Part shown: piece by piece, positions 1-64,000 of the stretch
How the letters are laid out: the number at the start of each line of letters is the position of its first letter
Position numbering within the stretch: position 1 is the first letter of the stretch
NCBI GenBank assembly: GCA_019695185.1
Contig: JAIBAN010000038.1
Span: 1 to 64,000, forward strand
Source: Blastocatellia bacterium
GTDB taxonomy: Bacteria; Acidobacteriota; Blastocatellia; Chloracidobacteriales; Chloracidobacteriaceae
Reading direction: 5' to 3'
Length of the DNA stretch: 64,000 nucleotides
Made by a program: the position numbers and the translations under genes
Notes under the pieces: model-generated
The model's input: the letters and a program-made list of their open reading frames with translations, nothing else
Told to the model about the DNA's origin: nothing
The model's database searches: none

Positions 1-542
1 AGAATCCGGGAGGAAAGTGTCTCTTCCGTGTCGGTTGGAAAGACAGGAACGACAGCCTGGGCAACAATTGGTCCGTGGTCCAGTTCTTCGTCAACCAGAT
101 GAACCGTGCAACCGGAAAATCTGACGCCATATTCAACTGCCTGCCGCTGGGCGTGCAGTCCCGGAAAAGCCGGCAGCAGGGAAGGGTGAATGTTGACCAC
201 CCGGTTGCGTAACGCCTGGGTGAATTCCGGAGCCAGCAGCCGCATATACCCGGCCAGACAAACCAGCGACAGATTGAGCGGTGTCAGAGCCGCCAGCAGT
301 TGGGCGGCATGTTCTGTGCGGGTCAGCCCTTTGTGGGGAATCACAAGCGTTGGAATTCCACGGGCGGCGGCTTTGTGGAGCCCTTCGGCATCTGCCACAT
401 TGCTGATGACCAAAGCGATTTCGGCCTGCAACTGCCCGGCGGCAATGGCATCGGCCAAGGCTGTCAGATTGGAACCACGCCCGGAGATGAGGATGGCAAT
501 TTTTTTTGAAAGGACTGAGGACTGAGGACTGAGGATATTCAT
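1..542 (-). CDS. purN: Phosphoribosylglycinamide formyltransferase (partial, 3' end off window)
   Basis: PurN transfers a formyl group from 10-formyl-THF to GAR, the third step of de novo purine synthesis in the cytosol. Visible motifs are the N-terminal ILISGRGSN loop, the catalytic NIHPSLLPAFPG segment (Asn/His) and HLVDEELDHGPIVAQ carrying the catalytic Asp. About 180 codons are visible; the family is about 190-215, so only a short C-terminus is missing beyond base 1. The only suitable in-frame ATG is at 542, inside a GGACTGA heptad array, so the first dozen residues (MNILSPQSSVLS) are repeat-encoded and precede the conserved KKIAIL strand. No Shine-Dalgarno site is obvious. The gene lies downstream of pnp on the same strand, separated by the heptad hairpin. 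Function is confident; the exact start is less so. Confidence 0.93.
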   Translation of the reverse strand, partial: MNILSPQSSVLSKKIAILISGRGSNLTALADAIAAGQLQAEIALVISNVADAEGLHKAAARGIPTLVIPHKGLTRTEHAAQLLAALTPLNLSLVCLAGYMRLLAPEFTQALRNRVVNIHPSLLPAFPGLHAQRQAVEYGVRFSGCTVHLVDEELDHGPIVAQAVVPVFPTDTEETLSSRI

Positions 543-700
543 AGGACTGAGGGCTGAGGACTGAGGACTGAGGATATTCAGGAATAAGGTTGAATTTTTT
601 CCACTGATTCAACGTTCTAATCAGTTTCGATGACTGATTTTTTCACTCAGTCCTCAGTCCTCAGTCCTCAGTCCTTAAAATATCCTCAGTCCTCAGTCCT
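511..700. repeat. Heptad-arm inverted element A (GGACTGA)
   Basis: The left arm (511-583) is a run of GGACTGA heptads, interrupted twice by GGATATTCA-like bases. The right arm (645-700) is the reverse complement, with TCAGTCC heptads and the matching TAAAATATCC interruption. The core is about 60 bp and A/T-rich. The arms could pair into a long hairpin in the pnp-purN transcript. The left arm includes the purN start codon at 540-542. Confidence 0.9.
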
Positions 701-708
701 TTTCTTGG

Positions 709-2964
709 TTAGCGGCGGCGCGGCGGTCGGCGGTCGCCGCCCCGGCGTTCCGGACGGTCTCCCCGTTCGGGCCGTTCACCCCGTTCCGGGCGGTCACCCC
801 GGTCAGGCGACATACTCCGTTCCGGTGAAAGCGAGGCTTCCTGGTCACCGCTGCCATTGGCGGAAGCTTCGGTACCGTTTCCGTTTTCAGCCGCCAGGAG
901 CGCTTTGCGACTGAGGCGGATTTTGCCGGTCGGGTCGGTGCTCAGGCATTTGACCATGATTTGCTGGCCTTCTTTCAGCTCGTCGTGAATGCTGCGCACG
1001 CGATAGTTGGCCACTTCCGAAATGTGAAGCAGTCCTTCCGTGCCGGGCAGGATTTCAACAAACGCACCGAAATCAGCCAGCCGGGTGACCGTGCCGAGAT
1101 AGGTTTTGCCCACTTCGACTTCTTCAATAATGGCTTCGATGATGGCGCGGGCTTTAGCACCGGCTTCGCCGTCGGTTGCTGCGATATTGACGCGGCCATC
1201 GTCCTCGATGTCAATTTTGCAGCCCGTTTTTTCAACAATACCCCGAATCACTTTGCCACCGGAACCAATCACTTCCCGAATCTTGGCGACCGGAATCTGG
1301 ATGGTGATGATACGCGGTGCATAGGGGCTCATCTCCGTGCGCGGAGTCGCCAGGGCTTCGGTCATCTTGTTCAGGATGAAGAGGCGTCCGGCTTTGGCTT
1401 GATTGAGGGCATCAGCCAGAATCTGGGCGTTGAGACCGGAAACCTTGATGTCCATCTGGAGTGCCGTAATCCCGTTGGCCGTTCCGGCGACTTTGAAATC
1501 CATATCGCCGTAGTGGTCTTCGGCTCCGGCAATGTCAGTCAGGATGGCATATTTCTTGCCGGTTATAACCAGACCCATGGCAACCCCGGCCACCGGAGCC
1601 TTGATTGGCACCCCGGCATCCATCAACGCCAGAATCCCGCCGCAAATGGTGGCCATGGAGGAAGAACCGTTGGATTCGGTGATGTCCGACACAATCCGCA
1701 CGACATAGGGCCAGTTTTCATCCGGCATGACGGCGGCAATGGCCCGATGGGCCAAAGCACCGTGGCCGATTTCGCGGCGTCCAGGCGCACCCACGCGTCC
1801 GACTTCGCCAACCGAAAACGGCGGGAAGTTGTAGTTCAAAATGAAATTCCGCTTGATTTCACCGGTTTCGATGTCATCCAGGTATTGCACATCATTGCTC
1901 GTTCCGAGCGTGGTGGTGACGATGGCCTGGGTTTCTCCACGAGTGAAGAGGGCGCTGCCATGAGTGCGCGGCAGCCAGCCGACTTCGACGCTGATGGGGC
2001 GGATTTCCGAGAACCGACGGCCATCCGGACGGCGACGGTTGTTGAGAATGTCGTCGCGGAAGATGGTTTCCTTGAGATGGTCGAAAATCTTTTTGGCCAT
2101 CCCCTGTTTTTCCGGCTGTTCGTCGTAGGCCGCGACGACCCGTTCCTTGAGGGCGTCCACGGCGGCATAGCTGGCGAGCTTGTCCTGGTCGCGGGTGTCG
2201 AGGGCGGCGCGCAGGTCGGCGGCAAATTTTTCCTCGATTTCCTTGAGTTGGTCCTGGTCAAGCTGTTCGGGTGTCACTTCGCGTTTCGGTTTGCCGACTT
2301 TTTCGCGGAGTTCGCGCTGCATGGCGCAGAGTTTTTTGATTTCGCTATGGCCGAAAATCATGGCTTCCACCATGACTTCCTCGGAAACTTCCTTGGCTCC
2401 GCACTCGACCATGCAGATGGCTTCTTCGCTGCCTGCCAGAATCAGGTTGAGCGACGAATTGCGCATATCCTGATAGGTCGGGTTGACCACATAGCGGCCT
2501 TCGACCAGACCGACCCGCACCCCGGCAATCGGATTCAGAAAAGGAATGTCCGAAATAAAAAGGGCGGTCGAAGCACCGGTGATGGCCAGCACGTCCGGGT
2601 CATTGGAGGTGTCCGCCGACATGACCATGGCCACAATCTGGGTTTCAGCTTTGTAGCCGTCGGCAAAGAGCGGACGAATCGGACGGTCAATCAGGCGGCT
2701 GGTCAGGGTTTCCCGTTCCGAGGGCCGGCCTTCGCGTTTGAAATAGCCGCCGGGAATCCGTCCCGAGGCATAACCATATTCCCGGTAATCAACCGTCAAC
2801 GGGAAGAAATCTTTTTCTGTGTTGTGATTTTCGCCGACGGCGGTCACCAGTAACACGGTATCACCATACCGAATAATGACTGAACCGTTCGCCTGTTTGG
2901 CGATTTTACCTGTTTCGATGGTGAGTTCTCGTCCACCAAATTGGATGGACTGTTTTACGTACAT
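709..2964 (-). CDS. pnp: Polyribonucleotide nucleotidyltransferase (PNPase)
   Basis: A 3'-5' phosphorolytic exoribonuclease of mRNA decay, normally a trimer in the degradosome. The 751 residues show two RNase PH domains (about 1-230 and 320-540), then a KH domain with the GSGGKVIRGI loop and an S1 domain (GTVTRLADFGAFVEILPGTEGLLHISEV region). The last 35 residues are an Arg-rich RPERGDRPERR-type tail that may bind RNA or a partner. The ATG at 2964 gives the MYVKQSIQFGGRELTIETG start typical of the family and has AGAGGAG about 9 bases upstream; a longer frame begins 21 codons earlier without support. Upstream on the same strand is rpsO, the classical rpsO-pnp order. Confidence 0.97.
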   Translation of the reverse strand: MYVKQSIQFGGRELTIETGKIAKQANGSVIIRYGDTVLLVTAVGENHNTEKDFFPLTVDYREYGYASGRIPGGYFKREGRPSERETLTSRLIDRPIRPLFADGYKAETQIVAMVMSADTSNDPDVLAITGASTALFISDIPFLNPIAGVRVGLVEGRYVVNPTYQDMRNSSLNLILAGSEEAICMVECGAKEVSEEVMVEAMIFGHSEIKKLCAMQRELREKVGKPKREVTPEQLDQDQLKEIEEKFAADLRAALDTRDQDKLASYAAVDALKERVVAAYDEQPEKQGMAKKIFDHLKETIFRDDILNNRRRPDGRRFSEIRPISVEVGWLPRTHGSALFTRGETQAIVTTTLGTSNDVQYLDDIETGEIKRNFILNYNFPPFSVGEVGRVGAPGRREIGHGALAHRAIAAVMPDENWPYVVRIVSDITESNGSSSMATICGGILALMDAGVPIKAPVAGVAMGLVITGKKYAILTDIAGAEDHYGDMDFKVAGTANGITALQMDIKVSGLNAQILADALNQAKAGRLFILNKMTEALATPRTEMSPYAPRIITIQIPVAKIREVIGSGGKVIRGIVEKTGCKIDIEDDGRVNIAATDGEAGAKARAIIEAIIEEVEVGKTYLGTVTRLADFGAFVEILPGTEGLLHISEVANYRVRSIHDELKEGQQIMVKCLSTDPTGKIRLSRKALLAAENGNGTEASANGSGDQEASLSPERSMSPDRGDRPERGERPERGDRPERRGGDRRPPRRR

Positions 2965-3394
2965 AAATATCTTCTCCTCTACGACATCCGAAGTGCCTGA
3001 AACAACTTCAGGACTGAAAGGAAGCAACGGGGAAAATTTGCGGGGAACCGGACCGGCATTGGCCCTGGTTGACTCCCTGGTCCGTCACCCGTGCTTCAGA
3101 AAAGGTTCCACCGGGGCACCTGCGGTCAAGCCTGCGGGTGCAGCCGGGTTTGACAACGGCAGCCGGAAAAAAGGCCCGTCAAGGAAAAAAACGAAACCGG
3201 AAGCGGTCAGGCACTGAGGTACCTTGCCGCTTCCGGCTGTGCGATTGAAGTTGCGCGTTGCGGACCCAGCCGATACGGCAGGGAAGCCTTCTCCTTGCGC
3301 CGGGCGCGGTGCGCCGGTCGTGGAGGTGGGGCAAACCGTTGTGAGACAATGACTTTCCGACAAAGATTGGCCCGCCGCAAGACTGCAACGAAAG
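2965..3394. other. rpsO-pnp intergenic region
   Basis: The 430 bases between rpsO and pnp contain no convincing gene. They hold the hairpin/U-tract annotated separately and the pnp leader. In enterobacteria the pnp leader is the site of PNPase autoregulation; whether this leader has that role cannot be judged from sequence alone. Confidence 0.6.
3184..3236 (-). terminator. Rho-independent terminator after rpsO
   Basis: Read on the minus strand, a perfect 10-bp stem (CCGGAAGCGG with CCGCTTCCGG, + strand 3197-3206 and 3227-3236) with a 20-base loop is followed directly by TTTCGTTTTTTT. It lies 160 bases past the rpsO stop. It is a candidate terminator or attenuator between rpsO and pnp, like the terminator found between these genes in E. 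coli. Confidence 0.8.
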
Positions 3395-3664
3395 TTATTT
3401 GCGGATTCCAAGTTTGGCGATCACCTGGTGGTAACGATTATTGTCAATACGCTTGAGGTAATCGAGCATACTTCGGCGCTGGCTGACGAGTTTCAGCAGG
3501 CCGCGACGGGAATGGTTGTCCTTAACGTGCGTTTTGAAGTGCAACGTCAAATCTTCAATGCGTTTGGTGAGAAGCGCGATTTGCACTTCCGGCGAACCGG
3601 TATCGGTTGCATGGGTTTTGTGCTTCTCAATGATGGTTTCTTTCATCTCTCTTGCGAGTGCCAC
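3395..3664 (-). CDS. rpsO: 30S ribosomal protein S15
   Basis: S15 binds 16S rRNA and nucleates the platform of the 30S subunit. The 89-residue length equals the family norm. Recognisable segments are [31 protein letters not shown] and [14 protein letters not shown] start at 3664 with GGAGGG about 10 bases upstream gives the standard N-terminus [11 protein letters not shown]; the internal ATG six codons later would shorten helix 1. A terminator-like hairpin follows, then pnp. Confidence 0.97.
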
Positions 3665-3911
3665 AGAAAAATCCCTCCGCTTATCGAAATCTCAGGCCGA
3701 AACCATAATCGTTTCGACACACTTCGATGGGTATAGGTGGTGAGCTTCAAAAATTCCTGAATCCAGAACATCAACGGCTGTTGAATGTATGCGAGAAACC
3801 GCCAGGGGTGGAATTTCGGGAAGCGAGAGTATCAACCGTCGGCATCGTGCGAATGAGGCACACAGCAGGGGTGTGCGTCAAAAATGCTACGAATGCGCCC
3901 ACGTGCATGCA

Positions 3912-4103
3912 TTAGGCGGCTTTCAGAACTTTACCGGCTTTGATGCAGCGTGTGCAGACGCGCATATGCTGGTTCCCTTTGGGGGTTGCCACCTTAACGC
4001 GTTGCAAATTCGGGTTGAAACGACGTTTGGTGCGATTATTGGCGTGCGAAACGCGGTTACCGAACATCGGCCCTTTGTCGCAAATTTCACAACGTCGTGC
4101 CAT
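3912..4103 (-). CDS. rpmB: 50S ribosomal protein L28
   Basis: A 63-residue large-subunit protein that begins [29 protein letters not shown], the classical L28 start. It retains Cys pairs (CEIC near the N-terminus, CTRC near the C-terminus), the zinc-binding form of L28. GGAGGG lies about 7 bases before the ATG; the open frame extends 25 codons further upstream but lacks a family match. The 247-bp gap to rpsO shows no gene. Confidence 0.95.
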
Positions 4104-4193
4104 TACGTTGCCCTCCTTTCTTTTCTTGATTACAATGCAAAGTTCAGCTTTATAGCAAAATCCCAACTGCTTCGTCAAACCAGGGTCAGGGAA

Positions 4194-4218
4194 AGCTTTC
4201 AGCCATCAGCTTTCAGCC
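4194..4218. repeat. Short degenerate heptad repeat (AGCTTTC/AGCCATC)
   Basis: Two alternating 7-mers, AGCTTTC and AGCCATC or AGCC, run for about 25 bp between rpmB and the divergent lipoprotein gene. It has the same 7-bp period as the larger elements but no clear opposite arm. Confidence 0.5.
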
Positions 4219-4352
4219 AACCGCATTTTTCCTGTCAGGTGATCTGGTTCGCTGCTTCGGCAGGGAATTGGTCCAGGTGGAAAAGATTGAAGGCCAAGGT
4301 CTGAATGCCGGCAGCCTGTTTGCCCAAACCTCACATTTAGGAGTTACGTTTC

Positions 4353-5570
4353 GTGAACCGTTCCTTTTCTTCTCGCCTTTTTCTCAGCCTCGCGCTTGTG
4401 GCATGCGCGGCGTTTTTTGGTGGATGTAATCAATCCGCCTCCGGAACCAGCGGCGGCGGCAGTGCCGAAGTTGCAGCCAAAGTCAATTCAGTCGCCATTC
4501 CCATGACCAGGGTCGAACGCCAGCTTGAGTTGACCTTGAAACCCGAAGGCGTCAAACCGACGGATTTGAGCCCGATTGAATTGGCCTCGACCAGACTCAG
4601 AATTCTGGAACAACTCATCAGCCAGGAAATCATGGTCCAACGCGCACAAAAGGACAGCGTACAAGTGACGGATGACGAAGTCCGCCAAGCCGTGCAAGCG
4701 TTTATTCGGGAAAAGACCGGTACCCAGGAGGAATTTCAGAAGCAACTCAAGGACATTGGCCTGACCGAAGAGGAATTCCGCAACGAACAACGCCAGATTC
4801 TGCTCATCAACAAGTGGCAGGAAAAACAGAAAGTCCGGATTCCGGCTCCCTCGGAAAAGGAAATTTCCGACTTTTACACCCAGAACCGGGACCAGTTCAA
4901 AATCGGACGCGGCGTCTATCTGAGCCAGATTATGGTTGACCCGGCGAACAACGGGCTCAAAAACGATGCCATCGGCGCGGAACAGGCCAAACAGAAAATC
5001 GCCGGGGTTTCCACTCGCCTCAAAGCCGGAGACGACTTTGCCACAGTTGCCCGCCTCCTTTCCGAAGATATGCGCACCGCAGTCGGCGGCGGCGATATGG
5101 GTTTTGCACCTGAGGAAGCCATGGCTCAAACCTATCCGGATGTGCTGGTGAAGCGGTTTTTCACGATGCGCGAAGGTGAAATCACTGAACCAATTCAGGG
5201 TTCGGAAGGCCGGATGTATATCTTTAAGGTAACCGGCAAGAAAACCGAACCGGAAGAACTGAAACTGGAAGACCCGGAAGTCAAGAAACGGATTGCCGAT
5301 GTCATTCGCAACCAGCGCGAACAGGTTATGAATGCGGCGCTCTTGTCATTGGCCACTGCCGAAGCACGAGTGGAAAACTATCTGGCCCAACGCGTGTTGG
5401 AAAATCCGAGCAACTTCGGTTCGCTCCGGCCCAACAGCGCGATGAATTCAGGAACGGTGCCACCTCCGGCGGAAACCAAACCTGCGGAAACCAAACCTGC
5501 CGAACCCAAACCCACCGAACCCAAGGCGGAAGAAAAGAAACCGGCTGAAACGAAACCCGCCACCAAATAG
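4353..5570 (+). CDS. PpiC/SurA-type peptidyl-prolyl isomerase lipoprotein
   Basis: A predicted periplasmic chaperone/isomerase for outer-membrane proteins. The 405 residues begin with a lipoprotein signal ending in FFGGC (Cys25). A SurA-like N-terminal helical domain follows, with a VNSVAIPMTRVERQL start and FIREKTGTQEEFQKQL, then one parvulin domain around 180-300 (VYLSQIMVD, FATVARLLSEDMRTAVGGGDMGF). The last 45 residues are a low-complexity Pro/Lys/Glu repeat (KPAETKPAEPKP) that could span periplasm or peptidoglycan. The GTG at 4353 has TTAGGAG 9 bases upstream. The stop codon abuts heptad element B. SurA or PrsA role is inferred. Confidence 0.88.
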   Translation: MNRSFSSRLFLSLALVACAAFFGGCNQSASGTSGGGSAEVAAKVNSVAIPMTRVERQLELTLKPEGVKPTDLSPIELASTRLRILEQLISQEIMVQRAQKDSVQVTDDEVRQAVQAFIREKTGTQEEFQKQLKDIGLTEEEFRNEQRQILLINKWQEKQKVRIPAPSEKEISDFYTQNRDQFKIGRGVYLSQIMVDPANNGLKNDAIGAEQAKQKIAGVSTRLKAGDDFATVARLLSEDMRTAVGGGDMGFAPEEAMAQTYPDVLVKRFFTMREGEITEPIQGSEGRMYIFKVTGKKTEPEELKLEDPEVKKRIADVIRNQREQVMNAALLSLATAEARVENYLAQRVLENPSNFGSLRPNSAMNSGTVPPPAETKPAETKPAEPKPTEPKAEEKKPAETKPATK

Positions 5571-5700
5571 GGTTCAGGGTTCAGGGTTCAGGGTTTCGGG
5601 GTCTGAAAGTTTTGAGTTTGGAGTTGTGATAACTTTGGCTCAGATTTTCAAACTTCTGAACCCTGAACCCTGAACCCTGAACCCTGAACCCTGAACCCTA
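5571..5700. repeat. Heptad-arm inverted element B (GGTTCAG/CCCTGAA)
   Basis: The left arm (5571-5597) is three to four GGGTTCA heptads starting at the base after the upstream stop codon. The right arm (5656-5700) is six CCCTGAA heptads ending three bases before the ABC-F start codon. The core is about 58 bp. The whole intergenic space between the two genes is this element. Confidence 0.92.
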
Positions 5701-5703
5701 GAC

Positions 5704-7617
5704 ATGCTTTTTCGATTTGATGACGTCCATAAATCCTACGGCGCGACCGAAGTGCTGCGCGGCGTGACCTTTCAGGTCAATCCGGGTGAGAAAGTCGGGC
5801 TGGTTGGCCGCAACGGGGCCGGTAAATCAACCCTCTTCAAGCTGTTGTGCCGCGTGGAAGCGCCTGATACCGGGCAGGTAATTCGGGTTTCCGGCCTGTC
5901 CATCGGACTGCTGGAACAACATCCGCATTTTCCGGAGGCGGTGACCATCGTTGAGGCGGCGCGGAGTGTTTTTACCCGCCTGCACGCCATCGAGGCCGAC
6001 ATGCAGCGGCTGGAACATGAAATGGCCGAGCATGCCGAGGAAAACGACTACCTGGCCGGGATTCTGGAAACCTACAGCGAGCTGCAACACGAGTTTGAAG
6101 TGCAGGGCGGCTTTACCTATCGTGCGAGGGTTGAAGAAGTCCTGATGGGGCTGGGTTTCAAAAAAGACGATTTCGCAACTCCGGTGCAGAATCTGAGCGG
6201 CGGCCAGCAGGGACGGCTGCATTTGGCCATGCTGCTGCTCAAGGAACCGGACGTGCTGCTGCTTGACGAACCAACCAATCACCTCGATTTGCGGGCAGTG
6301 GAATGGTTGGAGGAATTTTTACGGGCGTACAAATCGGCTTATGTGGTGATTTCGCATGACCGGTACCTGCTGGACCGCGTGACCGAGCGCACGGTTGAAA
6401 TTGACCGGGGTGTGACAACTTCCTATACCGGTTCGTTTTCGGAATATCTGGTCAAGCGCGATGCCGAGCGGGAAATCCAGCAGCGCCATTACGAGAACCA
6501 GCAGGAGGAAATCGCCCGCGTCGAGGAATTCATCCGCCGCAATCTGGCCGGACAAAAAACCAAGCAGGCCAAATCCCGCCGCAATCAGTTGGAGCGGATG
6601 GAACGGGTCGAGGCTGCCGTCACGGAAGCCGGGGCCAGCAATTTCTCGCTCAAAAAAGTGGTGCGGACCGGCGACAATGTGCTGATTGTCGAAGATTTGG
6701 CGGTTGGTTATGACGGGAAGGCATTGGTTGAGCCGATGCAGTTCACCGTCTATCGGGGTGACCGCCTCGGCATCATTGGCGGCAACGGGGCCGGGAAAAC
6801 CACGTTTCTCAAAACTGTTTTGGGAAATCTGGAACCGGTTGACGGCGATTTGCGCTGGGGTACCAACACCCAGGTTGGTTATTACGACCAGCGTTTGGAA
6901 GGGCTGACGCTGGCCAATACGGTGATGGGGGAACTTCAGTCGGAGCATCCGGGAGTCACCGAAGGGGAACTGCGTTCCTTTCTGGCCCGCTTTCTCTTTC
7001 GCGGCGATGATATTTACAAAGAAGTGCGGGTGCTGTCGGGGGGCGAACGCGGACGGCTGGCCCTGGCCAAGCTGATTTACAGCCGGGCAAACGTACTCAC
7101 CCTCGACGAACCGACCAATCATCTGGATATTGCCTCGTGCGAGGCGCTCGAAGCTGCGCTGGACGAATACAACGGGACCTGTCTCATCGTTTCGCACGAC
7201 CGTTATTTTCTGGATAATGTCGCCACCCGGATTCTGTTCCTGGAAAACGGAACGTGGCGGATTTTTGACGGTTCCTACACGGAATTGTGGGAAGCCCGCC
7301 AGGCCGAAAAGGATTCCGCCCGCCAGGCCGAAATCGAAGCCGAGAAAGAGCGCAAAGCCAAGGAACAACCCGTGGTGGAAGCCAAACGGGCGGCGGCACC
7401 GAAAAAGAAAAAGCTCCGCAAGCCCGAAGCGGTCGAAGCCGACATTGCCGAAGCCGAAACCGATTTGGAGGAAGTGTCCGCCGCCATGTCCACCCCCGAA
7501 GTGGCCACGAGTCCCGAACTCCTCGCCGAATACAACACTCGCTACGAAGCCCTCACGGCCCGGATTGAGGAACTCTTCGCCGAGTGGGAGGAAGCCTCCG
7601 CTGAAAGCCCTGCCTAA
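5704..7617 (+). CDS. ABC-F family ATPase (Uup/EttA-like)
   Basis: A soluble duplicated ABC ATPase without membrane domain, of the ribosome-associated ABC-F class. In 637 residues there are two nucleotide-binding domains: Walker A GRNGAGKST, signature LSGGQQGR and LLLDEPTNHLD in the first; GGNGAGKTT, LSGGERGR and LTLDEPTNHLD in the second. A charged interdomain linker lies near 240-310 and a Lys-rich coiled-coil tail covers about 560-637 as in Uup. The ATG at 5704 gives the usual MLFRFDDVHKSYG start, but the 5' side is heptad repeat with no Shine-Dalgarno site. The tail favours Uup-like over EttA; the exact subfamily is unresolved. Confidence 0.93.
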   Translation: MLFRFDDVHKSYGATEVLRGVTFQVNPGEKVGLVGRNGAGKSTLFKLLCRVEAPDTGQVIRVSGLSIGLLEQHPHFPEAVTIVEAARSVFTRLHAIEADMQRLEHEMAEHAEENDYLAGILETYSELQHEFEVQGGFTYRARVEEVLMGLGFKKDDFATPVQNLSGGQQGRLHLAMLLLKEPDVLLLDEPTNHLDLRAVEWLEEFLRAYKSAYVVISHDRYLLDRVTERTVEIDRGVTTSYTGSFSEYLVKRDAEREIQQRHYENQQEEIARVEEFIRRNLAGQKTKQAKSRRNQLERMERVEAAVTEAGASNFSLKKVVRTGDNVLIVEDLAVGYDGKALVEPMQFTVYRGDRLGIIGGNGAGKTTFLKTVLGNLEPVDGDLRWGTNTQVGYYDQRLEGLTLANTVMGELQSEHPGVTEGELRSFLARFLFRGDDIYKEVRVLSGGERGRLALAKLIYSRANVLTLDEPTNHLDIASCEALEAALDEYNGTCLIVSHDRYFLDNVATRILFLENGTWRIFDGSYTELWEARQAEKDSARQAEIEAEKERKAKEQPVVEAKRAAAPKKKKLRKPEAVEADIAEAETDLEEVSAAMSTPEVATSPELLAEYNTRYEALTARIEELFAEWEEASAESPA

Positions 7618-7933
7618 CTGAAAAAAGTCTTCCGGAGGAAGACATTATAGTAGCCAGGTATGGAGCGGAGCGAAATCCCTGGAGGGTGTTGCCCCATGAG
7701 ATTTTGCGTTCCGGCAGGAGCACATCACGATTTGCAAATCGAAATGCGTCCCTGCGGGGCTGGCCACTCTTCCGAACTGCTATCCGATGCCAAAAACACG
7801 TAATACCACTGACTTCGACGGATTTGTGAAGTTTTCAGTTGAATATTTTCCAGCAGCCACGTACAACTGACTTGCGGGGTCCGGCAGCCGAGTTTCAGAC
7901 TGCCCATCTCTTTTTCCAGCTTTTCCGGCTCGC
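7618..7933. other. Intergenic region with dispersed hairpin-rich repeat
   Basis: There is no credible gene. A short hairpin (GTCTTCC GGA GGAAGAC) follows the ABC-F stop. A TAGCCAGG...GGAGCGAAATCCCTGG...GTTGCCCC block (about 7651-7695) recurs inverted at about 27580-27625. The remainder up to the kinase start shows nothing recognisable, and no clear Shine-Dalgarno site precedes ATG 7934. Confidence 0.5.
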
Positions 7934-9952
7934 ATGACATTACTGGTCAATCGTTATCTCGTCCTCAAAGAAATGGGAAGCGGTGCGTTTGGTGAGACCT
8001 ATCTGGTCGAAGACACGCATTTGCCGTCCCGACGCAAGTGCATCCTCAAGCGACTCAAGCCCATTGCCCACCATGACACCTACCAGATGATTCTGGAGCG
8101 GTTTCAAATCGAGGCTTCGATTCTGGAACGGCTTGGTGATGAATCGCAGGGGCAGGTGCCGCGTCTGTATGCGTATTTTTCCGAGGACGACAAATTTTAT
8201 CTGGTCCAGGAATGGATAGAGGGGCGCACGCTCAAGGAAATCCTCCGCGACGAAGGACCCTTTAGCGAACAAAAAGTCCGCGAATTGCTCATCGGACTCC
8301 TTCCGGCAGTAGAATACATCCACTCCCAAAACATCATCCACCGCGACATCAAACCCGATAATGTCATGATTCGGGAACGCACGGGCAAGCCGGTCCTGAT
8401 TGATTTCGGGATGGTCAAGGTGGTGCTCAAATCGTCAAGCGGCGAAGATTCGACCAGTTCCGTCATGGCGGGAACTCCGGCCTACATGCCGGTCGAACAG
8501 GTGTTTGGCAAACCGGTGTTTCCAAGCGACCTCTACAGCGTGGGCATGACGATGATTGCGCTCATGACGGGCAAGAATTTGCAGGATATTGCCAAGGTTC
8601 CCGGCAATGTCAAATGGCGTGAACATGCCCCCCAGGTCAGCGAGGAGTTTGCCGGGATTATCAACAAAGCGACGGAACTTTATGTTGAAAACCGCTACCA
8701 GTCGGCCCGCGAAATGCTGGAAGAGGTGAGCCGGACCACCCGGACTGCGGTTCTTCCCGCAGCCGGACCAGCCACACTGGAGGGGATGGACCCGGCGGCA
8801 GTGACCACCCTGCGCCATTTCGAGCTGGATTTGAACGCATTGGCGACGGACCCGACCATTATGGTGCCGCCCACGCAGAAGGTAAAACCGCTTGCTCCTG
8901 TTGATACAACGCAACTGGCCAGCGAACCGACGCTGATTTCGCCGCCCACGCCGCTCCCGGCCCCGCCGCCCCAACTTACCCAACGAATCGAACCGCCAAC
9001 GCAGGCATCCATGCTCAGAATGTCAAACATGGCTGACAAACTGGATGCAGCTTTTTGGGATTCCATCAAGGACACCACCAATCCGCGCAATTTCACGATT
9101 TACCTGTCAAAGTTTCCCAACGGCATTTACCGGGACGAAGCCCGCGCCAAATTTGAATTCCTCGCCAGGGCCACCTTTACGCCCAAGGGGCTGCCAGCGC
9201 TCGATACGGATTCGCCGCAAATCCGCCGCAGCGGGGCGATTCCGGCGGCGGCCCTCAAAAACAGCCTGGGAATGGAATTTGTCATGATCCGGAGCGGCAC
9301 GTTTGTGATGGGGTCGGCGGAAATTGAAACCGAAAAGCCGCCCCATACGGTCAATATCGTGCGGCCTTTTTATCTGAGCAAGTACCCGACCACCCAGGCG
9401 CAGTGGGAAGCCGTCATGGGCGGTAATCCCAGCGAGTTTTTTGGCGACGACCATCCGGTCGAATCGGTTTCCTGGATTAACATTCAGGAATTTTTGAAAC
9501 GACTCAATTCACGGGGTGAAAAATTGTGGTACCGGCTGCCCAGCGAAGCGGAATGGGAATACGCCTGCCGGGCCGGTTCCACGGGACGCTTCTGTTTTGG
9601 CGATGACGAAGCCCATCTGGGCAACTACGCCTGGTTTGACGAAAATTCCGACAACGGGACCAGCCCGGTCGGGCAGAAAGAGCCCAATGTCTGGGGACTC
9701 CATGACATGCACGGCAATGTTTGGGAATGGTGCCAGGACTGGTACCACGAAAGCTATGTTGGCGCTCCGACCGACGGCAGTGCCCGCGAAGACGAGCCGG
9801 AGAAAAAATTCCGTGTCCTGCGGGGTGGTTCCTGGCTCGACGTAGCCCGCTATTGCCGGGCCGCCCGGCGGCTCAACCTGGGGCCGGAAATTGGCATCAG
9901 CGGCGCGGGCTTCCGCGTGGCGGCGGTGCCACGGGAGCGGGGCTTGGTCTAA
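7934..9952 (+). CDS. Ser/Thr protein kinase fused to formylglycine-generating-enzyme-like domain (1)
   Basis: A 672-residue two-domain protein. The N-terminal Hanks kinase (about 5-270) has the G-loop GSGAFGETY, Lys39, HRDIKPDN from 136 and DFG at 157. A Pro/Thr-rich linker (about 275-440) follows. The C-terminal FGE-sulfatase/C-lectin-like domain (about 443-665) starts NSLGMEFVMI and has RLPSEAEWEYACRAG, GLHDMHGNVWEWCQDWY and RVLRGGSW. In true formylglycine-generating enzymes the segment after GGS carries a catalytic Cys; here it reads GGSWLDVARYC, with Asp at that place, so oxidase activity is unlikely and a binding role is inferred. No transmembrane segment is seen, so it is probably cytosolic. 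Confidence 0.9.
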   Translation: MTLLVNRYLVLKEMGSGAFGETYLVEDTHLPSRRKCILKRLKPIAHHDTYQMILERFQIEASILERLGDESQGQVPRLYAYFSEDDKFYLVQEWIEGRTLKEILRDEGPFSEQKVRELLIGLLPAVEYIHSQNIIHRDIKPDNVMIRERTGKPVLIDFGMVKVVLKSSSGEDSTSSVMAGTPAYMPVEQVFGKPVFPSDLYSVGMTMIALMTGKNLQDIAKVPGNVKWREHAPQVSEEFAGIINKATELYVENRYQSAREMLEEVSRTTRTAVLPAAGPATLEGMDPAAVTTLRHFELDLNALATDPTIMVPPTQKVKPLAPVDTTQLASEPTLISPPTPLPAPPPQLTQRIEPPTQASMLRMSNMADKLDAAFWDSIKDTTNPRNFTIYLSKFPNGIYRDEARAKFEFLARATFTPKGLPALDTDSPQIRRSGAIPAAALKNSLGMEFVMIRSGTFVMGSAEIETEKPPHTVNIVRPFYLSKYPTTQAQWEAVMGGNPSEFFGDDHPVESVSWINIQEFLKRLNSRGEKLWYRLPSEAEWEYACRAGSTGRFCFGDDEAHLGNYAWFDENSDNGTSPVGQKEPNVWGLHDMHGNVWEWCQDWYHESYVGAPTDGSAREDEPEKKFRVLRGGSWLDVARYCRAARRLNLGPEIGISGAGFRVAAVPRERGLV

Positions 9953-10082
9953 TTGAGCAGCTTTTTTTCAGTCCCGTAACTGATTCCTTGCAAACCTTTA
10001 CGATACTTTTCGCACTGTTTTCGACCCTGCACGTGTGAAGGCGGAGCAGTTCAACTCTCTCACCCAGCGGAAAGGTTTGTTT

Positions 10083-10502
10083 ATGAAAAAGTCTCTCACT
10101 TTTGCAATGTTTGGCGTTGGTTTCATTTTGGTGGCGATGTTGGCCATCGGAAGAGAACGTTTTTGGTTCCGTCAGCCGCTTCAGGTTCAGGCGGCCCATG
10201 AGCCGGGAGCACGTTCCGTCAAGTGGGAATACTGTCTGTTACAGATGCCATGCGCATCCTCAACCAGTTTTGAAAGTTCCGGCAGAATTGAGATTGATTA
10301 TTTGCAGGATTCTGGTTTTCAGGCAGAAATGCTGGATGTCAAAATCGAAAAGAAGATGGCTTCGCAAACTGCAGAACGACTGGCCTTTAGTAAGGCCATC
10401 ACCAAACTTGGCGATGATGGATGGGAACTGACCATTGAGGGAAACCTGCCTGGGGCCTACCCCGAAGCGAAGGCACTTTTGTTTAAAAGGCCGAAACGGT
10501 GA
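10083..10502 (+). CDS. Membrane-anchored DUF4177-like small protein
   Basis: 139 residues. The N-terminus is a hydrophobic signal or anchor (about 5-25). The rest has the layout of DUF4177-type proteins: VKWEYCLLQM near the start, LGDDGWELTIEG and a terminal LLFKRPKR. ATG 10083 follows AAAGG at a fair distance; an upstream in-frame start at 10035 would place charged residues before the hydrophobic segment. Function unknown; the domain match is by pattern only. Confidence 0.7.
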   Translation: MKKSLTFAMFGVGFILVAMLAIGRERFWFRQPLQVQAAHEPGARSVKWEYCLLQMPCASSTSFESSGRIEIDYLQDSGFQAEMLDVKIEKKMASQTAERLAFSKAITKLGDDGWELTIEGNLPGAYPEAKALLFKRPKR

Positions 10503-10795
10503 CCTGAAGTTTGACCATTAGGCTGTTCACCACAGTCCCGGTTTGGGCCAACTCAAACGATTGGAACCTGATGGTGCTTCTTTGGTTGTGAGGTTTGTTT
10601 TTTTAACCACAAAGCACCCAAAACACGCGAAAGAAGTGAAGCCGCGACGAAACTCCTGTCGTCATTATCGTACTCCAAAGATATTCCAAAAAACAAAGTT
10701 CATTCGAGAGGGCTGGGACCAGTCTGCCAGAGACTGCCAACCCCCAGCCCTTTCGTTCAGCATAAGCAGTTTCCAGAAACCGGAGGATTTGTTTT
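10503..10795. other. Intergenic region
   Basis: No gene is supported. The stretch TTAACCACAAAGCACCCAAA near 10602 resembles a widely dispersed intergenic sequence seen in many bacterial genomes. A GGAGG ribosome-binding site for the next gene lies at the right end. Confidence 0.4.
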
Positions 10796-11443
10796 ATGCC
10801 AGTTGTCAAACAATTTTATTGGGACCAAGAAGGGCCTGCCCTCCTGGAAGTTTCCTGGGGGATATTTTGGCGCAACATCAAAGTCAAGTTTGATGGAGTG
10901 GTTATCCTTTCGCTTGACAACAAAGCCGCTTTGGAAGAGGGGCGGGAAGTCAGCCTGACGGATGGAACCATCATCAAAGTGCAACTCGTGCAGGAATCCT
11001 TGAATTTCAAAATCCTGGCTTTCAAAAATGGACAACCTTTACAGGAAAAGGACACTGGCCCGGCAGAAAAATTGAAAATTGCTTATGGGGCGATATTTTT
11101 TGTGGCAATTATGGGCATGTCCTTTGGCTTGATTGTTGAACTCTTTCAAATCAAAGCCTTTTTGGATTTTGGAATAGGGTGGCTGACATTTGTCTACGGA
11201 TTGGTTTTTCTCATCCTGGGAATTTTTGTCAAAAAACGGTCCCTGATTGCGTTGGTTCTTGCCGTAACGTTGTTTGTGGTGGACGCTCTATATACCATTG
11301 CATTTGCACTCAAGGTGAGTACCAACATTCCTGTTGTGCCGATTGTGGTTCGGGTTTTGTTTACCTTCCAAATGATTCAGGGTTTTGGAGCAATCCTGGC
11401 ACTCAAAGAACAAGAAAAAGTAAGACCTACCCTAAAGCAGTAA
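10796..11443 (+). CDS. Polytopic membrane protein of unknown function
   Basis: 215 residues. Residues 1-90 are soluble (FYWDQEGPALLEVSWGIFWR and a small beta-rich part). Residues 95-210 hold four hydrophobic segments (AIFFVAIMGMSFGLIV, WLTFVYGLVFLILGIF, LIALVLAVTLFVVDALY, VVPIVVRVLFTFQMIQGFG), implying an inner-membrane protein with a cytosolic N-domain. GGAGG stands 10 bases before the ATG. Not recognised. It heads a run of small unknown genes on the same strand. Confidence 0.75.
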   Translation: MPVVKQFYWDQEGPALLEVSWGIFWRNIKVKFDGVVILSLDNKAALEEGREVSLTDGTIIKVQLVQESLNFKILAFKNGQPLQEKDTGPAEKLKIAYGAIFFVAIMGMSFGLIVELFQIKAFLDFGIGWLTFVYGLVFLILGIFVKKRSLIALVLAVTLFVVDALYTIAFALKVSTNIPVVPIVVRVLFTFQMIQGFGAILALKEQEKVRPTLKQ

Positions 11444-11494
11444 ACCGCTTTGAGATTAAGTCCAATGTTATTTGGGTGAGCAGTCGGGAAACGT

Positions 11495-11791
11495 ATGGCC
11501 TTTCGAAAAACCAAAGCAAAAACCCAGGAAACCATCCGGTGGCAATCTTTTTGTCTGGTGCAAAAAGAATTGCTGGATGAGCTTGGGCTTCCATTTGTGG
11601 TGCTGGAATCCGAAGCCCACTTCGCCGATTTTTTAATGCACGGCTACCTTGACCATCACGATGACCCAAGTCAGTTCACCGTTGATGCCTTAGCCGACAG
11701 TCAACGTCGGTTGCTGGCCCGGTTGATTGAAGCCTATCTGGCGGCAGACTTTGGAAATCCGGGGATTTTACCGTCAGTTTGGGGCGAGTAG
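11495..11791 (+). CDS. Small hypothetical protein
   Basis: A 98-residue, Leu/Asp-rich, probably all-helical soluble protein (LVQKELLDELGLPFVVLES, LADSQRRLLARLIEAYLAADFGN). No motif is recognised. The stop is 3 bases before the next start, so the two are almost certainly co-transcribed and perhaps coupled. The local run of small acidic proteins resembles orphan immunity-gene clusters, which is inference from layout only. Confidence 0.65.
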   Translation: MAFRKTKAKTQETIRWQSFCLVQKELLDELGLPFVVLESEAHFADFLMHGYLDHHDDPSQFTVDALADSQRRLLARLIEAYLAADFGNPGILPSVWGE

Positions 11792-11794
11792 CAT

Positions 11795-12427
11795 ATGAAA
11801 TCCACCATTGAACAACTGACTCAGACTGGTTTGATAGTTAAACCAACCGGTGAATGGGGACCTTACAAAAATGGATTTTTGATTGCCCAGCCGTTCTTTC
11901 CCAATGAATCTGGCTATGAAGATTGCTGTGGGTATTTATTTATTGACCAAAACACTCAAATCAAAATTCATGACGACGTGGTATATGTATTTCCAAAAGA
12001 AAACGACTGGTGGTTTGACCGTTGGGCATATGTGCCCGGACCTGGGCCGGATGATGTTGAGTGGTGTATTGGAGATTTTGAAACAGCTCTCGGCTGGGTG
12101 TATCAATCGTTTTGGGGAACTCCAACCATTCTTGATGGTTGGGTGTTGCCAACCCATCGGCATCCGGAGTGGGAAGTAACAAAAGTACCGGAAGTCGTTT
12201 GGGCAGCCCGGTTCGTCGGTCAGGACCTTTGGCAACAGCTTGAAGCTGAAGAGCAAAATGCCTATTCCAACCTGCTCAACAGCAAAGGCCCAATCTGGCC
12301 GCGCATTTTGGAATCTTCATTTATTTCCATTGAGAATCAAAAAAGACCTGATGTAAGGCTTGAGCTACGGCGGGATTTGGCGGTTGCCTATATCCGGGAA
12401 ATTGCTGGGCTGGAAAATGGCACGTAA
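11795..12427 (+). CDS. Hypothetical acidic protein
   Basis: 210 residues, rich in Trp (about 13) and acidic residues, without signal peptide or membrane segment. Visible blocks are GEWGPYKNGFLIAQPFFP, YVFPKENDWWFDRW and GWVYQSFWGTP. It follows the 98-residue gene by 3 bp. Not recognised. Aromatic, acidic small proteins in such runs are often polymorphic-toxin immunity proteins, but no toxin is present in the window to support that. Confidence 0.65.
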   Translation: MKSTIEQLTQTGLIVKPTGEWGPYKNGFLIAQPFFPNESGYEDCCGYLFIDQNTQIKIHDDVVYVFPKENDWWFDRWAYVPGPGPDDVEWCIGDFETALGWVYQSFWGTPTILDGWVLPTHRHPEWEVTKVPEVVWAARFVGQDLWQQLEAEEQNAYSNLLNSKGPIWPRILESSFISIENQKRPDVRLELRRDLAVAYIREIAGLENGT

Positions 12428-12479
12428 CCATACTGTCTGAGATAGATAGCTGGAAACCCGCACCAGTTTGGTTGGCTTT

Positions 12480-12767
12480 ATGAGCGATTTGTCAGTCATT
12501 GCCAGAATCCCTAAAAAAGACATCCTGGTAGGCGGCGAGCAGCATTCCGGGTGGTTGCCGGTTGGTGCTTCCATGCCAATGCCGGAACCGATTCGGACCG
12601 TATCTTTCAGCTTTGAGATTCAGTTCGATGGCAGCGGTTTTTTGCTTTGCTACCAGTCCTTTGACGGGAAACTGTACGGCGATACTTGGCATGAAACCTT
12701 GCGGGAGGCACAACAGGCCGCCTGTGAGGAGTTTGGTATCCAAAGCAACGAATGGCAGACGGAATGA
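12480..12767 (+). CDS. Small hypothetical protein, immunity-like context
   Basis: 95 residues, soluble, with the block FEIQFDGSGFLLCYQSFDG followed by DTWHETLREAQQAACEEFGI and a terminal NEWQTE. This pattern recurs in small uncharacterised bacterial proteins. ATG 12480 is preferred over an in-frame TTG 12 bases upstream. The stop overlaps the next start as ATGA (12764-12767), so translation is probably coupled to the following, frameshifted gene. Confidence 0.65.
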   Translation: MSDLSVIARIPKKDILVGGEQHSGWLPVGASMPMPEPIRTVSFSFEIQFDGSGFLLCYQSFDGKLYGDTWHETLREAQQAACEEFGIQSNEWQTE

Positions 12768-13062
12768 ACAGGTGTGAAATGTATTCAGAAATTGAAGACT
12801 GGAAAAATGGCTGGTTCGGGGTTCGGTTGGCTGCCAGCCCGAAAGAGATTGAATATTTGATTGCACTGTTGCAAGGGTTGCTCCAGGACCCGGACCAGCA
12901 TTTTCATTTAACCTCGGATTACAAAGCCGCATCCGGGTTGGGGACATTGAAATTTCCGTGAAACAGTCACCTGATGAGCCTGATAATCTGTTTGCTTCGG
13001 GGTTTGCGCTGGCTCCAGGGGATACAATCAACCTGAACTCTGTACCTGAGAAGCTTGATTGA
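12764..13062 (+). pseudogene. Small gene with apparent frameshift near 12941
   Basis: From ATG 12764 (ATGA overlap with the previous stop) the frame gives MNRCEMYSEIEDWKNGWFG, QDPDQHFHLTSDY and then stops at 12961 as GTLKFP. Shifting frame at about 12941-12943 converts the tail into GDIEISV and continues for about 35 more codons (EPDNLFASGFALAPGD) to a TGA at 13060-13062. The shifted continuation looks like natural protein and explains an otherwise empty stretch before the next gene. A single-base deletion in the G-rich GGGTTGGGG run (mutation or sequencing error) would account for it. Function unknown; context is immunity-like. Confidence 0.6.
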
Positions 13063-13081
13063 ATGGAATAGCATTTTGCTT

Positions 13082-14053
13082 ATGACAAAACATTTTTCGG
13101 AAGTTATCGTGATTGGCGGAGGCGTTTCCGGGCTCACCTCCGCCATTCGGCTTTTGGAGCAGGGCCACAAGGTCCGCATTCTGACCCGCGAACTGCCCCA
13201 CCAGACCACTTCGCATGTGGCGGCGGCGCTTTGGTATCCGTATCGGGTGTTTCCGGAAAACCGGGCGGTTGAATGGGCGCGGGTGGCTTGTGAAGTTTTC
13301 TACCAACTGGCCGAAAACCCGGCTGCGGGTGTGTTTCTTTCGACGTTTCTGGAACTCTATGACACGCCGATGCCCGACCCCTGGTGGAAACCGGCGGTGC
13401 GGCAGTTTGGCCGCCCAACCGGAAAAAAACTCCCGGCGGCGTATGTGGACGGCTACGAAATCGAGGCTCCGATTATTGAAATGCCAATATTCCTGCCGTT
13501 CCTGCTTGACTGGTTTTACCGTTTGGGCGGAATGCTCGAAATCCGGGATTGCCCGCATCTGGCGGAACTGGCTGCTCCCGGCAGGCTGCTGGTCAATTGT
13601 ACCGGAGTTGGAGCCCGAACCTTTGCCGCCGACCCGACGGTGTACCCGATTCGGGGGCAGGTGATACGGGTTCAACCCAGGGAAAAAATCCGCCGTTCGA
13701 TTGCCGACGAATATGGACCGATGGCGCTGACCTATGTGATTGCCCGTTCCAACGATTGCATTTTGGGCGGTACGGCCCAGGTTGACGAATGGGAAACCGT
13801 TCCGGATGCCGCCACTGCTGCTGATATTCTGCGCCGCTGTCTGGTCCTCGAACCAGCCTTGCAGGACTCGACCATTCTGGAGCATAAAGTCGGACTTCGG
13901 CCCGGTCGTCCGGAAGTCCGGCTGGAATTGGAGCACCTCACGCCGGATGCGGCAGTGATTCACAACTACGGCCACGGCGGGGCAGGTGTGACGCTTTCGT
14001 GGGGCTGTGCGGCGGAAGTGGCGACTCTGGCGGAGCGATTTCGAAAACCCTGA
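13082..14053 (+). CDS. FAD-dependent D-amino-acid oxidase family protein
   Basis: The 323 residues open with an FAD-binding Rossmann motif VIVIGGGVSGLTSAI. They include LVNCTGVGAR, RGQVIRVQ, the substrate-side GLRPGRPEVRLE and a terminal HNYGHGGAGVTLSWGCA, all typical of D-amino-acid oxidase and D-aspartate oxidase. The expected reaction is FAD-dependent oxidative deamination of a D-amino acid, giving hydrogen peroxide; the substrate cannot be read. ATG 13082 places the Gly-rich motif at residue 10; a start nine codons upstream overlaps the frameshifted gene. The stop codon and the last two residues fall in the CCCTGAA array. Confidence 0.85.
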   Translation: MTKHFSEVIVIGGGVSGLTSAIRLLEQGHKVRILTRELPHQTTSHVAAALWYPYRVFPENRAVEWARVACEVFYQLAENPAAGVFLSTFLELYDTPMPDPWWKPAVRQFGRPTGKKLPAAYVDGYEIEAPIIEMPIFLPFLLDWFYRLGGMLEIRDCPHLAELAAPGRLLVNCTGVGARTFAADPTVYPIRGQVIRVQPREKIRRSIADEYGPMALTYVIARSNDCILGGTAQVDEWETVPDAATAADILRRCLVLEPALQDSTILEHKVGLRPGRPEVRLELEHLTPDAAVIHNYGHGGAGVTLSWGCAAEVATLAERFRKP

Positions 14054-14184
14054 ACCCTGAACCCTGAATCCTGAACCCTGAACCCTGAACCCTGAATCCT
14101 GAACCCTGAACCCTGAACCCTGAACCCTGGACCCTGAACCCTGAACCCTGAACCCTGGACCCTGAACCCTGAACCCTGAACCCG
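14047..14184. repeat. One-sided CCCTGAA heptad array C
   Basis: About 19-20 CCCTGAA heptads fill the whole gap between two co-directional genes, with variants CCCTGAATC and CCCTGGA at intervals. No opposite arm is present, unlike the other elements. The array gives the upstream gene its stop codon and ends 7 bases before the next ATG. On the minus strand it begins GGGTTTTCGA, the junction sequence found in other elements. Confidence 0.92.
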
Positions 14185-14191
14185 AAACAAC

Positions 14192-14899
14192 ATGCCCCCA
14201 CTCTTGACTATTTCAGGAATTTCCAAGCGGTACGGAAAGCGTACCGTGTTGCAGGAGGTTGGTTTCCGGTTGGAGGCCGGTGAAGTGCTCGGTTTGATTG
14301 GTCCAAACGGTGCAGGGAAGACCACGCTTTTGGAATGTCTGGCCGGGTTGTTGCCTGGTGACGCCGGTTCGGTGAACTGGGAAGGAAAGCCGCTCCCCAC
14401 CGGTCGTCGCAAGGAGGTGCTTTTTTACCTGCCTGATGGCATCACGCCGTGGGAGGCGCAAACCGTTGAGTGGGGGCTGGGTTTTTTCGCCCGCCTGTAC
14501 CGCAGGCCGTTCACCCACATCCACAATCTGGTTCTCAGTCTAAAACTGGATTCACTCGTGCGGGCAACGATTGGTTCGCTTTCAAAGGGAGAGCGGAAAC
14601 GGTTTCTGCTGGCGTTGGGGCTGCTTACGCCACAACCGGTGCTGGTGCTGGACGAACCATTTGACGGGCTTGACCTGCGCCAGACCCGTGATGTCATGAC
14701 CCTGCTCAGGCAGGAAGCCCAAGCCGGACGCACCCTGCTGCTTTCCATCCATCAATTGACCGATGCCGCCCGTGTCTGTGACCGGCTGGTTTTGCTGGAT
14801 GCCGGACGGGTTGCCGGAGAAGGGACGATTGACGAACTGCGGCTCCGCGCCGGTTTGCACGAAGGCGGGCTTGAGGAGGTGTTTCTTGCACTCACCTAG
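14192..14899 (+). CDS. ABC transporter ATP-binding protein
   Basis: The 235-residue ATPase subunit has Walker A GPNGAGKTT (about 36-44), signature LSKGERKR, Walker B VLVLDEPFDG and the switch His in SIHQLTD. It pairs with the permease that overlaps its 3' end. The ATG is preceded only by heptad repeat plus CGAAACAAC, with no Shine-Dalgarno site. The substrate is unknown; the Gld-like permease partner suggests an exporter of the gliding/auxiliary class. Confidence 0.9.
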   Translation: MPPLLTISGISKRYGKRTVLQEVGFRLEAGEVLGLIGPNGAGKTTLLECLAGLLPGDAGSVNWEGKPLPTGRRKEVLFYLPDGITPWEAQTVEWGLGFFARLYRRPFTHIHNLVLSLKLDSLVRATIGSLSKGERKRFLLALGLLTPQPVLVLDEPFDGLDLRQTRDVMTLLRQEAQAGRTLLLSIHQLTDAARVCDRLVLLDAGRVAGEGTIDELRLRAGLHEGGLEEVFLALT

Positions 14900-16205
14900 C
14901 CTCTGGCTGTTTGTCAAGGAATGGCGCGAATTGCTGGCAGCGCGTGCCTTCTGGATTCTGCTCATCATTATTGGCCCGCTGGTTGGAAACGGCTTTATCA
15001 ATGCCGTCAATCTCTATGCGGAAGCGAGCGGCATTGGCGGTGGCCCGGCAGCACTCTCCCAAGGACTGACTCCATTGGATGGCATGCTGGTGCCGACTCT
15101 GGGTGGGTACGAACTGGCTGTCACGCTGCTCTTTCCGTTTGTTGCCATTCGGTTGATTGCGGCGGAAAAAGAAAGCGGCGCGCTGAAACTGGTCCTGCAA
15201 TTCCCGGCGGGACGGGTTGCAACGGTGACCGCCAAGACGCTGGCACTGGCTGCCGGCTGGCTGGTAGCCTGGCTGCCGGGTTTGGTGGCGCTGGTTTTGT
15301 GGAAATACTACGGCGGACATCTGGCCTGGCCGGAATTGCTCAATCTGGTGCTGGGGCATTGGTTGCGGATGCTGCTGGCCACCGGGATTGCCGCTGCTGC
15401 GGCTGCCGTCAGCGGAAATGCCGCCAGTGCCGCCATCATCACCCTCAGTTTTACCATCGGCACCTGGGCGCTGGATTTTATTGCCACCGGACGGGGCGGG
15501 CTGACGGCCACGCTGGCTGCCTATACTCCAACCGCCGTCCTGCGCGGTTTCGAGCAAGGCATGTTGCGCTTGAGCAGCATTCTGATCATGCTTACCCTTG
15601 CCGGAGCCGGAATTGCCTTGGCTGCCGTCTGGATGCACAGTGGCTTTACCATCCGGAGGCGGTGGCTTCAAACCGGAGCCGTGCTGGTGTTGGCACTCGG
15701 GTTGATGGCCGGGGCTGCACAGGTTCGCACCAATTGGGACGTGAGCGAAAACCGGCGCAATTCGTTTGCTCCGGCGGAAGAGGCTGCACTGGCGCGAATG
15801 CAGGCTCCGCTCGCCGTTTCCATCAATCTGGCACCCGAAGACCCGCGCCTGATGGATTATGAGCGCAATATTTTAACCAAACTGCGGCGCATCCTTCCTC
15901 ACCTGTCCGTTGCTTACATGGCCCAAAGCCGGACCGGTTTGTTTGAAGGGCAGGAAGATGCCTACGGGGAAATCTGGTACGAGTACGCCGAACGCAAGGT
16001 CATGAACCGTTCGACGACCGAACCGATTGTCCTCGAGCAGCTTTTTGAACTGGCCGGAATTCAGCCGCCGCAACCTTCCGCTGAACCGGCCTACCCAGGT
16101 TATCCGCTCAAGGCGGAGCCTGTAGGAGCACATTGGATTTTCTATGGATTCTGGCCCCTGGCCGTGGTTGTCACCTGGCGAGTGGTGCGCCGGAATCAAA
16201 ACTGA
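14886..16205 (+). CDS. ABC-2 type permease with Gld-like extracytoplasmic domain
   Basis: The permease partner of the preceding ATPase. The 439 residues begin at TTG 14886, preceded by AGGAGG at 14874-14879 inside the ATPase gene, and the two frames overlap by 14 bases. Five to six membrane segments span about 15-290 (FWILLIIIGPLVGNGFI, VTLLFPFVAIRLIAAEKESGALKL, WLVAWLPGLVALVLW). A soluble part about 290-415 begins DVSENRRNSFAPAEEAAL, the pattern that opens the GldG/auxiliary domain, and a final hydrophobic helix follows. A single-chain union of GldF-like and GldG-like parts is inferred. The ATG 41 codons upstream lies within the ATPase gene and is unlikely. Confidence 0.82.
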   Translation: MHSPSLWLFVKEWRELLAARAFWILLIIIGPLVGNGFINAVNLYAEASGIGGGPAALSQGLTPLDGMLVPTLGGYELAVTLLFPFVAIRLIAAEKESGALKLVLQFPAGRVATVTAKTLALAAGWLVAWLPGLVALVLWKYYGGHLAWPELLNLVLGHWLRMLLATGIAAAAAAVSGNAASAAIITLSFTIGTWALDFIATGRGGLTATLAAYTPTAVLRGFEQGMLRLSSILIMLTLAGAGIALAAVWMHSGFTIRRRWLQTGAVLVLALGLMAGAAQVRTNWDVSENRRNSFAPAEEAALARMQAPLAVSINLAPEDPRLMDYERNILTKLRRILPHLSVAYMAQSRTGLFEGQEDAYGEIWYEYAERKVMNRSTTEPIVLEQLFELAGIQPPQPSAEPAYPGYPLKAEPVGAHWIFYGFWPLAVVVTWRVVRRNQN

Positions 16206-16208
16206 CCC

Positions 16209-16958
16209 ATGAAAAAAGCATTCTTTACTTTTGCAGTGGCCATGTTGTTGTGTCCGTTTTTCGGAACTTCGGCCCTTTCCCAAAAATCAAAAGCAGGCGG
16301 ACCCCCCCAAAGCATTCACATTGATGTGACCAAGGAAAAAGTCGGGCGGGATTCAACCAAATTTCTGGCCGTGGTTGGAAACTGGTCGGTGGTGGACGAC
16401 GGCGGAACCAAAGTTATGGCCGTGGACGGACGCGAATGGCTGCGCGGGAATCCGTCGCGCAGTCTGGCCGAAAACGCCAGGGCGATTTATGGTTCCAAGC
16501 ACGAGGACTTTATTGACAACGTGAAAGCCTTTGCCTATTTCCCTTATTCGGTAGCCAATGAAATCAAGGATTTTCAGAACGGCGAAATCACCGTCAAATT
16601 CAAGATGATTTCGGGGAAACTGGACAAATGCTCCGGAATTCTTTTTAACCTCAAACCCAACGGCGATTACCTCACCGTGCGGTTTAACGGCAAGGAAGAC
16701 AATTTGGTGCTTTGGACCTTTAACAAAGGCGTGCGCAAGTTTGTCAAAAAAGGCACCGAAAACATGCCGCTGGAACTTGAAAAATGGCATGAAATCAAAA
16801 TCGCGGTGCATGGCGTCCAGCTTGAGGGCTGGCTCAACGGAAAAAAACTGCTTGATTACACGCTGCCCGAACCGGTTTCCGGCAAAGTCGGTCTGTGGTC
16901 CAAGACCGACAGCGTGAGCTATTTCAAGGATTTCACCGTGACCCCCATGAAATCCTAA
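16209..16958 (+). CDS. Secreted concanavalin-fold protein (DUF1080-like)
   Basis: 249 residues with a signal peptide (MKKAFFTFAVAMLLCPFFGTSALSQ). The rest has the pattern of DUF1080/laminin-G-like beta sandwiches: NGEITVKFKMISGKLDKCSG, YLTVRFNGKEDNLVLW, LEKWHEIKIAVHGVQLEGWLNG, SGKVGLWSKTDSVSYFKDF. Such domains bind or hydrolyse glycans; no catalytic residue could be assigned. The start is 3 bases after the permease stop, so it may be carried on the same mRNA. Confidence 0.78.
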   Translation: MKKAFFTFAVAMLLCPFFGTSALSQKSKAGGPPQSIHIDVTKEKVGRDSTKFLAVVGNWSVVDDGGTKVMAVDGREWLRGNPSRSLAENARAIYGSKHEDFIDNVKAFAYFPYSVANEIKDFQNGEITVKFKMISGKLDKCSGILFNLKPNGDYLTVRFNGKEDNLVLWTFNKGVRKFVKKGTENMPLELEKWHEIKIAVHGVQLEGWLNGKKLLDYTLPEPVSGKVGLWSKTDSVSYFKDFTVTPMKS

Positions 16959-16967
16959 GAGGGGAAA

Positions 16968-17102
16968 TTTGGAGTGCGGGGACTTGTCACCGCTTTGTTT
17001 TTCGGCGACTTGTCGCCGAATTCTGCTCTTTGTGCTTTTTCCAGGAGGTGGCGACAAGTCGCCACCAGTAAAAGCGGTGACAAGTCCCCGTACTCCAAAA
17101 AA
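16968..17102. mobile_element. MITE-like palindromic element
   Basis: Imperfect terminal inverted repeats of about 50 bp bound a 135-bp unit. The left end reads TTTGGAGTGCGGGGACTTGTC and the right end is its near-perfect reverse complement, ending CCCCGTACTCCAAAA. Inside lie two nested palindromes, CGGCGACTTGTCGCCG and GGTGGCGACAAGTCGCCACC. There is no coding capacity. It fits a non-autonomous insertion element or long hairpin; no target duplication is certain. Confidence 0.75.
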
Positions 17103-17317
17103 GCAATTTTCTAAGGGCCACTGGCCCCCTCTGCTTTTGCAAGTTTCTGCTTCAATGAACGACCATCGGTCCTCAATCCCGGAGCTTCATTTTTTTCAAG
17201 TTCAGGCTTGAACAAAACACGCACACGGTTCAAATTAGGGCCAAACAAAAAGAAAACAACCCTGCCCCTTCAAACACGCCGCTTCACTCATAAACATTGC
17301 TTCAGGAGTTCACGCAC

Positions 17318-20300
17318 ATGTGGCGCTTGCACCCGACGTTTGTTTGGTTCAGTTTGCTCTGGACCATGTTCAATCTGGTTACCTGGGGAAGGACCCTCTT
17401 TGTGCCGGAGCCTGCTTGCAGGCTGGTGCAGGCTGTTCAGGCAGGAAGCGAAACCCTGCGACAGGAAAGACCGGTAACCCTGCACCTGAAAAGCGGGGAA
17501 TCAAGCACGGTTGCACTGGAGGCTTCGAGTGGCCAATTCCTTCAGGTCGGATGCAGTTCAAAAAATCTGGATGTCGCCCTGAATCTGTATGACCCGGCGG
17601 GAAAATTGCTTTGTACCGTGGATGGTGGGGAAATTGGCGAACCAGAGACAGTTTGGTTTGTGGCTGAAACAAAGGGCACCTTCCGTTTGGAGATTACAGT
17701 CCCACAAAAGGAAGCCGTTACGGGCGAGGTTGAAATCAAGTTGGAAGAGCAACGCGCGGCAGTGCCCTCCGACCAGGACCGTTGCACGGCGCAGAAACTC
17801 TTTAATGCAGGACAGGCTTTACGAAAACAGGGGCTCAAAGAAACTCGGCAGGCAGCAATCACCAAGCTTGAAACTGCACTGACGCTGTTTCGTCAACTGG
17901 AGGACCGGGTTTGGCAAGGTCAAATATTGAATCTGATTGGCGACCTGCTCTATCAACTGGGTGAGCGGAAAAAATCAGTCACTTATTTTGAAGAAGCGCT
18001 GGCACTCAAAACCGCCCTGGGAGACAAAAGAAATCAGGCCATCCTGTGTCAAAATCTGGGAGTGGTTTATGACGGGCTGGGCGACAAGGCCAAAGCCCTG
18101 GAGTATTACAACCGGGCTTTGCTGCTGGCCAGGGAAACTGAAAACCGGGCTGCCGAGCGGACAACCCTTTCCTCACTGGGAACCTATTACAACTCAATTG
18201 GGCAAGGAGCCAAGGCGCTTGAATTCCATCAGCAGGCACTGACTCTGGCCAAGGAACTGGGCAGCACCAAAATGCAGGCTGATTCCCTCAATCGGATTGG
18301 CCGGGTGCTGGATAATCAGGGGGATGTCAAAAAAGCCCTGGAGCATTATATCCGGTCATTGGAGCTGTATCGGGAAGCCGGTGACCTGTCTGGTCAGGGA
18401 ACACTTAACATCAATCTGGGGGCTGCGGTGATGAAGCAGGGCAATTTACCCAAAGCCCGCGAATATTTCACCACCGCGCTGGAGTTGGCGCGGAAAACCG
18501 GGGCGCTCAATTCGCAGGCGACTGCCTTGAACAATCTGGGGGTCAGCTACGCCCTGGCTGGGGAATCTCAAAAAGCACTGGAATATTACCGGCAGGTCTT
18601 ACCGGTTCAGGTGGCACTCGGCGATGTGCGGGAGCAGGCCATAGTGCTCACCAATATCGGTACCATGTTCGACAATCTGAGTAAAAAACAAGAGGCGCTG
18701 GAAACCTTACAACAGGCGCTGGCATTGCGCCGGTCAGTTTCGGACAAGGCCGGTGAAGGAAATACGTTGAGCAATCTCTGCACCTGTTACTTTTCGATAG
18801 GTGACTATCACAAGGCTGACGAGATGTGCCGTCAGGCATTGGCCAAGCGGGAAGAGGCGGGTGACAAGTTTGGTCAGGCACATACGCTTTCCAGCCTGGG
18901 GGTCCTTGCTTCCTCTTTGGACCATGACGAAGAGGCGATTGCCTTTTTCAATCAATCACTGACCCTGCGGGTGGCGTTGGGCGACAAGCCGGGGCAGGCC
19001 ATTACCCTGAGTCATATGGCGAGTTGTCATACCAAAGCCAAAGCCTATCCCAAAGCGTTGGAATTGGCCCGTCAGTCTTTGGATTTATGCGACAAGGTGG
19101 GTGACAAACGAACCCGTGCCTACACACTCAACCTGATGGAGGAAATCCAGATGGGGATGGAGGACTTTGTCCAGGCCAGTGAGACCAACCGCCTGAGCCT
19201 GGCTGCCTGGGAACAGCTTGAGGAACCGGTCGGAAAAGCCGCCAGCCTGTTTCATGGGGCGCAAATCGAAGCCAAATTCAAGCACTTTGAAACCGCACGG
19301 CAAAAAATCGAAGCGTCAATCGCACTCCTGGAGCAAATCCGAACCAGTCTGACCGGTCTGGGAGCGCGGACCACCCATTTTTCTTTGGTCCAGCGTTATT
19401 ACAGGTTTTACGTCCAGTTGTTAATGCGGATGCACCAGGACAATCCAACTGCCGGATATGCCGCCGAAGCCCTCCAAGTCAGCGAAAAGGCTCGTGCGAG
19501 AGGATTGCTTGACTTGCTGACCGAGGCCCAGGCGGACATTCGCTCAGGGGTTGACCCGCACCTGTTGGAGCGTGAGCAGGCTTTGCAACAACTGCTCAAA
19601 GATAAACAGGAACGACTGACCCGGCTGCTGGTGCGGCCCCATACGCCGCAACAGGAACAGGAAGTCAAAAAGGAATTTGATGCGTTGTTGGATGAGTACA
19701 ATCAGGTCAGAGCCCGCATTCGGGCTGTCAGCCCACGATATGCCGCCCTGACGCAGCCGCAGTCGCTGGATGTCAAACGGATTCAGCAGGAGGTACTCGA
19801 CCCTCACACGGTGCTGCTCGAATATGTCCTGGACGAACCTCACAGCTATGTGTGGGTGGTCAGTCAGACGGCTGTTTCGGTGGTCGAGCTTCCCCACCAC
19901 CAGGAAATTGAGGTGCTGGCACTGCAATTGCGGGAATTGCTGACTGCCCGCAACCACTCGAAAAAGAATGAAACCGCCGCAGAAGCAACTGCCCGGATTG
20001 CCAAGGCTGATGAAGTCTATGCCGTCACTGCAAAAAAATTGAGCGAATTGCTCCTGGCCCCGGTGGCCGGTTTCATCAAAGGCCGCCGCTTGCTGGTGGT
20101 GCCTGACGGCCCGTTGCAATTCGTTCCTTTTGCAGCCTTGCCGGAGCCAGGGGGCCCGCATCCCTTGGTGGTCGGGCATGAAATTATCACGTTGCCTTCG
20201 GCTTCCACTCTCGCACTTTTGCGGGAGGAACGGTTATCGGAGACACAGGCAAAACCCAGCATTGCCGTGTTGGCCGACCCGGTTTATCAAAACACTGACG

Positions 20301-21025
20301 AACGCGTCGAGGGGGACCGCAAAACCGCTGTTCCAACGGCGTTGACCAATCCTTTCAGCCAGCAGATACGAACCCGCCTGCTCGAACGCGAGGAGGAATC
20401 CGCTGCCACGGGGACCACAGAACAGGTGGTGAAACGGAGGTTGTTGATAGGCCGCCTGCCGTTTACCAAAGTGGAAGCCGACGCCATTTTCAAACTGGGT
20501 GCCACCTCGACTTCACTCAAAGCCGAAGGGTTTGATGCTTCACGGGAAACCGTGTTCAAGACGGACTTTTCCCGGTTTTCCTATCTTCATTTTGCCACCC
20601 ACGGGTATGTGGACGGTGAACGCCCCGAACTTTCGGCCCTGGTCCTCTCCATGGTGGACCGGCAGGGGCAGGGGCAGGACGGATTCCTGCGCATGACCGA
20701 CATCTATAACCTCAATATTCCAGCGGAACTGGTGGTCTTGTCGGCCTGTGAAACCGGTCTGGGGAAGGATGTCAAAGGCGAAGGACTGGTGGGTTTGACC
20801 CGTGGTTTTATGTATGCGGGAGCGCGGCGGGTCGTCGTCAGTTTATGGAGTGTCAATGACCGGGCGACAGCCGCCCTGATGACCAGATTTTATCAGAAAA
20901 TGCTGTCCGGCAAGCTGCGTCCGGCAGCAGCGCTCCGGGCTGCCCAAGTCGAAATGATACGCCAGACCCAATGGAAATCGCCTTTTTACTGGGGGGCGTT
21001 TGTCCTCCAGGGGGATTACCGATAG
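17318..21025 (+). CDS. TPR-CHAT protease-like protein (1)
   Basis: 1235 residues. After a hydrophobic N-terminus (about 1-30, possible signal or anchor) comes a beta-sandwich part resembling pre-peptidase C-terminal domains (VTLHLKSGESSTVALEASSGQFLQV, LNLYDPAGKLL). Then come about 13 tetratricopeptide repeats (about 160-700, unit LGDKxxQAxxLxNLGxxYxxLGDxxKALEYYxxAL), a coiled region and a C-terminal CHAT caspase-like domain. Its catalytic pair is present: His1095 in HFATHG and Cys1144 in SACETG. ATG 17318 has AGGAG 10 bases upstream. TPRs probably receive a signal or partner that controls proteolysis; substrate unknown. It is convergent with a second TPR-CHAT gene 96 bp away. Confidence 0.9.
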   Translation: MWRLHPTFVWFSLLWTMFNLVTWGRTLFVPEPACRLVQAVQAGSETLRQERPVTLHLKSGESSTVALEASSGQFLQVGCSSKNLDVALNLYDPAGKLLCTVDGGEIGEPETVWFVAETKGTFRLEITVPQKEAVTGEVEIKLEEQRAAVPSDQDRCTAQKLFNAGQALRKQGLKETRQAAITKLETALTLFRQLEDRVWQGQILNLIGDLLYQLGERKKSVTYFEEALALKTALGDKRNQAILCQNLGVVYDGLGDKAKALEYYNRALLLARETENRAAERTTLSSLGTYYNSIGQGAKALEFHQQALTLAKELGSTKMQADSLNRIGRVLDNQGDVKKALEHYIRSLELYREAGDLSGQGTLNINLGAAVMKQGNLPKAREYFTTALELARKTGALNSQATALNNLGVSYALAGESQKALEYYRQVLPVQVALGDVREQAIVLTNIGTMFDNLSKKQEALETLQQALALRRSVSDKAGEGNTLSNLCTCYFSIGDYHKADEMCRQALAKREEAGDKFGQAHTLSSLGVLASSLDHDEEAIAFFNQSLTLRVALGDKPGQAITLSHMASCHTKAKAYPKALELARQSLDLCDKVGDKRTRAYTLNLMEEIQMGMEDFVQASETNRLSLAAWEQLEEPVGKAASLFHGAQIEAKFKHFETARQKIEASIALLEQIRTSLTGLGARTTHFSLVQRYYRFYVQLLMRMHQDNPTAGYAAEALQVSEKARARGLLDLLTEAQADIRSGVDPHLLEREQALQQLLKDKQERLTRLLVRPHTPQQEQEVKKEFDALLDEYNQVRARIRAVSPRYAALTQPQSLDVKRIQQEVLDPHTVLLEYVLDEPHSYVWVVSQTAVSVVELPHHQEIEVLALQLRELLTARNHSKKNETAAEATARIAKADEVYAVTAKKLSELLLAPVAGFIKGRRLLVVPDGPLQFVPFAALPEPGGPHPLVVGHEIITLPSASTLALLREERLSETQAKPSIAVLADPVYQNTDERVEGDRKTAVPTALTNPFSQQIRTRLLEREEESAATGTTEQVVKRRLLIGRLPFTKVEADAIFKLGATSTSLKAEGFDASRETVFKTDFSRFSYLHFATHGYVDGERPELSALVLSMVDRQGQGQDGFLRMTDIYNLNIPAELVVLSACETGLGKDVKGEGLVGLTRGFMYAGARRVVVSLWSVNDRATAALMTRFYQKMLSGKLRPAAALRAAQVEMIRQTQWKSPFYWGAFVLQGDYR

Positions 21026-21121
21026 AAAAGGTGCCGAGAAGGCTGGGGGCAACTGTTCGACGTGCGCTCCAGCCTCCAGGCGTACCATCTCACTTCATTC
21101 CACCTGCACTCAGAACGCAGG

Positions 21122-24100
21122 TTACGGTTTTGTTTCCAGCGCACCCCATTGCCCGGACTGAATGAAAGAAGCCCAGAAAAAGGGATGGCTGCGTTTGGGA
21201 TTTTTGAGCATTTTGAGCTGCACGGTCCGCAACGCTTCGGAAAGTCCCGCCCCGGCTTTCACCCGGCTGTAAAACTCGGTCATCAATTCACGGGTGCCGG
21301 TATCGGAAACCGGCCAGAGACTCATCAGTTGGGCCTCACTCCCGGCGAGCACCAGCGCCCGCCGCAGGCCATACACGCCTTCACCGTTTTTGACTTCCCC
21401 AAGCCCTGTGTCACAGGCCGAGAGCACCACCAGTTTCGTGCCCCACAAATTGGTTTCAGCCATTTCCAGAGCCGACATAATCCCACCAGAATCCCGATTT
21501 GAATTGGCAAAAAAGAGATAGGAACGCAGGAGGGGATTTTCCAGTCTGGTTTGCGCCAGATTTACCGACGTGGAATCCTCGCGGACGAGTACCCGTTGCC
21601 CCGCTTCGGCTGCCAGAGAAGGTCTGGTATCCTCAAAAAAGTACCCGTGAGTGGCGATATGGAGCACCTTTGGACTTTCCTTACCAGCCAAAGCCTCTTT
21701 GGTGGCATCCTTTTGTTCCACCACCCTGGCTTGTGGGAAGAGGGCCAGAATTGCGGCGGCTTCCTTTTGGGTTTCGTCTAACCGAGCCAACGGCTTCATC
21801 TGGATGCCACCCAGTTTGGGTCCCTGGCCTTCACCGTAATCCGGGTCTGCCACAATCAATGGTGGTTGGGTCGTGGGAATTTGCGCCTGCAACCGCAGCA
21901 GGTCTCGCCCGCTGGTCAGGTAGGTAAAGGTAAAGCGTTCCACCGCAAACCGGTTTTTTTCGTCCACCAGGGCCGCAAAGGGAACCAGGTTCAACTCTCC
22001 GTCGGGTGCAATCAGCAGGTGACGGCGGGAGCCCGCCAGTTTGCGGACCGGTTCGAGCACCAGTTGGTCAAGCTTGCGCCCCAATCCCTGGAGCCCGGCT
22101 GGTGCATCAATCCGATTTCGCAAAGCCTGCCGAAACAGGGAGGCCAGTTGATTGATTTCCTGGGCTGGGCCAAGGTCCACCCACTGAATCCCAGCCTGGG
22201 AGCCTTGGGGTTTCAACAGCAGATAGGCGGCATACCGGGGTTCACCGAGCTTTCGGGTTTTGGGGTCAACCGGACGATAGGTGGCATATTCGACCAGTGC
22301 TGCACCGGTGGGCACCAGTGCCTGCACGCCTTCCAGCGTAATGGGTGTGGTTTTGGTCTGGAACTCCAGGCTCCGCCGACTGATTTCCCGTTCCAGTTGT
22401 TCCTTTCGTTTTTGCAATTCCTGAATGGCAGCCTGATGTTCCGCCGGATTGAGGTTGCCAGGGCCTTTCAAAACCTGGACCGAGATTTGTTTGCCGACAT
22501 TTTCATATTCGTCCAACAGTTTTTTTGTTTCGGCATCATTGCGTCCCCGGAGGGTGGCCAACACGTTGGTCATGGCATCCAGGGCCCGTCCCTTGCGGCG
22601 TAAAATCACCGTGAGGGCAGCCTGGGCCGCTTTGATGTTGTGCGGTGCCCCTTGCAAGTGAAGGGAAATCGTGTCGTCCGTAAAGAGGGCGGTTTGATTC
22701 AGGTAGAGCGATTTCTGCCGTTCGGAGCCGGAAACCAGATTGCGATTCAGGTCCATTTCGGAGATTTCGTTGCTCCGGATGCGGTCTTCCAGCGCCTGCT
22801 CCACCTGCCCCATTGCCTGATGAGTGGCAGCCAAAAAACTCAGGGAATCAGCAACAGCATGGTGATTGGGACCAAGGACCTGTTCCCGAATCTTCAGGGA
22901 CTCAAGAAACAGGGGCTCGGCTTGTTGGTAATCCTGTTGGGTAAACCGGCAGTTGCCCAGATTAAACAACATTGTGGCCAAATCCTGGTGAATCAAACCA
23001 AAAATCTTTTCGTTGATGGCTTTGGCTTTGAGGATGAATGATGCCGCTTTGGCCGCATCGCCTTTCGCCAGGTAGAAGAGGCCCAGACTATTCAGACTGA
23101 ACGCCACCTGCGGATGGTTGGGTCCAAGGGCTTTTTCCCCTACCTCCAAGGCTCGCAACAGTAAGGGTTCGGCCTGGGCAAAGTCACCTTTGGCCCGGTA
23201 GGCTGAGGCCAGTCCGTTTAGGACTTGTCCCACCTTGTAGTGGTGTGGTCCCAATCGCTTTTCAAAGATACTCAACGCTCGCTGATAGAACGGAATTGCT
23301 TTTTCCACATCCCCCTGTTCTTTGAGGAGGTTCCCCAGGTTCGTCAAGGTGGTCCCCGTGTCCGGGTGGTCCGGTCCCGAGGTTTTTTCGAGAATTGCCA
23401 GTGCCCGCTCCAGGACAAGCTCGCCTTTGGTGTAGTCACCTTTGGCCCGATACACACTGGAAAGATTCATCAGCAGAGTGGCCAGAACAGGCTGGTTGGG
23501 CCCCAGGGCTTTTTCCCGGACGGCCACCGCCCGTTCACCCATGATTTCAGCCTTGGCTAACTCTCCTTTGTCGCGGTAAAGCACCGACAGATTTGTGAGC
23601 GGGGTCGCTACATCCGGATTTTCCGGTCCCAGGACTTTTTCCCGAATGGCAAGGGCCCGCAGATAGAGCGGCTCGGCCAAGGCAAAATTTCCCCGGTCCC
23701 GGTAATGGGCGGCCAGGCTGTTCAAGTTGGGAGTAATCCCAACATTATCCGGGCCAAGTTTCTTTTCCGCCACGGCCAACCCTCTTTGATAGAGAGGCTC
23801 GGCCTTTTGGTAATTGCCCATTGCATGGTAGGCCCCAGCCAGATTGCTGAGACTGGTGCCCACCGCCTGATGGTCGGGGCCCAGCACCTTTTCGTAAATG
23901 GCCAAGGCGCGCTGATGAAAGTCCACCGCCTTTTCCAGTTCGCTTTTGTCCTTGTATAAATTGCCCAGATTATTCAGGACTTGGGCCACGTCCTTACTTT
24001 CCGGGCCTTTGGCTTTTTGGTGAATAGCCAACACCCGCAAAAAAGTCTGTTCGGCGGCCAGATATTCTCCGCGCCATTGCAACAGAATGGCAAAGTTCCC

Positions 24101-25207
24101 AAGTGCGATGGCCAAATTGGGATGTTCCGGCCCCAGCTTTTTTTCCTGAATGGCAATCGAACGTCGGAACATCGGTTCAGCCAGGTCATACTTTCCGGTT
24201 GTCAGATAAAGCGCGGCGAGTCCATTCAGGCTGTCCCCGGTAATCTCGTTTTCGGGCCCAAAAACTTTTTCATTGATTTGCAGGGATTTCTGCAAGAGCG
24301 GTTCCACCTTGGCATATTGGTTTTTGGACCAATACAGTCCAGCCAGATTATTGTAGGCACGGGCCAGATTGGGGTGGTCCGGTTCCAGGAGTTTTTCCCG
24401 CAATGCCAAAACCTGCTGCAACTGGGTTTCGGCCTGTTCAAATTTGCCCAGGTTCAGGTAAACGGTGCCCAAGGTTTCAAGCGGGTCACCTCTTTCGACC
24501 GGTTTGACCTCCTTCAGTTTCTCCTGGATTCCCAGTGCCCGCACCGTAACTGCTTCAGCTTTGGCAAAATCACCCTTGCTGTAGCAGGTCAAGCCCATCT
24601 GATACAGGGACTTAAAAACTAAAACGTGCTCCGGGCCGAAGGTTTTCTCACTCTTTGCCAGCGCGGATTCAGCCGCCGCCAAAGATTTGTCATAGATTCC
24701 GTCAGCCCAGAATTTTTGGGATTCAAAAATCAGGTGCCAGACTTCCAGTTCGACTTCATCGGCTGGTGTGGCCGGATGAAGTTTTTTGATTTCCAGGCTG
24801 AACTTCCCGGCAGGGGCCTCTTTTTGGACTGCCGTCACGACCATCTGGTAGTGTCCCGGCTGCTCGCACATCAGAAAAATGTCTTCAGAATCGTAGAGGC
24901 CAATTCCCCGGTTGGCTTCCGCCAGGGTTTTCCCGTCCGGTCCCACCAGCCGCAGCATCACGTCAATCCTCTGGGGGGAAACCCTGGCAATGAAAAGGCT
25001 GCGTGATTTGAGGTGAAAGTGAAAGGTGCGGCTCTCATTCCCTTTGAGTTCACTGGTTTCCTGGCTTCCTTCCACCACATTGGAGGCAGGTGCTGGTTGT
25101 CCTTGAAACGGGCTGGAACCAGCCCAAACCGGAAAAAAGCCGGTAAGGATGCACAGGAACAGGCCAATCGTAAAACACACGCCTGGGCGTTTGAGGGAGG
25201 ATTGCAT
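21122..25207 (-). CDS. TPR-CHAT protease-like protein (2), kinesin-light-chain-type TPRs
   Basis: 1361 residues with a signal peptide (about 1-35, FTIGLFLCILTGFFPVWA). A pre-peptidase-like beta domain (about 50-140, RTFHFHLKSRSLFIARVSPQRIDVMLRL) precedes about 17 TPRs of 42 residues with the kinesin-light-chain unit ALAIREKVLGPEHPDVAxxLNNLAxLY. A linker follows, then a CHAT domain with His1187 (HIATHG) and Cys1265 (SACDTG). The start at 25207 has GGAG 7 bases upstream. It is not a simple paralogue of the neighbour: TPR type and linker differ, and only the CHAT end is close. A predicted periplasmic or surface location is unusual for a caspase-like protease. Confidence 0.9.
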   Translation of the reverse strand: MQSSLKRPGVCFTIGLFLCILTGFFPVWAGSSPFQGQPAPASNVVEGSQETSELKGNESRTFHFHLKSRSLFIARVSPQRIDVMLRLVGPDGKTLAEANRGIGLYDSEDIFLMCEQPGHYQMVVTAVQKEAPAGKFSLEIKKLHPATPADEVELEVWHLIFESQKFWADGIYDKSLAAAESALAKSEKTFGPEHVLVFKSLYQMGLTCYSKGDFAKAEAVTVRALGIQEKLKEVKPVERGDPLETLGTVYLNLGKFEQAETQLQQVLALREKLLEPDHPNLARAYNNLAGLYWSKNQYAKVEPLLQKSLQINEKVFGPENEITGDSLNGLAALYLTTGKYDLAEPMFRRSIAIQEKKLGPEHPNLAIALGNFAILLQWRGEYLAAEQTFLRVLAIHQKAKGPESKDVAQVLNNLGNLYKDKSELEKAVDFHQRALAIYEKVLGPDHQAVGTSLSNLAGAYHAMGNYQKAEPLYQRGLAVAEKKLGPDNVGITPNLNSLAAHYRDRGNFALAEPLYLRALAIREKVLGPENPDVATPLTNLSVLYRDKGELAKAEIMGERAVAVREKALGPNQPVLATLLMNLSSVYRAKGDYTKGELVLERALAILEKTSGPDHPDTGTTLTNLGNLLKEQGDVEKAIPFYQRALSIFEKRLGPHHYKVGQVLNGLASAYRAKGDFAQAEPLLLRALEVGEKALGPNHPQVAFSLNSLGLFYLAKGDAAKAASFILKAKAINEKIFGLIHQDLATMLFNLGNCRFTQQDYQQAEPLFLESLKIREQVLGPNHHAVADSLSFLAATHQAMGQVEQALEDRIRSNEISEMDLNRNLVSGSERQKSLYLNQTALFTDDTISLHLQGAPHNIKAAQAALTVILRRKGRALDAMTNVLATLRGRNDAETKKLLDEYENVGKQISVQVLKGPGNLNPAEHQAAIQELQKRKEQLEREISRRSLEFQTKTTPITLEGVQALVPTGAALVEYATYRPVDPKTRKLGEPRYAAYLLLKPQGSQAGIQWVDLGPAQEINQLASLFRQALRNRIDAPAGLQGLGRKLDQLVLEPVRKLAGSRRHLLIAPDGELNLVPFAALVDEKNRFAVERFTFTYLTSGRDLLRLQAQIPTTQPPLIVADPDYGEGQGPKLGGIQMKPLARLDETQKEAAAILALFPQARVVEQKDATKEALAGKESPKVLHIATHGYFFEDTRPSLAAEAGQRVLVREDSTSVNLAQTRLENPLLRSYLFFANSNRDSGGIMSALEMAETNLWGTKLVVLSACDTGLGEVKNGEGVYGLRRALVLAGSEAQLMSLWPVSDTGTRELMTEFYSRVKAGAGLSEALRTVQLKMLKNPKRSHPFFWASFIQSGQWGALETKP

Positions 25208-25379
25208 ACGTGTCTCCGGGGGAAAGCCCACAGCCGGGAAGGTTTTGGACTGTACAACTGAAAAGCAGGAATAAATGAGGCAGGAAGGCTTAACTGTACA
25301 ATGCCGCCATTCAGCGGCACAACCAGAAAAAGAGTTCCCCAGGTTTCAGGTTTCAAATTTGAAGCCCCGTGTCATGACC
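25208..25379. other. Intergenic region upstream of TPR-CHAT 2
   Basis: The left part is the leader of the minus-strand CHAT gene. A small perfect hairpin TGCCGC CATTCA GCGGCA sits near 25301-25318. Nothing else is recognisable. Confidence 0.4.
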
Positions 25380-25482
25380 CGTGCCTGCATTTCAGGCTGC
25401 CGACCAGGAAAGAATGCGGCAGACACAATGGACATCGCCTTTCTGCTGGGAGGCGTTTGTTCTTCAGAGGGAGAACCGATGA
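25380..25482 (+). pseudogene. Decayed C-terminal fragment of a CHAT gene
   Basis: The frame ending at TGA 25480-25482 reads FQAADQERMRQTQWTSPF, then CWEAFVLQRENR. It lines up residue by residue with the end of TPR-CHAT 1 (LRAAQVEMIRQTQW, then SPFYWGAFVLQGDYR). Nucleotide identity is obvious over about 100 bp. Upstream the frame is broken by stops. It is therefore the 3' tail of a lost or recombined CHAT paralogue, oriented opposite to the adjacent CHAT gene. Confidence 0.8.
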
Positions 25483-25489
25483 AAACGGA

Positions 25490-25529
25490 AGGAGGTACTG
25501 ACTTAGTTGGTCCCAACTGAGAGTTGCTG
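25490..25529. repeat. Dispersed pre-gene repeat, copy 1
   Basis: GGAGGTACTGAC...CCCAACTGAGAGTTGCTG recurs with few changes at 27664-27705. Each copy lies about 100-190 bp before a plus-strand gene. Confidence 0.5.
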
Positions 25530-25626
25530 AAAAGAAACCCATTTTCTTGCTTTTCACCTTTCATTTCCTTCAGGCAGAATCGAAAAATCACCAAATATTT
25601 TAAGAGCTTTTGAGGGAGCGCGTTGC

Positions 25627-27366
25627 ATGCTCACAAGCGAAACCATGTTGGAAAAACGCTACCGGATTGTGCGCAAAGTCGCGTCCGGAGGGATGGGGCA
25701 TATTTACGAAGCCATTGACACGCGACTGGGGAATGTACCCGTAGCTGTCAAACAGTTGAAACCCGAACTGGCTAGTGAGCCGAGCTTGCTCACGGCTTTT
25801 GAGCGTGAAGCGACGGTACTGGCTCGGCTGAAACATCCGGCGCTGCCGCACGTGAAAGACTATTTTCCGGGAACGAACGGCTATTTTCTGGTGATGGAGT
25901 GGATTACCGGCCCAACTTTGAGCGAACGCCAGCAGCACGGCGGAGCGGTTCCGCTTGCCACGGTGCAGGCTTGGGGGACGCAACTCTTGCAGGTGGTGGC
26001 GTTTCTTCATTCCCAGCCGCCGCCGATTATCCATCGTGACATCAAACCCGCCAATATCAAGGTGAATGACCAGGGAACGCTCTTTCTGCTTGATTTTGGG
26101 ATAGCCAAAGAGCTTCGGAATACGGTCAACACGCTGGTTTTCACGCCGGACGGAGCGACGCCGTACACCGCTTTTGAATTGATTGGGGACCACGCCGGAG
26201 AGGTTGACACCTGTTGCGATGTGTATTCGGCGGGAGCGGTGCTGTACCGAATGTTGACGAATCAGCCACCAGTCAAACCGCTTGAACGGGTCACGGCCCG
26301 CGCCTTGGGCAAGGCTGACCCGCTTCGACCAGTTGAGGAATTGAATCCAAAAGTTTCCCCTGAATTGGCTTCGGTTATTTGGAAAATGTTGGCAGTTTTC
26401 CCCCATGACCGGTATGCACGGATTGAAGCCGCGCTGCAAGGCTGGCAGGAAGCGTTTGAAACAACCGTGGTGCGTCCAACTCCTCTGGCAAACTCATCGC
26501 TTGCGCCGCCTGCGCCAGTCAAAACTCCCAACCGGATTGAGATTTCCGTGGCAAAACCAGTGCCTCCGCCGGTTGTCATTGCTCCTCCTCCGGCACGCAT
26601 CATCCAACCGCCGCCGAAACCAGTCGAACCGAGGGTATTCAAAAACAGTTTGGGAATGGAATTTGTGCTAATTCCAATAGGGCCTTTTCAAATGGGGTCG
26701 AGTGAAAAAGATGTACAGAGAGCCTTTCAAACTGCCAGATCAGTCAATGAGAGAGTCCTGGAGTTATGGTTTAGAGCCGAGACACCAAGGCATGAGGTGT
26801 TAATCAGCCGGGCGTATTACCTGGGGAAGTATTTAGTGACGCAACGCGAGTGGCAAGCGGTAATGGGAACGAATCCGAGCTTTTTCAAAGACGACGACCT
26901 ACCGGTGGAACAGGTTTCGTGGAATGACTGCCAGGAGTTCATTGCGAAACTCAATGCGCGTCAGGATGGTTCCCAATACCGATTACCCAGTGAGGCGGAA
27001 TGGGAATATGCCTGTCGAGCCGGAACGACGGGGGATTACGCCGGGGAGTTGGAGAAGCTGGGCTGGTACTGGGAAAATTCAGGAATAAAAACGCACCCAG
27101 TGGGAAAAAAAGACCCAAACAATTGGGGGTTGTACGACATGCACGGGAATGTGTCGGAATGGTGTCAGGATTGGTACGACCAAAGTTACTACCGAAGCAG
27201 CCCCGGCATGGATCCGCTTGGACCGCAAGCAGGCACGTACCGGGTTATCCGGGGCGGCGGTTGGCGCACCCGGGCCGTGTACTGCCGGTCGGCGCTCCGC
27301 CTCTGGCACCCACCCGTCAACCGCTACCACGCCCTCGGTTTCCGCCTTGTGAGGACGGCTTTGTAA
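25627..27366 (+). CDS. Ser/Thr protein kinase fused to FGE/C-lectin-like domain (2)
   Basis: 579 residues. The kinase (about 8-275) has G-loop ASGGMGHIY, Lys42, HRDIKPAN from 136, DFG at 156 and a TPYTAFEL activation segment. A Pro-rich linker (about 280-335, PPPVVIAPPPARIIQPPP) follows. The C-terminal FGE-like domain (about 339-579) has NSLGMEFVLIPIG, RLPSEAEWEYACRAG, GLYDMHGNVSEWCQDWY and RVIRGGGW. The catalytic Cys expected shortly after GGS is absent (GGGWRTRAVYC), so a ligand-binding role is likely. The last 33 codons match the layout of retroelement-diversified C-lectin tails (separate entry). GAGGGAG precedes the ATG. It is related to the kinase at 7934 but diverged. Confidence 0.9.
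   Translation: MLTSETMLEKRYRIVRKVASGGMGHIYEAIDTRLGNVPVAVKQLKPELASEPSLLTAFEREATVLARLKHPALPHVKDYFPGTNGYFLVMEWITGPTLSERQQHGGAVPLATVQAWGTQLLQVVAFLHSQPPPIIHRDIKPANIKVNDQGTLFLLDFGIAKELRNTVNTLVFTPDGATPYTAFELIGDHAGEVDTCCDVYSAGAVLYRMLTNQPPVKPLERVTARALGKADPLRPVEELNPKVSPELASVIWKMLAVFPHDRYARIEAALQGWQEAFETTVVRPTPLANSSLAPPAPVKTPNRIEISVAKPVPPPVVIAPPPARIIQPPPKPVEPRVFKNSLGMEFVLIPIGPFQMGSSEKDVQRAFQTARSVNERVLELWFRAETPRHEVLISRAYYLGKYLVTQREWQAVMGTNPSFFKDDDLPVEQVSWNDCQEFIAKLNARQDGSQYRLPSEAEWEYACRAGTTGDYAGELEKLGWYWENSGIKTHPVGKKDPNNWGLYDMHGNVSEWCQDWYDQSYYRSSPGMDPLGPQAGTYRVIRGGGWRTRAVYCRSALRLWHPPVNRYHALGFRLVRTAL
27262..27357 (+). other. Candidate diversity-generating-retroelement variable region
   Basis: The codons after RVIRGGGW follow the variable-region layout of C-lectin-type DGR targets: a CRSA core, an R-x4-P spacing and a final GFRLVR. 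Between codons 547 and 570, thirteen residues at positions that vary in such tails (R547, T548, A550, Y552, L557, L559, H561, V564, N565, Y567, H568, A569, L570) all use codons ending in C. That is what adenine mutagenesis of AAC template codons produces. No template repeat or reverse transcriptase is in the window. Confidence 0.5.
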
Positions 27367-27890
27367 CGCTTTGCCTTTTACTCTTGGGGTTTGGGGAAAA
27401 CCAGTGCGCAGCGAAAATGGAGCCGGGAGCGAGGCGAAGCACAGCCGCCCGCGACCAGGCGGAATGAAAGCAGGCGCACTGGCGGCGGGGCCAAAATGTT
27501 CCGTGAGCGGAGCGAGCGGATCTAATCGCGCATTCCTCCGGAATGCTTGGCGCTCCTGCCGGAGTGCAGGCGGATTAGGGCACCCCATTCCAGGGGTTTC
27601 GCTTTGGCTTCACAACCCTGGCTACCAGAACCCGCTCCTGCCGGAGTAGAAGACTCCCGCAGGCGGTACTGACAGGTTCTCGCAGCCCAAACTGAGAATT
27701 GCTGCATGATCGCGCTCCAGTCCATATTTTTTAGAAGCGCAGAAACCCGCACCCTGTGCGCAAAAATCTCCAGTCTGAGTTTCGATTTGTGCAGATTTTC
27801 TTGATTTCAGGCTTTGGCGGGCGTGGCACATCGGTTGCAGTGAAAGAGATACGTTGGTGAGTTTCGGCTTCGAAAGGAGGAACTCCCTGT
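27367..27890. other. Intergenic region with inverted dispersed repeats
   Basis: There is no supported gene in 524 bp. It contains GAGCGGAGCGAGCGG-type and CTCCTGCCGGAGT palindromic blocks, a copy (about 27580-27625, inverted) of the repeat at about 7651-7695, and a second copy of the GGTACTGAC...AACTGAGAATTGCTG repeat at 27664-27705. The promoter and leader of the next gene lie in the last 150 bp, with a GGAGG site at about 27878. Confidence 0.55.
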
Positions 27891-28913
27891 ATGCAACCGA
27901 AATTTTGTGTTCGCTGTGGTTCCCCGTTACGTCCCGGCACGGTGTTATGTGACCACTGTTGCTGGAATCAGTTACATCATGCTGCTCCCGCCGGGGCTCC
28001 GCCTCCGGTTGGAATGGGAGTTCCCGCCGGGGCACCGGTTCCGGCGGCAACCCGTCCAGGGTACTACCCGCCACCGCCGGTTCCGGTCTATCCGCCGCCA
28101 CCCGCCTTCCCACCGCCGCCGGTCGGGTATCAATCCCAGCCGGTGCCGCTTCCCCCGCAGTCGCCTTGGTCCCAATCTGGTTTCCGCCGCCCGCCCAACG
28201 GCCAGCGAACCGTGGCTGCCGTCTGGCTTGGCGGGGCATTTGTGGGAGTGCTGATGTGTGTGCTGCCGTTTGTGCTGGAACTGGACATGATGCGGGTCGG
28301 ATTTGGCATTGTCTTTATGGGAGGCTTTGTGGCACTGGTCGGATTGATTGGGGCCATCATGTATTTTTCCAGGGCCAAAACTCTGGACCAAATCTTTTCC
28401 GGCCAGAATCTGCTGGTTCACTGGAATTACACTCCGGCGGAATGGTCCAACTACGCGGAGGCTGATTTTGCCATTGCCAAAAATGAAAAGGTTCCGCTTT
28501 TTATCCTGACGGCTTCCATCTGTCTGGTGGTAGGCGGCATTTTCCTGATGGCTGACCCGAAAGCCGGGGGCTTTGTGTTTTTGGTGATGGTGGGGCTGGT
28601 GGCCTTGCTGGGATTGCTCGTGGTGGTGGTTCCGCGTCTGCGGTACGCCAAAAACCGGCAGCAGGTTGGCGAGGCTTTTGTTTCCACGAATGGCGTCTGG
28701 CTGAATGGACAATTCCATAGCTGGAATCTGTTGGGCGGACGCTTTGAGGAAGCTGACCTCGTGCTGGGGCCGCCGCTGATGTTGAACATCACCTATTCGT
28801 TCGTGACCCGCACCGGCAGACAATATGAGAGCGTGCGGGTTCCGGTTCCACAGCATGAAGAAGCCGCCGCTCATTGGGTCGCAGGGCAGTTGAACCGGAT
28901 GTCTCCGGGGTAA
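27891..28913 (+). CDS. Zinc-ribbon, Pro-rich membrane protein
   Basis: 340 residues. Residues 6-24 form a zinc ribbon (CVRCGSPLRPGTVLCDHCC). Residues 30-100 are a Pro/Gly/Tyr-rich linker with PPPPVPVYPPP. Four hydrophobic segments follow (VWLGGAFVGVLMCVLPF, IVFMGGFVALVGLIGAIMYF, LTASICLVVGGIFLM, FLVMVGLVALLGLLVVVV), then a soluble C-terminal part about 255-340. GGAGG 8 bases before the ATG supports the start. Function unknown. The same zinc-ribbon plus Pro-rich plus membrane layout recurs at 40430 and 41828, a local theme. Confidence 0.8.
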   Translation: MQPKFCVRCGSPLRPGTVLCDHCCWNQLHHAAPAGAPPPVGMGVPAGAPVPAATRPGYYPPPPVPVYPPPPAFPPPPVGYQSQPVPLPPQSPWSQSGFRRPPNGQRTVAAVWLGGAFVGVLMCVLPFVLELDMMRVGFGIVFMGGFVALVGLIGAIMYFSRAKTLDQIFSGQNLLVHWNYTPAEWSNYAEADFAIAKNEKVPLFILTASICLVVGGIFLMADPKAGGFVFLVMVGLVALLGLLVVVVPRLRYAKNRQQVGEAFVSTNGVWLNGQFHSWNLLGGRFEEADLVLGPPLMLNITYSFVTRTGRQYESVRVPVPQHEEAAAHWVAGQLNRMSPG

Positions 28914-28981
28914 TCCAGAATTTTTTTCGTGATGGACGCTCCACAATGGCCCCGCCAGGGGGCAGAAGAGGAGGTACCGTT

Positions 28982-30268
28982 ATGAAGACTGTCTACAGGA
29001 TGGTTGTGCTTTTCCTGTTGGTGTGTGGTTTGGGCTGGCTCGACCAGGGGCTGGCCCAGGCCGCCTTTTCCGGCAAAGTTGAAGGAACCAAAACCGGAGC
29101 GGCCATCATCATCGGAAAAAATATCTGGCTTGAAGTCGGAAACACCGGTTTGGATACGGTGAAAAGCAATTCGGGGGTGCGGGGGCAAATCTGGCTCAAA
29201 ACCCGGACGGACGGGGAAGGCAATTTTTCCGTTACATTGCCTGCCGGAACCTATGAATTGATTGTCTGGGAACGCGGGATGACTCCGCAAAGCGATACCA
29301 TCAATGTGCCGGGTGCGGGCTATGTAGCGGGTTTGACCAGGGCCAATCCCAGTTTTTATCACTCCAGTCTGAGCTTTGCCGCCGAGGAACGAAAAGCGGC
29401 AGGCGCTCCGCCGACACCGCCGCCCGCCGTACAGCTTGCCATTGAAGGAACCGTCACCGGCCCTAAAAACGGAGTCACCATCATTGTCGGCAAAAATATC
29501 TGGCTGGAGGTCGGAAACACCGGTGAGGACAAAATCCGGAGCAACACGGGCAGTCGGGGTGTGATTGTCGCTCGGGTCCGCACCAATCAGACGGGCCAGT
29601 TTTCCATTCCGGTGCGGGCCGGTACCTATGAAGTGATTTTCTGGGAACGTGGCTCTACGCCGCAAAGTGAAACCGTGACGGTTCCAGGCCCGGCGCTCAA
29701 TGTAGGGCTGACCAGAGCCAATCCCAGTTTCTATCACGCCAATCTGGCGCTGGCAGTGGAAGGAAGTCCGGCTTCGGGCGGAAATCCGCCTGCCGCCAAT
29801 CCGGAACCGGAAAAACGGACTGAACCACCCCAATCCCCAACGGGCAAGGTGACGAATCTGGCGCTGCGTAAAGCGGCCACCCAGAGCAGCATCTATTACG
29901 GAACGGGCATTGACCAGAGTGCCGCTTGCGGGGTGGATGGGGTGATTGCACCTGACAAAGACCCGCACAATATGTTCCACACCCGGTTGGATTCTCCCGC
30001 CTGGTGGCAGGTGGACCTGGGGCAGGTGAGCCAGTTGGCCCGGATTAAGCTCCATAACCGGCAAAATTGCGCTGACCGGGCCAAAACCATCCAGGTCATG
30101 CTCTCAACGGACGGCCAGCGCTGGGAAACGGTTTACAGCCACAACGGGACGGTTTGGGATGTGCTGAACTTGAATGTGAGTGGAAAAACAGCGCGGTTCG
30201 TCAAGTTGCAGTTGCGGGAACCAAACTATTTCCATCTCTTTGAAGTGGAGGTTTGGGGAACGCCGTAA
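28982..30268 (+). CDS. Secreted protein: two tandem beta domains plus F5/8 type C domain
   Basis: 428 residues with a signal peptide (about 1-28). Two copies of a roughly 100-residue domain (about 30-130 and 150-250) share IIxGKNIWLEVGNTG, GTYEL/VIxWERGxTPQS and ANPSFYHxxL; they look like carboxypeptidase-regulatory-type folds. A Pro-rich spacer is followed by a discoidin/F5-8 C domain (about 280-428, NLALRKAATQSS, WWQVDLGQVSQLARIKLHNR, VKLQLREPNYFHLFEVEVWG). It is probably a surface or periplasmic glycan binder. GAGGAGG stands 8 bases before ATG 28982; the open frame extends 36 codons upstream into the previous gene. Confidence 0.85.
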   Translation: MKTVYRMVVLFLLVCGLGWLDQGLAQAAFSGKVEGTKTGAAIIIGKNIWLEVGNTGLDTVKSNSGVRGQIWLKTRTDGEGNFSVTLPAGTYELIVWERGMTPQSDTINVPGAGYVAGLTRANPSFYHSSLSFAAEERKAAGAPPTPPPAVQLAIEGTVTGPKNGVTIIVGKNIWLEVGNTGEDKIRSNTGSRGVIVARVRTNQTGQFSIPVRAGTYEVIFWERGSTPQSETVTVPGPALNVGLTRANPSFYHANLALAVEGSPASGGNPPAANPEPEKRTEPPQSPTGKVTNLALRKAATQSSIYYGTGIDQSAACGVDGVIAPDKDPHNMFHTRLDSPAWWQVDLGQVSQLARIKLHNRQNCADRAKTIQVMLSTDGQRWETVYSHNGTVWDVLNLNVSGKTARFVKLQLREPNYFHLFEVEVWGTP

Positions 30269-30283
30269 GCAGGAACTGAGGAC

Positions 30284-30388
30284 TGAGGATTGAGGAAGGG
30301 TAACCCCAATCCAATCTGGAAAAGGTGAATAGTGAATGGTGAAAGACGGACCGCAAGATCATTCACCATGCACTATTCACCGGAAACC
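30284..30388. repeat. Heptad-arm inverted element (GTGAATA/GTGAATG) with GGACTGA fragment
   Basis: ACTGAGGACTGAGGATTGAGG at the left is a GGACTGA fragment. GGTGAATAGTGAATGGTGAA (about 30326-30345) is mirrored by TTCACCATGCACTATTCACC (about 30362-30381). This forms a compact hairpin between two convergent genes that could serve as a bidirectional terminator. Confidence 0.75.
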
Positions 30389-30390
30389 GT

Positions 30391-31902
30391 TTAGGCTTCC
30401 GTGGTCGGCGTGTATTTCATCGAGCCGGTTTCCAAAAACCGAAGGTGCCAGTCAAACGTGTGCCGCAGGTCGTGCGGCGTATGTTTGCCGGGGGCGTGGC
30501 GCAACCCAGTGTCAAGATAGTCCCGGAGCATGTCGCGGTAATCGGGATGAGCGCATTTTTCGATGATTTCCTGCGCCCGCCGTTTGGGGCTGAGCCCCCG
30601 TAAATCGGCCAGCCCATATTCCGAGACGATGATTTGGGTGGAATGTTCGTTGTGGTCCACGTGTGAAACCATGGGCACGAAGGCGGAAATATCGCCACGC
30701 TTGGCCACCGAAGGCGACATAAAGATGGAAATGTAGGCGTTGCGGGCAAAATCGCCGCTCCCGCCGATGCCGTTCATCATTTTGCTGCCCAGCACGTGGG
30801 TGGAATTGACATTCCCAAAAATATCAACTTCCAGCGCGGTATTCATCGAAATGATGCCCATGCGGCGGATGACTTCAGGGTTGTTGGAAATTTCCTGTGG
30901 CCGAATCACAAACTTGGCCCGCAATTCGTCAATTTCCCGGTGCAGTCGGGCGGTTCCTTCGCTGGAAAACGTGAGTGCCGAAGTTGAAGCAAAGCGCAGT
31001 TTGTCGGCGTCGAGCAGGTCAAAAATCGAGTCCTGAACCACCTCCGTGTACATTTCGATTTCATGAAAGCGGTCATCCTGGGCCAGACAGGCGAGCACGG
31101 CATTGGCGATGTTGCCCACACCGGATTGGAAGGGCAGGTACTGGGCCGGAATCCGGCCTTTGGAAATCTCAAACAGGATAAAGTCCAGTACGAATTCGGC
31201 AATCCGGGTGCAGACCGAATCCGGCGATTTGAATTCGTGCCCGGCGTCCGGCAGATTGGTTTCGACAATGCCTTTGATTTTGGTTGGATTGCAGGCCACG
31301 TAGGAAACTCCAATCCGGTCATCGGTGTGGGTGATGTGAATCGGACGGCCTTCGGGGGGCAGTTGTGGCAGAAACACATCGTGGTAGCCCTTGAGTCCCA
31401 TTGGGTGATGCCGGTTCAGTTCGATATAGACCTCTTTGGCATATTTGATGTAAGTCGGCGTCATCCCGCTGGAAGTGGTCAGGTAAATCCGGCCTTCAGG
31501 GGTAACATCCACCGCCTCGACAATCGCAATGTCAATCGGGTCAAGAATGTTGTGCTCAATGTAGCGGGGCACATGGCTCAGGTGAATGTCAAGAAACTCA
31601 ATTTCACCCCGGTTAATCCGGTCGCGCACATCGGGCGTGGATTGAAACGGCAGCCGTTTTTTCATGGCGTTGGTGCGGGCCAGCACCCCGTCCAATTCAT
31701 CACCGGTGGAAGCCCCGGTATACAGGTTAAAGCCGCATTCCTCGCCGCGTTCCTGCGCCTCGTGCAGTTTCCGGGCATAGGCTCCCGGAATCACTTTCGG
31801 GTAACCGGTGGTAAAACCACTGGTCGCAATCGTACAGCGGGTGGGCAGCCGTTCGGCCACATCTTCGGCTGACATCAATCGTGATTGGATTAAATTCAAC
31901 AT
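30391..31902 (-). CDS. Acetyl-CoA hydrolase/succinate CoA-transferase family
   Basis: A class I CoA-transferase of 503 residues, close in length to succinyl-CoA:acetate CoA-transferase (about 505). Diagnostic blocks are TTSSGMTPTYIKYA, YLPFQSGVGNIANAV, MYTEVVQDSIFDLLD (catalytic Glu in TEV) and MMNGIGGSGDFARNAYISIFMSPS. The expected reaction is CoA exchange between acyl-CoA and acetate or another carboxylate, linking acetate metabolism and the TCA cycle. A G-rich Shine-Dalgarno run (AAAAGGGGGG) precedes the ATG. A hydrolase gene lies upstream on the same strand 44 bp away. Exact acyl specificity is not readable. Confidence 0.92.
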   Translation of the reverse strand: MLNLIQSRLMSAEDVAERLPTRCTIATSGFTTGYPKVIPGAYARKLHEAQERGEECGFNLYTGASTGDELDGVLARTNAMKKRLPFQSTPDVRDRINRGEIEFLDIHLSHVPRYIEHNILDPIDIAIVEAVDVTPEGRIYLTTSSGMTPTYIKYAKEVYIELNRHHPMGLKGYHDVFLPQLPPEGRPIHITHTDDRIGVSYVACNPTKIKGIVETNLPDAGHEFKSPDSVCTRIAEFVLDFILFEISKGRIPAQYLPFQSGVGNIANAVLACLAQDDRFHEIEMYTEVVQDSIFDLLDADKLRFASTSALTFSSEGTARLHREIDELRAKFVIRPQEISNNPEVIRRMGIISMNTALEVDIFGNVNSTHVLGSKMMNGIGGSGDFARNAYISIFMSPSVAKRGDISAFVPMVSHVDHNEHSTQIIVSEYGLADLRGLSPKRRAQEIIEKCAHPDYRDMLRDYLDTGLRHAPGKHTPHDLRHTFDWHLRFLETGSMKYTPTTEA

Positions 31903-31945
31903 ACAGCCCCCCTTTTCTCAGTTGTTGGTTTTGTTTGCCCGGCGC

Positions 31946-32461
31946 TTACAGCCCCGTTTCCGTGGTCACCAGCGGAACACGGGTGGAAACCGCATGTAAA
32001 GCGATATGGTGGAGCATTTCATTTACCGTGGTGCAGCAGTCCGTCAAAATGGAAACCTTGTATTTTTCGGCTGCTTTGGAAATGGCGGTGTGGGTCACAC
32101 AGTTTTGGGTCATCATGCCGCAGACCAGGATTTCCTTCACTCCCAGTTGGTCCAAGGTTGTTTCGAGGTTGGTTTGGTGAAAACTGTCGGCAAAGTGCTT
32201 GACCACCACCGGAGCCTGGGGGGCTGCCGCCCGGATGCGCGGGTGAATTTCAGCCCCGTTGGTACCCTGATTGAAAAAAGGTGCCAACCCCACAGCCGGG
32301 TCGGCAAGATGCTGGATGTGAATCACGGGAATTCCCTGGGCATTGGCTTTTTCGATGGCTTGCTCAATGTGGCGGAGGGTGGTTTCCGTATTCCAAAGGG
32401 GAAATTTGCCTTCCGGAAAGTAGTCGTTTTGGAGGTCAATGACCAACAGTGCTTTGCTCAT
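31946..32461 (-). CDS. Isochorismatase-family cysteine hydrolase
   Basis: 171 residues with the family triad: Asp9 in LLVIDLQNDYF, Lys in VVVKHFADSF (about 88) and Cys in CGMMTQNCVTHTA (about 118). The family cleaves amides or related bonds (nicotinamidase, isochorismatase, ureido-type substrates); the substrate is not evident. AGAAAGG lies close before the ATG. It sits between glmU and the CoA-transferase on the same strand, with 36-bp and 43-bp gaps, so a shared transcript is likely. Confidence 0.9.
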   Translation of the reverse strand: MSKALLVIDLQNDYFPEGKFPLWNTETTLRHIEQAIEKANAQGIPVIHIQHLADPAVGLAPFFNQGTNGAEIHPRIRAAAPQAPVVVKHFADSFHQTNLETTLDQLGVKEILVCGMMTQNCVTHTAISKAAEKYKVSILTDCCTTVNEMLHHIALHAVSTRVPLVTTETGL

Positions 32462-32497
32462 GAAAACCTTTCTTCGGTAATTGGATTTTCAGCCGGT

Positions 32498-33898
32498 TCA
32501 ATTCTGTTTGAGATTTTTTTTGACAACCGCCGGGACCCCGGCGACCAATGAATCTTCCGGGATGTCTTTGATGACCACCGAACCGGCAGCCGTGACGGAG
32601 TTGCGGCCTACTGTGACCGGGGCGACCAGCATGGTGTCGCTGCCGATTTTGACCCCATCCTGAATGACCGTCGGGTGCTTGTGCTTGCCATCGTAATTGC
32701 AGGTGATGGTGCCTGCCCCGATGTTGACTTTGGAGCCGATGGTGGCGTCTCCCAGATAGGTCAGGTGCATTGATTTGCTGCCCGGACCAAGGGTGGATTT
32801 TTTCATTTCCACAAAATTGCCGACCACGGCTCCGGTTTTGAGGACCGATTCCATCCGGAGGTGGGCAAACGGGCCGACGGTGGTTTCATCTTCCAGCGTC
32901 GAATCAACCACCAGGGTCGCATCCCGCACCGTGACACCGTTGCCCAGGCGGGCGTTGACCAGATGGGCATTCGGGTGGATGGTGGCCCGCTCGCCAATGA
33001 CGGAGGCCCCCTCGATGGTGACGTTGGGGTAAATCACGGAATCCATGCCGATTTGCACATCACCGTCAATGTAGGTGGCTTTCGGGTCCAGAATGGTCAC
33101 GCCGCTTCGCATCAGGGCTTCAAGCTTGGCCAGCCGCAGCCGTTCGGCAGCCTGGGCCAGTTCGACCCGCGAATTGATGCCCAATACTTCTTCCGCCGGG
33201 GAATGGCGCATAATACCCACCTGATGTCCGTCTTCTTTTAAGAGTCCGAGCACATCAGTCAAATAATATTCCCCTTGGGCGTTGGCTGGAGTGAGGCGGT
33301 TTAGTGCCGGGAACAGGTGTTCCATCTCGAAGACATAGAGCCCGGAATTGATTTCCTTGATGGTCCGTTGTTCCGCCGTTGCATCACGGTGTTCGACAAT
33401 CCGGGCAAAGTAGCCGTTGGCTTCGCGCAGAATCCGTCCGTACCCGGTCGGGTCCCAGATTTCGGTAGTCAGCACGGTGGCGGCACAACCACTTTGGTGA
33501 TGCGTTTCAAGCAGGGTTTGCAGGGTTTCAGGACGAACCAGCGGCACATCGCCGGAAAGCACGAGCAGGGAACCACTCCGGTTTTCAAAATGGCTGGCCG
33601 CCATCATGACGGCATGACCGGTGCCGCGCTGTTCGGCCTGCACCACGTAGTGTCGGCGGGGAGCCGTCGCCACCTGATTGGTGAGGCGGTCAAAATCGGC
33701 TTCGACTGCGGCTTGGACAGCTTCAGCCTGATGGCCGACGACCAGATAGAAATCCGTCGGGTGCAGGGCCAGTGCGGCGCGGCAGACATGCCCGATGAGG
33801 GTGCGTCCGGCCAGTTCGTGCAAGACTTTGGCCCGGTTTGATTTCATCCGGGTGCCGAGACCGGCGGCCATAATGAGAATTGAAGTTTGTGAGGACAT
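32498..33898 (-). CDS. glmU: Bifunctional UDP-GlcNAc pyrophosphorylase / GlcN-1-P acetyltransferase
   Basis: It makes UDP-GlcNAc for peptidoglycan and LPS. 466 residues, near the family norm of about 456. The N-terminal uridyltransferase has LIMAAGLGTRMKSNRAKVLHELAG, QAEQRGTGHAVM, LSGDVPLV and EINSGLYVFE. The C-terminal left-handed beta helix has hexapeptide repeats with FVEMKKSTLGPGSK, HLTYLGDATIG, NIGAGTITCNYDGKHKH and the terminal SVVIKDIPEDSLVAGVPA. The gene is immediately downstream of yvcK on the same strand, separated by a heptad element. There is no clear Shine-Dalgarno site before the ATG. Confidence 0.97.
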   Translation of the reverse strand: MSSQTSILIMAAGLGTRMKSNRAKVLHELAGRTLIGHVCRAALALHPTDFYLVVGHQAEAVQAAVEADFDRLTNQVATAPRRHYVVQAEQRGTGHAVMMAASHFENRSGSLLVLSGDVPLVRPETLQTLLETHHQSGCAATVLTTEIWDPTGYGRILREANGYFARIVEHRDATAEQRTIKEINSGLYVFEMEHLFPALNRLTPANAQGEYYLTDVLGLLKEDGHQVGIMRHSPAEEVLGINSRVELAQAAERLRLAKLEALMRSGVTILDPKATYIDGDVQIGMDSVIYPNVTIEGASVIGERATIHPNAHLVNARLGNGVTVRDATLVVDSTLEDETTVGPFAHLRMESVLKTGAVVGNFVEMKKSTLGPGSKSMHLTYLGDATIGSKVNIGAGTITCNYDGKHKHPTVIQDGVKIGSDTMLVAPVTVGRNSVTAAGSVVIKDIPEDSLVAGVPAVVKKNLKQN

Positions 33899-33913
33899 AG
33901 CAGATGTGAAGAA

Positions 33914-34050
33914 CAGGGTTCAGGGTTCAGGGTTCAGGGTTTTCGATAACCAGGAAATTTGAAGTTCTGTAAGGGTTTTAATTGTCCATTGTCCATTGTC
34001 CATTGTCCATTTCAAAAACCCTGAACCCTGAACCCTGAACGCTGAACCCG
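33914..34050. repeat. Heptad-arm inverted element D with nested TCCATTG array
   Basis: The left arm (33914-33940) is GGGTTCA heptads ending GGGTTTTCGA. The right arm (34018-34050) is CCCTGAA heptads that encode the end of YvcK. Inside the core lies a second, different heptad array: about four units of ATTGTCC (33981-34011). Core bases GTTTTCGATAACCAGGAAAT are closely similar to the core of the element at 60548. Confidence 0.9.
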
Positions 34051-35094
34051 AAGTTTTTTCATTTGGTGAAATGCCTGAAGAACAAATTGTGCCAGTTTAA
34101 CTGGTGAATGCCGGGCGACACTGCTTTCTTCCAACAGGTCCCCGGACAGGATTGGTATGGTTTGGTCATTCGTTTTCAAACGTGACCTTCCATTTTTTCC
34201 CATGGGGCGAAAATAGATCGGTTGGGCTCCTTCTTCAAGGTATTTAGCCTGCATTGTTTCAGAAACCGGTGCTGCATTGAGCAACACCACATCCAAGGTG
34301 TGGGGCGGAAGGTAATCAAGTAAACATTTGATGTGGTCGGCGGCAGTGAAATTATCCGTTTCACCCGGTTGGGTCATGATATTGCCGATGTAAATTTTGA
34401 CGGCCCGTGAATTGGCGATGGCCTCCGGCACCCCTTTCACCAGGAGGTTGGGAATGATGCTGGTGAACAGGGAACCTGGCCCCAAGGTAATAATGTCGGC
34501 TTTTTCCAAGGCATCCAGGGTTTCCGGCAGTGGTTGACAATTTTCAGGTTCCAGCCGAATTTGTCGGATCGGCTGCCTCAAGGCTGTGATTTTTGTTTCG
34601 CCTTTGATGAATTGACCGTTTTCAAATTCGCCCACCAGGGAAACATCCGTCATGGTCGAGGGAAAAATCTGTCCGCGAATGGCCAAAACCTCGCTGCACA
34701 GCTTGACGGCTTCCAGAAAATCACCCGTGACACCGGTCAGCGCCGCCAGAAACAGATTGCCAAAGCTGTGTCCCCGCACGTTGCCTTCGCCGGGAAACCG
34801 GTATTGAAAGAGGCGCGATAAAAGGAGTTCATCCTCGGAAAGCGCCACCAGACAGTTCCGAATATCGCCCGGCGGGAGCATCTGAAATTCCTCGCGCAGG
34901 CGACCGGAACTGCCTCCGTCATCCGTGACGGTGACCACTGCGGTCAGGGAATCAATAGAATGGGAAAACGGAACCACTCCTGGCTTGGTATCAGCGGAAA
35001 CATAGGCTTTCAAACCTTTCAGAAGGGTGGAAAGTCCGGTTCCACCGCCAATGGCGACACATTTCAGGGAAGGAGGGGGAAACTTCTTGGTCAT
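34012..35094 (-). CDS. YvcK/GlmR-like gluconeogenesis factor (CofD-like)
   Basis: 360 residues. Family blocks are CVAIGGGTGLSTLLKGLK, AVVTVTDDGGSSGRLREEF, PPGDIRNCL, GHSFGNLFLAALTG, ADIITLGPGSLFTSIIPNL and IYIGNIMTQPGETD. Proteins of this family bind UDP-GlcNAc and tune carbon flow into the cell envelope; glmU next to it makes that ligand, which supports the assignment. The last dozen residues (KLRVQRSGFRVQGF) are encoded by the CCCTGAA arm of element D, and the stop codon lies just inside the element core. The native C-terminus was probably near FHQMKK. The Shine-Dalgarno site is weak. Confidence 0.92.
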   Translation of the reverse strand: MTKKFPPPSLKCVAIGGGTGLSTLLKGLKAYVSADTKPGVVPFSHSIDSLTAVVTVTDDGGSSGRLREEFQMLPPGDIRNCLVALSEDELLLSRLFQYRFPGEGNVRGHSFGNLFLAALTGVTGDFLEAVKLCSEVLAIRGQIFPSTMTDVSLVGEFENGQFIKGETKITALRQPIRQIRLEPENCQPLPETLDALEKADIITLGPGSLFTSIIPNLLVKGVPEAIANSRAVKIYIGNIMTQPGETDNFTAADHIKCLLDYLPPHTLDVVLLNAAPVSETMQAKYLEEGAQPIYFRPMGKNGRSRLKTNDQTIPILSGDLLEESSVARHSPVKLAQFVLQAFHQMKKLRVQRSGFRVQGF

Positions 35095-35296
35095 TCACTC
35101 AAATCTTGCACCTTGTCAGATTCAAAGGAAAACGGCTTTGCAGCCTTCCTTTTTTCTGCGGGCAGGTCCCAAAGTCAGTTTTACAAGGGGCAGGAGCATA
35201 GCCAAGGTAGGAAGGTGGTGCAAGCGCAGTCATTTGCGAATTGCGAATTGTTGAAAAAGACCGTCTTCCGCGAAAAATGGCAAATGGCACATGGTG

Positions 35297-36421
35297 TTAT
35301 TCGTCATCCAGGTCAATATCGGTCAAATCCTGAAATTCCCGATTCTCCTGAAGGGCGGAAAATGCTTCATCCTGGCGGATGCGGGCACGGTAGCTGCGGT
35401 CCTGGTTAATACAGTAGCGCAGATTTGTCAGGCAAACCTGGATTTGGTTCCGGCGGGCCTGAGTGACGGCCAGGACATACCGGATATGTGCAATGCTGCC
35501 GTCCTGTTTGAGGGCTTTTTCAAAAAAAGGGGCTGCCTGCTCAGGGCGGTTTCGTTCCAATTCGGCCATGCCTTGCTGATAAAGCTGCTCAATTGCCTTG
35601 GGAATCTGTTTGGGGGGTGACAGCCGTTGTTCGCAGATTTTGAGGAACGTGTTGGCACGAGCCACAATTTCCACTGCTTCATCTTCTTCAAAGTCATTAA
35701 CCAGCAAGTGCAGAACATCCCGTGCCTGGACAAAATCAAGCTTGTTAAACGCATCCATGGCGGCTGCAAACAGACTGCGGGCTTCGTTTTCCCGTGAACG
35801 CTGCATGGCTGGGGACCGGCGATTGAGAATTGGGGGCGTTTCCTGCTCCGGCACAGGAACAGTTGGAGGCACTGGTTCAGCCACGACCGGAACGGAAAGG
35901 GATTCGGTTGCCTCCATTTGAGGAACAGGTGTTTCGGGCCCATCCGCAGGACCGGCCTCGGTTTCGGTTTTACGCTTTTTCGTGGTTCGTTTGGGAGGTG
36001 GTGGTGGAAGTTCGCTGGGTGAAGGCAGCGGAAGCGGTTCAGGCGGAAGCAGGGAAGATTCAGGTTCGGATTCGGGTTCCGGTTGGGGTTCCGGTTGGGG
36101 CAGGTCTTCTACGGGTTTAACCTTTTTTCTGGTTGCTTTAGGAGATTTTTCTTTTTCAACCGGGACCGATGAAACCGGGATTTCCTCCGGTTGAGCGGTT
36201 TCCACGAGGACAGATTCCTTGGCCCGCCGTTTGCGGGCGGGAGGAGCGATAGGAGGAGGCAAGGGCTCATCCAAGACCGGAACCGGTTCCGGCGGTGGCT
36301 CAATCGCAGGAGGTTTGACCCGTCTGGAAGCCGTTTTTCTGGGCTCCGCTGCACCGGATGACAAGGCCAAAGGCGTGCTTGATGAATCGCGTCCGGGTGA
36401 CTTGGCGGCTGATTTGGGCAT
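35297..36421 (-). CDS. Pro/Lys-rich protein with C-terminal TPR-like helices
   Basis: 374 residues. Residues 1-220 are low complexity: PEPQPEPESEPESS-type runs and Lys/Arg-rich stretches such as PPKRTTKKRKTE. Residues 225-374 are helical and include a TPR-like pair (AIEQLYQQGMAELERNRPEQAAPFFEKALKQDG, IRYVLAVTQARRNQIQVCLTNLRYCI). No signal peptide is seen. ATG 36421 has AAGGA 8 bases upstream; an earlier start 11 codons before has none. Function unknown. Confidence 0.75.
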   Translation of the reverse strand: MPKSAAKSPGRDSSSTPLALSSGAAEPRKTASRRVKPPAIEPPPEPVPVLDEPLPPPIAPPARKRRAKESVLVETAQPEEIPVSSVPVEKEKSPKATRKKVKPVEDLPQPEPQPEPESEPESSLLPPEPLPLPSPSELPPPPPKRTTKKRKTETEAGPADGPETPVPQMEATESLSVPVVAEPVPPTVPVPEQETPPILNRRSPAMQRSRENEARSLFAAAMDAFNKLDFVQARDVLHLLVNDFEEDEAVEIVARANTFLKICEQRLSPPKQIPKAIEQLYQQGMAELERNRPEQAAPFFEKALKQDGSIAHIRYVLAVTQARRNQIQVCLTNLRYCINQDRSYRARIRQDEAFSALQENREFQDLTDIDLDDE

Positions 36422-36526
36422 TGCGCAATCCTTCCCGAAAGGAGTGAAACCCAAGCTAACTTGTGTGGATTTTTGGATTTAGAGGGAACATTCTACTGTC
36501 CAACCCCAGGGAAGTCAATTCTTTAA

Positions 36527-36716
36527 GGACTGAGGACTGAGGACTGCAATGAGGGCTGAGGACTGAGGACTGAGGACTGAGTTTTCAAAATCGAAAGACA
36601 CATGGTTTGAATCGTTTTTTCTCCTGTTTTTTCAGGTGAGGGCAATTGTTTACACCGGGAAACAAACTCAGTCCTCAGTCCTCAGTCCTCATTGCAGTCC
36701 TCAGTCCTCAGTCCTT
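36527..36716. repeat. Heptad-arm inverted element E (GGACTGA) with mirrored interruption
   Basis: The left arm (36527-36581) and right arm (about 36668-36716) are reverse complements. They share even the odd heptad break: GGACTGCAATGAGG on the left matches CCTCATTGCAGTCC on the right. The core, about 85 bp, begins TTTTCAAAATCGAAAG, a string repeated in element F. The right arm encodes the C-terminus of the aldo/keto reductase. Confidence 0.93.
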
Positions 36717-38130
36717 GAAGAAGGGCCAGCCCGTCAAAGGCAGGAAAGCCAGGGACAGACATGGCGTCGTCCACATACGCAGGCCGGCGCATTCCCAGCA
36801 GGGAACAACTCAGTCCAGGGGTATTGCCCAGCACAGCCAGGGCCATTTGACTGAGCGAATGGCTGGTTTGCGCCGGATACCCGGCTTGGAAAAGCCGTTC
36901 CCGGATGTGGTCCGATTGAGGCTGCTGCCGGGCCGCCACAAAATCTCCGATATGAGCCAGCAGCGGATTGATAAGGGCTACAAATTCATCCTGCCAGCGG
37001 TCGAAAGCGGCTGCCTGATGCTCCATTTTTTCGCCGGTTTCGGCCAGCCAGTTGCGAATCGGGGAAATCACATAGCGGCCTGCCACCTGTTCCCACATGT
37101 CGGTTGAATTGACCTGAGCCACAATCGAGGCAATGTGGTCGGCCATGCCGTTCCGCCCCATAAGCGCCATCCGATGTTCTTTGGAGAGCTTCATTTCCAG
37201 GCTTTTAAGCGGTTGCAGGAGGACTGCTAACTGAGCCGGTCCCGGAACCGGAGTGCCAGGCTTGACAAAATCCGCCAGCCGGATGAGGGCATTGCCGGAG
37301 AAGGCGTTCAAGGGACGGTTGGCCAGCGTTCCCAAGCCCTCCCGGCGGCAATATTCGAGCGGCGTCAGCCCGTCATTGCTGTGATTGAGGGCCACGCCTC
37401 GTTCAAACAGGTTGAAAGGGAATTGAACCACGTTGAAATGATGGTTGCTGGCCACTGCCTGCGCCTGTTCCAGACAGCGGGCGATGCTGGTATGGGTAGG
37501 GTCGGAAAGCGGCAAGGGATAGTTGTTTGAGGAAATGCCGTAACACCCAATTCTGCCTGCCTGCACTTCGCTTTCCAGATATTCAAACGCCAGCCGCACG
37601 CGGCGGTAAAACTCGGTCCGGTCCGCTTCGGTTAAGCCGTGCTTGGCCCGGTAATTGATGAAATATTCCGGATTGTGGAGCAGAAACACATCAATGGTTT
37701 CAAGCTGCATCCGGTTCCGGCTGCGTTCAATTTGGGTTTTGAGAAAATCAGGGTGGATGCAGTGCCACAGCCCCGGCCCGTATTTGACCACCTCCGGGAA
37801 CGTCTGCTTTTGCGCCAGAGCCATGTTTTCGCCCTGAATATAGCCGCCTTTGGTGACTACAATCACGTCTTCGCGCTTGAAATCGGGCAACACGCGTCCA
37901 ATGGTCCGTTCCGCTCCGCCATCCGTGTAGTTGGCGCTGGTATCGAGCAGGTTTCCCCCTTTTTCAAAGTACCGCCGCATGGCGGCTTCATGCGTGGGCA
38001 CATCCTCAGCCACCCGATAACAGCCAAACCCAAGCGGGTGGCACCAGAGCCCGGTTGTGCCAAGCGGGTTAAACCCTGCTTGGGGTGAGGTGGAAAAACG
38101 CTGTGCGGAGCCAGGAAGGTAAGTGGACAT
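36682..38130 (-). CDS. Aldo/keto reductase family protein
   Basis: 482 residues, longer than the usual 270-350. The N-terminal TIM barrel (about 20-310) shows GFGCYRVAEDV, NLLDTSANYTDGGAE (catalytic Asp and Tyr), VIVVTKGGY (Lys) and DVFLLHNPEYF (His). A helical C-terminal extension (about 320-470) is of unknown role. The final residues (GLRTEDCNED) are encoded by the GGACTGA heptad arm of element E, which also supplies the stop codon. AAGGA precedes the ATG. It is expected to reduce carbonyls with NADPH; substrate unknown. Confidence 0.88.
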   Translation of the reverse strand: MSTYLPGSAQRFSTSPQAGFNPLGTTGLWCHPLGFGCYRVAEDVPTHEAAMRRYFEKGGNLLDTSANYTDGGAERTIGRVLPDFKREDVIVVTKGGYIQGENMALAQKQTFPEVVKYGPGLWHCIHPDFLKTQIERSRNRMQLETIDVFLLHNPEYFINYRAKHGLTEADRTEFYRRVRLAFEYLESEVQAGRIGCYGISSNNYPLPLSDPTHTSIARCLEQAQAVASNHHFNVVQFPFNLFERGVALNHSNDGLTPLEYCRREGLGTLANRPLNAFSGNALIRLADFVKPGTPVPGPAQLAVLLQPLKSLEMKLSKEHRMALMGRNGMADHIASIVAQVNSTDMWEQVAGRYVISPIRNWLAETGEKMEHQAAAFDRWQDEFVALINPLLAHIGDFVAARQQPQSDHIRERLFQAGYPAQTSHSLSQMALAVLGNTPGLSCSLLGMRRPAYVDDAMSVPGFPAFDGLALLQGLRTEDCNED

Positions 38131-38142
38131 GAGAAATTCCTT

Positions 38143-38823
38143 TTAGACGGGTGGCAAGTAACCAAGTTTATGAAGTGCAGTCCGGGCTGCAATCATAAAT
38201 TTTTGAAATGATGGCACTTGGGAGAGTTTATCCAAGGTGATTTTTTCACCGATTGGTTGGTACAGGTCAGCAATTTGAATGTCATTGCGACGCTTTTTAG
38301 GTAACTCCACAGCCACCCGGCGAATGGCTTCGCGGATAGTTTCCTTGGGGTCAGGGTAGGATTGTGGTGGTCGATGAATTCCAAGCTCTGAATCGGATTT
38401 GTGTGTGCCATTGATTTCTCTTTTGAGGAGTTGGGTATCGGCTAGCAACCAGGCTTCGGTCATTTGGACCGGAACAATGGGCACAAGGTTCTGGCAAATG
38501 TTGTTGTTTGAATCAGCCACTCTTACAACCTCTTCAAAAGCCGGTTGGATTTTTGAGTCAAAAGCCCTTTCATCGGTTATTTCATCCGCATCTGTATGAA
38601 CACATAGCACCATACAATGTTCCTGACTGGCTTTTTGGGCTGCCTGCAAAACCATGGTGGCAAAATCTTCTTTGGCTGCATCAATCAAGGTTGCGGGGTA
38701 GACTTCAATGATTTGAGGGCACTCATAAGCTACTTTCTCGAAAGTGCGCTCCACCAGTGGAAGTAGAAACCGGGTATCAGTTCGACCCTCGGTCATAATT
38801 CCAATGCTCAGATAATTGCTCAT
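38143..38823 (-). CDS. Toprim-like / DUF4276-like protein of a two-gene module
   Basis: 226 residues. Acidic motifs in Toprim order: TEGRTDTRF at 11-19 (Glu), VHTDADE near 75-81 (Asp-x-Asp) and PVQMTEAWLLAD near 116-127. This is consistent with a metal-dependent nuclease or nucleotidyl fold. The start overlaps the stop of the upstream ATPase gene by 4 bp (ATGA, 38820-38823), a sign of translational coupling and obligate partnership. Pairs of an SMC-like ATPase with a Toprim protein occur in OLD, PARIS and AbiL-type antiphage systems; which of these, or whether a new type, cannot be decided here. Confidence 0.72.
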   Translation of the reverse strand: MSNYLSIGIMTEGRTDTRFLLPLVERTFEKVAYECPQIIEVYPATLIDAAKEDFATMVLQAAQKASQEHCMVLCVHTDADEITDERAFDSKIQPAFEEVVRVADSNNNICQNLVPIVPVQMTEAWLLADTQLLKREINGTHKSDSELGIHRPPQSYPDPKETIREAIRRVAVELPKKRRNDIQIADLYQPIGEKITLDKLSQVPSFQKFMIAARTALHKLGYLPPV

Positions 38824-40214
38824 GGTTCCAATTCAGAAAGAGTGGTTTCAAAATCCGTGCTGGTCAAAAATCCTCTAACCTCTCGAAGTGAAAGAGTTTT
38901 TTCAAATTCGGAGGGAAACCGGCTGAGTTCCGGCAGTTCATCATTTGCGACTGGCAAGGCACGGGTCACGCGTTTCTTGTGTCTTTTCCCATTTTCCTGG
39001 CCCACAGATGCCACAAATTCAAAAAACCAGCACAAGGTCCGCTTTTTATCGAGTTGGAAGATTTCATTGAGTAAGACGGGCGAATGGGTATTGACGATAA
39101 CCTGCCGGAGGGGGAAGTCCGGTTCCGAGAAATCAGTAGCCAAATCCTGGAGCAGTTGGGCGATAGCCTTCATGCGAAACGGATGGACGCCGTTTTCGGG
39201 TTCTTCGAGGCAGAGGGTACCGCGATGAGACTCATCATAAAGCAAGGTGCATAATGCCAACATTCGGAGCGTTCCTTCGGAAAGGACACGGGCGTAAAAC
39301 TCAGGGCCATCGCTTTGTCGAACCTTCACAACGTATTGGTCACCGGCTTCGTCGTCAAATATGTTCAATTCAATGAGCTTTGGGAGCAAGCTGTTCACCT
39401 TGCGAGTGATAAACGGAAGGGCGTCCGGGTCTTCAAGTTTGATGCGGTGAAGAACCGCTGCAAGGTTACCGCCTTCATGGTCGAGGTGAGATTCAGAATA
39501 TCGCGGACTCGGTTTGCGAAGTTTTTCCGGGTTGAGTTGGAGAACCTTCCAGTTCCGGAGTTCTTCTTTTACAGCAGCCAAATGTGGCCATTCGGAAGAG
39601 CTTTGGAGAAAAGTGCGGGCAATCAATCCCAAAAACCGCATTTCGCTAGGTTGTCCTTTTACATCATTTCGAGAAACTTGTGTAAGGCCGTTAGGAAGGA
39701 GCTGATGTTTAATGAATTGGTGGGATTGCAAAGCAATTTCGAGAGATGGGCAAAAACTAGGTCGGGACTCCTTTGAAATAAATGGTTCAATCCATCCATC
39801 TTTATCTGCCGTAAGTGAAAACAGTGCCTCCTTTGAAACAAATAATTCCTCAAACCCGCGATTTATCATCCGCTTGATAGTTACCTCATATCTCAATCGA
39901 GTGTATGTGAGCGTTATCTTCTCTCCCCAGTCATCTTGAACATTTTTATCCAGTAACAGTTCTACCGCGAACGACATTTCATCGGCATAGGTGCCATCAG
40001 CATATTGGGTAAAAAGCTCAATAGGTTTTCCCCGCATATCAGCAAACGCCCGGTTCACATTTTCAGCCGTAACCAGTCGTGACAACAAATGCAGGGCATC
40101 AAACAAATTGCTTTTCCCGGCGGCATTGGCACCGGCAATCACGGTCAGCGGAGCAAAATCCATGTGGAAATTGGAAAAAGTTTTGAAGCCGTCAATTTCA
40201 ATTCTGGTTATCAT
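38820..40214 (-). CDS. SMC/OLD-like AAA ATPase of a two-gene module
   Basis: 464 residues, AAA_21/RecF-like. It starts MITRIEIDGFKTFSNF and has Walker A GANAAGKS (28-35), signature region LSEGTLRMLALC, Walker B LCLEEPENGVHP and the switch VNTHSPVLL. An inserted helical part (about 90-290) replaces the long coiled coil of SMC proteins. A short C-terminal extension follows the switch. There is no fused Toprim; the 4-bp overlapping downstream gene supplies one. Such ATPases usually sense phage components and activate the nuclease partner; here that is inferred. Confidence 0.85.
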   Translation of the reverse strand: MITRIEIDGFKTFSNFHMDFAPLTVIAGANAAGKSNLFDALHLLSRLVTAENVNRAFADMRGKPIELFTQYADGTYADEMSFAVELLLDKNVQDDWGEKITLTYTRLRYEVTIKRMINRGFEELFVSKEALFSLTADKDGWIEPFISKESRPSFCPSLEIALQSHQFIKHQLLPNGLTQVSRNDVKGQPSEMRFLGLIARTFLQSSSEWPHLAAVKEELRNWKVLQLNPEKLRKPSPRYSESHLDHEGGNLAAVLHRIKLEDPDALPFITRKVNSLLPKLIELNIFDDEAGDQYVVKVRQSDGPEFYARVLSEGTLRMLALCTLLYDESHRGTLCLEEPENGVHPFRMKAIAQLLQDLATDFSEPDFPLRQVIVNTHSPVLLNEIFQLDKKRTLCWFFEFVASVGQENGKRHKKRVTRALPVANDELPELSRFPSEFEKTLSLREVRGFLTSTDFETTLSELEP

Positions 40215-40429
40215 AAATCAACGATCCGAAAATCGGGTTGAGGTTGGCGTCGTTTGCAGTTACGCCTATGATGCCGACCAGACCAGGTGAGGTCAATTCG
40301 CAATGAGGGAATGGTATGCCAAACCTCATTGAACTAAAAAGAGTTTTTACCGTTTCATCCCGCCGAAGCTTGAGGCTCGGCCTGAAAGCTCAACCTCTTT
40401 TATTATTCTGACTCATTCGGAAACCACAT

Positions 40430-41650
40430 ATGACACCAGAACCAAACGAAAACACGCCACCAACTCCAACCGAACCCCAACCTGAAGCCTCTGAGCCGAA
40501 GCAGCGCATCCGCCTGCCCAAACTGAAAGCGACTGATTTTCAACATCCGCTCGATGTTGCGGCGCTTGATGCCGTGAAGCGGGCCAAGGGGCTTGATTTT
40601 GTGGTGCGCAAACTCAATGAGTATGGGTTTGAACGCTGGTATTACATCAACAACATTGCCGATAACATCCGGGTGTCGCAAAAACAATGCAAAAAGGTCC
40701 ACGATATTCTGCGCGAAGCCTGCGACATTCTGGCCGTGCCGGAACCGCAGTTGTACTTGGACCAGAATCCATTTGTGAATGCGTACACAATGGGAACGGA
40801 ACGCCCCTTTATCGTTCTGCAATCGGGACTGGTTGATTTTCTGACGGAAGATGAACTGCTCTGTGTAATTGCCCACGAAGTTGGCCATATCAAGTGCGGG
40901 CATGTGCTCTACAAAATGATGGCGCAGTTTTTACAGGTCATCATTGAAATTGTGAGCGATGCGACCCTGGGGCTGGGTAAAATCATCGGCTCCGGTTTGA
41001 TGCTGGCGATTTGGGAATGGGACCGCAAGTCAGAGTTGTCCTCCGACCGGGCCGGTCTGTTGGCGGTTCAGAACCTGGAGGTTTCACTTAACACCCTCAT
41101 GAAACTGGCAGGTGGCTGCAAATCCATTTTCCAGCAATTTGACCGGGATGAATTTTTGAAACAGGCCGAAGATTACCGCGAACTCGACAAAGAGGACCTG
41201 AACCGGGTTTTCAAGTTCTTACAGGTCTATAACCGAACCCATCCGTTTCCGGCGTTGCGGGCCAAGGAAATCAAACAATGGGCGGAACATGGCAGTTACG
41301 CCTCGATTCTGGACGGTTCGTTTTATACGCAATACATTCCGCCGCCCCAGGGCTATCTGCCACCGGGGGCTGGTTATCAGGGAGGTCCGGGAGTTCCTCC
41401 ACCTCCGCCGTATCCGGGCTATGGTGGTCCGGGAGGGCTGACCGACCCGATTGTTTCCTGCCCAAGCTGTTATGCCGTCCAGATTGACCCGCAGGCCAAG
41501 TTCTGTTTCCAGTGTGGAACCCCGCTGGCTCCACCGCAACCTCCACCGGCGGCACCTTCAAACGAACCGAAATGTTTCAACTGCGGTCATGCCATTAAGA
41601 AAACAGACATGTTCTGCCCGCAGTGCGGTTTTAATACCAGACTTGGCTAA
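40430..41650 (+). CDS. M48-family metallopeptidase with Pro-rich linker and two zinc ribbons
   Basis: 406 residues. The peptidase (about 40-275) has the zinc motif HEVGH at 149-153 in VIAHEVGHIKCGHVLY and the downstream third-ligand region SELSSDRAGLLA. A Gly/Pro/Tyr-rich linker (about 300-335) joins two zinc ribbons at the C-terminus (CPSCYAVQIDPQAKFCFQC and CFNCGHAIKKTDMFCPQCG). No strong membrane segment is seen, unlike HtpX, so a soluble cytosolic protease is suggested. Substrate unknown. An upstream gap of 215 bp separates it from the divergent ATPase gene and probably holds both promoters. Confidence 0.87.
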   Translation: MTPEPNENTPPTPTEPQPEASEPKQRIRLPKLKATDFQHPLDVAALDAVKRAKGLDFVVRKLNEYGFERWYYINNIADNIRVSQKQCKKVHDILREACDILAVPEPQLYLDQNPFVNAYTMGTERPFIVLQSGLVDFLTEDELLCVIAHEVGHIKCGHVLYKMMAQFLQVIIEIVSDATLGLGKIIGSGLMLAIWEWDRKSELSSDRAGLLAVQNLEVSLNTLMKLAGGCKSIFQQFDRDEFLKQAEDYRELDKEDLNRVFKFLQVYNRTHPFPALRAKEIKQWAEHGSYASILDGSFYTQYIPPPQGYLPPGAGYQGGPGVPPPPPYPGYGGPGGLTDPIVSCPSCYAVQIDPQAKFCFQCGTPLAPPQPPPAAPSNEPKCFNCGHAIKKTDMFCPQCGFNTRLG

Positions 41651-41655
41651 AACCA

Positions 41656-41820
41656 AGACTGAGGGGCTAAAACGAGGACTGAGGACTGAGGACTGAGGAC
41701 TGAGCTTTTCAAAATCGAAAGCTGTGTTGTTCAAAGAGATTTTCTTCCCAGTCTTTGGTGCGACAATGCCTGTTGAGAGTGGGAAGTACCCTCAGTCCTC
41801 AGTCCTCAGCCCTCAGTCCT
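41656..41820. repeat. Heptad-arm inverted element F (GGACTGA)
   Basis: The left arm is 41675-41704 and the right arm 41790-41820. The core is about 85 bp and starts CTTTTCAAAATCGAAAG, shared with element E. It fills the gap between two convergent genes. Confidence 0.92.
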
Positions 41821-41827
41821 GATAAAA

Positions 41828-42034
41828 TCAGGGTTTGATTTGGTCCAGGATGCCCAGATATTTCATACCTTGAAAAATCAGGAAAAATCCCAATGCCAGA
41901 ACCAAGAAGAAGACCACCGGGTTATCCGGCAGGTTGATGCCTTTGGAGACCATTTTGAAATTGCAATGGGGGCAGCGTTTTAATTTCCAGGAAATCGGTT
42001 TGCGGCAACCGGGGCAGGAGATAATGTCGTTCAT
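41828..42034 (-). CDS. Small zinc-ribbon membrane protein
   Basis: 68 residues: a zinc ribbon (CPGCRKPISWKLKRCPHC, about 7-24) followed by one membrane helix (about 38-58, VVFFLVLALGFFLIFQGM). It is flanked on both sides by heptad elements, with the start 7 bases from element G and the stop 8 bases from element F. Function unknown; intact and conserved-looking. Confidence 0.72.
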   Translation of the reverse strand: MNDIISCPGCRKPISWKLKRCPHCNFKMVSKGINLPDNPVVFFLVLALGFFLIFQGMKYLGILDQIKP

Positions 42035-42040
42035 AAATTT

Positions 42041-42205
42041 AGGGTTCAGGGTTCGGGGTTCGGGGTTCGGGGCTCAGGGTTCGGGGTTCAGGGCTCAGGG
42101 TTTCGCAATCAACTGCCTGGAATCCTGGATGCACTACAAGTCAATATTCAGTCATACTGACCCTGAACCCCAACCCCTGAACCCCGAGCCCCGAACCCTG
42201 AACCC
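42041..42205. repeat. Heptad-arm inverted element G (GGTTCAG/GGTTCGG)
   Basis: The left arm (42041-42102) mixes GGGTTCA, GGGTTCG and GGGCTCA heptads. The right arm (42161-42205) has the complementary mix CCCTGAA, CCCCGAA and CCCCGAGC, so the variants co-occur in both arms. The core is about 58 bp. It lies between the zinc-ribbon gene and the DnaJ-like gene. Confidence 0.9.
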
Positions 42206-42210
42206 GATGT

Positions 42211-43002
42211 TCAAAGTTCTTCCAAAAACGTATTGATACGGCGCAGATAATCCACAATCAGGACGGCGATGGGAGGATACAGAAAACCACTCCGCAAAAC
42301 ATCAAGTGCCGTCACTTGTTCGCCAGGGGTGACAAAGGCGACGGCCCCAAAGGCGTTTCCCACCAGTAAAGCCAGTGTGTAGCCGCCCACCAAAAAAGTG
42401 CAGGCGGTGGCCTGGGTAAAGGGCTGGGTCGGTTCGTCGGTCAATTTCAAAATCGAGAGCAGGTATGCGGGGCGATAGGTGTAGTTCCGGAAAATGTTTT
42501 TCAGGTGAATCACCAGATACCAGACCCCAAGACAGGCCAAGGCAAAAATGATGGATTGGCCCACCCAACCGAAAGGTTCAACTCTGGCTGAGGGGCGGGC
42601 AAAGGCGACCAGAAACGTGGAGGCAAAGAGCGTCACCACCACACTGACCGCTTCGGAGCGTTTGCGGATTTCGCGCCGTTCTTCCTCAATCATTTCGTCC
42701 ACCACCCGATTGATACGGGAGCGGTACTGGTCCATGCGTTCGGCCCGTGCTTGAGCCGTTTCCACCGTGGCGGCGGCACGAGCCGCACGAGTTGGGCGAT
42801 ACTCGCCCCGGTCATATTGCCGCCGGGTCTCCGGGTTGATGAGGATGTGATAGGCTTCGGAAATTTCCGCAAAGCGGACCCCGGCTTCCGGTGACTGGCT
42901 GACATCCGGATGGTGGAGGCGGGCCAGTTTGCGATAAGCCGAACGGATTTCCCGCTCAGAGGCAGTCGGAGGAAGTTCCAGGATTTGATACAGGTCTTTC
43001 AT
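42211..43002 (-). CDS. J-domain membrane protein
   Basis: 263 residues. The N-terminal J domain (1-62) has MKDLYQILELPPTASEREIRSAYRKLARLHHPD with the HPD motif at 31-33. A charged helix (about 75-115) follows, then four hydrophobic segments (VVVTLFASTFLVAFA, IIFALACLGVWYLVIHL, ACTFLVGGYTLALLVGNAFG, FLYPPIAVLIVDYL). It would recruit DnaK to the inner membrane. The ATG at 43002 has GAGG 8 bases upstream; the start six codons earlier lacks this. Client unknown. Confidence 0.85.
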   Translation of the reverse strand: MKDLYQILELPPTASEREIRSAYRKLARLHHPDVSQSPEAGVRFAEISEAYHILINPETRRQYDRGEYRPTRAARAAATVETAQARAERMDQYRSRINRVVDEMIEEERREIRKRSEAVSVVVTLFASTFLVAFARPSARVEPFGWVGQSIIFALACLGVWYLVIHLKNIFRNYTYRPAYLLSILKLTDEPTQPFTQATACTFLVGGYTLALLVGNAFGAVAFVTPGEQVTALDVLRSGFLYPPIAVLIVDYLRRINTFLEEL

Positions 43003-43246
43003 CGTACAGACCTCATTCACTCAATCGGAAACTGCTGCCGTCAGAATAAAGCCGGGGCAGCGAAAAAAGGCTTATTAAAAGTATAAAACTGAAAAGATGT
43101 GATTCCAACGGAAATTTATTGCCTTTTTCAGAGAGGAACCTGAAGTTGCAGGGGTTCGTCAGGCGTGCTACCGTTTCGAACAACCAAACAATTCGTCCGA
43201 CACCAAAAACCAAGCGGAAGTTCCCGGTTTTTTTACAGGTTTTGCC

Positions 43247-43768
43247 ATGATATTGAAGCGCTCCAACCAGAAAGCCACTTTGATTCAATCCGTTGGGATT
43301 GGATTTTTTCTGGTCTGGTTAAGCGGCGTTGGTTCTTTGGTTTCGTGTTTGGCAATGGGTTGTGGAGATGGTCTGTTTACGGCTCAACAAACCTGGTTGA
43401 ACAACTTTTCCCGGCAATCAGACGCACCCGCCCAGGCTGATTCCCAGGTTGCCGAATCGCATTCCTGTTGCGAGGTGGAGTCCTCCAGTCCAGCCGTGGC
43501 ACCCAATTCTTTGGAAATCCACCCGGAACGGGAGATTTCCGGAAGCGGTTTTCATGCCTGCCGCTGCCTGCATAAGCTTGAAAAAGGCACGGTCAGTCTG
43601 AGAATTCAGCCGGAGTCCCCAACCGTTCAAACCTTGGACCGAACTGAACCAGGAGTCATCCCGGCCTTCACAGCCCCGTCCGCGCTTCGGTTTCCCCAAC
43701 CGCGCAGCAGCCTCCCGCTGCTTGCAGGCAGGCCCCCGCATCTCCTCCATTGTGTTTTCCTGATTTGA
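43247..43768 (+). CDS. Small Cys-rich secreted protein of a metal-related cluster
   Basis: 173 residues. The N-terminal hydrophobic segment (about 12-38, SVGIGFFLVWLSGVGSLVSCLAMGC) may be a signal or anchor. Later it has SHSCCEVES and FHACRCLHKLEKG Cys clusters, then a Pro-rich tail ending PPHLLHCVFLI. AGG precedes the ATG weakly. It opens a same-strand series with the His-rich secreted protein at 43912 and the Cys-rich barrel protein at 45311, so a heavy-metal (possibly copper) role is inferred. Not otherwise recognised. Confidence 0.6.
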   Translation: MILKRSNQKATLIQSVGIGFFLVWLSGVGSLVSCLAMGCGDGLFTAQQTWLNNFSRQSDAPAQADSQVAESHSCCEVESSSPAVAPNSLEIHPEREISGSGFHACRCLHKLEKGTVSLRIQPESPTVQTLDRTEPGVIPAFTAPSALRFPQPRSSLPLLAGRPPHLLHCVFLI

Positions 43769-43911
43769 TTCAGCATTGTCCAGCCCGTTGAAAATGCCTG
43801 TCTTCGGTTTGGTGACAGGCTTGGGTTGAACCAATCCATCCCAGCGGCTGCCCGCACCGGGCACCTTTGGCATCAGGTCCGATGTGGACCCCACCCATCA
43901 GGAAAAATACT

Positions 43912-45135
43912 ATGAAACCCATGTGGTCTGTTTTCTTTGCAATTTTGGTCTGTTTTTTCTCAACCACCTCAACCACTGCTCAAGATGCGCCGTTAGTCCC
44001 CAAGGAAACCAAAAAAGCCGGTAAATATGCCGTCACGCTCCGGTTGCCGGAACTGGGACTTTATGCCGAGGACGAACAGCAAATCGAATTCCGCCTCACT
44101 GACACCAGCCGGACTGACCCGGTTTTGGGCGCTGCCCCGGTCATCCGGGCGGACATCAAATCCATCATCACCATGCCGGAAATGCCTTCCATGCCCAGTG
44201 TGGACGAAGTTGCCCACCCGGAAGGGGTCCCCGGCGATTACGGCCTGCACCCAACCTTTGCACATGGTGGCGATTTTGTTCTGCTGCTCCGGATTACACC
44301 GCCAGGGGTTGAACCTTTCACAATTGAGTTCCCGTTGACCGTAGCGGATACCGCTCCGGCGGTGAAGGCCAAAAACCGTATCAAACCCTATCGGGTGGAA
44401 CTGAAAACCGAGCCGGTCCGGGTCAAAGCCGGAGAACCCGTGAAGTTGCAGTTCAAGGTTTTTGCCAGCCGTGAAATCAAAGACGCCAAAGGGGAACCAA
44501 CCGGCAAACGGGAATCCGTTCAGGTCAAGGAGTTTGACATTGTTCATGAAAAGCTGCTGCACCTGATTATGGTTCGCAAAGACCTTGGGTTTTATGCCCA
44601 CGAACATCCGCACTTGCAGCCCGACGGCACATTTGTGCTGGAAGGTTTTGCTTTCCCGACCGCCGGTGACTACAACCTGTTTGCCGATACCGCTCCCAAA
44701 GGAGCCGGCAGTCAGGTGCTGGGGGCCCCGCTGAAAGTCGAAGGCAAAGTCCAGCCAGCAGCCAAACCGGTTTCCAGTACCGGAAAATTTCAGGAACAGA
44801 CCCACGATGGAGTTACCGTGGCCCGGGTTGATGACCAGACACTGCCCGCCAAAAAAACCACGCTGCTTTCAGTGACACTCAAAGACGCTCAAACCCAAAA
44901 ACCCATTACCGACCTGGAACCCTATCTGGGGGCAATGGGACATCTGGTCATGATTCATACGGATTCACAGACCTATGTCCACTCGCATCCGGATGAACGC
45001 GACCCGCAAAACGGCAAAAATGGAACGCTCACGTTTCTGGTCCGTCCGCCCAAAGCCGGTACCTACCGTGGCTGGTTTGAGTTCCAACGGAAAGGGAAGC
45101 TTTCCCGCGCCGAGTTTGTGTTTACGGTTCAGTAA
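43912..45135 (+). CDS. Secreted YtkA/FixH-like protein, likely metal related
   Basis: 407 residues with a signal peptide (MKPMWSVFFAILVCFFSTTSTTAQ). Repeated beta domains contain Met and His clusters: IKSIITMPEMPSMPSVDE, HEKLLHLIMVRKDLGFYAHEHPHLQPDG and LGAMGHLVMIHTDSQTYVHSHP. The FTIEFPLTVADTAP and PPKAGTYRGWFEF parts resemble YtkA-like periplasmic domains. Met-x-x-Met and His-x-His sets suggest copper binding, which is inference. AGGA stands 8 bases before the ATG. It is followed by element H and the barrel protein gene. Confidence 0.75.
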   Translation: MKPMWSVFFAILVCFFSTTSTTAQDAPLVPKETKKAGKYAVTLRLPELGLYAEDEQQIEFRLTDTSRTDPVLGAAPVIRADIKSIITMPEMPSMPSVDEVAHPEGVPGDYGLHPTFAHGGDFVLLLRITPPGVEPFTIEFPLTVADTAPAVKAKNRIKPYRVELKTEPVRVKAGEPVKLQFKVFASREIKDAKGEPTGKRESVQVKEFDIVHEKLLHLIMVRKDLGFYAHEHPHLQPDGTFVLEGFAFPTAGDYNLFADTAPKGAGSQVLGAPLKVEGKVQPAAKPVSSTGKFQEQTHDGVTVARVDDQTLPAKKTTLLSVTLKDAQTQKPITDLEPYLGAMGHLVMIHTDSQTYVHSHPDERDPQNGKNGTLTFLVRPPKAGTYRGWFEFQRKGKLSRAEFVFTVQ

Positions 45136-45137
45136 GG

Positions 45138-45293
45138 GAATTGAGAAGTTCGAATTGAGAATGGAGAATGGAGAATTGATTGGGAATTGAAAACTCATGA
45201 GGACGGGGATTCAGAAGCCATCATTCTCCCCACTCCTGCAATTCCCAATTCTCAATTCCCAATTCTCAATTCTCAATTCTCAATTCTCAATTG
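45138..45293. repeat. Heptad-arm inverted element H (GAATTGA/CAATTCT)
   Basis: The left arm (45138-45190) is GAATTGA and GAATGGA heptads. The right arm (45238-45293) is CAATTCT/CAATTCC heptads. The core is about 47 bp. It lies between two genes of one cluster on the same strand, so it would be part of their mRNA. Confidence 0.88.
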
Positions 45294-45310
45294 GGAAAGG
45301 GAGTGTCGTT

Positions 45311-47311
45311 ATGAAACACCATTCACTGGTTGCTTGGGTGATGGGAATAGTGCTGGGGTTGGGGCTGCTTTTGGCTTTTTCAGAACCTGCCACAGCCCAC
45401 CCGACCAAAAAAAAGCGGAAGCCTTCGAAAGCAGCGAAACTGATTAAGGAAACCCGGAAAAAACTGGACGCCGGAAAAGTGCAACTGACAGAAGCCGGTA
45501 CCTATACCTGTTGTGTTGCTCCGGCCTGTGACATGTGTGTCAAAACGGAAGGCGAGTGTCGTTGTGCCGTTCATCTCAAACGCGGCGAAGGGGTTTGTGG
45601 GCAATGCCTGGAAGGCTGGCAGGTGGGAAAAGGGACTTTTTCCAAGGTCGAGGCCAAAACCGTCAAACTGTATGCGCCAAAAACAGCTCCTCCCGCACCG
45701 GAAGCACCTCCGGTGGTTGACCCGTTGCCGGAAGTCCGCGCCAGTCTCAACCAAATCAAACAGACACTGGCTTCCGAGGGGAATTATGCCTGTTGCATTG
45801 GTGGTGGCTGCGACTCCTGTGCATTGGAAGGTGCCTGTTTCTGCGGTGAACAATTAACCAAATCATTAAATACCCCGAAGAATGTTCGAATCCCTAAAAA
45901 ACCCAAAGAGGATGAAGGGGTTTGTGGCGAGTGCTGGCATGGCTGGCACGCCGGAAACGGGTTGTTCGAAGGGGTCGAGGCCAATCAGGTCGCGTTGGCC
46001 AAAATGGATGCCATGCCTTCGGCTTTTGGAGTGGGAACCATGTTCCGGCAGGGGTCGGGAACCTCCTGGATGCCTGAATCCAGCCCGATGTACGCCTTTA
46101 TGAAGGACATCGGACAATGGATGGTGATGGTGCATCCCTATGCCTTCAGCACCTTTACCAAACAGACCGGACCTCGTGGCGACACGCAAACTTATAGCGC
46201 CAATTGGTTTATGGCATCGGCCCAGCGGGAGGTGCCGGGATTGACCAAGTACGGGAGGGGAACGCTGCTCCTGCGGGGCATGATGTCGCTGGACCCGGTG
46301 ACCATGGGCCGGGCCGGATATCCCCTCCTGTTTCAAACCGGGGAAACCAATCGGGGCGAGCCGCTGGTGGACCGGCAGCATCCGCACAATCTGTTTATGG
46401 AATTGGCAGCAGCCTACAGTGCTCCGATTTCCGAAAACTGGGTGGCTTCGCTCTATGTGGCTCCGGTGGGAGAACCAGCCCTCGGACCGGTGGCTTTTCC
46501 CCATCGGCTTTCGGCTATGGAAAACCCTGAAGCACCGCTCGGCCACCACTGGCAGGATTCAACCCACATTGCTTCGGGAGTTATCACGCTGGGACTGGCG
46601 AACCAAAAAATGAAATTCGAAGGTTCCTGGTTTACCGGTGCAGAACCGGGGGAAAACCGCTGGACCATCAACCGGCCTAAATTCGATTCCTGGGCCGGGC
46701 GCTTTTCCTTCAATCCGCATCGGGATGTGGCGATGCAGGTTTCCTACGGGCATTTGCGGGAACCGGAGGAACTTGAGCCGGGAACCAATATCCATCGCAT
46801 TACGGCTTCCACCACTTATACCAAAAAGTTCCAGAACCAGTCCTGGTGGGCCTCGACCTTTATCTGGGGCCGGAATGAAAAACGCACGGCAGACAAACCG
46901 GCTTATGGAACCAATGCCTTTCTGATTGAGTCAAACTACTCCCGCAAAAACTGGCAAAGCTTTTTCGGGCGCTTCGAACATGTCCAAAAGGACGAACTGT
47001 TTGTGGAAACCGAGGCCAGGGAACAGGTTGCGGGATTCAGGCTGCCGGAGTCCTATTCCCGGTTGACCAGCCTGGGAAGAAGTCCTGTCGGCGGGGGGCA
47101 TGGAGCGGGAGCGCCGGAGATTTTTCCGGTCAAACGCCTGACCCTTGGAGTGGTGCAAAACCTGCCGGGCAATGGGCCGCTGGAAATTGGAATCGGAACT
47201 TCCGTTGGACTTCATTTTTTCCCGACAGAACTGGAAGCAACCTACGGGAAACGTCCGATTGCCTTTAACCTGTTTGTCCGAATGAGGTTGAAACCGTTCC
47301 GCGGACAATAG
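45311..47311 (+). CDS. Cys-rich double-module protein with outer-membrane-like C-terminal region
   Basis: 666 residues with a signal peptide (about 1-30). Two Cys-rich modules (about 55-115 and 150-225) share YxCC-x4-CDxC, a CxC pair, then GVCGxCxxGWxxGxGxFxxVEAxxVxL. After residue 235 comes a long beta-rich part with alternating aromatic strands (MVMVHPYAFSTF, NWFMASAQREV, LIESNYSRKNWQSFFGRFEHV, PIAFNLFVRMRLKPF) suggesting a beta barrel, with several His-rich turns (DRQHPHNLF, LGHHWQDSTHIASG). GGGAG precedes the ATG. Metal capture at the cell surface is the most natural reading; the module is not one I can name. Confidence 0.75.
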   Translation: MKHHSLVAWVMGIVLGLGLLLAFSEPATAHPTKKKRKPSKAAKLIKETRKKLDAGKVQLTEAGTYTCCVAPACDMCVKTEGECRCAVHLKRGEGVCGQCLEGWQVGKGTFSKVEAKTVKLYAPKTAPPAPEAPPVVDPLPEVRASLNQIKQTLASEGNYACCIGGGCDSCALEGACFCGEQLTKSLNTPKNVRIPKKPKEDEGVCGECWHGWHAGNGLFEGVEANQVALAKMDAMPSAFGVGTMFRQGSGTSWMPESSPMYAFMKDIGQWMVMVHPYAFSTFTKQTGPRGDTQTYSANWFMASAQREVPGLTKYGRGTLLLRGMMSLDPVTMGRAGYPLLFQTGETNRGEPLVDRQHPHNLFMELAAAYSAPISENWVASLYVAPVGEPALGPVAFPHRLSAMENPEAPLGHHWQDSTHIASGVITLGLANQKMKFEGSWFTGAEPGENRWTINRPKFDSWAGRFSFNPHRDVAMQVSYGHLREPEELEPGTNIHRITASTTYTKKFQNQSWWASTFIWGRNEKRTADKPAYGTNAFLIESNYSRKNWQSFFGRFEHVQKDELFVETEAREQVAGFRLPESYSRLTSLGRSPVGGGHGAGAPEIFPVKRLTLGVVQNLPGNGPLEIGIGTSVGLHFFPTELEATYGKRPIAFNLFVRMRLKPFRGQ

Positions 47312-47338
47312 GGAGGAAACCCAGCGCGTTGTGGTCCC

Positions 47339-47902
47339 GTGCGTTAAAACACACGGCTACAATCAGCCGTCGCTGACGCGACGGGCGACTTTTCAGCCCC
47401 AAAGGTAGCGTTCATCGAATTCGATTCCGTGTTTGCGCAGGAATTTCAGATATTCGGCTTGAAAGGTAACTTCCTGATGATGTTCCCGCTGGTTTTGGAT
47501 ATAGCGAATGACATTCGTCAGGTTGGATTTGCTGACGGTGAACGCCCCATACCCGTCCTGCCATTTGAAAAGGCATAAATCGGGGAAAGTTTCGTGAATC
47601 CATTTTGAAGAATCGCCTTTCAGATATTGGGCGATTTGGCTGGGGGCCAAAGTTGGATGGGCTGCCACCAAGGCATGGATGTGGTCTTCGATGCCTCCGA
47701 TTTGGATGGGTGTCATGTGGCGGGTTTGGGCAATAGCACCAATGAAAGCCCAAACCCGTTCGTCAATGCCTGGTTTCAGGAAAGGAGCCCGGTTTTTGGT
47801 GCTGAACACAAGATGGTAATACAGTGCTGTGTATGTGTTTGCCATCGCTTTGACATCCGTCGCGTCAGCGACGGTTGATTGTAGCCGTGTATTTTAATGC
47901 AC
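47339..47902. mobile_element. IS200/IS605-type insertion element
   Basis: A transposase gene is bounded by 46-bp near-perfect inverted repeats at 47339-47384 and 47857-47902 (about 43 of 46 positions match). Each end contains the palindrome CCGTCGC TGAC GCGACGG and an adjoining CACACGGCTACAATCA block. Long subterminal hairpins recognised in single-stranded DNA are typical of this family and of REP-associated transposases. No accessory tnpB is present. Confidence 0.85.
47393..47845 (-). CDS. tnpA: IS200/IS605-family Y1 transposase
   Basis: 150 residues, full length for TnpA. It is an HUH single-strand transposase: metal-binding His55-x-His57 in GIEDHIHAL and catalytic Tyr115 in VIRYIQNQREHH, plus FKWQDGYGAFTVS and the terminal YLKFLRKHGIEFDERYLW. 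The frame is intact, so the element may still be active. It could also be a RAYT-type transposase given the flanking palindromes; it lacks the long C-terminal extension of many of these. Confidence 0.93.
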   Translation of the reverse strand: MANTYTALYYHLVFSTKNRAPFLKPGIDERVWAFIGAIAQTRHMTPIQIGGIEDHIHALVAAHPTLAPSQIAQYLKGDSSKWIHETFPDLCLFKWQDGYGAFTVSKSNLTNVIRYIQNQREHHQEVTFQAEYLKFLRKHGIEFDERYLWG

Positions 47903-47923
47903 GGAAACCAATACACGGAACGT

Positions 47924-49285
47924 TTACCCGCGAAACGAAATCCCCAAAGATTTTATCCGGCGATACAGATGGCTGCGGTCCACGCCGATGGCTTCGGCGG
48001 TTTGGGAGACATTCCCATTGTTTTCCGTCAGTTTCCGTTGAATGAATTCCCGTTCGTAGGCTTCCTGGGCTTCCCGAAAGGTTTCAAACTGGAAGCTGGT
48101 GGCAGCCGGGGTTTCGTTGGGTGTGAATGGTAAATCTTCGACCTCAATTGAATCGCGCGGCACCATAATGATGAGGCGTTCAACGGTGGCCCGCAGTTCG
48201 CGGACGTTGCCCGGCCAGTTAAACCGCATCATGGCTTCGACCGCTTCCGGCATGAAACGGCGGGTCAGCCGGTTGTACATTTCGGCGTAATGCCGCGAGA
48301 AATGTTCGACCAGGGCGGGAATGTCTTCGAGATGTTCGCGTAAAGGCGGGATTTGAAAGGGAATCACATTCAGCCGGTAAAACAAATCAGCCCGGAAGGT
48401 ACCTTTTTCAATTTCTTCATCCAGTCGCTTGTTGGTGGCGGCAATCACCCGGACATCCACATGCACGGTGGAGTTGCCTCCCACCGGTTCAAAGCATTGT
48501 TCTTCTAAAACCCGCAGAACCTTGGCCTGGGTTTTGAGGCTCATATCGCCGATTTCATCCAGGAAAAGCGTTCCCTGATGCGCCTGTTCAAACTTGCCGC
48601 GCCGGGCGTTGGTCGCTCCGGTAAATGCGCCCCTCACATGGCCAAACAATTCCGATTCAATCAGTTCTTCCGGAATGGCGGCACAGTTGAGGGCAATAAA
48701 AGGCCCGGCACTGCGCAAGGACTCTTCGTGCAAGGCACGGGCGACCAGTTCCTTTCCGGTTCCGGTTTCACCAAAAATCAGCACGCGCCCGTTGGTTGGG
48801 GCTGCCAGGGTAAGCTGCTGGCGCAGGGCCCGCATGGGAACACTGTCGCCGATAATCTGGTAATTGCGTGGGGCACTGTCTTTAACCGCCGGGTCTTTCC
48901 CGTTGGTTGGTTCGGGTGCCCCCAGGGGTTTAATGGCATGGCGAATGGCTGACAGGGTTTTTTCAATGTGGAGCGGTTTTTCAATGAAATCAACCGCACC
49001 CAGCCGGGTGGCCCGCACTGCCATTTCAATCGTTCCGTGACCGGAAATCATCACCACTGCCAGACCCGGATACGTGGCCCGAATCCGTTCAAGCAAAGAC
49101 ATTCCATCCATGCCCGGCAGCCAGATGTCGAGGAGGACGCAACTGAATTTTTGTCTTTCCAGAATGCGCAGGCAATCTTCGCCACTTTCAACGGTTTCAA
49201 CATAGAAACCTTCGTCTTCCAGGACACCACGCAAGGATTGGCGAATGCCTTGCTCATCGTCCACCACCAGAATTCGGTCGTTCAT
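47924..49285 (-). CDS. Sigma-54-dependent NtrC-family response regulator
   Basis: 453 residues. The receiver domain (1-120) has phospho-acceptor Asp53 in LLDIWLPGMDG and VVMISGHG, ending FIEKPL. The AAA+ domain (about 150-385) has Walker A GETGTGKE, the sigma-54 contact loop GAFTGA and LFLDEIGD. A Fis-type helix-turn-helix (about 410-450, NNGNVSQTAEAIGVDRSHLYRRIKSL) closes it. No histidine kinase is adjacent, so its partner is elsewhere. It is divergent from lptD across heptad element I; no -24/-12 site was found in that gap. Confidence 0.94.
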   Translation of the reverse strand: MNDRILVVDDEQGIRQSLRGVLEDEGFYVETVESGEDCLRILERQKFSCVLLDIWLPGMDGMSLLERIRATYPGLAVVMISGHGTIEMAVRATRLGAVDFIEKPLHIEKTLSAIRHAIKPLGAPEPTNGKDPAVKDSAPRNYQIIGDSVPMRALRQQLTLAAPTNGRVLIFGETGTGKELVARALHEESLRSAGPFIALNCAAIPEELIESELFGHVRGAFTGATNARRGKFEQAHQGTLFLDEIGDMSLKTQAKVLRVLEEQCFEPVGGNSTVHVDVRVIAATNKRLDEEIEKGTFRADLFYRLNVIPFQIPPLREHLEDIPALVEHFSRHYAEMYNRLTRRFMPEAVEAMMRFNWPGNVRELRATVERLIIMVPRDSIEVEDLPFTPNETPAATSFQFETFREAQEAYEREFIQRKLTENNGNVSQTAEAIGVDRSHLYRRIKSLGISFRG

Positions 49286-49292
49286 TAGGTCA

Positions 49293-49481
49293 CAGGGTTC
49301 AGGGTTCAGGGTTCAGGATTCCGGGTTCAGGGTTCACCTAAAAGAAGTTTTTGCTTTTTCGGTTGCTGGTAACAAGCGAATTTCTGTATTTTGTTGAGTA
49401 AATTATTATGTACCATAGGGTGTTCCCGAACCAAAAGCATTTCCTGAACCCTGAACCCTGAACCCTGAACTCTGAACCCGG
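49293..49481. repeat. Heptad-arm inverted element I (GGTTCAG/CCCTGAA)
   Basis: The left arm (49293-49337) is GGGTTCA heptads with a GGATTCC variant. The right arm (49443-49481) is CCCTGAA heptads with a CTCTGAA variant. The core, about 105 bp, is A/T-rich (TTTTTGCTTTTTCGG, GTAAATTATTATG) and must hold the promoters of the two divergent genes. Confidence 0.9.
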
Positions 49482-49487
49482 TCTTTC

Positions 49488-52136
49488 ATGATACTTCCTC
49501 CCCTCCATGCCGTTTTTGCGTTTTTTCGCAGTTTTCCATCCAAATCAGTATTCATCGGGATGTGGTTGCTGTTTGTTGTGGTGACTGTTCCAACCAGGGC
49601 ACAGGAACCCGACGACTCGCAGAAACCAACAACCTCCCCGGTTTTGCCCACTTCGATTCCGGATGCGCAGGCTCAATCCCAGGAAGACAAGGACGCGGCG
49701 AAAAAGGAAAAAAAAGAAAAGAAAGACCGGCAACGGCAACGCACCGAGGTTGAAAGTGACCCTGCGGACCAAGGCAAAGAAAAGAAGCCGGGCAAACAGA
49801 ATACGGCTGTCGTTGAAATTGAGGCGGATGAACAGCGCCGGGTCAACGACATTTTCTATGCTGATGGTTTCGTGAACATTATCTATCAGGGAGCCCGGTT
49901 GCAGGCCGACCATGCCACCTACAATGAGAAAACCGGCGAGGCCACGGCTGAAGGGAACGTCATCTATGACCCGGTTCCAGGGCAACACCTGACGGCGGTC
50001 AAAGCTGAAGTCAACATCCGCACCAAAACAGGGGTTTTTTATGATGTGACCGGGTTTACCGACCAGACCCGCGACGGAACACTCCTCGAATTTACCGCCC
50101 AACGGGTGGATAAAACCGGTCTGGATTCGTATGTGCTTTATCAGGCTTCGGTGACTTCCTGCTGCGAAGACGCCAGCCCGCTCTGGAGTGTTTCCGCTGC
50201 CAAAACCAACCTCAAGGTGAATAAAAGAGTTACGGCGAAGAACGGCACTTTTCGGATTCTGGGCAAAAGTGTGATTTATTTGCCCTATGTGTCGCTGCCT
50301 ATCAACCGCCGCAACCGGCAGTCCGGGTTTTTATTGCCCAGTGTCGGGTCTGCCACCAACACGGGCCGGTTTTTTCGCAATTACTATTACCAAACCTTGG
50401 GTGACAGCGCCGATATTCTTTTTCGCGGAGATATTTACACCGAGCGGGGGATTGGTTTCGGGGCGACACTCCGGGCCCGCACCGGGGGCGAATCGTTTAT
50501 CAAGGCCGGAAGTTACACGGTGATTGACCGGATTCTGGGGCAAAAAGCCAGTGATACGGTGGCCAATCAGGGAGGAACCCTCTTTTTTGCCCAAGGTGTG
50601 CAGTATTTCCCTCACGGATTTTTGGGCGTAGTGGATGTCAACTTTGCCACCAATCTCGACTTCCGTTCGATTTTTGCCAACAACATTGAAGAAGCCTTCA
50701 ACCCGGAAAAACGTTCGCAGCTTTTCCTGAATAACAATTACAAAAACTTCAGCTTCAATTTATTGGCTGAAAGCCGCACCACGCGGGTCAATGTGACCAA
50801 AGCTGATGGCACCAGTCAGGCAATCGATATCAACGTCCGCCAGTTGCCCACCATCAACTTTACGATGTTTCCCACCCAGTTTCGCGGATTGCCTATTTAT
50901 GTAAGCGGAGAAGCCAATATTTCCGGTTTTAGCCGGGAGGAAACCAGCCAACTTGGGACCGGGTTCAAGACCCCAACGCTGGTGCAACGGTTGGATGCCC
51001 AGCCAAAGGTCACACTTCCCCTTGCCACGTTTGCAGGATGGGCCATCACTCCCAGTCTGGCTGTCCGTTCGACTTATTACAGCAACACCTTTGACCCGAC
51101 CACAGCCAATACCCCCCAGCCTTTCACCGTGGGAGGAGCCAACAGTTCGTTTCGGGCAAGTGTCGCTGGTAACGGTGTCAGCGGAACCTCGTTATTTCGC
51201 GCCTTTCTTGATTTTTCACTTGATATTCGGCCTCCGGCGCTCGAAAAGGTCTATAAGAAAGAAGACGGCTCGCCTTGGTTCAAGCATTTGATTGAAACCT
51301 ATATTACCTATCGGCGGGTGGCTGGAATTGACGAATTTGGCCGCCAGTTGCGGTTTGATGCGCTTGATACATTTGCTGACACGAATGAGTTTGAATATTC
51401 GCTGGTCAACCGCTTTTTTTCGCCCCGCAAAGTACCCGGGAAGAAAAATCAGGAAGGAAGTGGGGAACAGTCCGTCCAGGCCCGCGAAATTTTAAGCCTG
51501 ACCTTAACCCAGAAATATTTCTTCGACCCGACTTTTGGCGGGGCTCTGGTGCCGGGCAGTCGCAATTCAATTGTTCCGATTTCAAGCTTGAGCGGATTCA
51601 ATTACGGCGGCACCTTGCGCCGCCTGTCACCACTCAATATCAAACTGCGGGTGAATCCCATCTCCTCCATGTTTGCCGATGTGCGGCTGGATTACGACCT
51701 GCGGGACAATGTGGTGCGCGGATATGGCATCACCGGCGGGTTCGAGAAAGGAATTGTCAAGTTTCAGCAGCGTTGGTATTACAGCAAGTTTATTCAACTC
51801 CAACCCAACGTATTTGAAGCCGGAACGTTTCCCGGTAACCAGTTCATCAGTTCCATTAAGTTTGGCAATGAAGACCGGGGCTTTTATGGCGGCTTCAATC
51901 TCAACTACGACTTTTCGAAGTCCCTCAACCCAAACACAAATTTGCTCCAGCGCAATGGTCTGATTCGTTCGGGAGCTTTTCTGGGATATGCTTTCCGCTG
52001 TGCCAGTCTGGAGCTTGACTACCGCAGCATCAACCTGGGGGTGGCCACCTCCAGCCGTCTCACCTTCTCATTCACCTTGCGCGGCATCGGCACTTTTGGA
52101 ACCGACCAGTTGGCAGGATTCCAAAACCGCCAGTGA
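49488..52136 (+). CDS. lptD: LPS-assembly protein LptD
   Basis: An outer-membrane barrel that inserts LPS into the outer leaflet with LptE. 882 residues. The N-terminal hydrophobic signal is at about 20-38 (FIGMWLLFVVVTVPTRAQ). A Lys/Glu-rich linker is followed by an OstA/LptA-like beta-jellyroll (about 110-190, YADGFVNIIYQGARLQADHATYNEKTGEATAEGNV), and the LptD barrel (about 230-882) has SVIYLPYVSLPINRRNRQSGFLLP and ends in Phe-rich strands. Two adjacent Cys (TSCCED) are at about 223; the long-range disulfide pattern of E. coli LptD is not evident. There is no Shine-Dalgarno site; heptad repeat ends 6 bases before the ATG. Confidence 0.93.
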   Translation: MILPPLHAVFAFFRSFPSKSVFIGMWLLFVVVTVPTRAQEPDDSQKPTTSPVLPTSIPDAQAQSQEDKDAAKKEKKEKKDRQRQRTEVESDPADQGKEKKPGKQNTAVVEIEADEQRRVNDIFYADGFVNIIYQGARLQADHATYNEKTGEATAEGNVIYDPVPGQHLTAVKAEVNIRTKTGVFYDVTGFTDQTRDGTLLEFTAQRVDKTGLDSYVLYQASVTSCCEDASPLWSVSAAKTNLKVNKRVTAKNGTFRILGKSVIYLPYVSLPINRRNRQSGFLLPSVGSATNTGRFFRNYYYQTLGDSADILFRGDIYTERGIGFGATLRARTGGESFIKAGSYTVIDRILGQKASDTVANQGGTLFFAQGVQYFPHGFLGVVDVNFATNLDFRSIFANNIEEAFNPEKRSQLFLNNNYKNFSFNLLAESRTTRVNVTKADGTSQAIDINVRQLPTINFTMFPTQFRGLPIYVSGEANISGFSREETSQLGTGFKTPTLVQRLDAQPKVTLPLATFAGWAITPSLAVRSTYYSNTFDPTTANTPQPFTVGGANSSFRASVAGNGVSGTSLFRAFLDFSLDIRPPALEKVYKKEDGSPWFKHLIETYITYRRVAGIDEFGRQLRFDALDTFADTNEFEYSLVNRFFSPRKVPGKKNQEGSGEQSVQAREILSLTLTQKYFFDPTFGGALVPGSRNSIVPISSLSGFNYGGTLRRLSPLNIKLRVNPISSMFADVRLDYDLRDNVVRGYGITGGFEKGIVKFQQRWYYSKFIQLQPNVFEAGTFPGNQFISSIKFGNEDRGFYGGFNLNYDFSKSLNPNTNLLQRNGLIRSGAFLGYAFRCASLELDYRSINLGVATSSRLTFSFTLRGIGTFGTDQLAGFQNRQ

Positions 52137-52262
52137 GGGCATTTGCGATTGCCCGTTCGCCATTTTGAAATTGGAAGAAAGGGCATTTTGTGAGGTTAGG
52201 TTGGTAAAATACACAACTTCCGAAACCGGTAATCGCAAATGGCAAATGGCAAATCGCAAATG
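52134..52262. repeat. Heptad-arm inverted element J (GCAAATG)
   Basis: A degenerate left arm (52134-52166, GGCATTTGCGATTGCCCG...CGCCATT) faces a regular right arm (52230-52262) of GCAAATG/GCAAATC heptads. The core is about 60 bp. It lies directly after the lptD stop codon. Confidence 0.75.
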
Positions 52263-52392
52263 GATTGAATTTTTCCCTCAGGTTTGATTAAACCGGATTA
52301 CCTCTTGTCCGAAGGTAAGAGGACGCGACGACCAAATCGCGCTGCTTCCTGTCGGAAACCGGTCATTCGAATGGAAGCGAAAGGAGTTTCCC

Positions 52393-52626
52393 ATGGCTTC
52401 GCTCGAAGACCGTTATCCGGACAATGTGCCCGGAAAATTTTACACCGATTTTCAGTGCCTTGACTGCGACGTTTGTCGTGACCTTGCACCAACGGTGTTT
52501 ACCAGGAATGACGACGGCGGTTATTCCTATGTGTACCAACAACCAACAACACCTGAAGAACTTGAACAGGTGCGGGAAGCGATGGAGAGTTGCGGCGTCG
52601 AGGCAATTGGCTGCGACGGTGCTTGA
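52393..52626 (+). CDS. Small ferredoxin (4Fe-4S/3Fe-4S type)
   Basis: 77 residues. Cys22, Cys25 and Cys28 (CLDCDVC) plus Cys74 in the C-terminal CGVEAIGC segment would ligate one cluster; Cys67 may add a fifth Cys. The fold matches single-cluster ferredoxins used as electron carriers in the cytosol. AAAGGAG stands 7 bases before the ATG. The gene stands alone; partner enzyme unknown. Confidence 0.87.
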   Translation: MASLEDRYPDNVPGKFYTDFQCLDCDVCRDLAPTVFTRNDDGGYSYVYQQPTTPEELEQVREAMESCGVEAIGCDGA

Positions 52627-52867
52627 TTTCCACCTTCCCTTCGTTTTTTCCTACAATTAAACGGCGTCGGCGTGCAGGGCTGTTGTAATTGACCGGATTC
52701 CGGCAGGAACAGCCACAATCATTACAGCGGCGCAACCTGCTGCCGACCCCCATCTTGTTGTTTTTCCCTCAGATAAAATGATGTGGCTCGGTTGAAAACG
52801 GAGGATGCTACGCCGCATTGCTCTGGGAGTTGGGCAAAAATCCGGATGAGGTGTGAGCAGGTTCCGG

Positions 52868-53563
52868 TTACTGAAGGGGTGGGCTGTTGGCATCGGGCAT
52901 CACATTCGGTTCTCCCGAATGGCGTAAAATCCCGGTCTCATCAATAAAAAAACAATCACTGCCGCACCTACTGAGATAGCTTTCAAAGCAGGGATACCCC
53001 ACCACGGAGAATTTGGTTGCTTTCCCATTGCTGGTTTGGGTCTTGATGGGACCAAAGTAATAACCGTGTTCAGAGACCATTTCCGCTTCCACCCGGTTCT
53101 CCTGTTGACGAGCTTTATCAAACATAAATGTTCCACCGCAAACATCAGGGTCTTTGGTTGAACCGGGCAGGTAGAAGTGTTGCGGGCAAAGCTGACTCCA
53201 TTTGGTGGCAAACCCTCCCTGGCCAGTCGTTTTCTGAAAGTCTGCCTGAGTTTGAAAAATCTGCCTCATCTTCTTTCGGGCACTCTGTTCAGAAAAGGAA
53301 ATCCGGCGCTTGCCCACAAGATTGGGAATGGCAATGGCACTCATCACTCCCAGCACACTCAAAATGATTGCAATCTCGGCAATCCTGGTGGACCTTCCTG
53401 AAGGTCTATCTGAACGTTTTTTGAACGCTGCGCTGGCATCCGGGCGAGGCCGAGGTGGGGTCACTGTGGCACAGCGGGAGCAGGTGTTGCGAAGAGGGTC
53501 GAAGCAATCTGATTGATGGCAGATTTCACAACGGGCGGGAGGCGACTGGTAGGTGATTTTCAT
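52868..53563 (-). CDS. Zinc-ribbon-tethered pseudopilin-like protein
   Basis: 231 residues. Residues 1-45 carry Cys pairs (CEICHQSDCFDPLRNTCSRC) like a zinc ribbon. A positively charged stretch leads to a hydrophobic helix (about 65-88, IAEIAIILSVLGVMSAIAIPNLV) as in type IV pilins and type II pseudopilins. A soluble globular part with GPIKTQTSNGKATKFSVVGYP and several Cys follows. The usual G/A-FTLIE processing site is not visible. ATG 53563 has AGGAGG 5 bases upstream. The VWFA gene lies upstream on the same strand. Role unknown. Confidence 0.75.
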   Translation of the reverse strand: MKITYQSPPARCEICHQSDCFDPLRNTCSRCATVTPPRPRPDASAAFKKRSDRPSGRSTRIAEIAIILSVLGVMSAIAIPNLVGKRRISFSEQSARKKMRQIFQTQADFQKTTGQGGFATKWSQLCPQHFYLPGSTKDPDVCGGTFMFDKARQQENRVEAEMVSEHGYYFGPIKTQTSNGKATKFSVVGYPCFESYLSRCGSDCFFIDETGILRHSGEPNVMPDANSPPLQ

Positions 53564-53648
53564 TTTGCCTCCTGCAACAGAACATCCCGGTTTCAGCCTG
53601 TTCAAAGGGCTCAAACCGGGATATCGGTAGTTCTGCCAGCGGGTTGGT

Positions 53649-55937
53649 CTATTTGGCGTAATAGCCGCGCCGGGTGCGGGTCACGGAATCAATGCCGTTC
53701 ACTTTGACCTTGATTTTCTTCCACTGCCCATCGCGCACAAAGCTGGAAGGGTAATAGCCCAGGCTGTAGAGTGTGCGAAGCTCCGCCGCCACCCGTTCGT
53801 AGACATTTCCCAAATCCTCCACCCGCTCGCATTTGAACAGCACCCCACCCGAAGCATCCGCCATTTGTTGCAATTGGGTTCGGGCCAGGGCATAGACTTC
53901 CGGAGTTTCACCCCACTGCTGCATCTGGTTTTCCGGCTCGGTATCAAGGTAAATCGGATACACCAGCGTTCCCGACTCCAGGATTTTATCAATCATCTGT
54001 TTGAAGGAAACCCGTGAGGGAGCCGGGTAGGCAGCACTCATGGCGTTGTCCACTCCATCCGTCATGACCACAATGGCGTTCCGTTCACCCTGGATTTCGC
54101 GCAACACGTCGGTCATGGAAAACCACATGGCTTCGTAAAAGGCAGTTCCCCCATCGGTTCGGCGCATGTCCCGGATTCGCTGTTTGAGCAGTTCCCGGTT
54201 GGCCGTGGGACGGCAAACGACCTGGACGCCACGGGTAAAGGCCACGACTGCCACTTTATCCTGCGGATTGGTGGCAGCCACAAAACGCAGGGCCGTTTGC
54301 TTGATGGTTTCGATTTTGTCGCGGGTGCTGCCACTTAAATCCAACAGCAAAACAAGGTTAAACGGCGAGGAAACCGGTACGAAGTGGGAAACTTCCTGTT
54401 TGACATCATCTTCGTAAACGGCGAAATCAGCCTGACTGAGATTGGTCAGAGCCCGTCCAGAGCGGTCGGAAACGTTGACATTCAGGTTGACCAGTTTCGT
54501 ATCGAGCTTGATGGCATCGGATGAATCATCGTCATCCGCCTTTTTATTTCCCGGAAGCGGCGAGCCGTCATCTCCCCGGCGCACAATCCGGGGCGGGTTG
54601 GGCCCATTGTTGGTGGGACCGGGGTCACGGTTGGGCAGAGTGCTCAACACATCGTCGGCTGCCGTGGTGTTTGAACGCCGATTGAGGGAACCGCCCCCCG
54701 AATTGCCGCGATTGGTAGCGGTTGAAGGGTCGCCGGTACCGTATCCGGGGTCAATCGTTCCGTTGCGCAAGGCATCATCGGCTGCCGGGGTCCGGGCCGG
54801 ACCAGGAGAGCCTGGAGGGGGAATGATACGCACCCGTAAGCCTCCCGAAGTATCAATGCTCGAATCATCCTGCCGGGTTCTGCTGCCCAGGGCACCTGAA
54901 TCGTACTGTTGCGAGGAGCCTTTGGTATCCTGTTTGGAACCAAAAACATCCGTATATCCACCATTCGCGTTGGAACGCGGGCTGCCGACCGGAGGGGCAT
55001 TCGGGTCCGGGTCCGGCCAGGTCACAGCCGGGCGTTGCGCCGGGCGCTGCACAGGTGGCTGGTCAGGCGTCGGATTGGAGGACGGATATGGAGTTGTCGA
55101 ATCATAGCTGCCATTGTTTCCCTGGCTGGAGGTATTTCCTGCATCTTTTTTCATGAGCAGGGCCAGTTGAGGCCGCAACGGCTGCATCGAGACATTACCG
55201 CTTAGGGACCGAAGCACAATCGGAGCACCGCCCTGTCCGATTTTTCCATGCACGTTGTGAACGTTATTGATGTCACAAACTGAAAAACCGACTCCGGCGG
55301 TCACCATCCCATTGGTTGAGTGAAGGGCTACTTCCGCATCCTGTGAGGAAGGGGCCTCAAGCAGGACATCACCGGTTTGCGTTTCAGCGGTGGCACTTGA
55401 AACCGGTCCCAGAATTTCAATATCTCCGGAACTGGATTGCAGCCGCAGGTGTGAGCGGCGGGGAATGTATATTTTCAAATCAATCGGATTGGCGCTTCGT
55501 TGCGGAGTGCATACGACTGAAAGGGAGGTGCGGGTCTGCATGATGGCAACTTCCACACTTTGCACGCTTTGGCGGGTTCCCCGTTTGTTGGCAATGACAT
55601 GGATTAAATCCTCGCCCCACACCTCAATGGCGGTTTTGCCTCCGGCATTGTCAACTTTGACCGTAACTTCCGGGCCATATTCAAAACTTTTCTCAAACAC
55701 ATCATCTGACTGCGCTGAACTGGTGGTTGCCGCCCCCAGGCCCAAAACCGCCATGAGGCTCCACAGGACAAATTTCCGTAAAACCCGATTCAGGCGCGAA
55801 TCACTCGACTCTGGCAGGAGTAAGGCAGCGGGTTTGACTGACGAGGTTGCTGCTGTTTGGGGTTTCTGCTTGCAGTTGGGTGGTTTTTGGGTTCCGGACC
55901 GGTTTTCCTTGTCGTTGGAAATGAACAAGCCTTGCAT
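53649..55937 (-). CDS. VWFA-related acidobacterial protein with DUF4097-like domain
   Basis: 762 residues. A hydrophobic segment (about 52-75, FVLWSLMAVLGLGAATTSSA) exports it. A DUF4097-like beta-helix region (about 80-235, LRLQSSSGDIEILGPVSSATAETQTGDVLLEA) is followed by a long Gly/Ser/Asn/Pro-rich disordered region (about 250-470). The von Willebrand A-type domain (about 480-735) starts VNLNVNVSDRSGRALTNLSQADFAVYEDDVKQ and has MIDAS motif LLLDLSGST; this is the acidobacterial VWFA-related family. GGAGG 7 bases before ATG 55937 supports the start. Probably a periplasmic or surface adhesion protein. Confidence 0.87.
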   Translation of the reverse strand: MQGLFISNDKENRSGTQKPPNCKQKPQTAATSSVKPAALLLPESSDSRLNRVLRKFVLWSLMAVLGLGAATTSSAQSDDVFEKSFEYGPEVTVKVDNAGGKTAIEVWGEDLIHVIANKRGTRQSVQSVEVAIMQTRTSLSVVCTPQRSANPIDLKIYIPRRSHLRLQSSSGDIEILGPVSSATAETQTGDVLLEAPSSQDAEVALHSTNGMVTAGVGFSVCDINNVHNVHGKIGQGGAPIVLRSLSGNVSMQPLRPQLALLMKKDAGNTSSQGNNGSYDSTTPYPSSNPTPDQPPVQRPAQRPAVTWPDPDPNAPPVGSPRSNANGGYTDVFGSKQDTKGSSQQYDSGALGSRTRQDDSSIDTSGGLRVRIIPPPGSPGPARTPAADDALRNGTIDPGYGTGDPSTATNRGNSGGGSLNRRSNTTAADDVLSTLPNRDPGPTNNGPNPPRIVRRGDDGSPLPGNKKADDDDSSDAIKLDTKLVNLNVNVSDRSGRALTNLSQADFAVYEDDVKQEVSHFVPVSSPFNLVLLLDLSGSTRDKIETIKQTALRFVAATNPQDKVAVVAFTRGVQVVCRPTANRELLKQRIRDMRRTDGGTAFYEAMWFSMTDVLREIQGERNAIVVMTDGVDNAMSAAYPAPSRVSFKQMIDKILESGTLVYPIYLDTEPENQMQQWGETPEVYALARTQLQQMADASGGVLFKCERVEDLGNVYERVAAELRTLYSLGYYPSSFVRDGQWKKIKVKVNGIDSVTRTRRGYYAK

Positions 55938-56054
55938 AGAAAATCCTCCGCTGAGTACAACAGGAAGTCCCCCTGGTTCCTCAAGTTCTTTCATCAAAAA
56001 ACGGATGCCAGGAAGGACGTGGTTTCCTTCACCTAGGGTTGGGCTTGGGTCGCA

Positions 56055-56921
56055 TTAACGAACCCAGCCGGGCGGAACACCAGCCCGACGGGCTTCTTCC
56101 TGAAGTGCATAATAACGGGTTTGCAGGGCCGAAAACTGCACTTGGGCGTCAAGCAATCGGGTTCGGACGATTCGTTCCTGGTCTTGTTCGGAGGTGGTTC
56201 CTGTTTGGGGCAGGATAACTGTGCTTCCGGGGTTGTAATAACCGCCATTCCGGGTAATGACCACGCCACCCGGAGTTTGGTAGGTGGTGTAACCGGTTCC
56301 ACGGCGTTGGCTGGATTCAAGGTCAGCCAACTGTCTCTGTAAAACGGCAATTAATTCTTCCTGCACGGCCATTTCAGTAAGCAATGGCCGGGCCCGGCCT
56401 TGCCAATAGGCTTCGGCCTGCCGGTCATCTCCGGTCGTTCGGTAAGGTGGTGGCGGTGGAACCATGCTTGGCTCAGGGGTTCCTCCTGGAACTCCCGCTG
56501 GCTTGTTTGAAGCATTTTCCTTTTCTTCGCGGCGCTGTTTGAACCCTTCAAAATCAGCATTGGTCAGTTTGCGGGTGATTCGGGGTTTGTTTTTGGCGGT
56601 CTCATTATTGGGAGCAGTTTTGGAAGCCAAACGGGGAGCGGTTGAATCAGAATCGGTAATGGGCAACGGGGCTCCAGCGTGGCGGACAAAATCGCCGGAA
56701 TCCTGCCGATTGGTAAGCTCCGTGGCTGAAATGTCAATCGAACGGACGGAGACAGAAAAGCGGCTTCCATTCTGAAGTGTGAAAATCGCAACATCATTCA
56801 CCAGACGATAGCCTGGTTGGACATCAACCCGTCTCCCATCTTTTAAGATGACTGTGTAAGCCGAGGCGGAAATTGACCAGGATAAAACCAAACAGGCAGC
56901 GGCAAGCAAAGGCTTTTTCAT
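56055..56921 (-). CDS. Exported protein of unknown function
   Basis: 288 residues. The signal peptide (about 1-22, MKKPLLAAACLVLSWSISASA) is followed by a small beta part (YTVILKDGRRVDVQPGYRL). Then come a low-complexity charged region, a PPPPPYR stretch and a C-terminal coiled coil (about 185-288, LTEMAVQEELIAVLQRQLADLES, ALQTRYYALQEEARRAG). GAGGAGG precedes ATG 56921. Unknown; coiled coil suggests oligomerisation. It is upstream of the VWFA gene on the same strand with a 117-bp gap. Confidence 0.75.
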   Translation of the reverse strand: MKKPLLAAACLVLSWSISASAYTVILKDGRRVDVQPGYRLVNDVAIFTLQNGSRFSVSVRSIDISATELTNRQDSGDFVRHAGAPLPITDSDSTAPRLASKTAPNNETAKNKPRITRKLTNADFEGFKQRREEKENASNKPAGVPGGTPEPSMVPPPPPYRTTGDDRQAEAYWQGRARPLLTEMAVQEELIAVLQRQLADLESSQRRGTGYTTYQTPGGVVITRNGGYYNPGSTVILPQTGTTSEQDQERIVRTRLLDAQVQFSALQTRYYALQEEARRAGVPPGWVR

Positions 56922-57098
56922 GCGTGCGCCTCCTCGCGGAAAAATCACAAAGCCGGAAAATGAAGCTTCAGTGTAGTGTTGTTGTAGGTAAAGGTAATTA
57001 ACGACCCCGGGATGCGCCGCGAGTATAGCACAACTTTTGTGATGACAAAGAGGAAAGAGGCGGAGTGAGGAGTGGGCCCTGGAACTGGGGAAGAACAA

Positions 57099-57251
57099 GG
57101 AGTGAGGAGTGAGGACTGAGGACTGAGGACTAAGGACTGAGCATTTTTTCAGGTAGCTTTGAGCTAGCAGGGTTGATTGAATCAATTTTTGGAAACAATA
57201 CAAACCACCGTATCAAAAAACTCAGTCCTCAGTCCTTAGCCCTCAGTCCTT
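57099..57251. repeat. Heptad-arm inverted element K (GGACTGA/GGAGTGA)
   Basis: The left arm (57099-57141) contains GGAGTGA and GGACTGA heptads with one GGACTAA variant. The right arm (57221-57251) carries the matching TTAGCCC/TTAG variant at the mirrored place. The core is about 78 bp. It lies between two minus-strand genes. Confidence 0.92.
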
Positions 57252-57281
57252 GATTTGGCCCTCAATCTCTTGGGTTCATGC

Positions 57282-58874
57282 TTACACAATTTCAATTTCA
57301 GCGAAGTCAATTTCTTCAAGGTCAGGAATTTCAATCAGTTCCGGCAATCCTTCGAGGGAGGGGAATTCAGGTATGCCGGGCAACGGAAGCACGATGTCTT
57401 CAGTAAGTTCACTCAACGCCACGTTGGCTTCGGTGAGTTGGGGTAATTCAACAATTTTGGGCAACCGCACTCGTGGTCCATTGAACCGAATGGATGGAAT
57501 TGTAATCTGTGGGGTGGCCAGTCGCAGGCGTTCGGCTTTGAGTTCAGATCGTTTTTCCAGCGTAGCCGTGATGGTCATGGGCTGTTTGTCCCGGACAATG
57601 CTCAACGTCACATTGCCTTCCTGCACTTTGTTCAGTTCCCGCAACAGTTCCGAACTTGATGAGATGGCCACACCGTTGACAGCGGTGATGCAGTCACCGG
57701 CTTTAAGTCCGGCTTTTTGGGCAGCGGAATTTTCCGTTATGTTGGTAACCAACACACCGTCACCGGAAACACCAAGGGAAGTTGAGAGTTGGGGGGTAAG
57801 TTTTTCAGTGGAAACCCCCAATCTGGCCCGCCCCCAGTTGCCAGACCACGTGAAATTGGTTTTGGCGGCTGGTTTTTCAAGAGTGGCATTGACTGAAATC
57901 GGTTGTTTATCACGCACAAGGGAAATGGTCACGGTTGCATTTTCCGCCTTTTGCAATGCCTGAACCAGTTCCAATTCGTTGGTAACCGCCTGATTGTTGA
58001 TGGCGGTAATGCAATCACCGGCTTTGAGCCCCGCTTTTTCGGCAGCGGAATCCTTGACCACCTCGGTTACCAGAACGCCTCCATTCGGGGCATTGAAAAA
58101 GCCAGCCAGTTGTTTGGAAAGCTTCTGGGTGTGGACTCCGAGCCGCCCATGCCTGGTTTCAAAGAGGTTCCAGGTTCCTGCCTGGGCCGTGGCGATTTCG
58201 GCATTCTTCATGGCTTCTTCAATCTGCTTCTTCATTTCATTCTGGTCAATTTTCCAGACTGAGTTCGGATTGGCAAAGCCGTAGGCCAGGGCCGGCATTT
58301 CTGAACGTTCCGCCCATTTTTGCGGGGTTACGTTCAACTTTTGTTTTTTCTTGTCGCGGACAATTTCCACCTTGACCGATTTGTTGGGTTCAAGTTTGCC
58401 CACCAAGCCGCGAAACTGTTCGTTGTTGACGACGGTTTGGTCATTGATTTCAACAATGATGTCGCCCCGTTTGAAGCCGGCTTTGTCCGCCGGGCTATTG
58501 GGCACTACATTTTGCAGGTATACGCCTTCAGCCTTTTTCAGCCCTGCCTCGGTCGCTTGGTTTTCGGTCACGGTTTCCGGAAAAACGCCGAAATAGACTG
58601 CGTTCCGGTCAAATGTCTGGGCAAAATTGCGTTCGGCCCGGCGGGCTTCCCGCTCCACCTGGCGGCGTTCGCGCTCGGTGCGTTTCAGGTCCTGTTCAGC
58701 GCGTTTAAGGTCTTCCTGGGCTGCTTTAACCGCAGCCGCCTGTTCTTTTTGAAGTTGTGCATCGGTTTGTTGTCCATAGAGAGGGGCGGCCAGTAGGGCG
58801 ACCGCAAGCCCTCCTGTCACCAGTCGGGTGGGCCAGTCAATCACGAACGGGCTCGGCACATTCGGCAATTTCAT
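57282..58874 (-). CDS. Exported protein with three PDZ domains
   Basis: 530 residues. The signal or anchor is about 15-35. A highly charged coiled coil (about 45-90, QEDLKRAEQDLKRTERERRQVEREARRAERN) is followed by PDZ1 (about 105-205, VPNSPADKAGFKRGDIIVEIND), PDZ2 (about 265-350, DSAAEKAGLKAGDCITAINNQAV) and PDZ3 (about 360-450, NSAAQKAGLKAGDCITAVNGVAI). PDZ2 and PDZ3 are recent duplicates. There is no protease domain, so it is a periplasmic scaffold or adaptor. AAGGAG precedes ATG 58874; a longer frame extends 36 codons upstream. The acidic C-terminal tail (IPDLEEIDFAEIEIV) is a possible binding end. Confidence 0.87.
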   Translation of the reverse strand: MKLPNVPSPFVIDWPTRLVTGGLAVALLAAPLYGQQTDAQLQKEQAAAVKAAQEDLKRAEQDLKRTERERRQVEREARRAERNFAQTFDRNAVYFGVFPETVTENQATEAGLKKAEGVYLQNVVPNSPADKAGFKRGDIIVEINDQTVVNNEQFRGLVGKLEPNKSVKVEIVRDKKKQKLNVTPQKWAERSEMPALAYGFANPNSVWKIDQNEMKKQIEEAMKNAEIATAQAGTWNLFETRHGRLGVHTQKLSKQLAGFFNAPNGGVLVTEVVKDSAAEKAGLKAGDCITAINNQAVTNELELVQALQKAENATVTISLVRDKQPISVNATLEKPAAKTNFTWSGNWGRARLGVSTEKLTPQLSTSLGVSGDGVLVTNITENSAAQKAGLKAGDCITAVNGVAISSSSELLRELNKVQEGNVTLSIVRDKQPMTITATLEKRSELKAERLRLATPQITIPSIRFNGPRVRLPKIVELPQLTEANVALSELTEDIVLPLPGIPEFPSLEGLPELIEIPDLEEIDFAEIEIV

Positions 58875-58890
58875 AGGGTGCTCCTTGGTA

Positions 58891-59028
58891 CATTTGCAAT
58901 TTTCCCAAATGCCATTTGCGATAGGAAAACAAATTCCGGCGGTGCAGGTCTGTTTGAGGCTGCCCGCTTTGAAAAAGGACATTCAACTGCACTTTGTTGT
59001 TCAGGGCGCAAATGGAAAATGGCAAATC
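58891..59028. repeat. Heptad-arm inverted element L (GCAAATG, degenerate)
   Basis: CATTTGC...CCAAATGCCATTTGCG (58891-58920) is mirrored by GCGCAAATGGAAAATGGCAAAT (59006-59028). The repeat units are imperfect. It is in the leader region of the triple-PDZ gene. Confidence 0.7.
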
Positions 59029-59295
59029 CTGTTTTTTGGGGTTTGGCTGGTGTGTCGGAATGACCTCCTCAACGACGGATGACCCGACTGGTTCCATTTT
59101 TTTCGAAAGCCCGGATAACTTTCCAAACTGAAAATGGTTGATAACTTTCTGATAGGAGACAAAAACACCGTTTGGTAAAAGGGCTTTGGATTGAGGATTC
59201 CTTTTTCACAACTTTTCGGCTACACTGACCGGTTTTTCGGCGCATAGTCAAAATGCGTCGTTTCCACGCTACATTACAAAAGGAGTTTTTCGCAC
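59029..59295. other. Divergent intergenic region before cysC
   Basis: No gene is supported. An extended -10-like GGCTACACT near 59218 and an AAAAGGAG ribosome-binding site at the right end are compatible with a cysC promoter and leader; no strong -35 is evident. Confidence 0.35.
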
Positions 59296-59850
59296 ATGTC
59301 AAAAGGATTTACGTTGTGGTTCACTGGTCTTTCGGGAGCCGGCAAAAGCACGCTGGCCAATGCGCTTGAAATCGAGCTGCGCCAACGCGGCAGCCGGGTC
59401 GAAATTCTGGATGGCGACGTGGTACGCACCAATCTGAGCAAGGGCCTTGGTTTCAGCAAGGAAGACCGTGACACCAACATTCGGCGGATTGGATTTGTCT
59501 GCCACCTGCTTTCACGCAATGGCGTGGCTGCTATTTCAGCGGCGATTTCACCCTATCGGGATGTTCGCAATGAAGTCCGGGGAATGATAGGCGAGTTTGT
59601 CGAAGTCTACGTGAAGTGTTCGGTCGAAGCCTGTGCCAAACGTGATGTGAAAGGGCTTTATGCCAAGGCGCTGGCCGGTGAACTGCCTGGTTTCACGGGC
59701 GTTTCCGACCCCTATGAAGAGCCCCACAATCCCGAAGTCGTCGTGGAAACCGAGCTTGAATCCATCGAGGAAAGCCTGGGCAAAATTCTGACTTACCTGG
59801 AAAAGTCCGGATACATCCACCGCGTTGAAGCCAAATCAACCACCCGCTAA
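59296..59850 (+). CDS. cysC: Adenylylsulfate kinase
   Basis: It phosphorylates APS to PAPS with ATP, in sulfate assimilation or sulfation. 184 residues, family length. Motifs: Walker [10 protein letters not shown] (11-19), [32 protein letters not shown] and [13 protein letters not shown], then [13 protein letters not shown] near the end. There is no sulfurylase domain and no cys genes around, so it stands alone. AAAAGGAG stands 10 bases before the ATG. Confidence 0.96.
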
Positions 59851-59852
59851 AT

Positions 59853-59986
59853 TCAATTGAGAATTGAGAATTGAGAATGAAAAACCAAATACAGGGTTTT
59901 AACCTTGGTTTTTGACTTAAATTCCGAGCAGACGAAAAAGAATTACCCTTTTATTCTCAATTCTCAATTTTCAATTCTCAATTCTT
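59853..59986. repeat. Heptad-arm inverted element M (GAATTGA/CAATTCT)
   Basis: The left arm (59853-59878, AATTGAG units) and the right arm (59953-59986, TTCTCAA units) flank a core of about 75 bp. It begins just after the cysC stop and ends 3 bases before the next ATG. Confidence 0.9.
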
Positions 59987-59989
59987 CCT

Positions 59990-60577
59990 ATGGTTCATTT
60001 CAAACCACGCGAATATCGGGATTTTTTTGGCAAGCTGGCCAAGTCACGGGTTTTAACGGATGCCCAGGCCGACCGGGCAACCCAGGCGCTGACCCAGGAA
60101 CTCCACCTGCGCGGCATGGTCTGGGCCCTCAAGCGGTATTTTGAAGTGGTTCCTGGCGTGAATTGTTGTTTGCGGCCTGAGGTTGAAGGATTCAACCCTG
60201 ATTTTCTGGTCTGGAAGCAGGACCGTGTCCTCCTGGCTTTTGAAACCCTGGCCGAGCCGAAACCAATTGAGGCTCTATACCGTCAGGCCGAAGCCTACAT
60301 TGATGAATTTGAGGCCGGGGAAGTGTTTTTTTTCTTTCCGGCAAATCTTGAACATGAACGCTTTGAAGCTTTTCATCCGGTCAGCGGCGCGACACGCCGC
60401 ATTGGAATGTGGATGAAACGATGGCACAGCAGTGAGTTGAATCTTGATTTCACCAGTCCGGACGGCTGGTTGCGCATTTTTGATGCCCGTGCTTCGACTC
60501 AATTGATGACCCCCATTGAAATGATGGAAGTGCGGTTTGATAGGGAAAGGGTTCAGGGTTCAGGGTCTAGGGTCTAG
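59990..60577 (+). CDS. Hypothetical protein with repeat-encoded C-terminus
   Basis: 195 residues, soluble. The segment ALTQELHLRGMVWALKRYFEVVPGVNCCLRPEVEGFNPDFLVWKQDRVLLAFE resembles the core order of restriction-endonuclease-like folds (PDFLVW then FE), but a full catalytic triad is not clear. It ends ERVQGSGSRV, encoded by heptad element N, so the native stop was probably lost when repeats arrived. TTCCT precedes the ATG with no classical Shine-Dalgarno site. Not recognised. Confidence 0.65.
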   Translation: MVHFKPREYRDFFGKLAKSRVLTDAQADRATQALTQELHLRGMVWALKRYFEVVPGVNCCLRPEVEGFNPDFLVWKQDRVLLAFETLAEPKPIEALYRQAEAYIDEFEAGEVFFFFPANLEHERFEAFHPVSGATRRIGMWMKRWHSSELNLDFTSPDGWLRIFDARASTQLMTPIEMMEVRFDRERVQGSGSRV

Positions 60578-60720
60578 GGTCTAGGGGTGAGGGTTCAGAG
60601 TTTTCGAATACCGGAAATCTGAGATTTTGGCTCAAGACTCAAAAACCCCCCAGACTCCAGACCTCAGACCTCAGACCTCAGACCTCAGACTCCACACCCT
60701 GAACCCTGAACCCTGAACCC
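60548..60720. repeat. Composite heptad element N (GGGTTCA, GGGTCTA, AGACCTC)
   Basis: The left arm (60548-60599) has GGGTTCA then GGGTCTA heptads. The right side has AGACCTC heptads (60650-60690) and then CCCTGAA heptads (60696-60720). The outer words pair with each other (GGGTTCA with CCCTGAA). The inner words (GGGTCTA, AGACCTC) are partly complementary, so the arms remain mirror images. The core GAGTTTTCGAATACCGGAAAT matches element D. Confidence 0.9.
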
Positions 60721-60721
60721 T

Positions 60722-62371
60722 ATGCCTGTAACCTGTGCCATCATCGGCCTTGATGGGGCCACTTTCGATTTAATCAACCCGCTGATTGCCGCAGGGCGCT
60801 TGCCCACCCTGGCGCGGCTCATGCGGGAAGGGGTTTCCGGTCCCTTGCGCTCCACGATTCTGCCCAACAGTTTTCCCGGTTGGGCCAGTTGCACCACCGG
60901 AACTTCCGAAGGCATGCACGGAATCTTTTCACCGTTCCTGAAACGGGCAGCCGATTATGGGGTTTCGGCCATCAGTTCACGGGACATCCGGACCCGTCCG
61001 ATTTGGGATATTCTGGCCGAACATGGCAAAACATCAGGGGTGGTCAATATCCCGACTTCCTATCCGGTGGAAATGGTGTCGGGCTATCAGGTCACCGGCA
61101 TGCTGACCCCCAGTATCAAGTCACAGTTCACCCATCCGGCAGCTTTGCGCGAAGAAATCCTGAATCGTTTTCCCGGTTACATCATTGAGCCCCGACGGGC
61201 TTTGAACCGGGCTGAAAAAGCCGAAGAGTTCCGTTCTTGTCTGGCCGGCCACGGACAGGTTTCCGAATACCTGCTGGAACGTTATCCCACCGATTTTTTC
61301 ATGCTCGTGCTCAGTGTGCCGGACCGGGCCCAACACGATTTCTGGGCGGATATGGATGCCAGTCACTTCCGCTATGACCCGGTTGAATCTCCGGCCTACA
61401 GTGATTTTATCCGGGAAATTTACGAACGGGCTGACTGGGTGTTAGGAAGGCTACTGGAATTTTTGCCCCCGGATGTCACCCTACTGGTCTGTTCCGACCA
61501 TGGGTTTACCGCCGAACTGCGGGAACTGCGGGTCAACGAGTGGCTTGCACAACAGGGTTTCCTGCGGTATCGGGAGGCGGCTTTTCAGGCAAAAAACTCT
61601 CCGGTCGAAGCCCTGGCTGCCAAACTGACCTACCATTACCGGGCGCTTTCCACCAAACTCAAACCTCACAGCGTACTGGAAAAAAAGGTGGTCTTTGGCA
61701 AGGATTTTCTCAACCAGATTGATTGGGAGCAGACCATTGCCTATTTCGGGCAGGACAAAGGTGTGTGGATTAACCTTCAGGGCCGCGAACGGGCAGGCAT
61801 TGTGGCACCGGAGGATTTTGAAAAAGTCCGCCAGGAGGTGCGCCAGTCGCTTCTTTCCTGGAAAGACCCGGAAACCGGAGCCTGTGTGTTTGAGGCGGTG
61901 CTGCCAAGAGAAGAACTGCTTGCAGGCCGATTTGCCGACCGGTTGCCCGATTTGCTGGTGATTCCCCGCCGGGCTGAGGATGTTTGCCTGGAGAGCCCCA
62001 GTCCGGGTGCGCCGATTATCCCGGCCACCACCACCACCGGGACGCACGCTCCTGAAGGAATTTTCATTGCACACGGTCCTCAGGTTCGCCGTGGTCAGCG
62101 GATTGCCGGAGCGCATTTGCGCGATGTGGCCCCCACGGCACTGTTTGCCATGGATGTTCCGCTCACGCTGGACATGGATGGAAAACCGCTGCTGGATATT
62201 TTTGAACCGGAGTTGGTCTCCCGCCGGGCGGTTCGCCGGGTGGGAACTTCATATAAAGACGGGCTGACCGGACCCATCCTGCCCTCAGAGCGCCAGGATG
62301 AAGAGGTTTTCAGTTCCGAGGAATCCGCTGAACTCGAAGAGCGGTTACGGGCCTTGGGCTATCTTGGATAA
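60722..62371 (+). CDS. Alkaline-phosphatase-superfamily phosphodiesterase/phosphoglycerate-mutase-like enzyme
   Basis: 549 residues. Metal-site motifs of the superfamily: IIGLDGATFD (Asp11), the nucleophile loop LPNSFPGWASCTTG (Ser/Thr), PDRAQHDFW, LVCSDHGF and a final GTHAPEGIF. It is of the type I phosphodiesterase/nucleotide pyrophosphatase type, and no signal peptide is seen. It probably hydrolyses a phosphodiester or transfers phosphate; substrate unknown. The ATG is fused to heptad repeat (CCCT then ATG), with no Shine-Dalgarno site. It is convergent with the MFS gene across tandem hairpins. Confidence 0.87.
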   Translation: MPVTCAIIGLDGATFDLINPLIAAGRLPTLARLMREGVSGPLRSTILPNSFPGWASCTTGTSEGMHGIFSPFLKRAADYGVSAISSRDIRTRPIWDILAEHGKTSGVVNIPTSYPVEMVSGYQVTGMLTPSIKSQFTHPAALREEILNRFPGYIIEPRRALNRAEKAEEFRSCLAGHGQVSEYLLERYPTDFFMLVLSVPDRAQHDFWADMDASHFRYDPVESPAYSDFIREIYERADWVLGRLLEFLPPDVTLLVCSDHGFTAELRELRVNEWLAQQGFLRYREAAFQAKNSPVEALAAKLTYHYRALSTKLKPHSVLEKKVVFGKDFLNQIDWEQTIAYFGQDKGVWINLQGRERAGIVAPEDFEKVRQEVRQSLLSWKDPETGACVFEAVLPREELLAGRFADRLPDLLVIPRRAEDVCLESPSPGAPIIPATTTTGTHAPEGIFIAHGPQVRRGQRIAGAHLRDVAPTALFAMDVPLTLDMDGKPLLDIFEPELVSRRAVRRVGTSYKDGLTGPILPSERQDEEVFSSEESAELEERLRALGYLG

Positions 62372-62373
62372 CG

Positions 62374-62560
62374 TTTTGAGTTCCGCCTTCAGGCGGCAGT
62401 TTTGAGTTCCGCCTTCAGGCGGCAGTTTTGAGTTCCGCCTTCAGGCGGCAGTTTTGAGTTCCGCCTTCAGGCGGCTGACCTTGGTCTTATTAAAATCAAA
62501 TGAAAAAACACAACCTAAAGGCTGTGCTGCAAACAGCCGCCTGAAGGCGGAACTCAGAAC
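62374..62560. repeat. Tandem 26-bp hairpin repeats with inverted copy (element O)
   Basis: Four tandem copies of a 26-bp unit (62374-62475), each TTTTGAGTTCCGCC then TTCAGGCGGCAG, contain the perfect stem CCGCC TTCA GGCGG. One inverted copy (62536-62560) follows after a 60-bp A/T-rich core. The layout (arms plus core) is as in the heptad elements. It separates two convergent genes and may terminate both. Confidence 0.9.
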
Positions 62561-62561
62561 T

Positions 62562-63941
62562 TCACGTGTTTTGCCCTTCTTTGGTTTTCAACCCCAGAAA
62601 ATAAAAACCGCCTCCGACCAGCATTCCAACCGGCATCAGGAGCAGTGCCGTGGAAAGGGTCTGCGTCGCCGGATTGATGTGAAAAATTCCAGCCAGACTG
62701 GTCACAAAGCCGGGAATGGTGCCTCCGGCTTCAGCCGTTTTGCGCAGCCACGTTGAAATCGCACCCACTAGCGAAAGCGAAATTCCGTCACCCAACACAT
62801 GGATGATAACCACCACCAAGCCCAAAGCCGTGGTTCGCAGATTGACCGGAACCAGATTGACCAGCACCGTATTGACCGGGCCGTTCCCCAGAAACAGAAT
62901 GGTAATTGCCAGGAAAATCGAGGTTTTATAAACCATCGGATTGCTTGACATGATGGCAATCAGGGTGGGAATTGCGGAAATCGCCGCGCTGACGGAACAG
63001 ATGCGGAAATAAGCCCCTTTCATCCGCTTTTGCATTTGGTCGCCGAGCACGCCGCCGACAAGGGTTCCAATCGAGCCACCCAACACGGCACAGACACCAA
63101 GCACCGTGTTGGCCTCCTCGGCGGAAATTCCCTTGTCGGATTTGAGCCATTCAGGTGCCCAAAAGACGAGGGCTCCCACGGCAAAGGTCACCGAGGCATA
63201 TCCCAGACAGGTACAGAGATACCCCAGATTGGTAAAGAGCGTGACGTAGCCTTCCTTCCAGGAAAGGGTTTTGGGTTTGACCGGTTCCAGTTGTCCGGTA
63301 ACCCCCGAAGGCTCTTTTTCATCCATCGCTCCGCGCACCGGTTCTTTCAAAAACAGCATCAGTACTGCGGTGACGAGTCCTGGCAGTCCCACCAGATAAA
63401 GCGTATGCCGCCAGCCCCAGCTTTCCGGTTTACCCAGCGACCCGCCCACCAGATACCCGATGGCCGTTCCAATCGGAATCGTGGCAAAAAAGACGCTCAT
63501 GGCCATGCCCCGCCGGGCTTTGGTGAAGAAATCGGAAAGCAGGCCCGGCGCAATCGTGGCATAGTTTGCCTCCCCGATGCCGACCGCCGAACGGGCAAAA
63601 AGAAGCTGGACGAAATTGCGGGAAATCCCGGCTCCGGCGGTGGCCAGACTCCACACGGTGATGCCAAACGCAATCAATCTGCCGCGATGGTACCGGTCAC
63701 CCAGATACCCAAAGAGCGGGGCGCAGATGGTGTAAATCCAGGTGAAGGCACTCCCGATAATCCCGATTTGCCCATCTGAAAACCCTGTGTCGGTTTTTAT
63801 GTAGGGGATGAGCGCCGCAAAAATAAAGCGGTCCACATAATTGAGCAGATTGAGCAAGGTCAGCATGCCCAGGGCAAACCAAGCGTAGGAATTCGAAACC
63901 GGCGGGCTGGGATTCGCCGGCGAACTCTGCGGAGTTTCCAT
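62562..63941 (-). CDS. MFS transporter (spinster-like)
   Basis: 459 residues, 12 predicted membrane helices. The N-terminal half has LNYVDRFIFAALIPYIKTDTGFSDGQIG, GYLGDRYHRGRLI (MFS motif between helices 2 and 3) and ARSAVGIGEANYATIAPGLLSDFF, the pattern of spinster-type carriers. The C-terminal half has GVCAVLGGSIGTLVGGVLGD. It is expected to be a proton-linked or sodium-linked carrier of a hydrophobic or amphipathic metabolite; substrate unknown. AAGGA precedes the ATG at 63941. Bases 63942-64000 are its leader. Confidence 0.92.
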   Translation of the reverse strand: METPQSSPANPSPPVSNSYAWFALGMLTLLNLLNYVDRFIFAALIPYIKTDTGFSDGQIGIIGSAFTWIYTICAPLFGYLGDRYHRGRLIAFGITVWSLATAGAGISRNFVQLLFARSAVGIGEANYATIAPGLLSDFFTKARRGMAMSVFFATIPIGTAIGYLVGGSLGKPESWGWRHTLYLVGLPGLVTAVLMLFLKEPVRGAMDEKEPSGVTGQLEPVKPKTLSWKEGYVTLFTNLGYLCTCLGYASVTFAVGALVFWAPEWLKSDKGISAEEANTVLGVCAVLGGSIGTLVGGVLGDQMQKRMKGAYFRICSVSAAISAIPTLIAIMSSNPMVYKTSIFLAITILFLGNGPVNTVLVNLVPVNLRTTALGLVVVIIHVLGDGISLSLVGAISTWLRKTAEAGGTIPGFVTSLAGIFHINPATQTLSTALLLMPVGMLVGGGFYFLGLKTKEGQNT

Positions 63942-64000
63942 TGAACGGGATTTCCTTTAATTTGGGGATGGAAGATATTTTTGCAACTTTTCCGTACTGT

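Follow-up and report, generated by a model that had tools for sequence, protein, structure and literature searches.

A kinase-FGE gene of an acidobacterial lineage as a very probable remote target of a diversity-generating retroelement

Remote Ser/Thr kinase targets of diversity-generating retroelements (DGRs), in which the kinase is joined to a C-type-lectin-like (CLec) domain, have been described in cyanobacteria, and control of the kinase by the CLec domain was proposed for them (Vallota-Eastman et al., 2020, PMC7517822). The gene that we report shares with these targets an N-terminal kinase and a C-terminal CLec/FGE domain with a variable repeat (VR) at the 3′ end, and shares with the cyanobacterial DGRs the dispersal of remote targets in the genome; orthocaspase targets are found there too. 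Unlike them, it belongs to an acidobacterial lineage and is a remote target without a visible donor, as both the reverse transcriptase (RT) and the template repeat (TR) are absent from the assembly. The clade 5 DGRs of Thiohalocapsa PB-PSB1 also have CLec/FGE VR targets combined with signalling modules (Pkinase, TIR, CHAT and NACHT), and several of their loci are incomplete or remote, some of which were explained by trans activity (Dore et al., 2024, PMC10907252). For several targets there, however, the genome itself also contains RT and TR copies, and natural populations showed diversification. DGR-linked FGS (FGE) domains also occur in VMAP/MoxR-vWA ternary conflict systems (Kaur et al., 2020, PMC7159879); a second VR of our genome (VR2) lies in a VMAP-C/bpMoxR/caspase operon, while the kinase gene, unlike those systems, stands alone, outside any VMAP/bpMoxR operon. 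The closest solved relative of its FGE domain, and the best PDB match (E=2e-35), is the Treponema denticola variable protein 1, TvpA (PDB 2y3c), a DGR variable protein that differs in having a single domain and no kinase (PMC6328139). Cyanobacteria are already known to have remote kinase-CLec targets, and Thiohalocapsa to have kinase targets; what is new is another lineage.

We analysed a stretch of 64,000 nucleotides (the window) on contig C185 of a genome of 8.33 Mb in 222 contigs, rated 99.7% complete. The initial annotation had pointed to the 3′ end of one of its genes as a possible DGR target. The following features are needed here, the last of them from another contig of the same genome:

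25627-27366, forward strand: Ser/Thr protein kinase with C-terminal FGE domain, classed as the DGR target gene (open reading frame of 579 amino acids; Pfam).
27241-27356, forward strand: first variable repeat (VR1), codons 539 to about 577 (near-copy in the genome and differences at TR adenines).
27334-27353, forward strand: conserved 3′ end of VR1, CTCGGTTTCCGCCTTGTGAG, a putative IMH-like region (common to the TR of a related genome, G156).
27412-27518, forward strand: non-coding segment of unknown role, also found 3′ of VR2 at C35:41655-41767 (77% over ~107 nt; own-genome search and alignment).
C35:41481-41603: VR2, at the end of a SAV_2336/SLOG-FGE gene (own-genome search).

Pfam placed the kinase at residues 12-266 (PF00069, E=1.7e-37) and the FGE/C-type-lectin domain at residues 345-576 (PF03781, FGE-sulfatase, E=4.7e-43), with a proline-rich linker between them. 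An AlphaFold model of the FGE domain, computed with five sequences, was poor (pLDDT 57), and the FGE fold was assigned from sequence alone. Two large TPR-CHAT proteins, one per strand, are encoded directly upstream of the kinase gene, at 17297-25231. VR1 makes up the last 41 codons of the gene, a terminal position which by sequence lies within the FGE/CLec fold. Its tail has the layout given in the initial annotation, with RVIRGGGW (residues 539-546, 27241-27264) followed by CRSA, an R and a P, and GFRLVR. At its 3′ end it matches the G156 TR as far as GTGAG, beyond which the TR diverges; the segment at 27334-27353 is, by analogy, likely an IMH-like region where VR/TR identity stops.

A search of the whole assembly with positions 27200-27380 as the query returned a single other match, at C35:41471-41619, 81% identical. 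The gene that ends in this second copy encodes a SAV_2336-type domain and a SLOG-like domain, then FGE. It is the last gene of a VMAP-type conflict operon (L158:223-9604) that also encodes a caspase, a hydrolase, VMAP-C and a bpMoxR AAA protein, and VR2 lies ~164 nt from the end of the contig. VR1 and VR2 encode different residues at 11 positions, which all fall between 547 and 569, the variable codons of VR1 being 547, 548, 552, 557, 559, 561, 562, 564, 565, 567 and 569; silent differences are found at codons 541, 542, 550, 574 and 578. The thirteen variable NNC positions initially counted were roughly right, as 10 of the 11 differing codons end in C in both copies. A hairpin was also sought in the segment common to the regions downstream of the two VRs, with no convincing shared structure found.

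As the genome's own TR is absent from the assembly, we used TRs of other species as independent predictors of where the two copies should differ. When the G156 TR was the predictor, VR1 and VR2 were mismatched at 16 of 24 adenines and at 5 of 75 positions with another base (P=8e-9), and with the TR of G007, a genome of the same family, at 17 of 28 adenines and 4 of 71 others (P=1e-8). The bias was stable across three choices of the interval compared, and the same adenine bias was seen in VR pairs within each of four related genomes (G003, G022, G033 and G037). In the core of the VRs just one or two differences cannot be derived from template adenines, to be compared with 0-3 per ~125 nt in cis VR/TR pairs of relatives.

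We consider it very probable that the kinase gene ends in the VR of a DGR, rewritten from an adenine-rich TR. Beyond the layout of the tail, comparison supports this reading through the second VR, the frozen third bases, the adenines of foreign TRs and the complete DGRs of relatives. A DGR RT would copy the TR into cDNA, misreading adenines, and the mutated cDNA would replace the VR of the kinase gene, with almost all changes at bases 1 and 2 of AAC-type codons for the C-type-lectin-like FGE domain. Such AAC template codons turn into NNC, which allows 15 residues and no stop codon (PMC8144416, PMC6328139). One template type would have served two targets, the kinase of the window and the sensor of the VMAP/MoxR/caspase operon on C35. 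By analogy with the cyanobacterial kinase-CLec targets, the FGE domain is most likely a ligand sensor, which would bind a ligand and thereby control the attached kinase. The location of the second target in a caspase/VMAP-C/bpMoxR operon would fit the kind of conflict or self/non-self function for which Kaur et al. (PMC7159879) and Dore et al. (PMC10907252) have argued.

Complete DGRs were found in relatives of the same family (G007), the same order (G013) and the same class. Canonical DGR RTs (LPIGNLTSQ, Y[VM]DD) with a nearby TR and VR are present in G007, G013, G156, G037, G026, G030 and G155, and a DGR RT was detected in G161 too. In these complete systems 84-100% of the TR/VR mismatches are at TR adenines, and in cis DGRs the RT starts roughly 340-1250 nt 3′ of the VR. 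A TR of the window's sequence type (TGCCGGTCGGCG ... CTCGGTTTCCGCCTTGTGAG) is located on contig C825 of G156, where the RT and an HRDC-domain accessory gene lie between TR and VR. Compared with its TR, the VR of that locus (L142:5128-5259) lacks one base, and the reading frame of its tail is shifted as a result. The DGR targets of G156 and G007 have caspase domains, and targets of relatives with the same VR type as the window have kinase, TIR or SEFIR domains. The lineage added here, in which related records are labelled Acidobacteria, would be one where a single DGR sequence type rewrote the sensor ends of kinases and of TIR, SEFIR, caspase and VMAP-type conflict proteins. A T-rich tract similar to CTTTTACCCTCTTACCC follows the stop codon of most same-type VRs in relatives (L055, L056, L058, L060, L064-L066); no further tract of this kind turned up in the rest of the window. 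A pattern scan of genome contigs for the VR type gave matches in only two MAGs. Among the viral contigs listed as matches, the best 80 DGR-like RTs were just 34-41% identical, and so nothing pointed to a closely related viral origin.

The RT and template reported missing from the window are indeed missing, and this holds for a DGR-type RT and a TR across the whole assembly. RVT_1 and DGR-RT profile searches of the assembly found no DGR-type RT (LPIGNLTSQ, YxDD), and queries with the VR or a foreign TR found no TR, that is, no further near-copy in the 222 contigs, an assembly that has gaps. Since there is no DGR-type RT in its own assembly, the window gene is classed as a DGR target and not as a complete DGR. 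The RTs of the genome are all of other kinds, namely a type XIII retron (C62), an RT-Cas1-Cas2 (C195), a UG36 (C203) and a group II fragment (C95), where the assignments on C195 and C95 are readings of translations. The retron RT (L001:120-1706; PADLOC RT_XIII, 631 bits) has similar proteins in G003, G013 and G033; the RT-Cas1-Cas2 contig (L002) is 3 kb long, and the UG36 (DRT) RT is at L005:604-2328. The retron RT was considered as the mutator and rejected, as it carries the QGAPTSP retron motif and VRs occur in G022 without such an RT.

VR1 would thus be a remote target; its RT/TR locus either escaped assembly or has been lost recently. The initial annotation had proposed a search for a near-copy with mismatches at adenines next to an RT gene, and had named the absence of RT and template from the genome, together with conservation of the variable residues in orthologues, as grounds against a DGR. 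The one near-copy, on C35, is a second VR, with no RT or TR beside it in the assembly; no RT or TR was found elsewhere in the assembly either, but the residues are not conserved in related copies. Most likely the RT/TR locus fell into an assembly gap, plausibly just 3′ of the VR on C35, or was recently lost. A gap at that place is plausible because VR2 ends so close to the contig break, while the RTs of relatives start at the distances given above. A pure assembly-gap account is awkward, since four relatives have VRs of the window's type and no DGR RT by the DGR-RT profile (G003, G022 and G033, well assembled, and G159, partial); in G022 and G003 most VRs lie deep inside contigs. The recurrence of genomes with several clean VRs and without a DGR RT is a concrete puzzle.

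A variant within the DGR reading, with a confidence that overlaps that of the main one, is that the kinase gene is a fossil target, whose RT and TR were lost and whose VRs now evolve normally. We regard this as possible, but tentatively so. It would account for the lack of a DGR RT and TR in an assembly rated so nearly complete and for the equally RT-less state of the four relatives, and the few silent differences between VR1 and VR2 are in line with it. On the other hand, VR2 is close to a contig break, and the one or two non-adenine differences in the VR core are akin to those of the relatives' cis systems, so that any loss of RT and TR must be recent. Alternatively, the RT-less state may be real and common in the class, with resident sensors (kinase, TIR, SEFIR and SLOG/VMAP) diversified in trans by an RT/TR that is carried intermittently on a mobile or minority element, a proposal that we find unlikely. 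With two copies and a foreign TR, a remote DGR target could be recognised here although its RT and template are missing, and surveys that start from the RT miss such targets.

An explanation without any DGR would be that two FGE paralogues underwent gene conversion and that the binding surface then came under diversifying selection. The similarity of VR1 and VR2 runs ~160 nt beyond the stop codon, as a longer conversion tract could yield, but the VR core is more similar than its flanks. The divergence by codon position also speaks against it. Upstream of the VR, the FGE coding regions of the two genes are identical at 80, 76 and 49% of codon positions 1, 2 and 3, the usual order, whereas inside the VR the figures are 76, 80 and 85%. 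Third-position identity in the VR core reaches 93%, compared with 34±9% (maximum 56%) in 77 other FGE paralogue pairs of the same genome. The VR pair is the reverse of ordinary divergence, with positions 1 and 2 changed and the third base frozen. Selection at the protein level alone, acting on point mutations, would not freeze base 3 while altering bases 1 and 2; nor would it put the changes on the adenines of other species' TRs. Gene conversion with selection is strongly disfavoured, and we hold it to be very improbable.

The DGR reading also agrees with the codon composition of the tail. Of the 24 codons in 547-570, 17 end in C, an excess well above chance expectation given 22% for the remaining codons of the gene (binomial P=6e-7) and a maximum of 11 in its other 24-codon stretches. 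The related kinase gene serves as an internal control:

7934-9952, forward strand: related kinase-FGE gene, not a DGR target of the window's VR type (no VR match; Pfam).

The contrast that had been drawn with this gene holds, as its tail has no VR near-copy and 13 of 24 C-ending codons, compared with 17 and 16 of 24 in the two VRs, and its tail codons resemble those of the genome's other FGE paralogues. A high proportion of C at third positions is by itself merely a codon-usage signal, as the control gene illustrates, but that ordinary codon usage in a catalytically inert FGE domain produced the DGR look by coincidence has next to no probability, given the difference from the rest of the same gene, and it is refuted by the VR pair, a near-copy with the DGR pattern of differences. 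Elsewhere in the window, the N-terminal part of an open reading frame contains a tandem repeat with a 7-base unit (CAATTCT, 7.7 copies, 45239-45292).

Follow-up and report, generated by a model that had tools for sequence, protein, structure and literature searches.

Mirrored irregularities in the arms of inverted heptanucleotide arrays of a Blastocatellia genome

Element E, one of hundreds of paired arrays of heptanucleotide words in the genome of a Blastocatellia bacterium (8.33 Mb in 222 contigs), carries one private irregular break at the mirrored place in both of its arms. The first-pass annotation of the window (the whole stretch of DNA analysed here, 64 kb of one contig) had described arm variants of this kind in elements E, K, and G; the observation is right for E, and in general it is right in a weakened form. 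Along with the mirrored private break, we observe arm sharing above chance, dispersal of the elements, fast turnover of their arms, a fixed polarity, and a place behind genes. The arms of these elements appear to live mainly by slippage and occasionally by copying from each other. It is difficult to account for long perfect stems by single mutations; the main proposal for how matched stems originate and are kept is fold-back template switching. Since one genome here holds many elements in which the word, the unit count, and the private errors can be read for each arm, this proposal becomes testable by counting.

Element E

The arms of element E (36519-36574 and 36667-36722) are 56 nt each and form an ungapped inverted repeat, 96% complementary, on either side of an 85-nt spacer. 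Its parts are as follows.

36519-36581, plus strand: left arm, with (AGGACTG)n, the break, 7 nt of outer inverted-repeat extension, and one extra heptamer at the inner end
36541-36554, plus strand: left copy of the private break GGACTGCAATGAGG, from the genome pattern search
36582-36666, no strand: spacer, 85 nt
36667-36722, minus strand: right arm
36687-36700, minus strand: right copy of the private break GGACTGCAATGAGG, from the genome pattern search

That both arms bear GGACTGCAATGAGG at the mirrored place was borne out exactly, with an offset of one heptamer: the array inside the break is 27 nt long on the left and 20 nt on the right, and the left array has one heptamer more, at its inner end. 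The break is private genome-wide, as its sole sites in 8,329,599 bases, with up to one mismatch allowed, are the two arms of E, once each; the pattern read backwards, used as a control, gave 3+1 matches. The inverted repeat extends 7-8 nt past the arrays (TTCTTyAAGG) into the coding end of the adjoining gene, and the right arm encodes approximately the last 13 residues and the stop of an aldo/keto reductase-like ORF (36682-38130, minus strand). For the minus-strand RNA, the predicted fold has −119 kcal/mol (z −15.2), and 0 of 200 shuffles were equally stable. The spacer occurs only once in the genome at E≤0.001, an IMG/VR scan with the reductase gene adjoining E gave no relative, and the genomes searched hold no orthologous copy of E in which the order of events could be followed. 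E is best read as a recent arm-to-arm copying event, after which one heptamer was gained or lost at the inner end. We considered E and the element at 41674 as direct relatives, since their spacers have a local score of 23 and no shuffled pair reached 18, but we do not rely on this kinship: global spacer identity is 68%, shuffles reach up to 71%, and the genome search found no relative of the E spacer.

Paired elements in the window

Tandem Repeats Finder gives 48 rows for the window, mostly of period 7 and mostly in inverted pairs. Besides E, the arrays and elements are the following (without strand unless one is given; the core family is treated below).

511-700: paired ACTGAGG element; breaks mirrored and similar, not identical, with GGATATT in both arms
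5569-5699: paired AGGGTTC element
14046-14183: long single AACCCTG array with no partner
33914-34049, minus strand: paired AGGGTTC element of the core family; unpaired inner array ATTGTCC, core at 33937-33978
41674-41820: paired ACTGAGG element, with a 20-bp tandem repeat (41645-41684) at its left flank only
42041-42205: element G, AGGGTTC/GGGTTCG arms, GGTTCGGGG in both arms
45138-45292: paired AATTGAG-type element
49293-49479: paired AGGGTTC element
57098-57250: element K, ACTGAGG arms, GGACTAA left and GGGCTAA right
59855-59985: paired AATTGAG element
60548-60721, minus strand: mosaic AGGGTTC element of the core family; core at 60600-60632, unpaired inner AGGTCTG array, arms non-identical

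For K, the annotation had placed GGACTAA in both arms, which fails on inspection of the letters: at 57127 the left arm reads GGACTAAGG, the right arm bears, at 57234, the complement of GGGCTAAGG, and what the arms have in common is CTAAGG. In G, the first of the two variants claimed for both arms is present in both (GGTTCGGGG, at 42050-42078 and 42189), while the second, GGCTCAGGG, is in the left arm only, and the right arm has GGCTCGG. In addition, GGTTCGGGG is not private to G, as it is found at 20+13 places in 1.27 Mb. The letters first reported are thus exact for E alone, and the arms of K and G have related, not identical, variants.

Other features of the window were noted alongside these. 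A 50-nt inverted repeat at 16968-17099, without heptamers, has GGCGACTTGTCGCC-type palindromes and is 86% complementary. Tandem arrays of a 26-bp REP-like unit (GAGTTCCGCCTTCAGGCGGC plus AGTTTT) occur at 62373-62561 and at many other loci of the same genome, and these arrays are also arranged as inverted pairs. An IS200/IS605-type Y1 transposase gene with palindromic flanks of its own lies at 47393-47845 (minus strand), and genes for a DUF4276 protein and an AAA_21 ATPase stand side by side at 38143-40214 (minus strand); such pairs may belong to defence systems. The CofD protein of the window has its best matches, at 57%, in Chloracidobacterium and Blastocatellia MAGs, which places the organism near these among the acidobacteria, and the search gave no close named relative.

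Genome-wide census, polarity, and gene context

The census rests on growing samples of the genome, namely 61 stretches (1.132 Mb), then 70 (1.271 Mb) and 126 (1.373 Mb), which are non-random, as they comprise the contigs first in the list plus chosen places. Arrays of period 7 number 357 at a score of at least 14 in 1.132 Mb, most other periods having 0-6, with 53 arrays at period 9 and 243 at the harmonic 14. A set of 424 arrays yields 88 strict inverted pairs in which both arms use one word (40 ACTGAGG, 27 AATTGAG, 15 AGGGTTC, and six others), and 39 further neighbour pairs of opposite sign have different words, for a total of 127. In all 127 pairs (1.271 Mb; the window and stretches L040-L151) the G-rich word stands on the left and the C-rich word on the right, with no exception. 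Likewise, among 387 scored arrays, a 14-nt partner within 200 nt was found on the expected side for 203, on the wrong side for none, and was absent for 184. Arrays of period 9 (AGTCTTGGG / AAGACTCCC) keep the same polarity rule, 17 to 0, and in sampled stretches of a second genome (G009, below) 12 of 12 pairs are G-rich inward. This strict G-inward polarity holds across unrelated words.

The strict elements lie largely outside genes: of the 88, 76 are not more than half inside the 781 genes that a simple codon-score caller predicts. Where neighbouring genes are 100 nt or more apart, a strict element occupies 18 of 76 convergent gaps, 39 of 264 tandem gaps, and 1 of 73 divergent gaps. In 54 tandem cases a median of 1.5 nt separates the upstream stop from the start of the element, which overlaps the 3' end of the gene in 24 of them; the next start codon is a median of 11.5 nt away. 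T content beyond the 3' arm is raised (0.333 vs 0.242), and TTTT occurs within 15 nt past the 3' arm in 36 of 176 flanks vs 925 of 9036 control 15-mers, an enrichment found in a minority of flanks. This context fits a 3'-end hairpin, and a function, if there is one, would probably lie at gene 3' ends. A search of Rfam gave no window match above the gathering score. No target-site duplication of 4-6 nt was detected at the edges used for the 88 elements, where shared 4-, 5-, and 6-mers number 26, 11, and 1 vs 25.8, 7.0, and 1.5 expected. As a separate observation, one right arm (L075:140-208) contains three copies of a 32-bp higher-order unit, made of heptamers plus a GGATTGGTCC linker.

Arm matching within elements

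Arm-arm identity within elements was compared with that between elements of the same word, and the outcome depends on the word. For ACTGAGG (n=37) the claim of matched arms holds, with a score of 28.8 within vs 26.6 between elements and 0 of 20,000 permutations reaching it, the signal being driven by E and the element at 543; for AATTGAG (n=27, P 0.096) and AGGGTTC (n=15, P 0.059), however, the comparison is not significant. The outer flanks have no within-element similarity in AATTGAG (P 0.69) and AGGGTTC (P 0.68) elements. Irregular 11-mers common to both arms sum to 136 over the 127 elements vs 86 under permutation within the left-arm word (largest value 137 in 10,000), and 15 elements have at least four of them vs 6.4 expected. 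Of the private 12-mers, those present just twice in 1.27 Mb, 17 recur in the opposite arm of their own element vs 0.5 expected, and these are concentrated in 5 of the 127 elements. Another 105 private 12-mers are shared with the arms of other elements in consistent orientation, vs 3 in inconsistent orientation, which indicates that irregularities also travel between elements.

Whole variant units are present in 39 of the 88 strict elements, of which 12 have one in both arms, identical in 6; in the other 33 of the 39 the variant unit is not common to both arms. For the three common words (82 elements), an identical shared unit variant was observed 3 times vs 0.88 expected (P 0.04). Apart from E, the mirrored pattern is clear at L054:2378, L047:985, L151:16374, and L093:18566. 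The within-element arm match is therefore above chance genome-wide, with a signal that comes from a minority of elements. The earlier argument that independent slippage would not carry private variants to the other arm stands in one respect: private sharing within elements is above chance, so in at least some elements the arms did not arise as separate products of slippage. It must be qualified in another, as most unit variants occur in one arm only.

A dispersed family with a common spacer

Spacers cluster in 21 of the 127 elements, and the largest cluster led to what we call the core family. Its layout is directional, with (CAGGGTT)n, a CTTTT joint, an unpaired inner array, a core near AAACCCATCCAGAATTTCAAATTTTCTGGTATTCGAAAACCC, and then (TGAACCC)n. 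A sequence model of the core gives at least 97 matches at E≤0.01 in this genome, a lower bound, as 150 of 6079 candidates were scored, and 0 matches in nine other genomes of the same bacterial family. In copies across L037-L216 and in the two window members, the inner array keeps its place while its word differs by copy (AATGGAC/AATTGAC, AATTGAG, AGTTTTG, or AGGTCTG), and this is word replacement in situ. Copies of a recent subfamily lie at contig ends in L161, L163, L165, L166, and L169; the assembly probably breaks at these repeats, which would make the copy number an underestimate.

Approximately ten copies of the core family are nearly alike in their inner sequence and have unrelated flanks. 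Eight of them were read from end to end: their 75-nt inner parts are a few bases apart, but the number of units is 3-6 in left arms and 4 to at least 9 in right arms (one right arm is cut by a contig end), with differing variants. Because near-identical spacers stand between different arms, the arms turn over faster than the spacers. A slow-arm estimate from four secure pairs (spacers 77-84% identical, arms 0-3.4% from perfect) was rejected as coming from a biased set, since those elements had been picked by their clean arrays; in elements found by the core alone, right arms deviate at 54 of 468 positions and the core at 121 of 600.

The core family also allows arm sharing to be tested with word and ancestry controlled, as all 61 copies belong to one family. 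Summed over the copies, irregular 8-mers common to both arms number 119 vs 52 by permutation (P about 1e-4), with a mean of 1.95 for own arms vs 0.84 (left-right), 0.86 (left-left), and 0.94 (right-right) for arms of different copies. Any irregular 8-mer is shared in 22 of the 61 copies, chance being 26%, and without the nine strongest copies P is 0.12. The numbers of units in the two arms are uncorrelated across the 61 copies (rho −0.06).

Mechanism and alternatives

Taken together, we lean slightly towards 7-nt slippage with occasional fold-back copying between arms. E belongs to a large set of dispersed, non-coding hairpin elements in intergenic gaps, mostly directly behind a stop codon. 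In each, a 5' arm of a G-rich heptamer is followed by a spacer of roughly 30-125 nt, after which the complementary word makes up the 3' arm. Replication slippage in 7-nt steps may gain, lose, and homogenise units in each arm alone, and this would be the commoner event. Occasionally the strand would fold back and the polymerase would switch template inside the hairpin, so that one arm is rewritten from the other; such a switch could carry an irregularity such as the GGACTGCAATGAGG of E to the mirrored place. Slippage, template switching, and the role of a 3'-end RNA hairpin are all suggested by patterns in one genome. Slippage in each arm independently appears to be ongoing and commoner because 33 of 39 variant-bearing elements do not share the variant and arm lengths are uncorrelated. 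Template switching between the arms of inverted repeats, with arm homogenisation, has been described in yeast (PMC8604942), and template switching between such arms has been proposed for RNA hairpins (PMC8794818). Against fold-back copying, most variants are unshared, about nine copies carry the signal of the 61, and the AATTGAG and AGGGTTC elements are non-significant when taken alone.

The annotation had left the origin of the arms between one inverted duplication and homogenisation through a hairpin. Of these, homogenisation appears to fit better, and it had been missed that the elements form dispersed families. A single inverted duplication at the birth of the element or of its founder, after which the arms diverge by slippage and mutation, with E as a young case, is less likely and would be our second choice. 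The inverted repeat of E runs 7-8 nt past the array into the gene end, as one copying event would give, and a founding duplication agrees with most later variants being in one arm only; however, the variants of a founder should vanish fast, as the arms of recent copies differ, yet some old-looking copies are still matched. Mirrored private variants would have to be young, because copies with near-identical spacers already differ in their arms, and later homogenisation accordingly seems a better fit than one duplication at birth. The arms of one word also have common ancestry, as spacers are common to several places.

Independent slippage in each arm combined with selection for base pairing, for example in an RNA hairpin that ends or protects transcripts, seems unlikely as the whole account. 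The elements stand behind genes and are nearly absent from divergent gaps, the stretch past the 3' arm is T-rich, and the fold predicted for E is strong, all of which such selection would favour. It requires, however, neither a 7-nt period nor a mirrored non-heptad insertion like CAATG, and nearly half of the scored arrays (184 of 387) are without a 14-nt partner within 200 nt. We judge as more doubtful still that recombination between the arms of different elements moves the spacers, or that each insertion builds new arms, either of which would give spacers and arms separate histories. Near-identical spacers between different arms, with unrelated flanks, are what this would produce, and left-right irregularities of different copies are as alike as those of same-side arms, but the match of own arms beyond that to other arms goes unexplained unless both arms arise in one event.

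Mobilisation of REPIN-like elements by the Y1 (RAYT/IS200-type) transposases of this genome is very improbable, and we rejected it as the main reading: the elements are paired inverted repeats around a spacer and the genome has eleven Y1_Tnp matches, one of them in the window, but the nonpalindromic heptamer is unlike a REP and the Y1 genes stand apart from the arrays, with none of the 5 own and 6 G009 genes immediately flanked by heptamer arrays (5 of 11 own and 6 of 9 G009 matches; three genes have one array about 0.7-1.5 kb off, and the others none). Three further causes were discarded. G-quadruplexes as a common cause do not suit AATTGAG, a word of 27 strict elements that has no GG; an arm keto/amino asymmetry (after PMC8794818) does not suit the polarity, as the T-A balance of the words, judged by eye, goes both ways; and telomere-like addition at broken ends would yield polarity, not shared spacers.

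Beyond slippage with occasional fold-back copying, the elements could be a genome-wide natural record of fold-back template switching, with the polarity reflecting a directional synthesis step and not ancestry, a proposal that we put forward with considerable doubt. In it, private errors would originate by slippage in one arm and be transferred to the other by synthesis on the hairpin template. The polarity is kept by about nine words in strict pairs and by further words in mixed pairs, by a nonamer, in two genera, and reportedly in Xanthomonas. If the proposal is true, the elements could serve to count template switches in wild populations.

Comparison with known systems

REP sequences and REPINs are dispersed inverted pairs around a spacer, found mostly behind genes. 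Our elements resemble them in being dispersed, spacer-separated inverted pairs, whereas their arms are tandem arrays of non-palindromic heptamers and none of the Y1 transposase genes examined adjoins them; the heptamer words are not the imperfect palindromes of 20-40 nt by which each REP is defined. The predicted fold of E and the gene context do give a stable hairpin behind a gene, as in an intrinsic terminator, and dispersed copies with a common internal sequence, a MITE-like trait, are found in the AGGGTTC core family only. In heterocystous cyanobacteria, STRR heptanucleotides likewise comprise several heptamer words in intergenic regions.

Within the phylum, three tandem units of AGGACTG occur in 11 of 396 genomes and three of CAGGGTT in 8 of 396. 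G009, which belongs to another genus of the family and has an 8.4-Mb genome, has CAGGGTT arrays in bulk (693+541 matches), with AGGACTG arrays absent, and in a gene block shared with our genome paired arrays are likewise present in the gaps GlmU|CofD and CofD|reductase, but their words differ. A backwards control, (GTCAGGA)n, was itself frequent in some other genomes of the phylum, such as G177, G271, and G295 (13+13, 9+10, and 7+14 matches), and so many matches indicate that other heptamer words are abundant there. Among the open-licence papers searched, we found none on heptamer pairs in Acidobacteriota or on private variants common to both heptamer arms.

In the P6b stem of the Nostoc tRNA-Leu(UAA) intron, both sides of the hairpin are described as consisting of 7-nt repeats of class I (TDNGATT) or class II (NNTGAGT), in which units are gained and lost and one class takes the place of the other without loss of the stem (Kaasalainen et al. 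2015, PMC4476775). The hairpin sides made of heptamers are alike in both systems, but P6b is a single intron locus and our elements are intergenic and genome-wide. The TAACTGA repeats of Beggiatoaceae, too, are dispersed intergenic heptamers, reported as direct repeats that precede start codons, one case being inverted (PMC4679880), whereas here inverted pairs stand behind genes.

Another close likeness is to the GGGAATC heptamers of Xanthomonas, which form intergenic arrays, often of four units, with close pairs on opposite strands and the G-rich strand inward, 70 and 75 in two genomes (Rehm et al. 2015, PMC4692102). Few of those arrays lie between divergent genes, their length varies widely among close relatives, and few heptamer pairs are reported for Nostoc (PMC4692102). 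Our elements share the intergenic heptamer arrays and the opposite-strand pairs with the G-rich word inward; a shared spacer family, and private variants matched between the two arms, are seen here and are absent from the passages of Rehm et al. considered. Xanthomonas has one word, read there as a G-quadruplex (PMC4692102), whereas many words are found here, and the AATTGAG elements, with no GG pairs, yet match the others in architecture and are close to them in arm length (32 nt). The preference for four units in Xanthomonas thus need not stem from G-quadruplexes.
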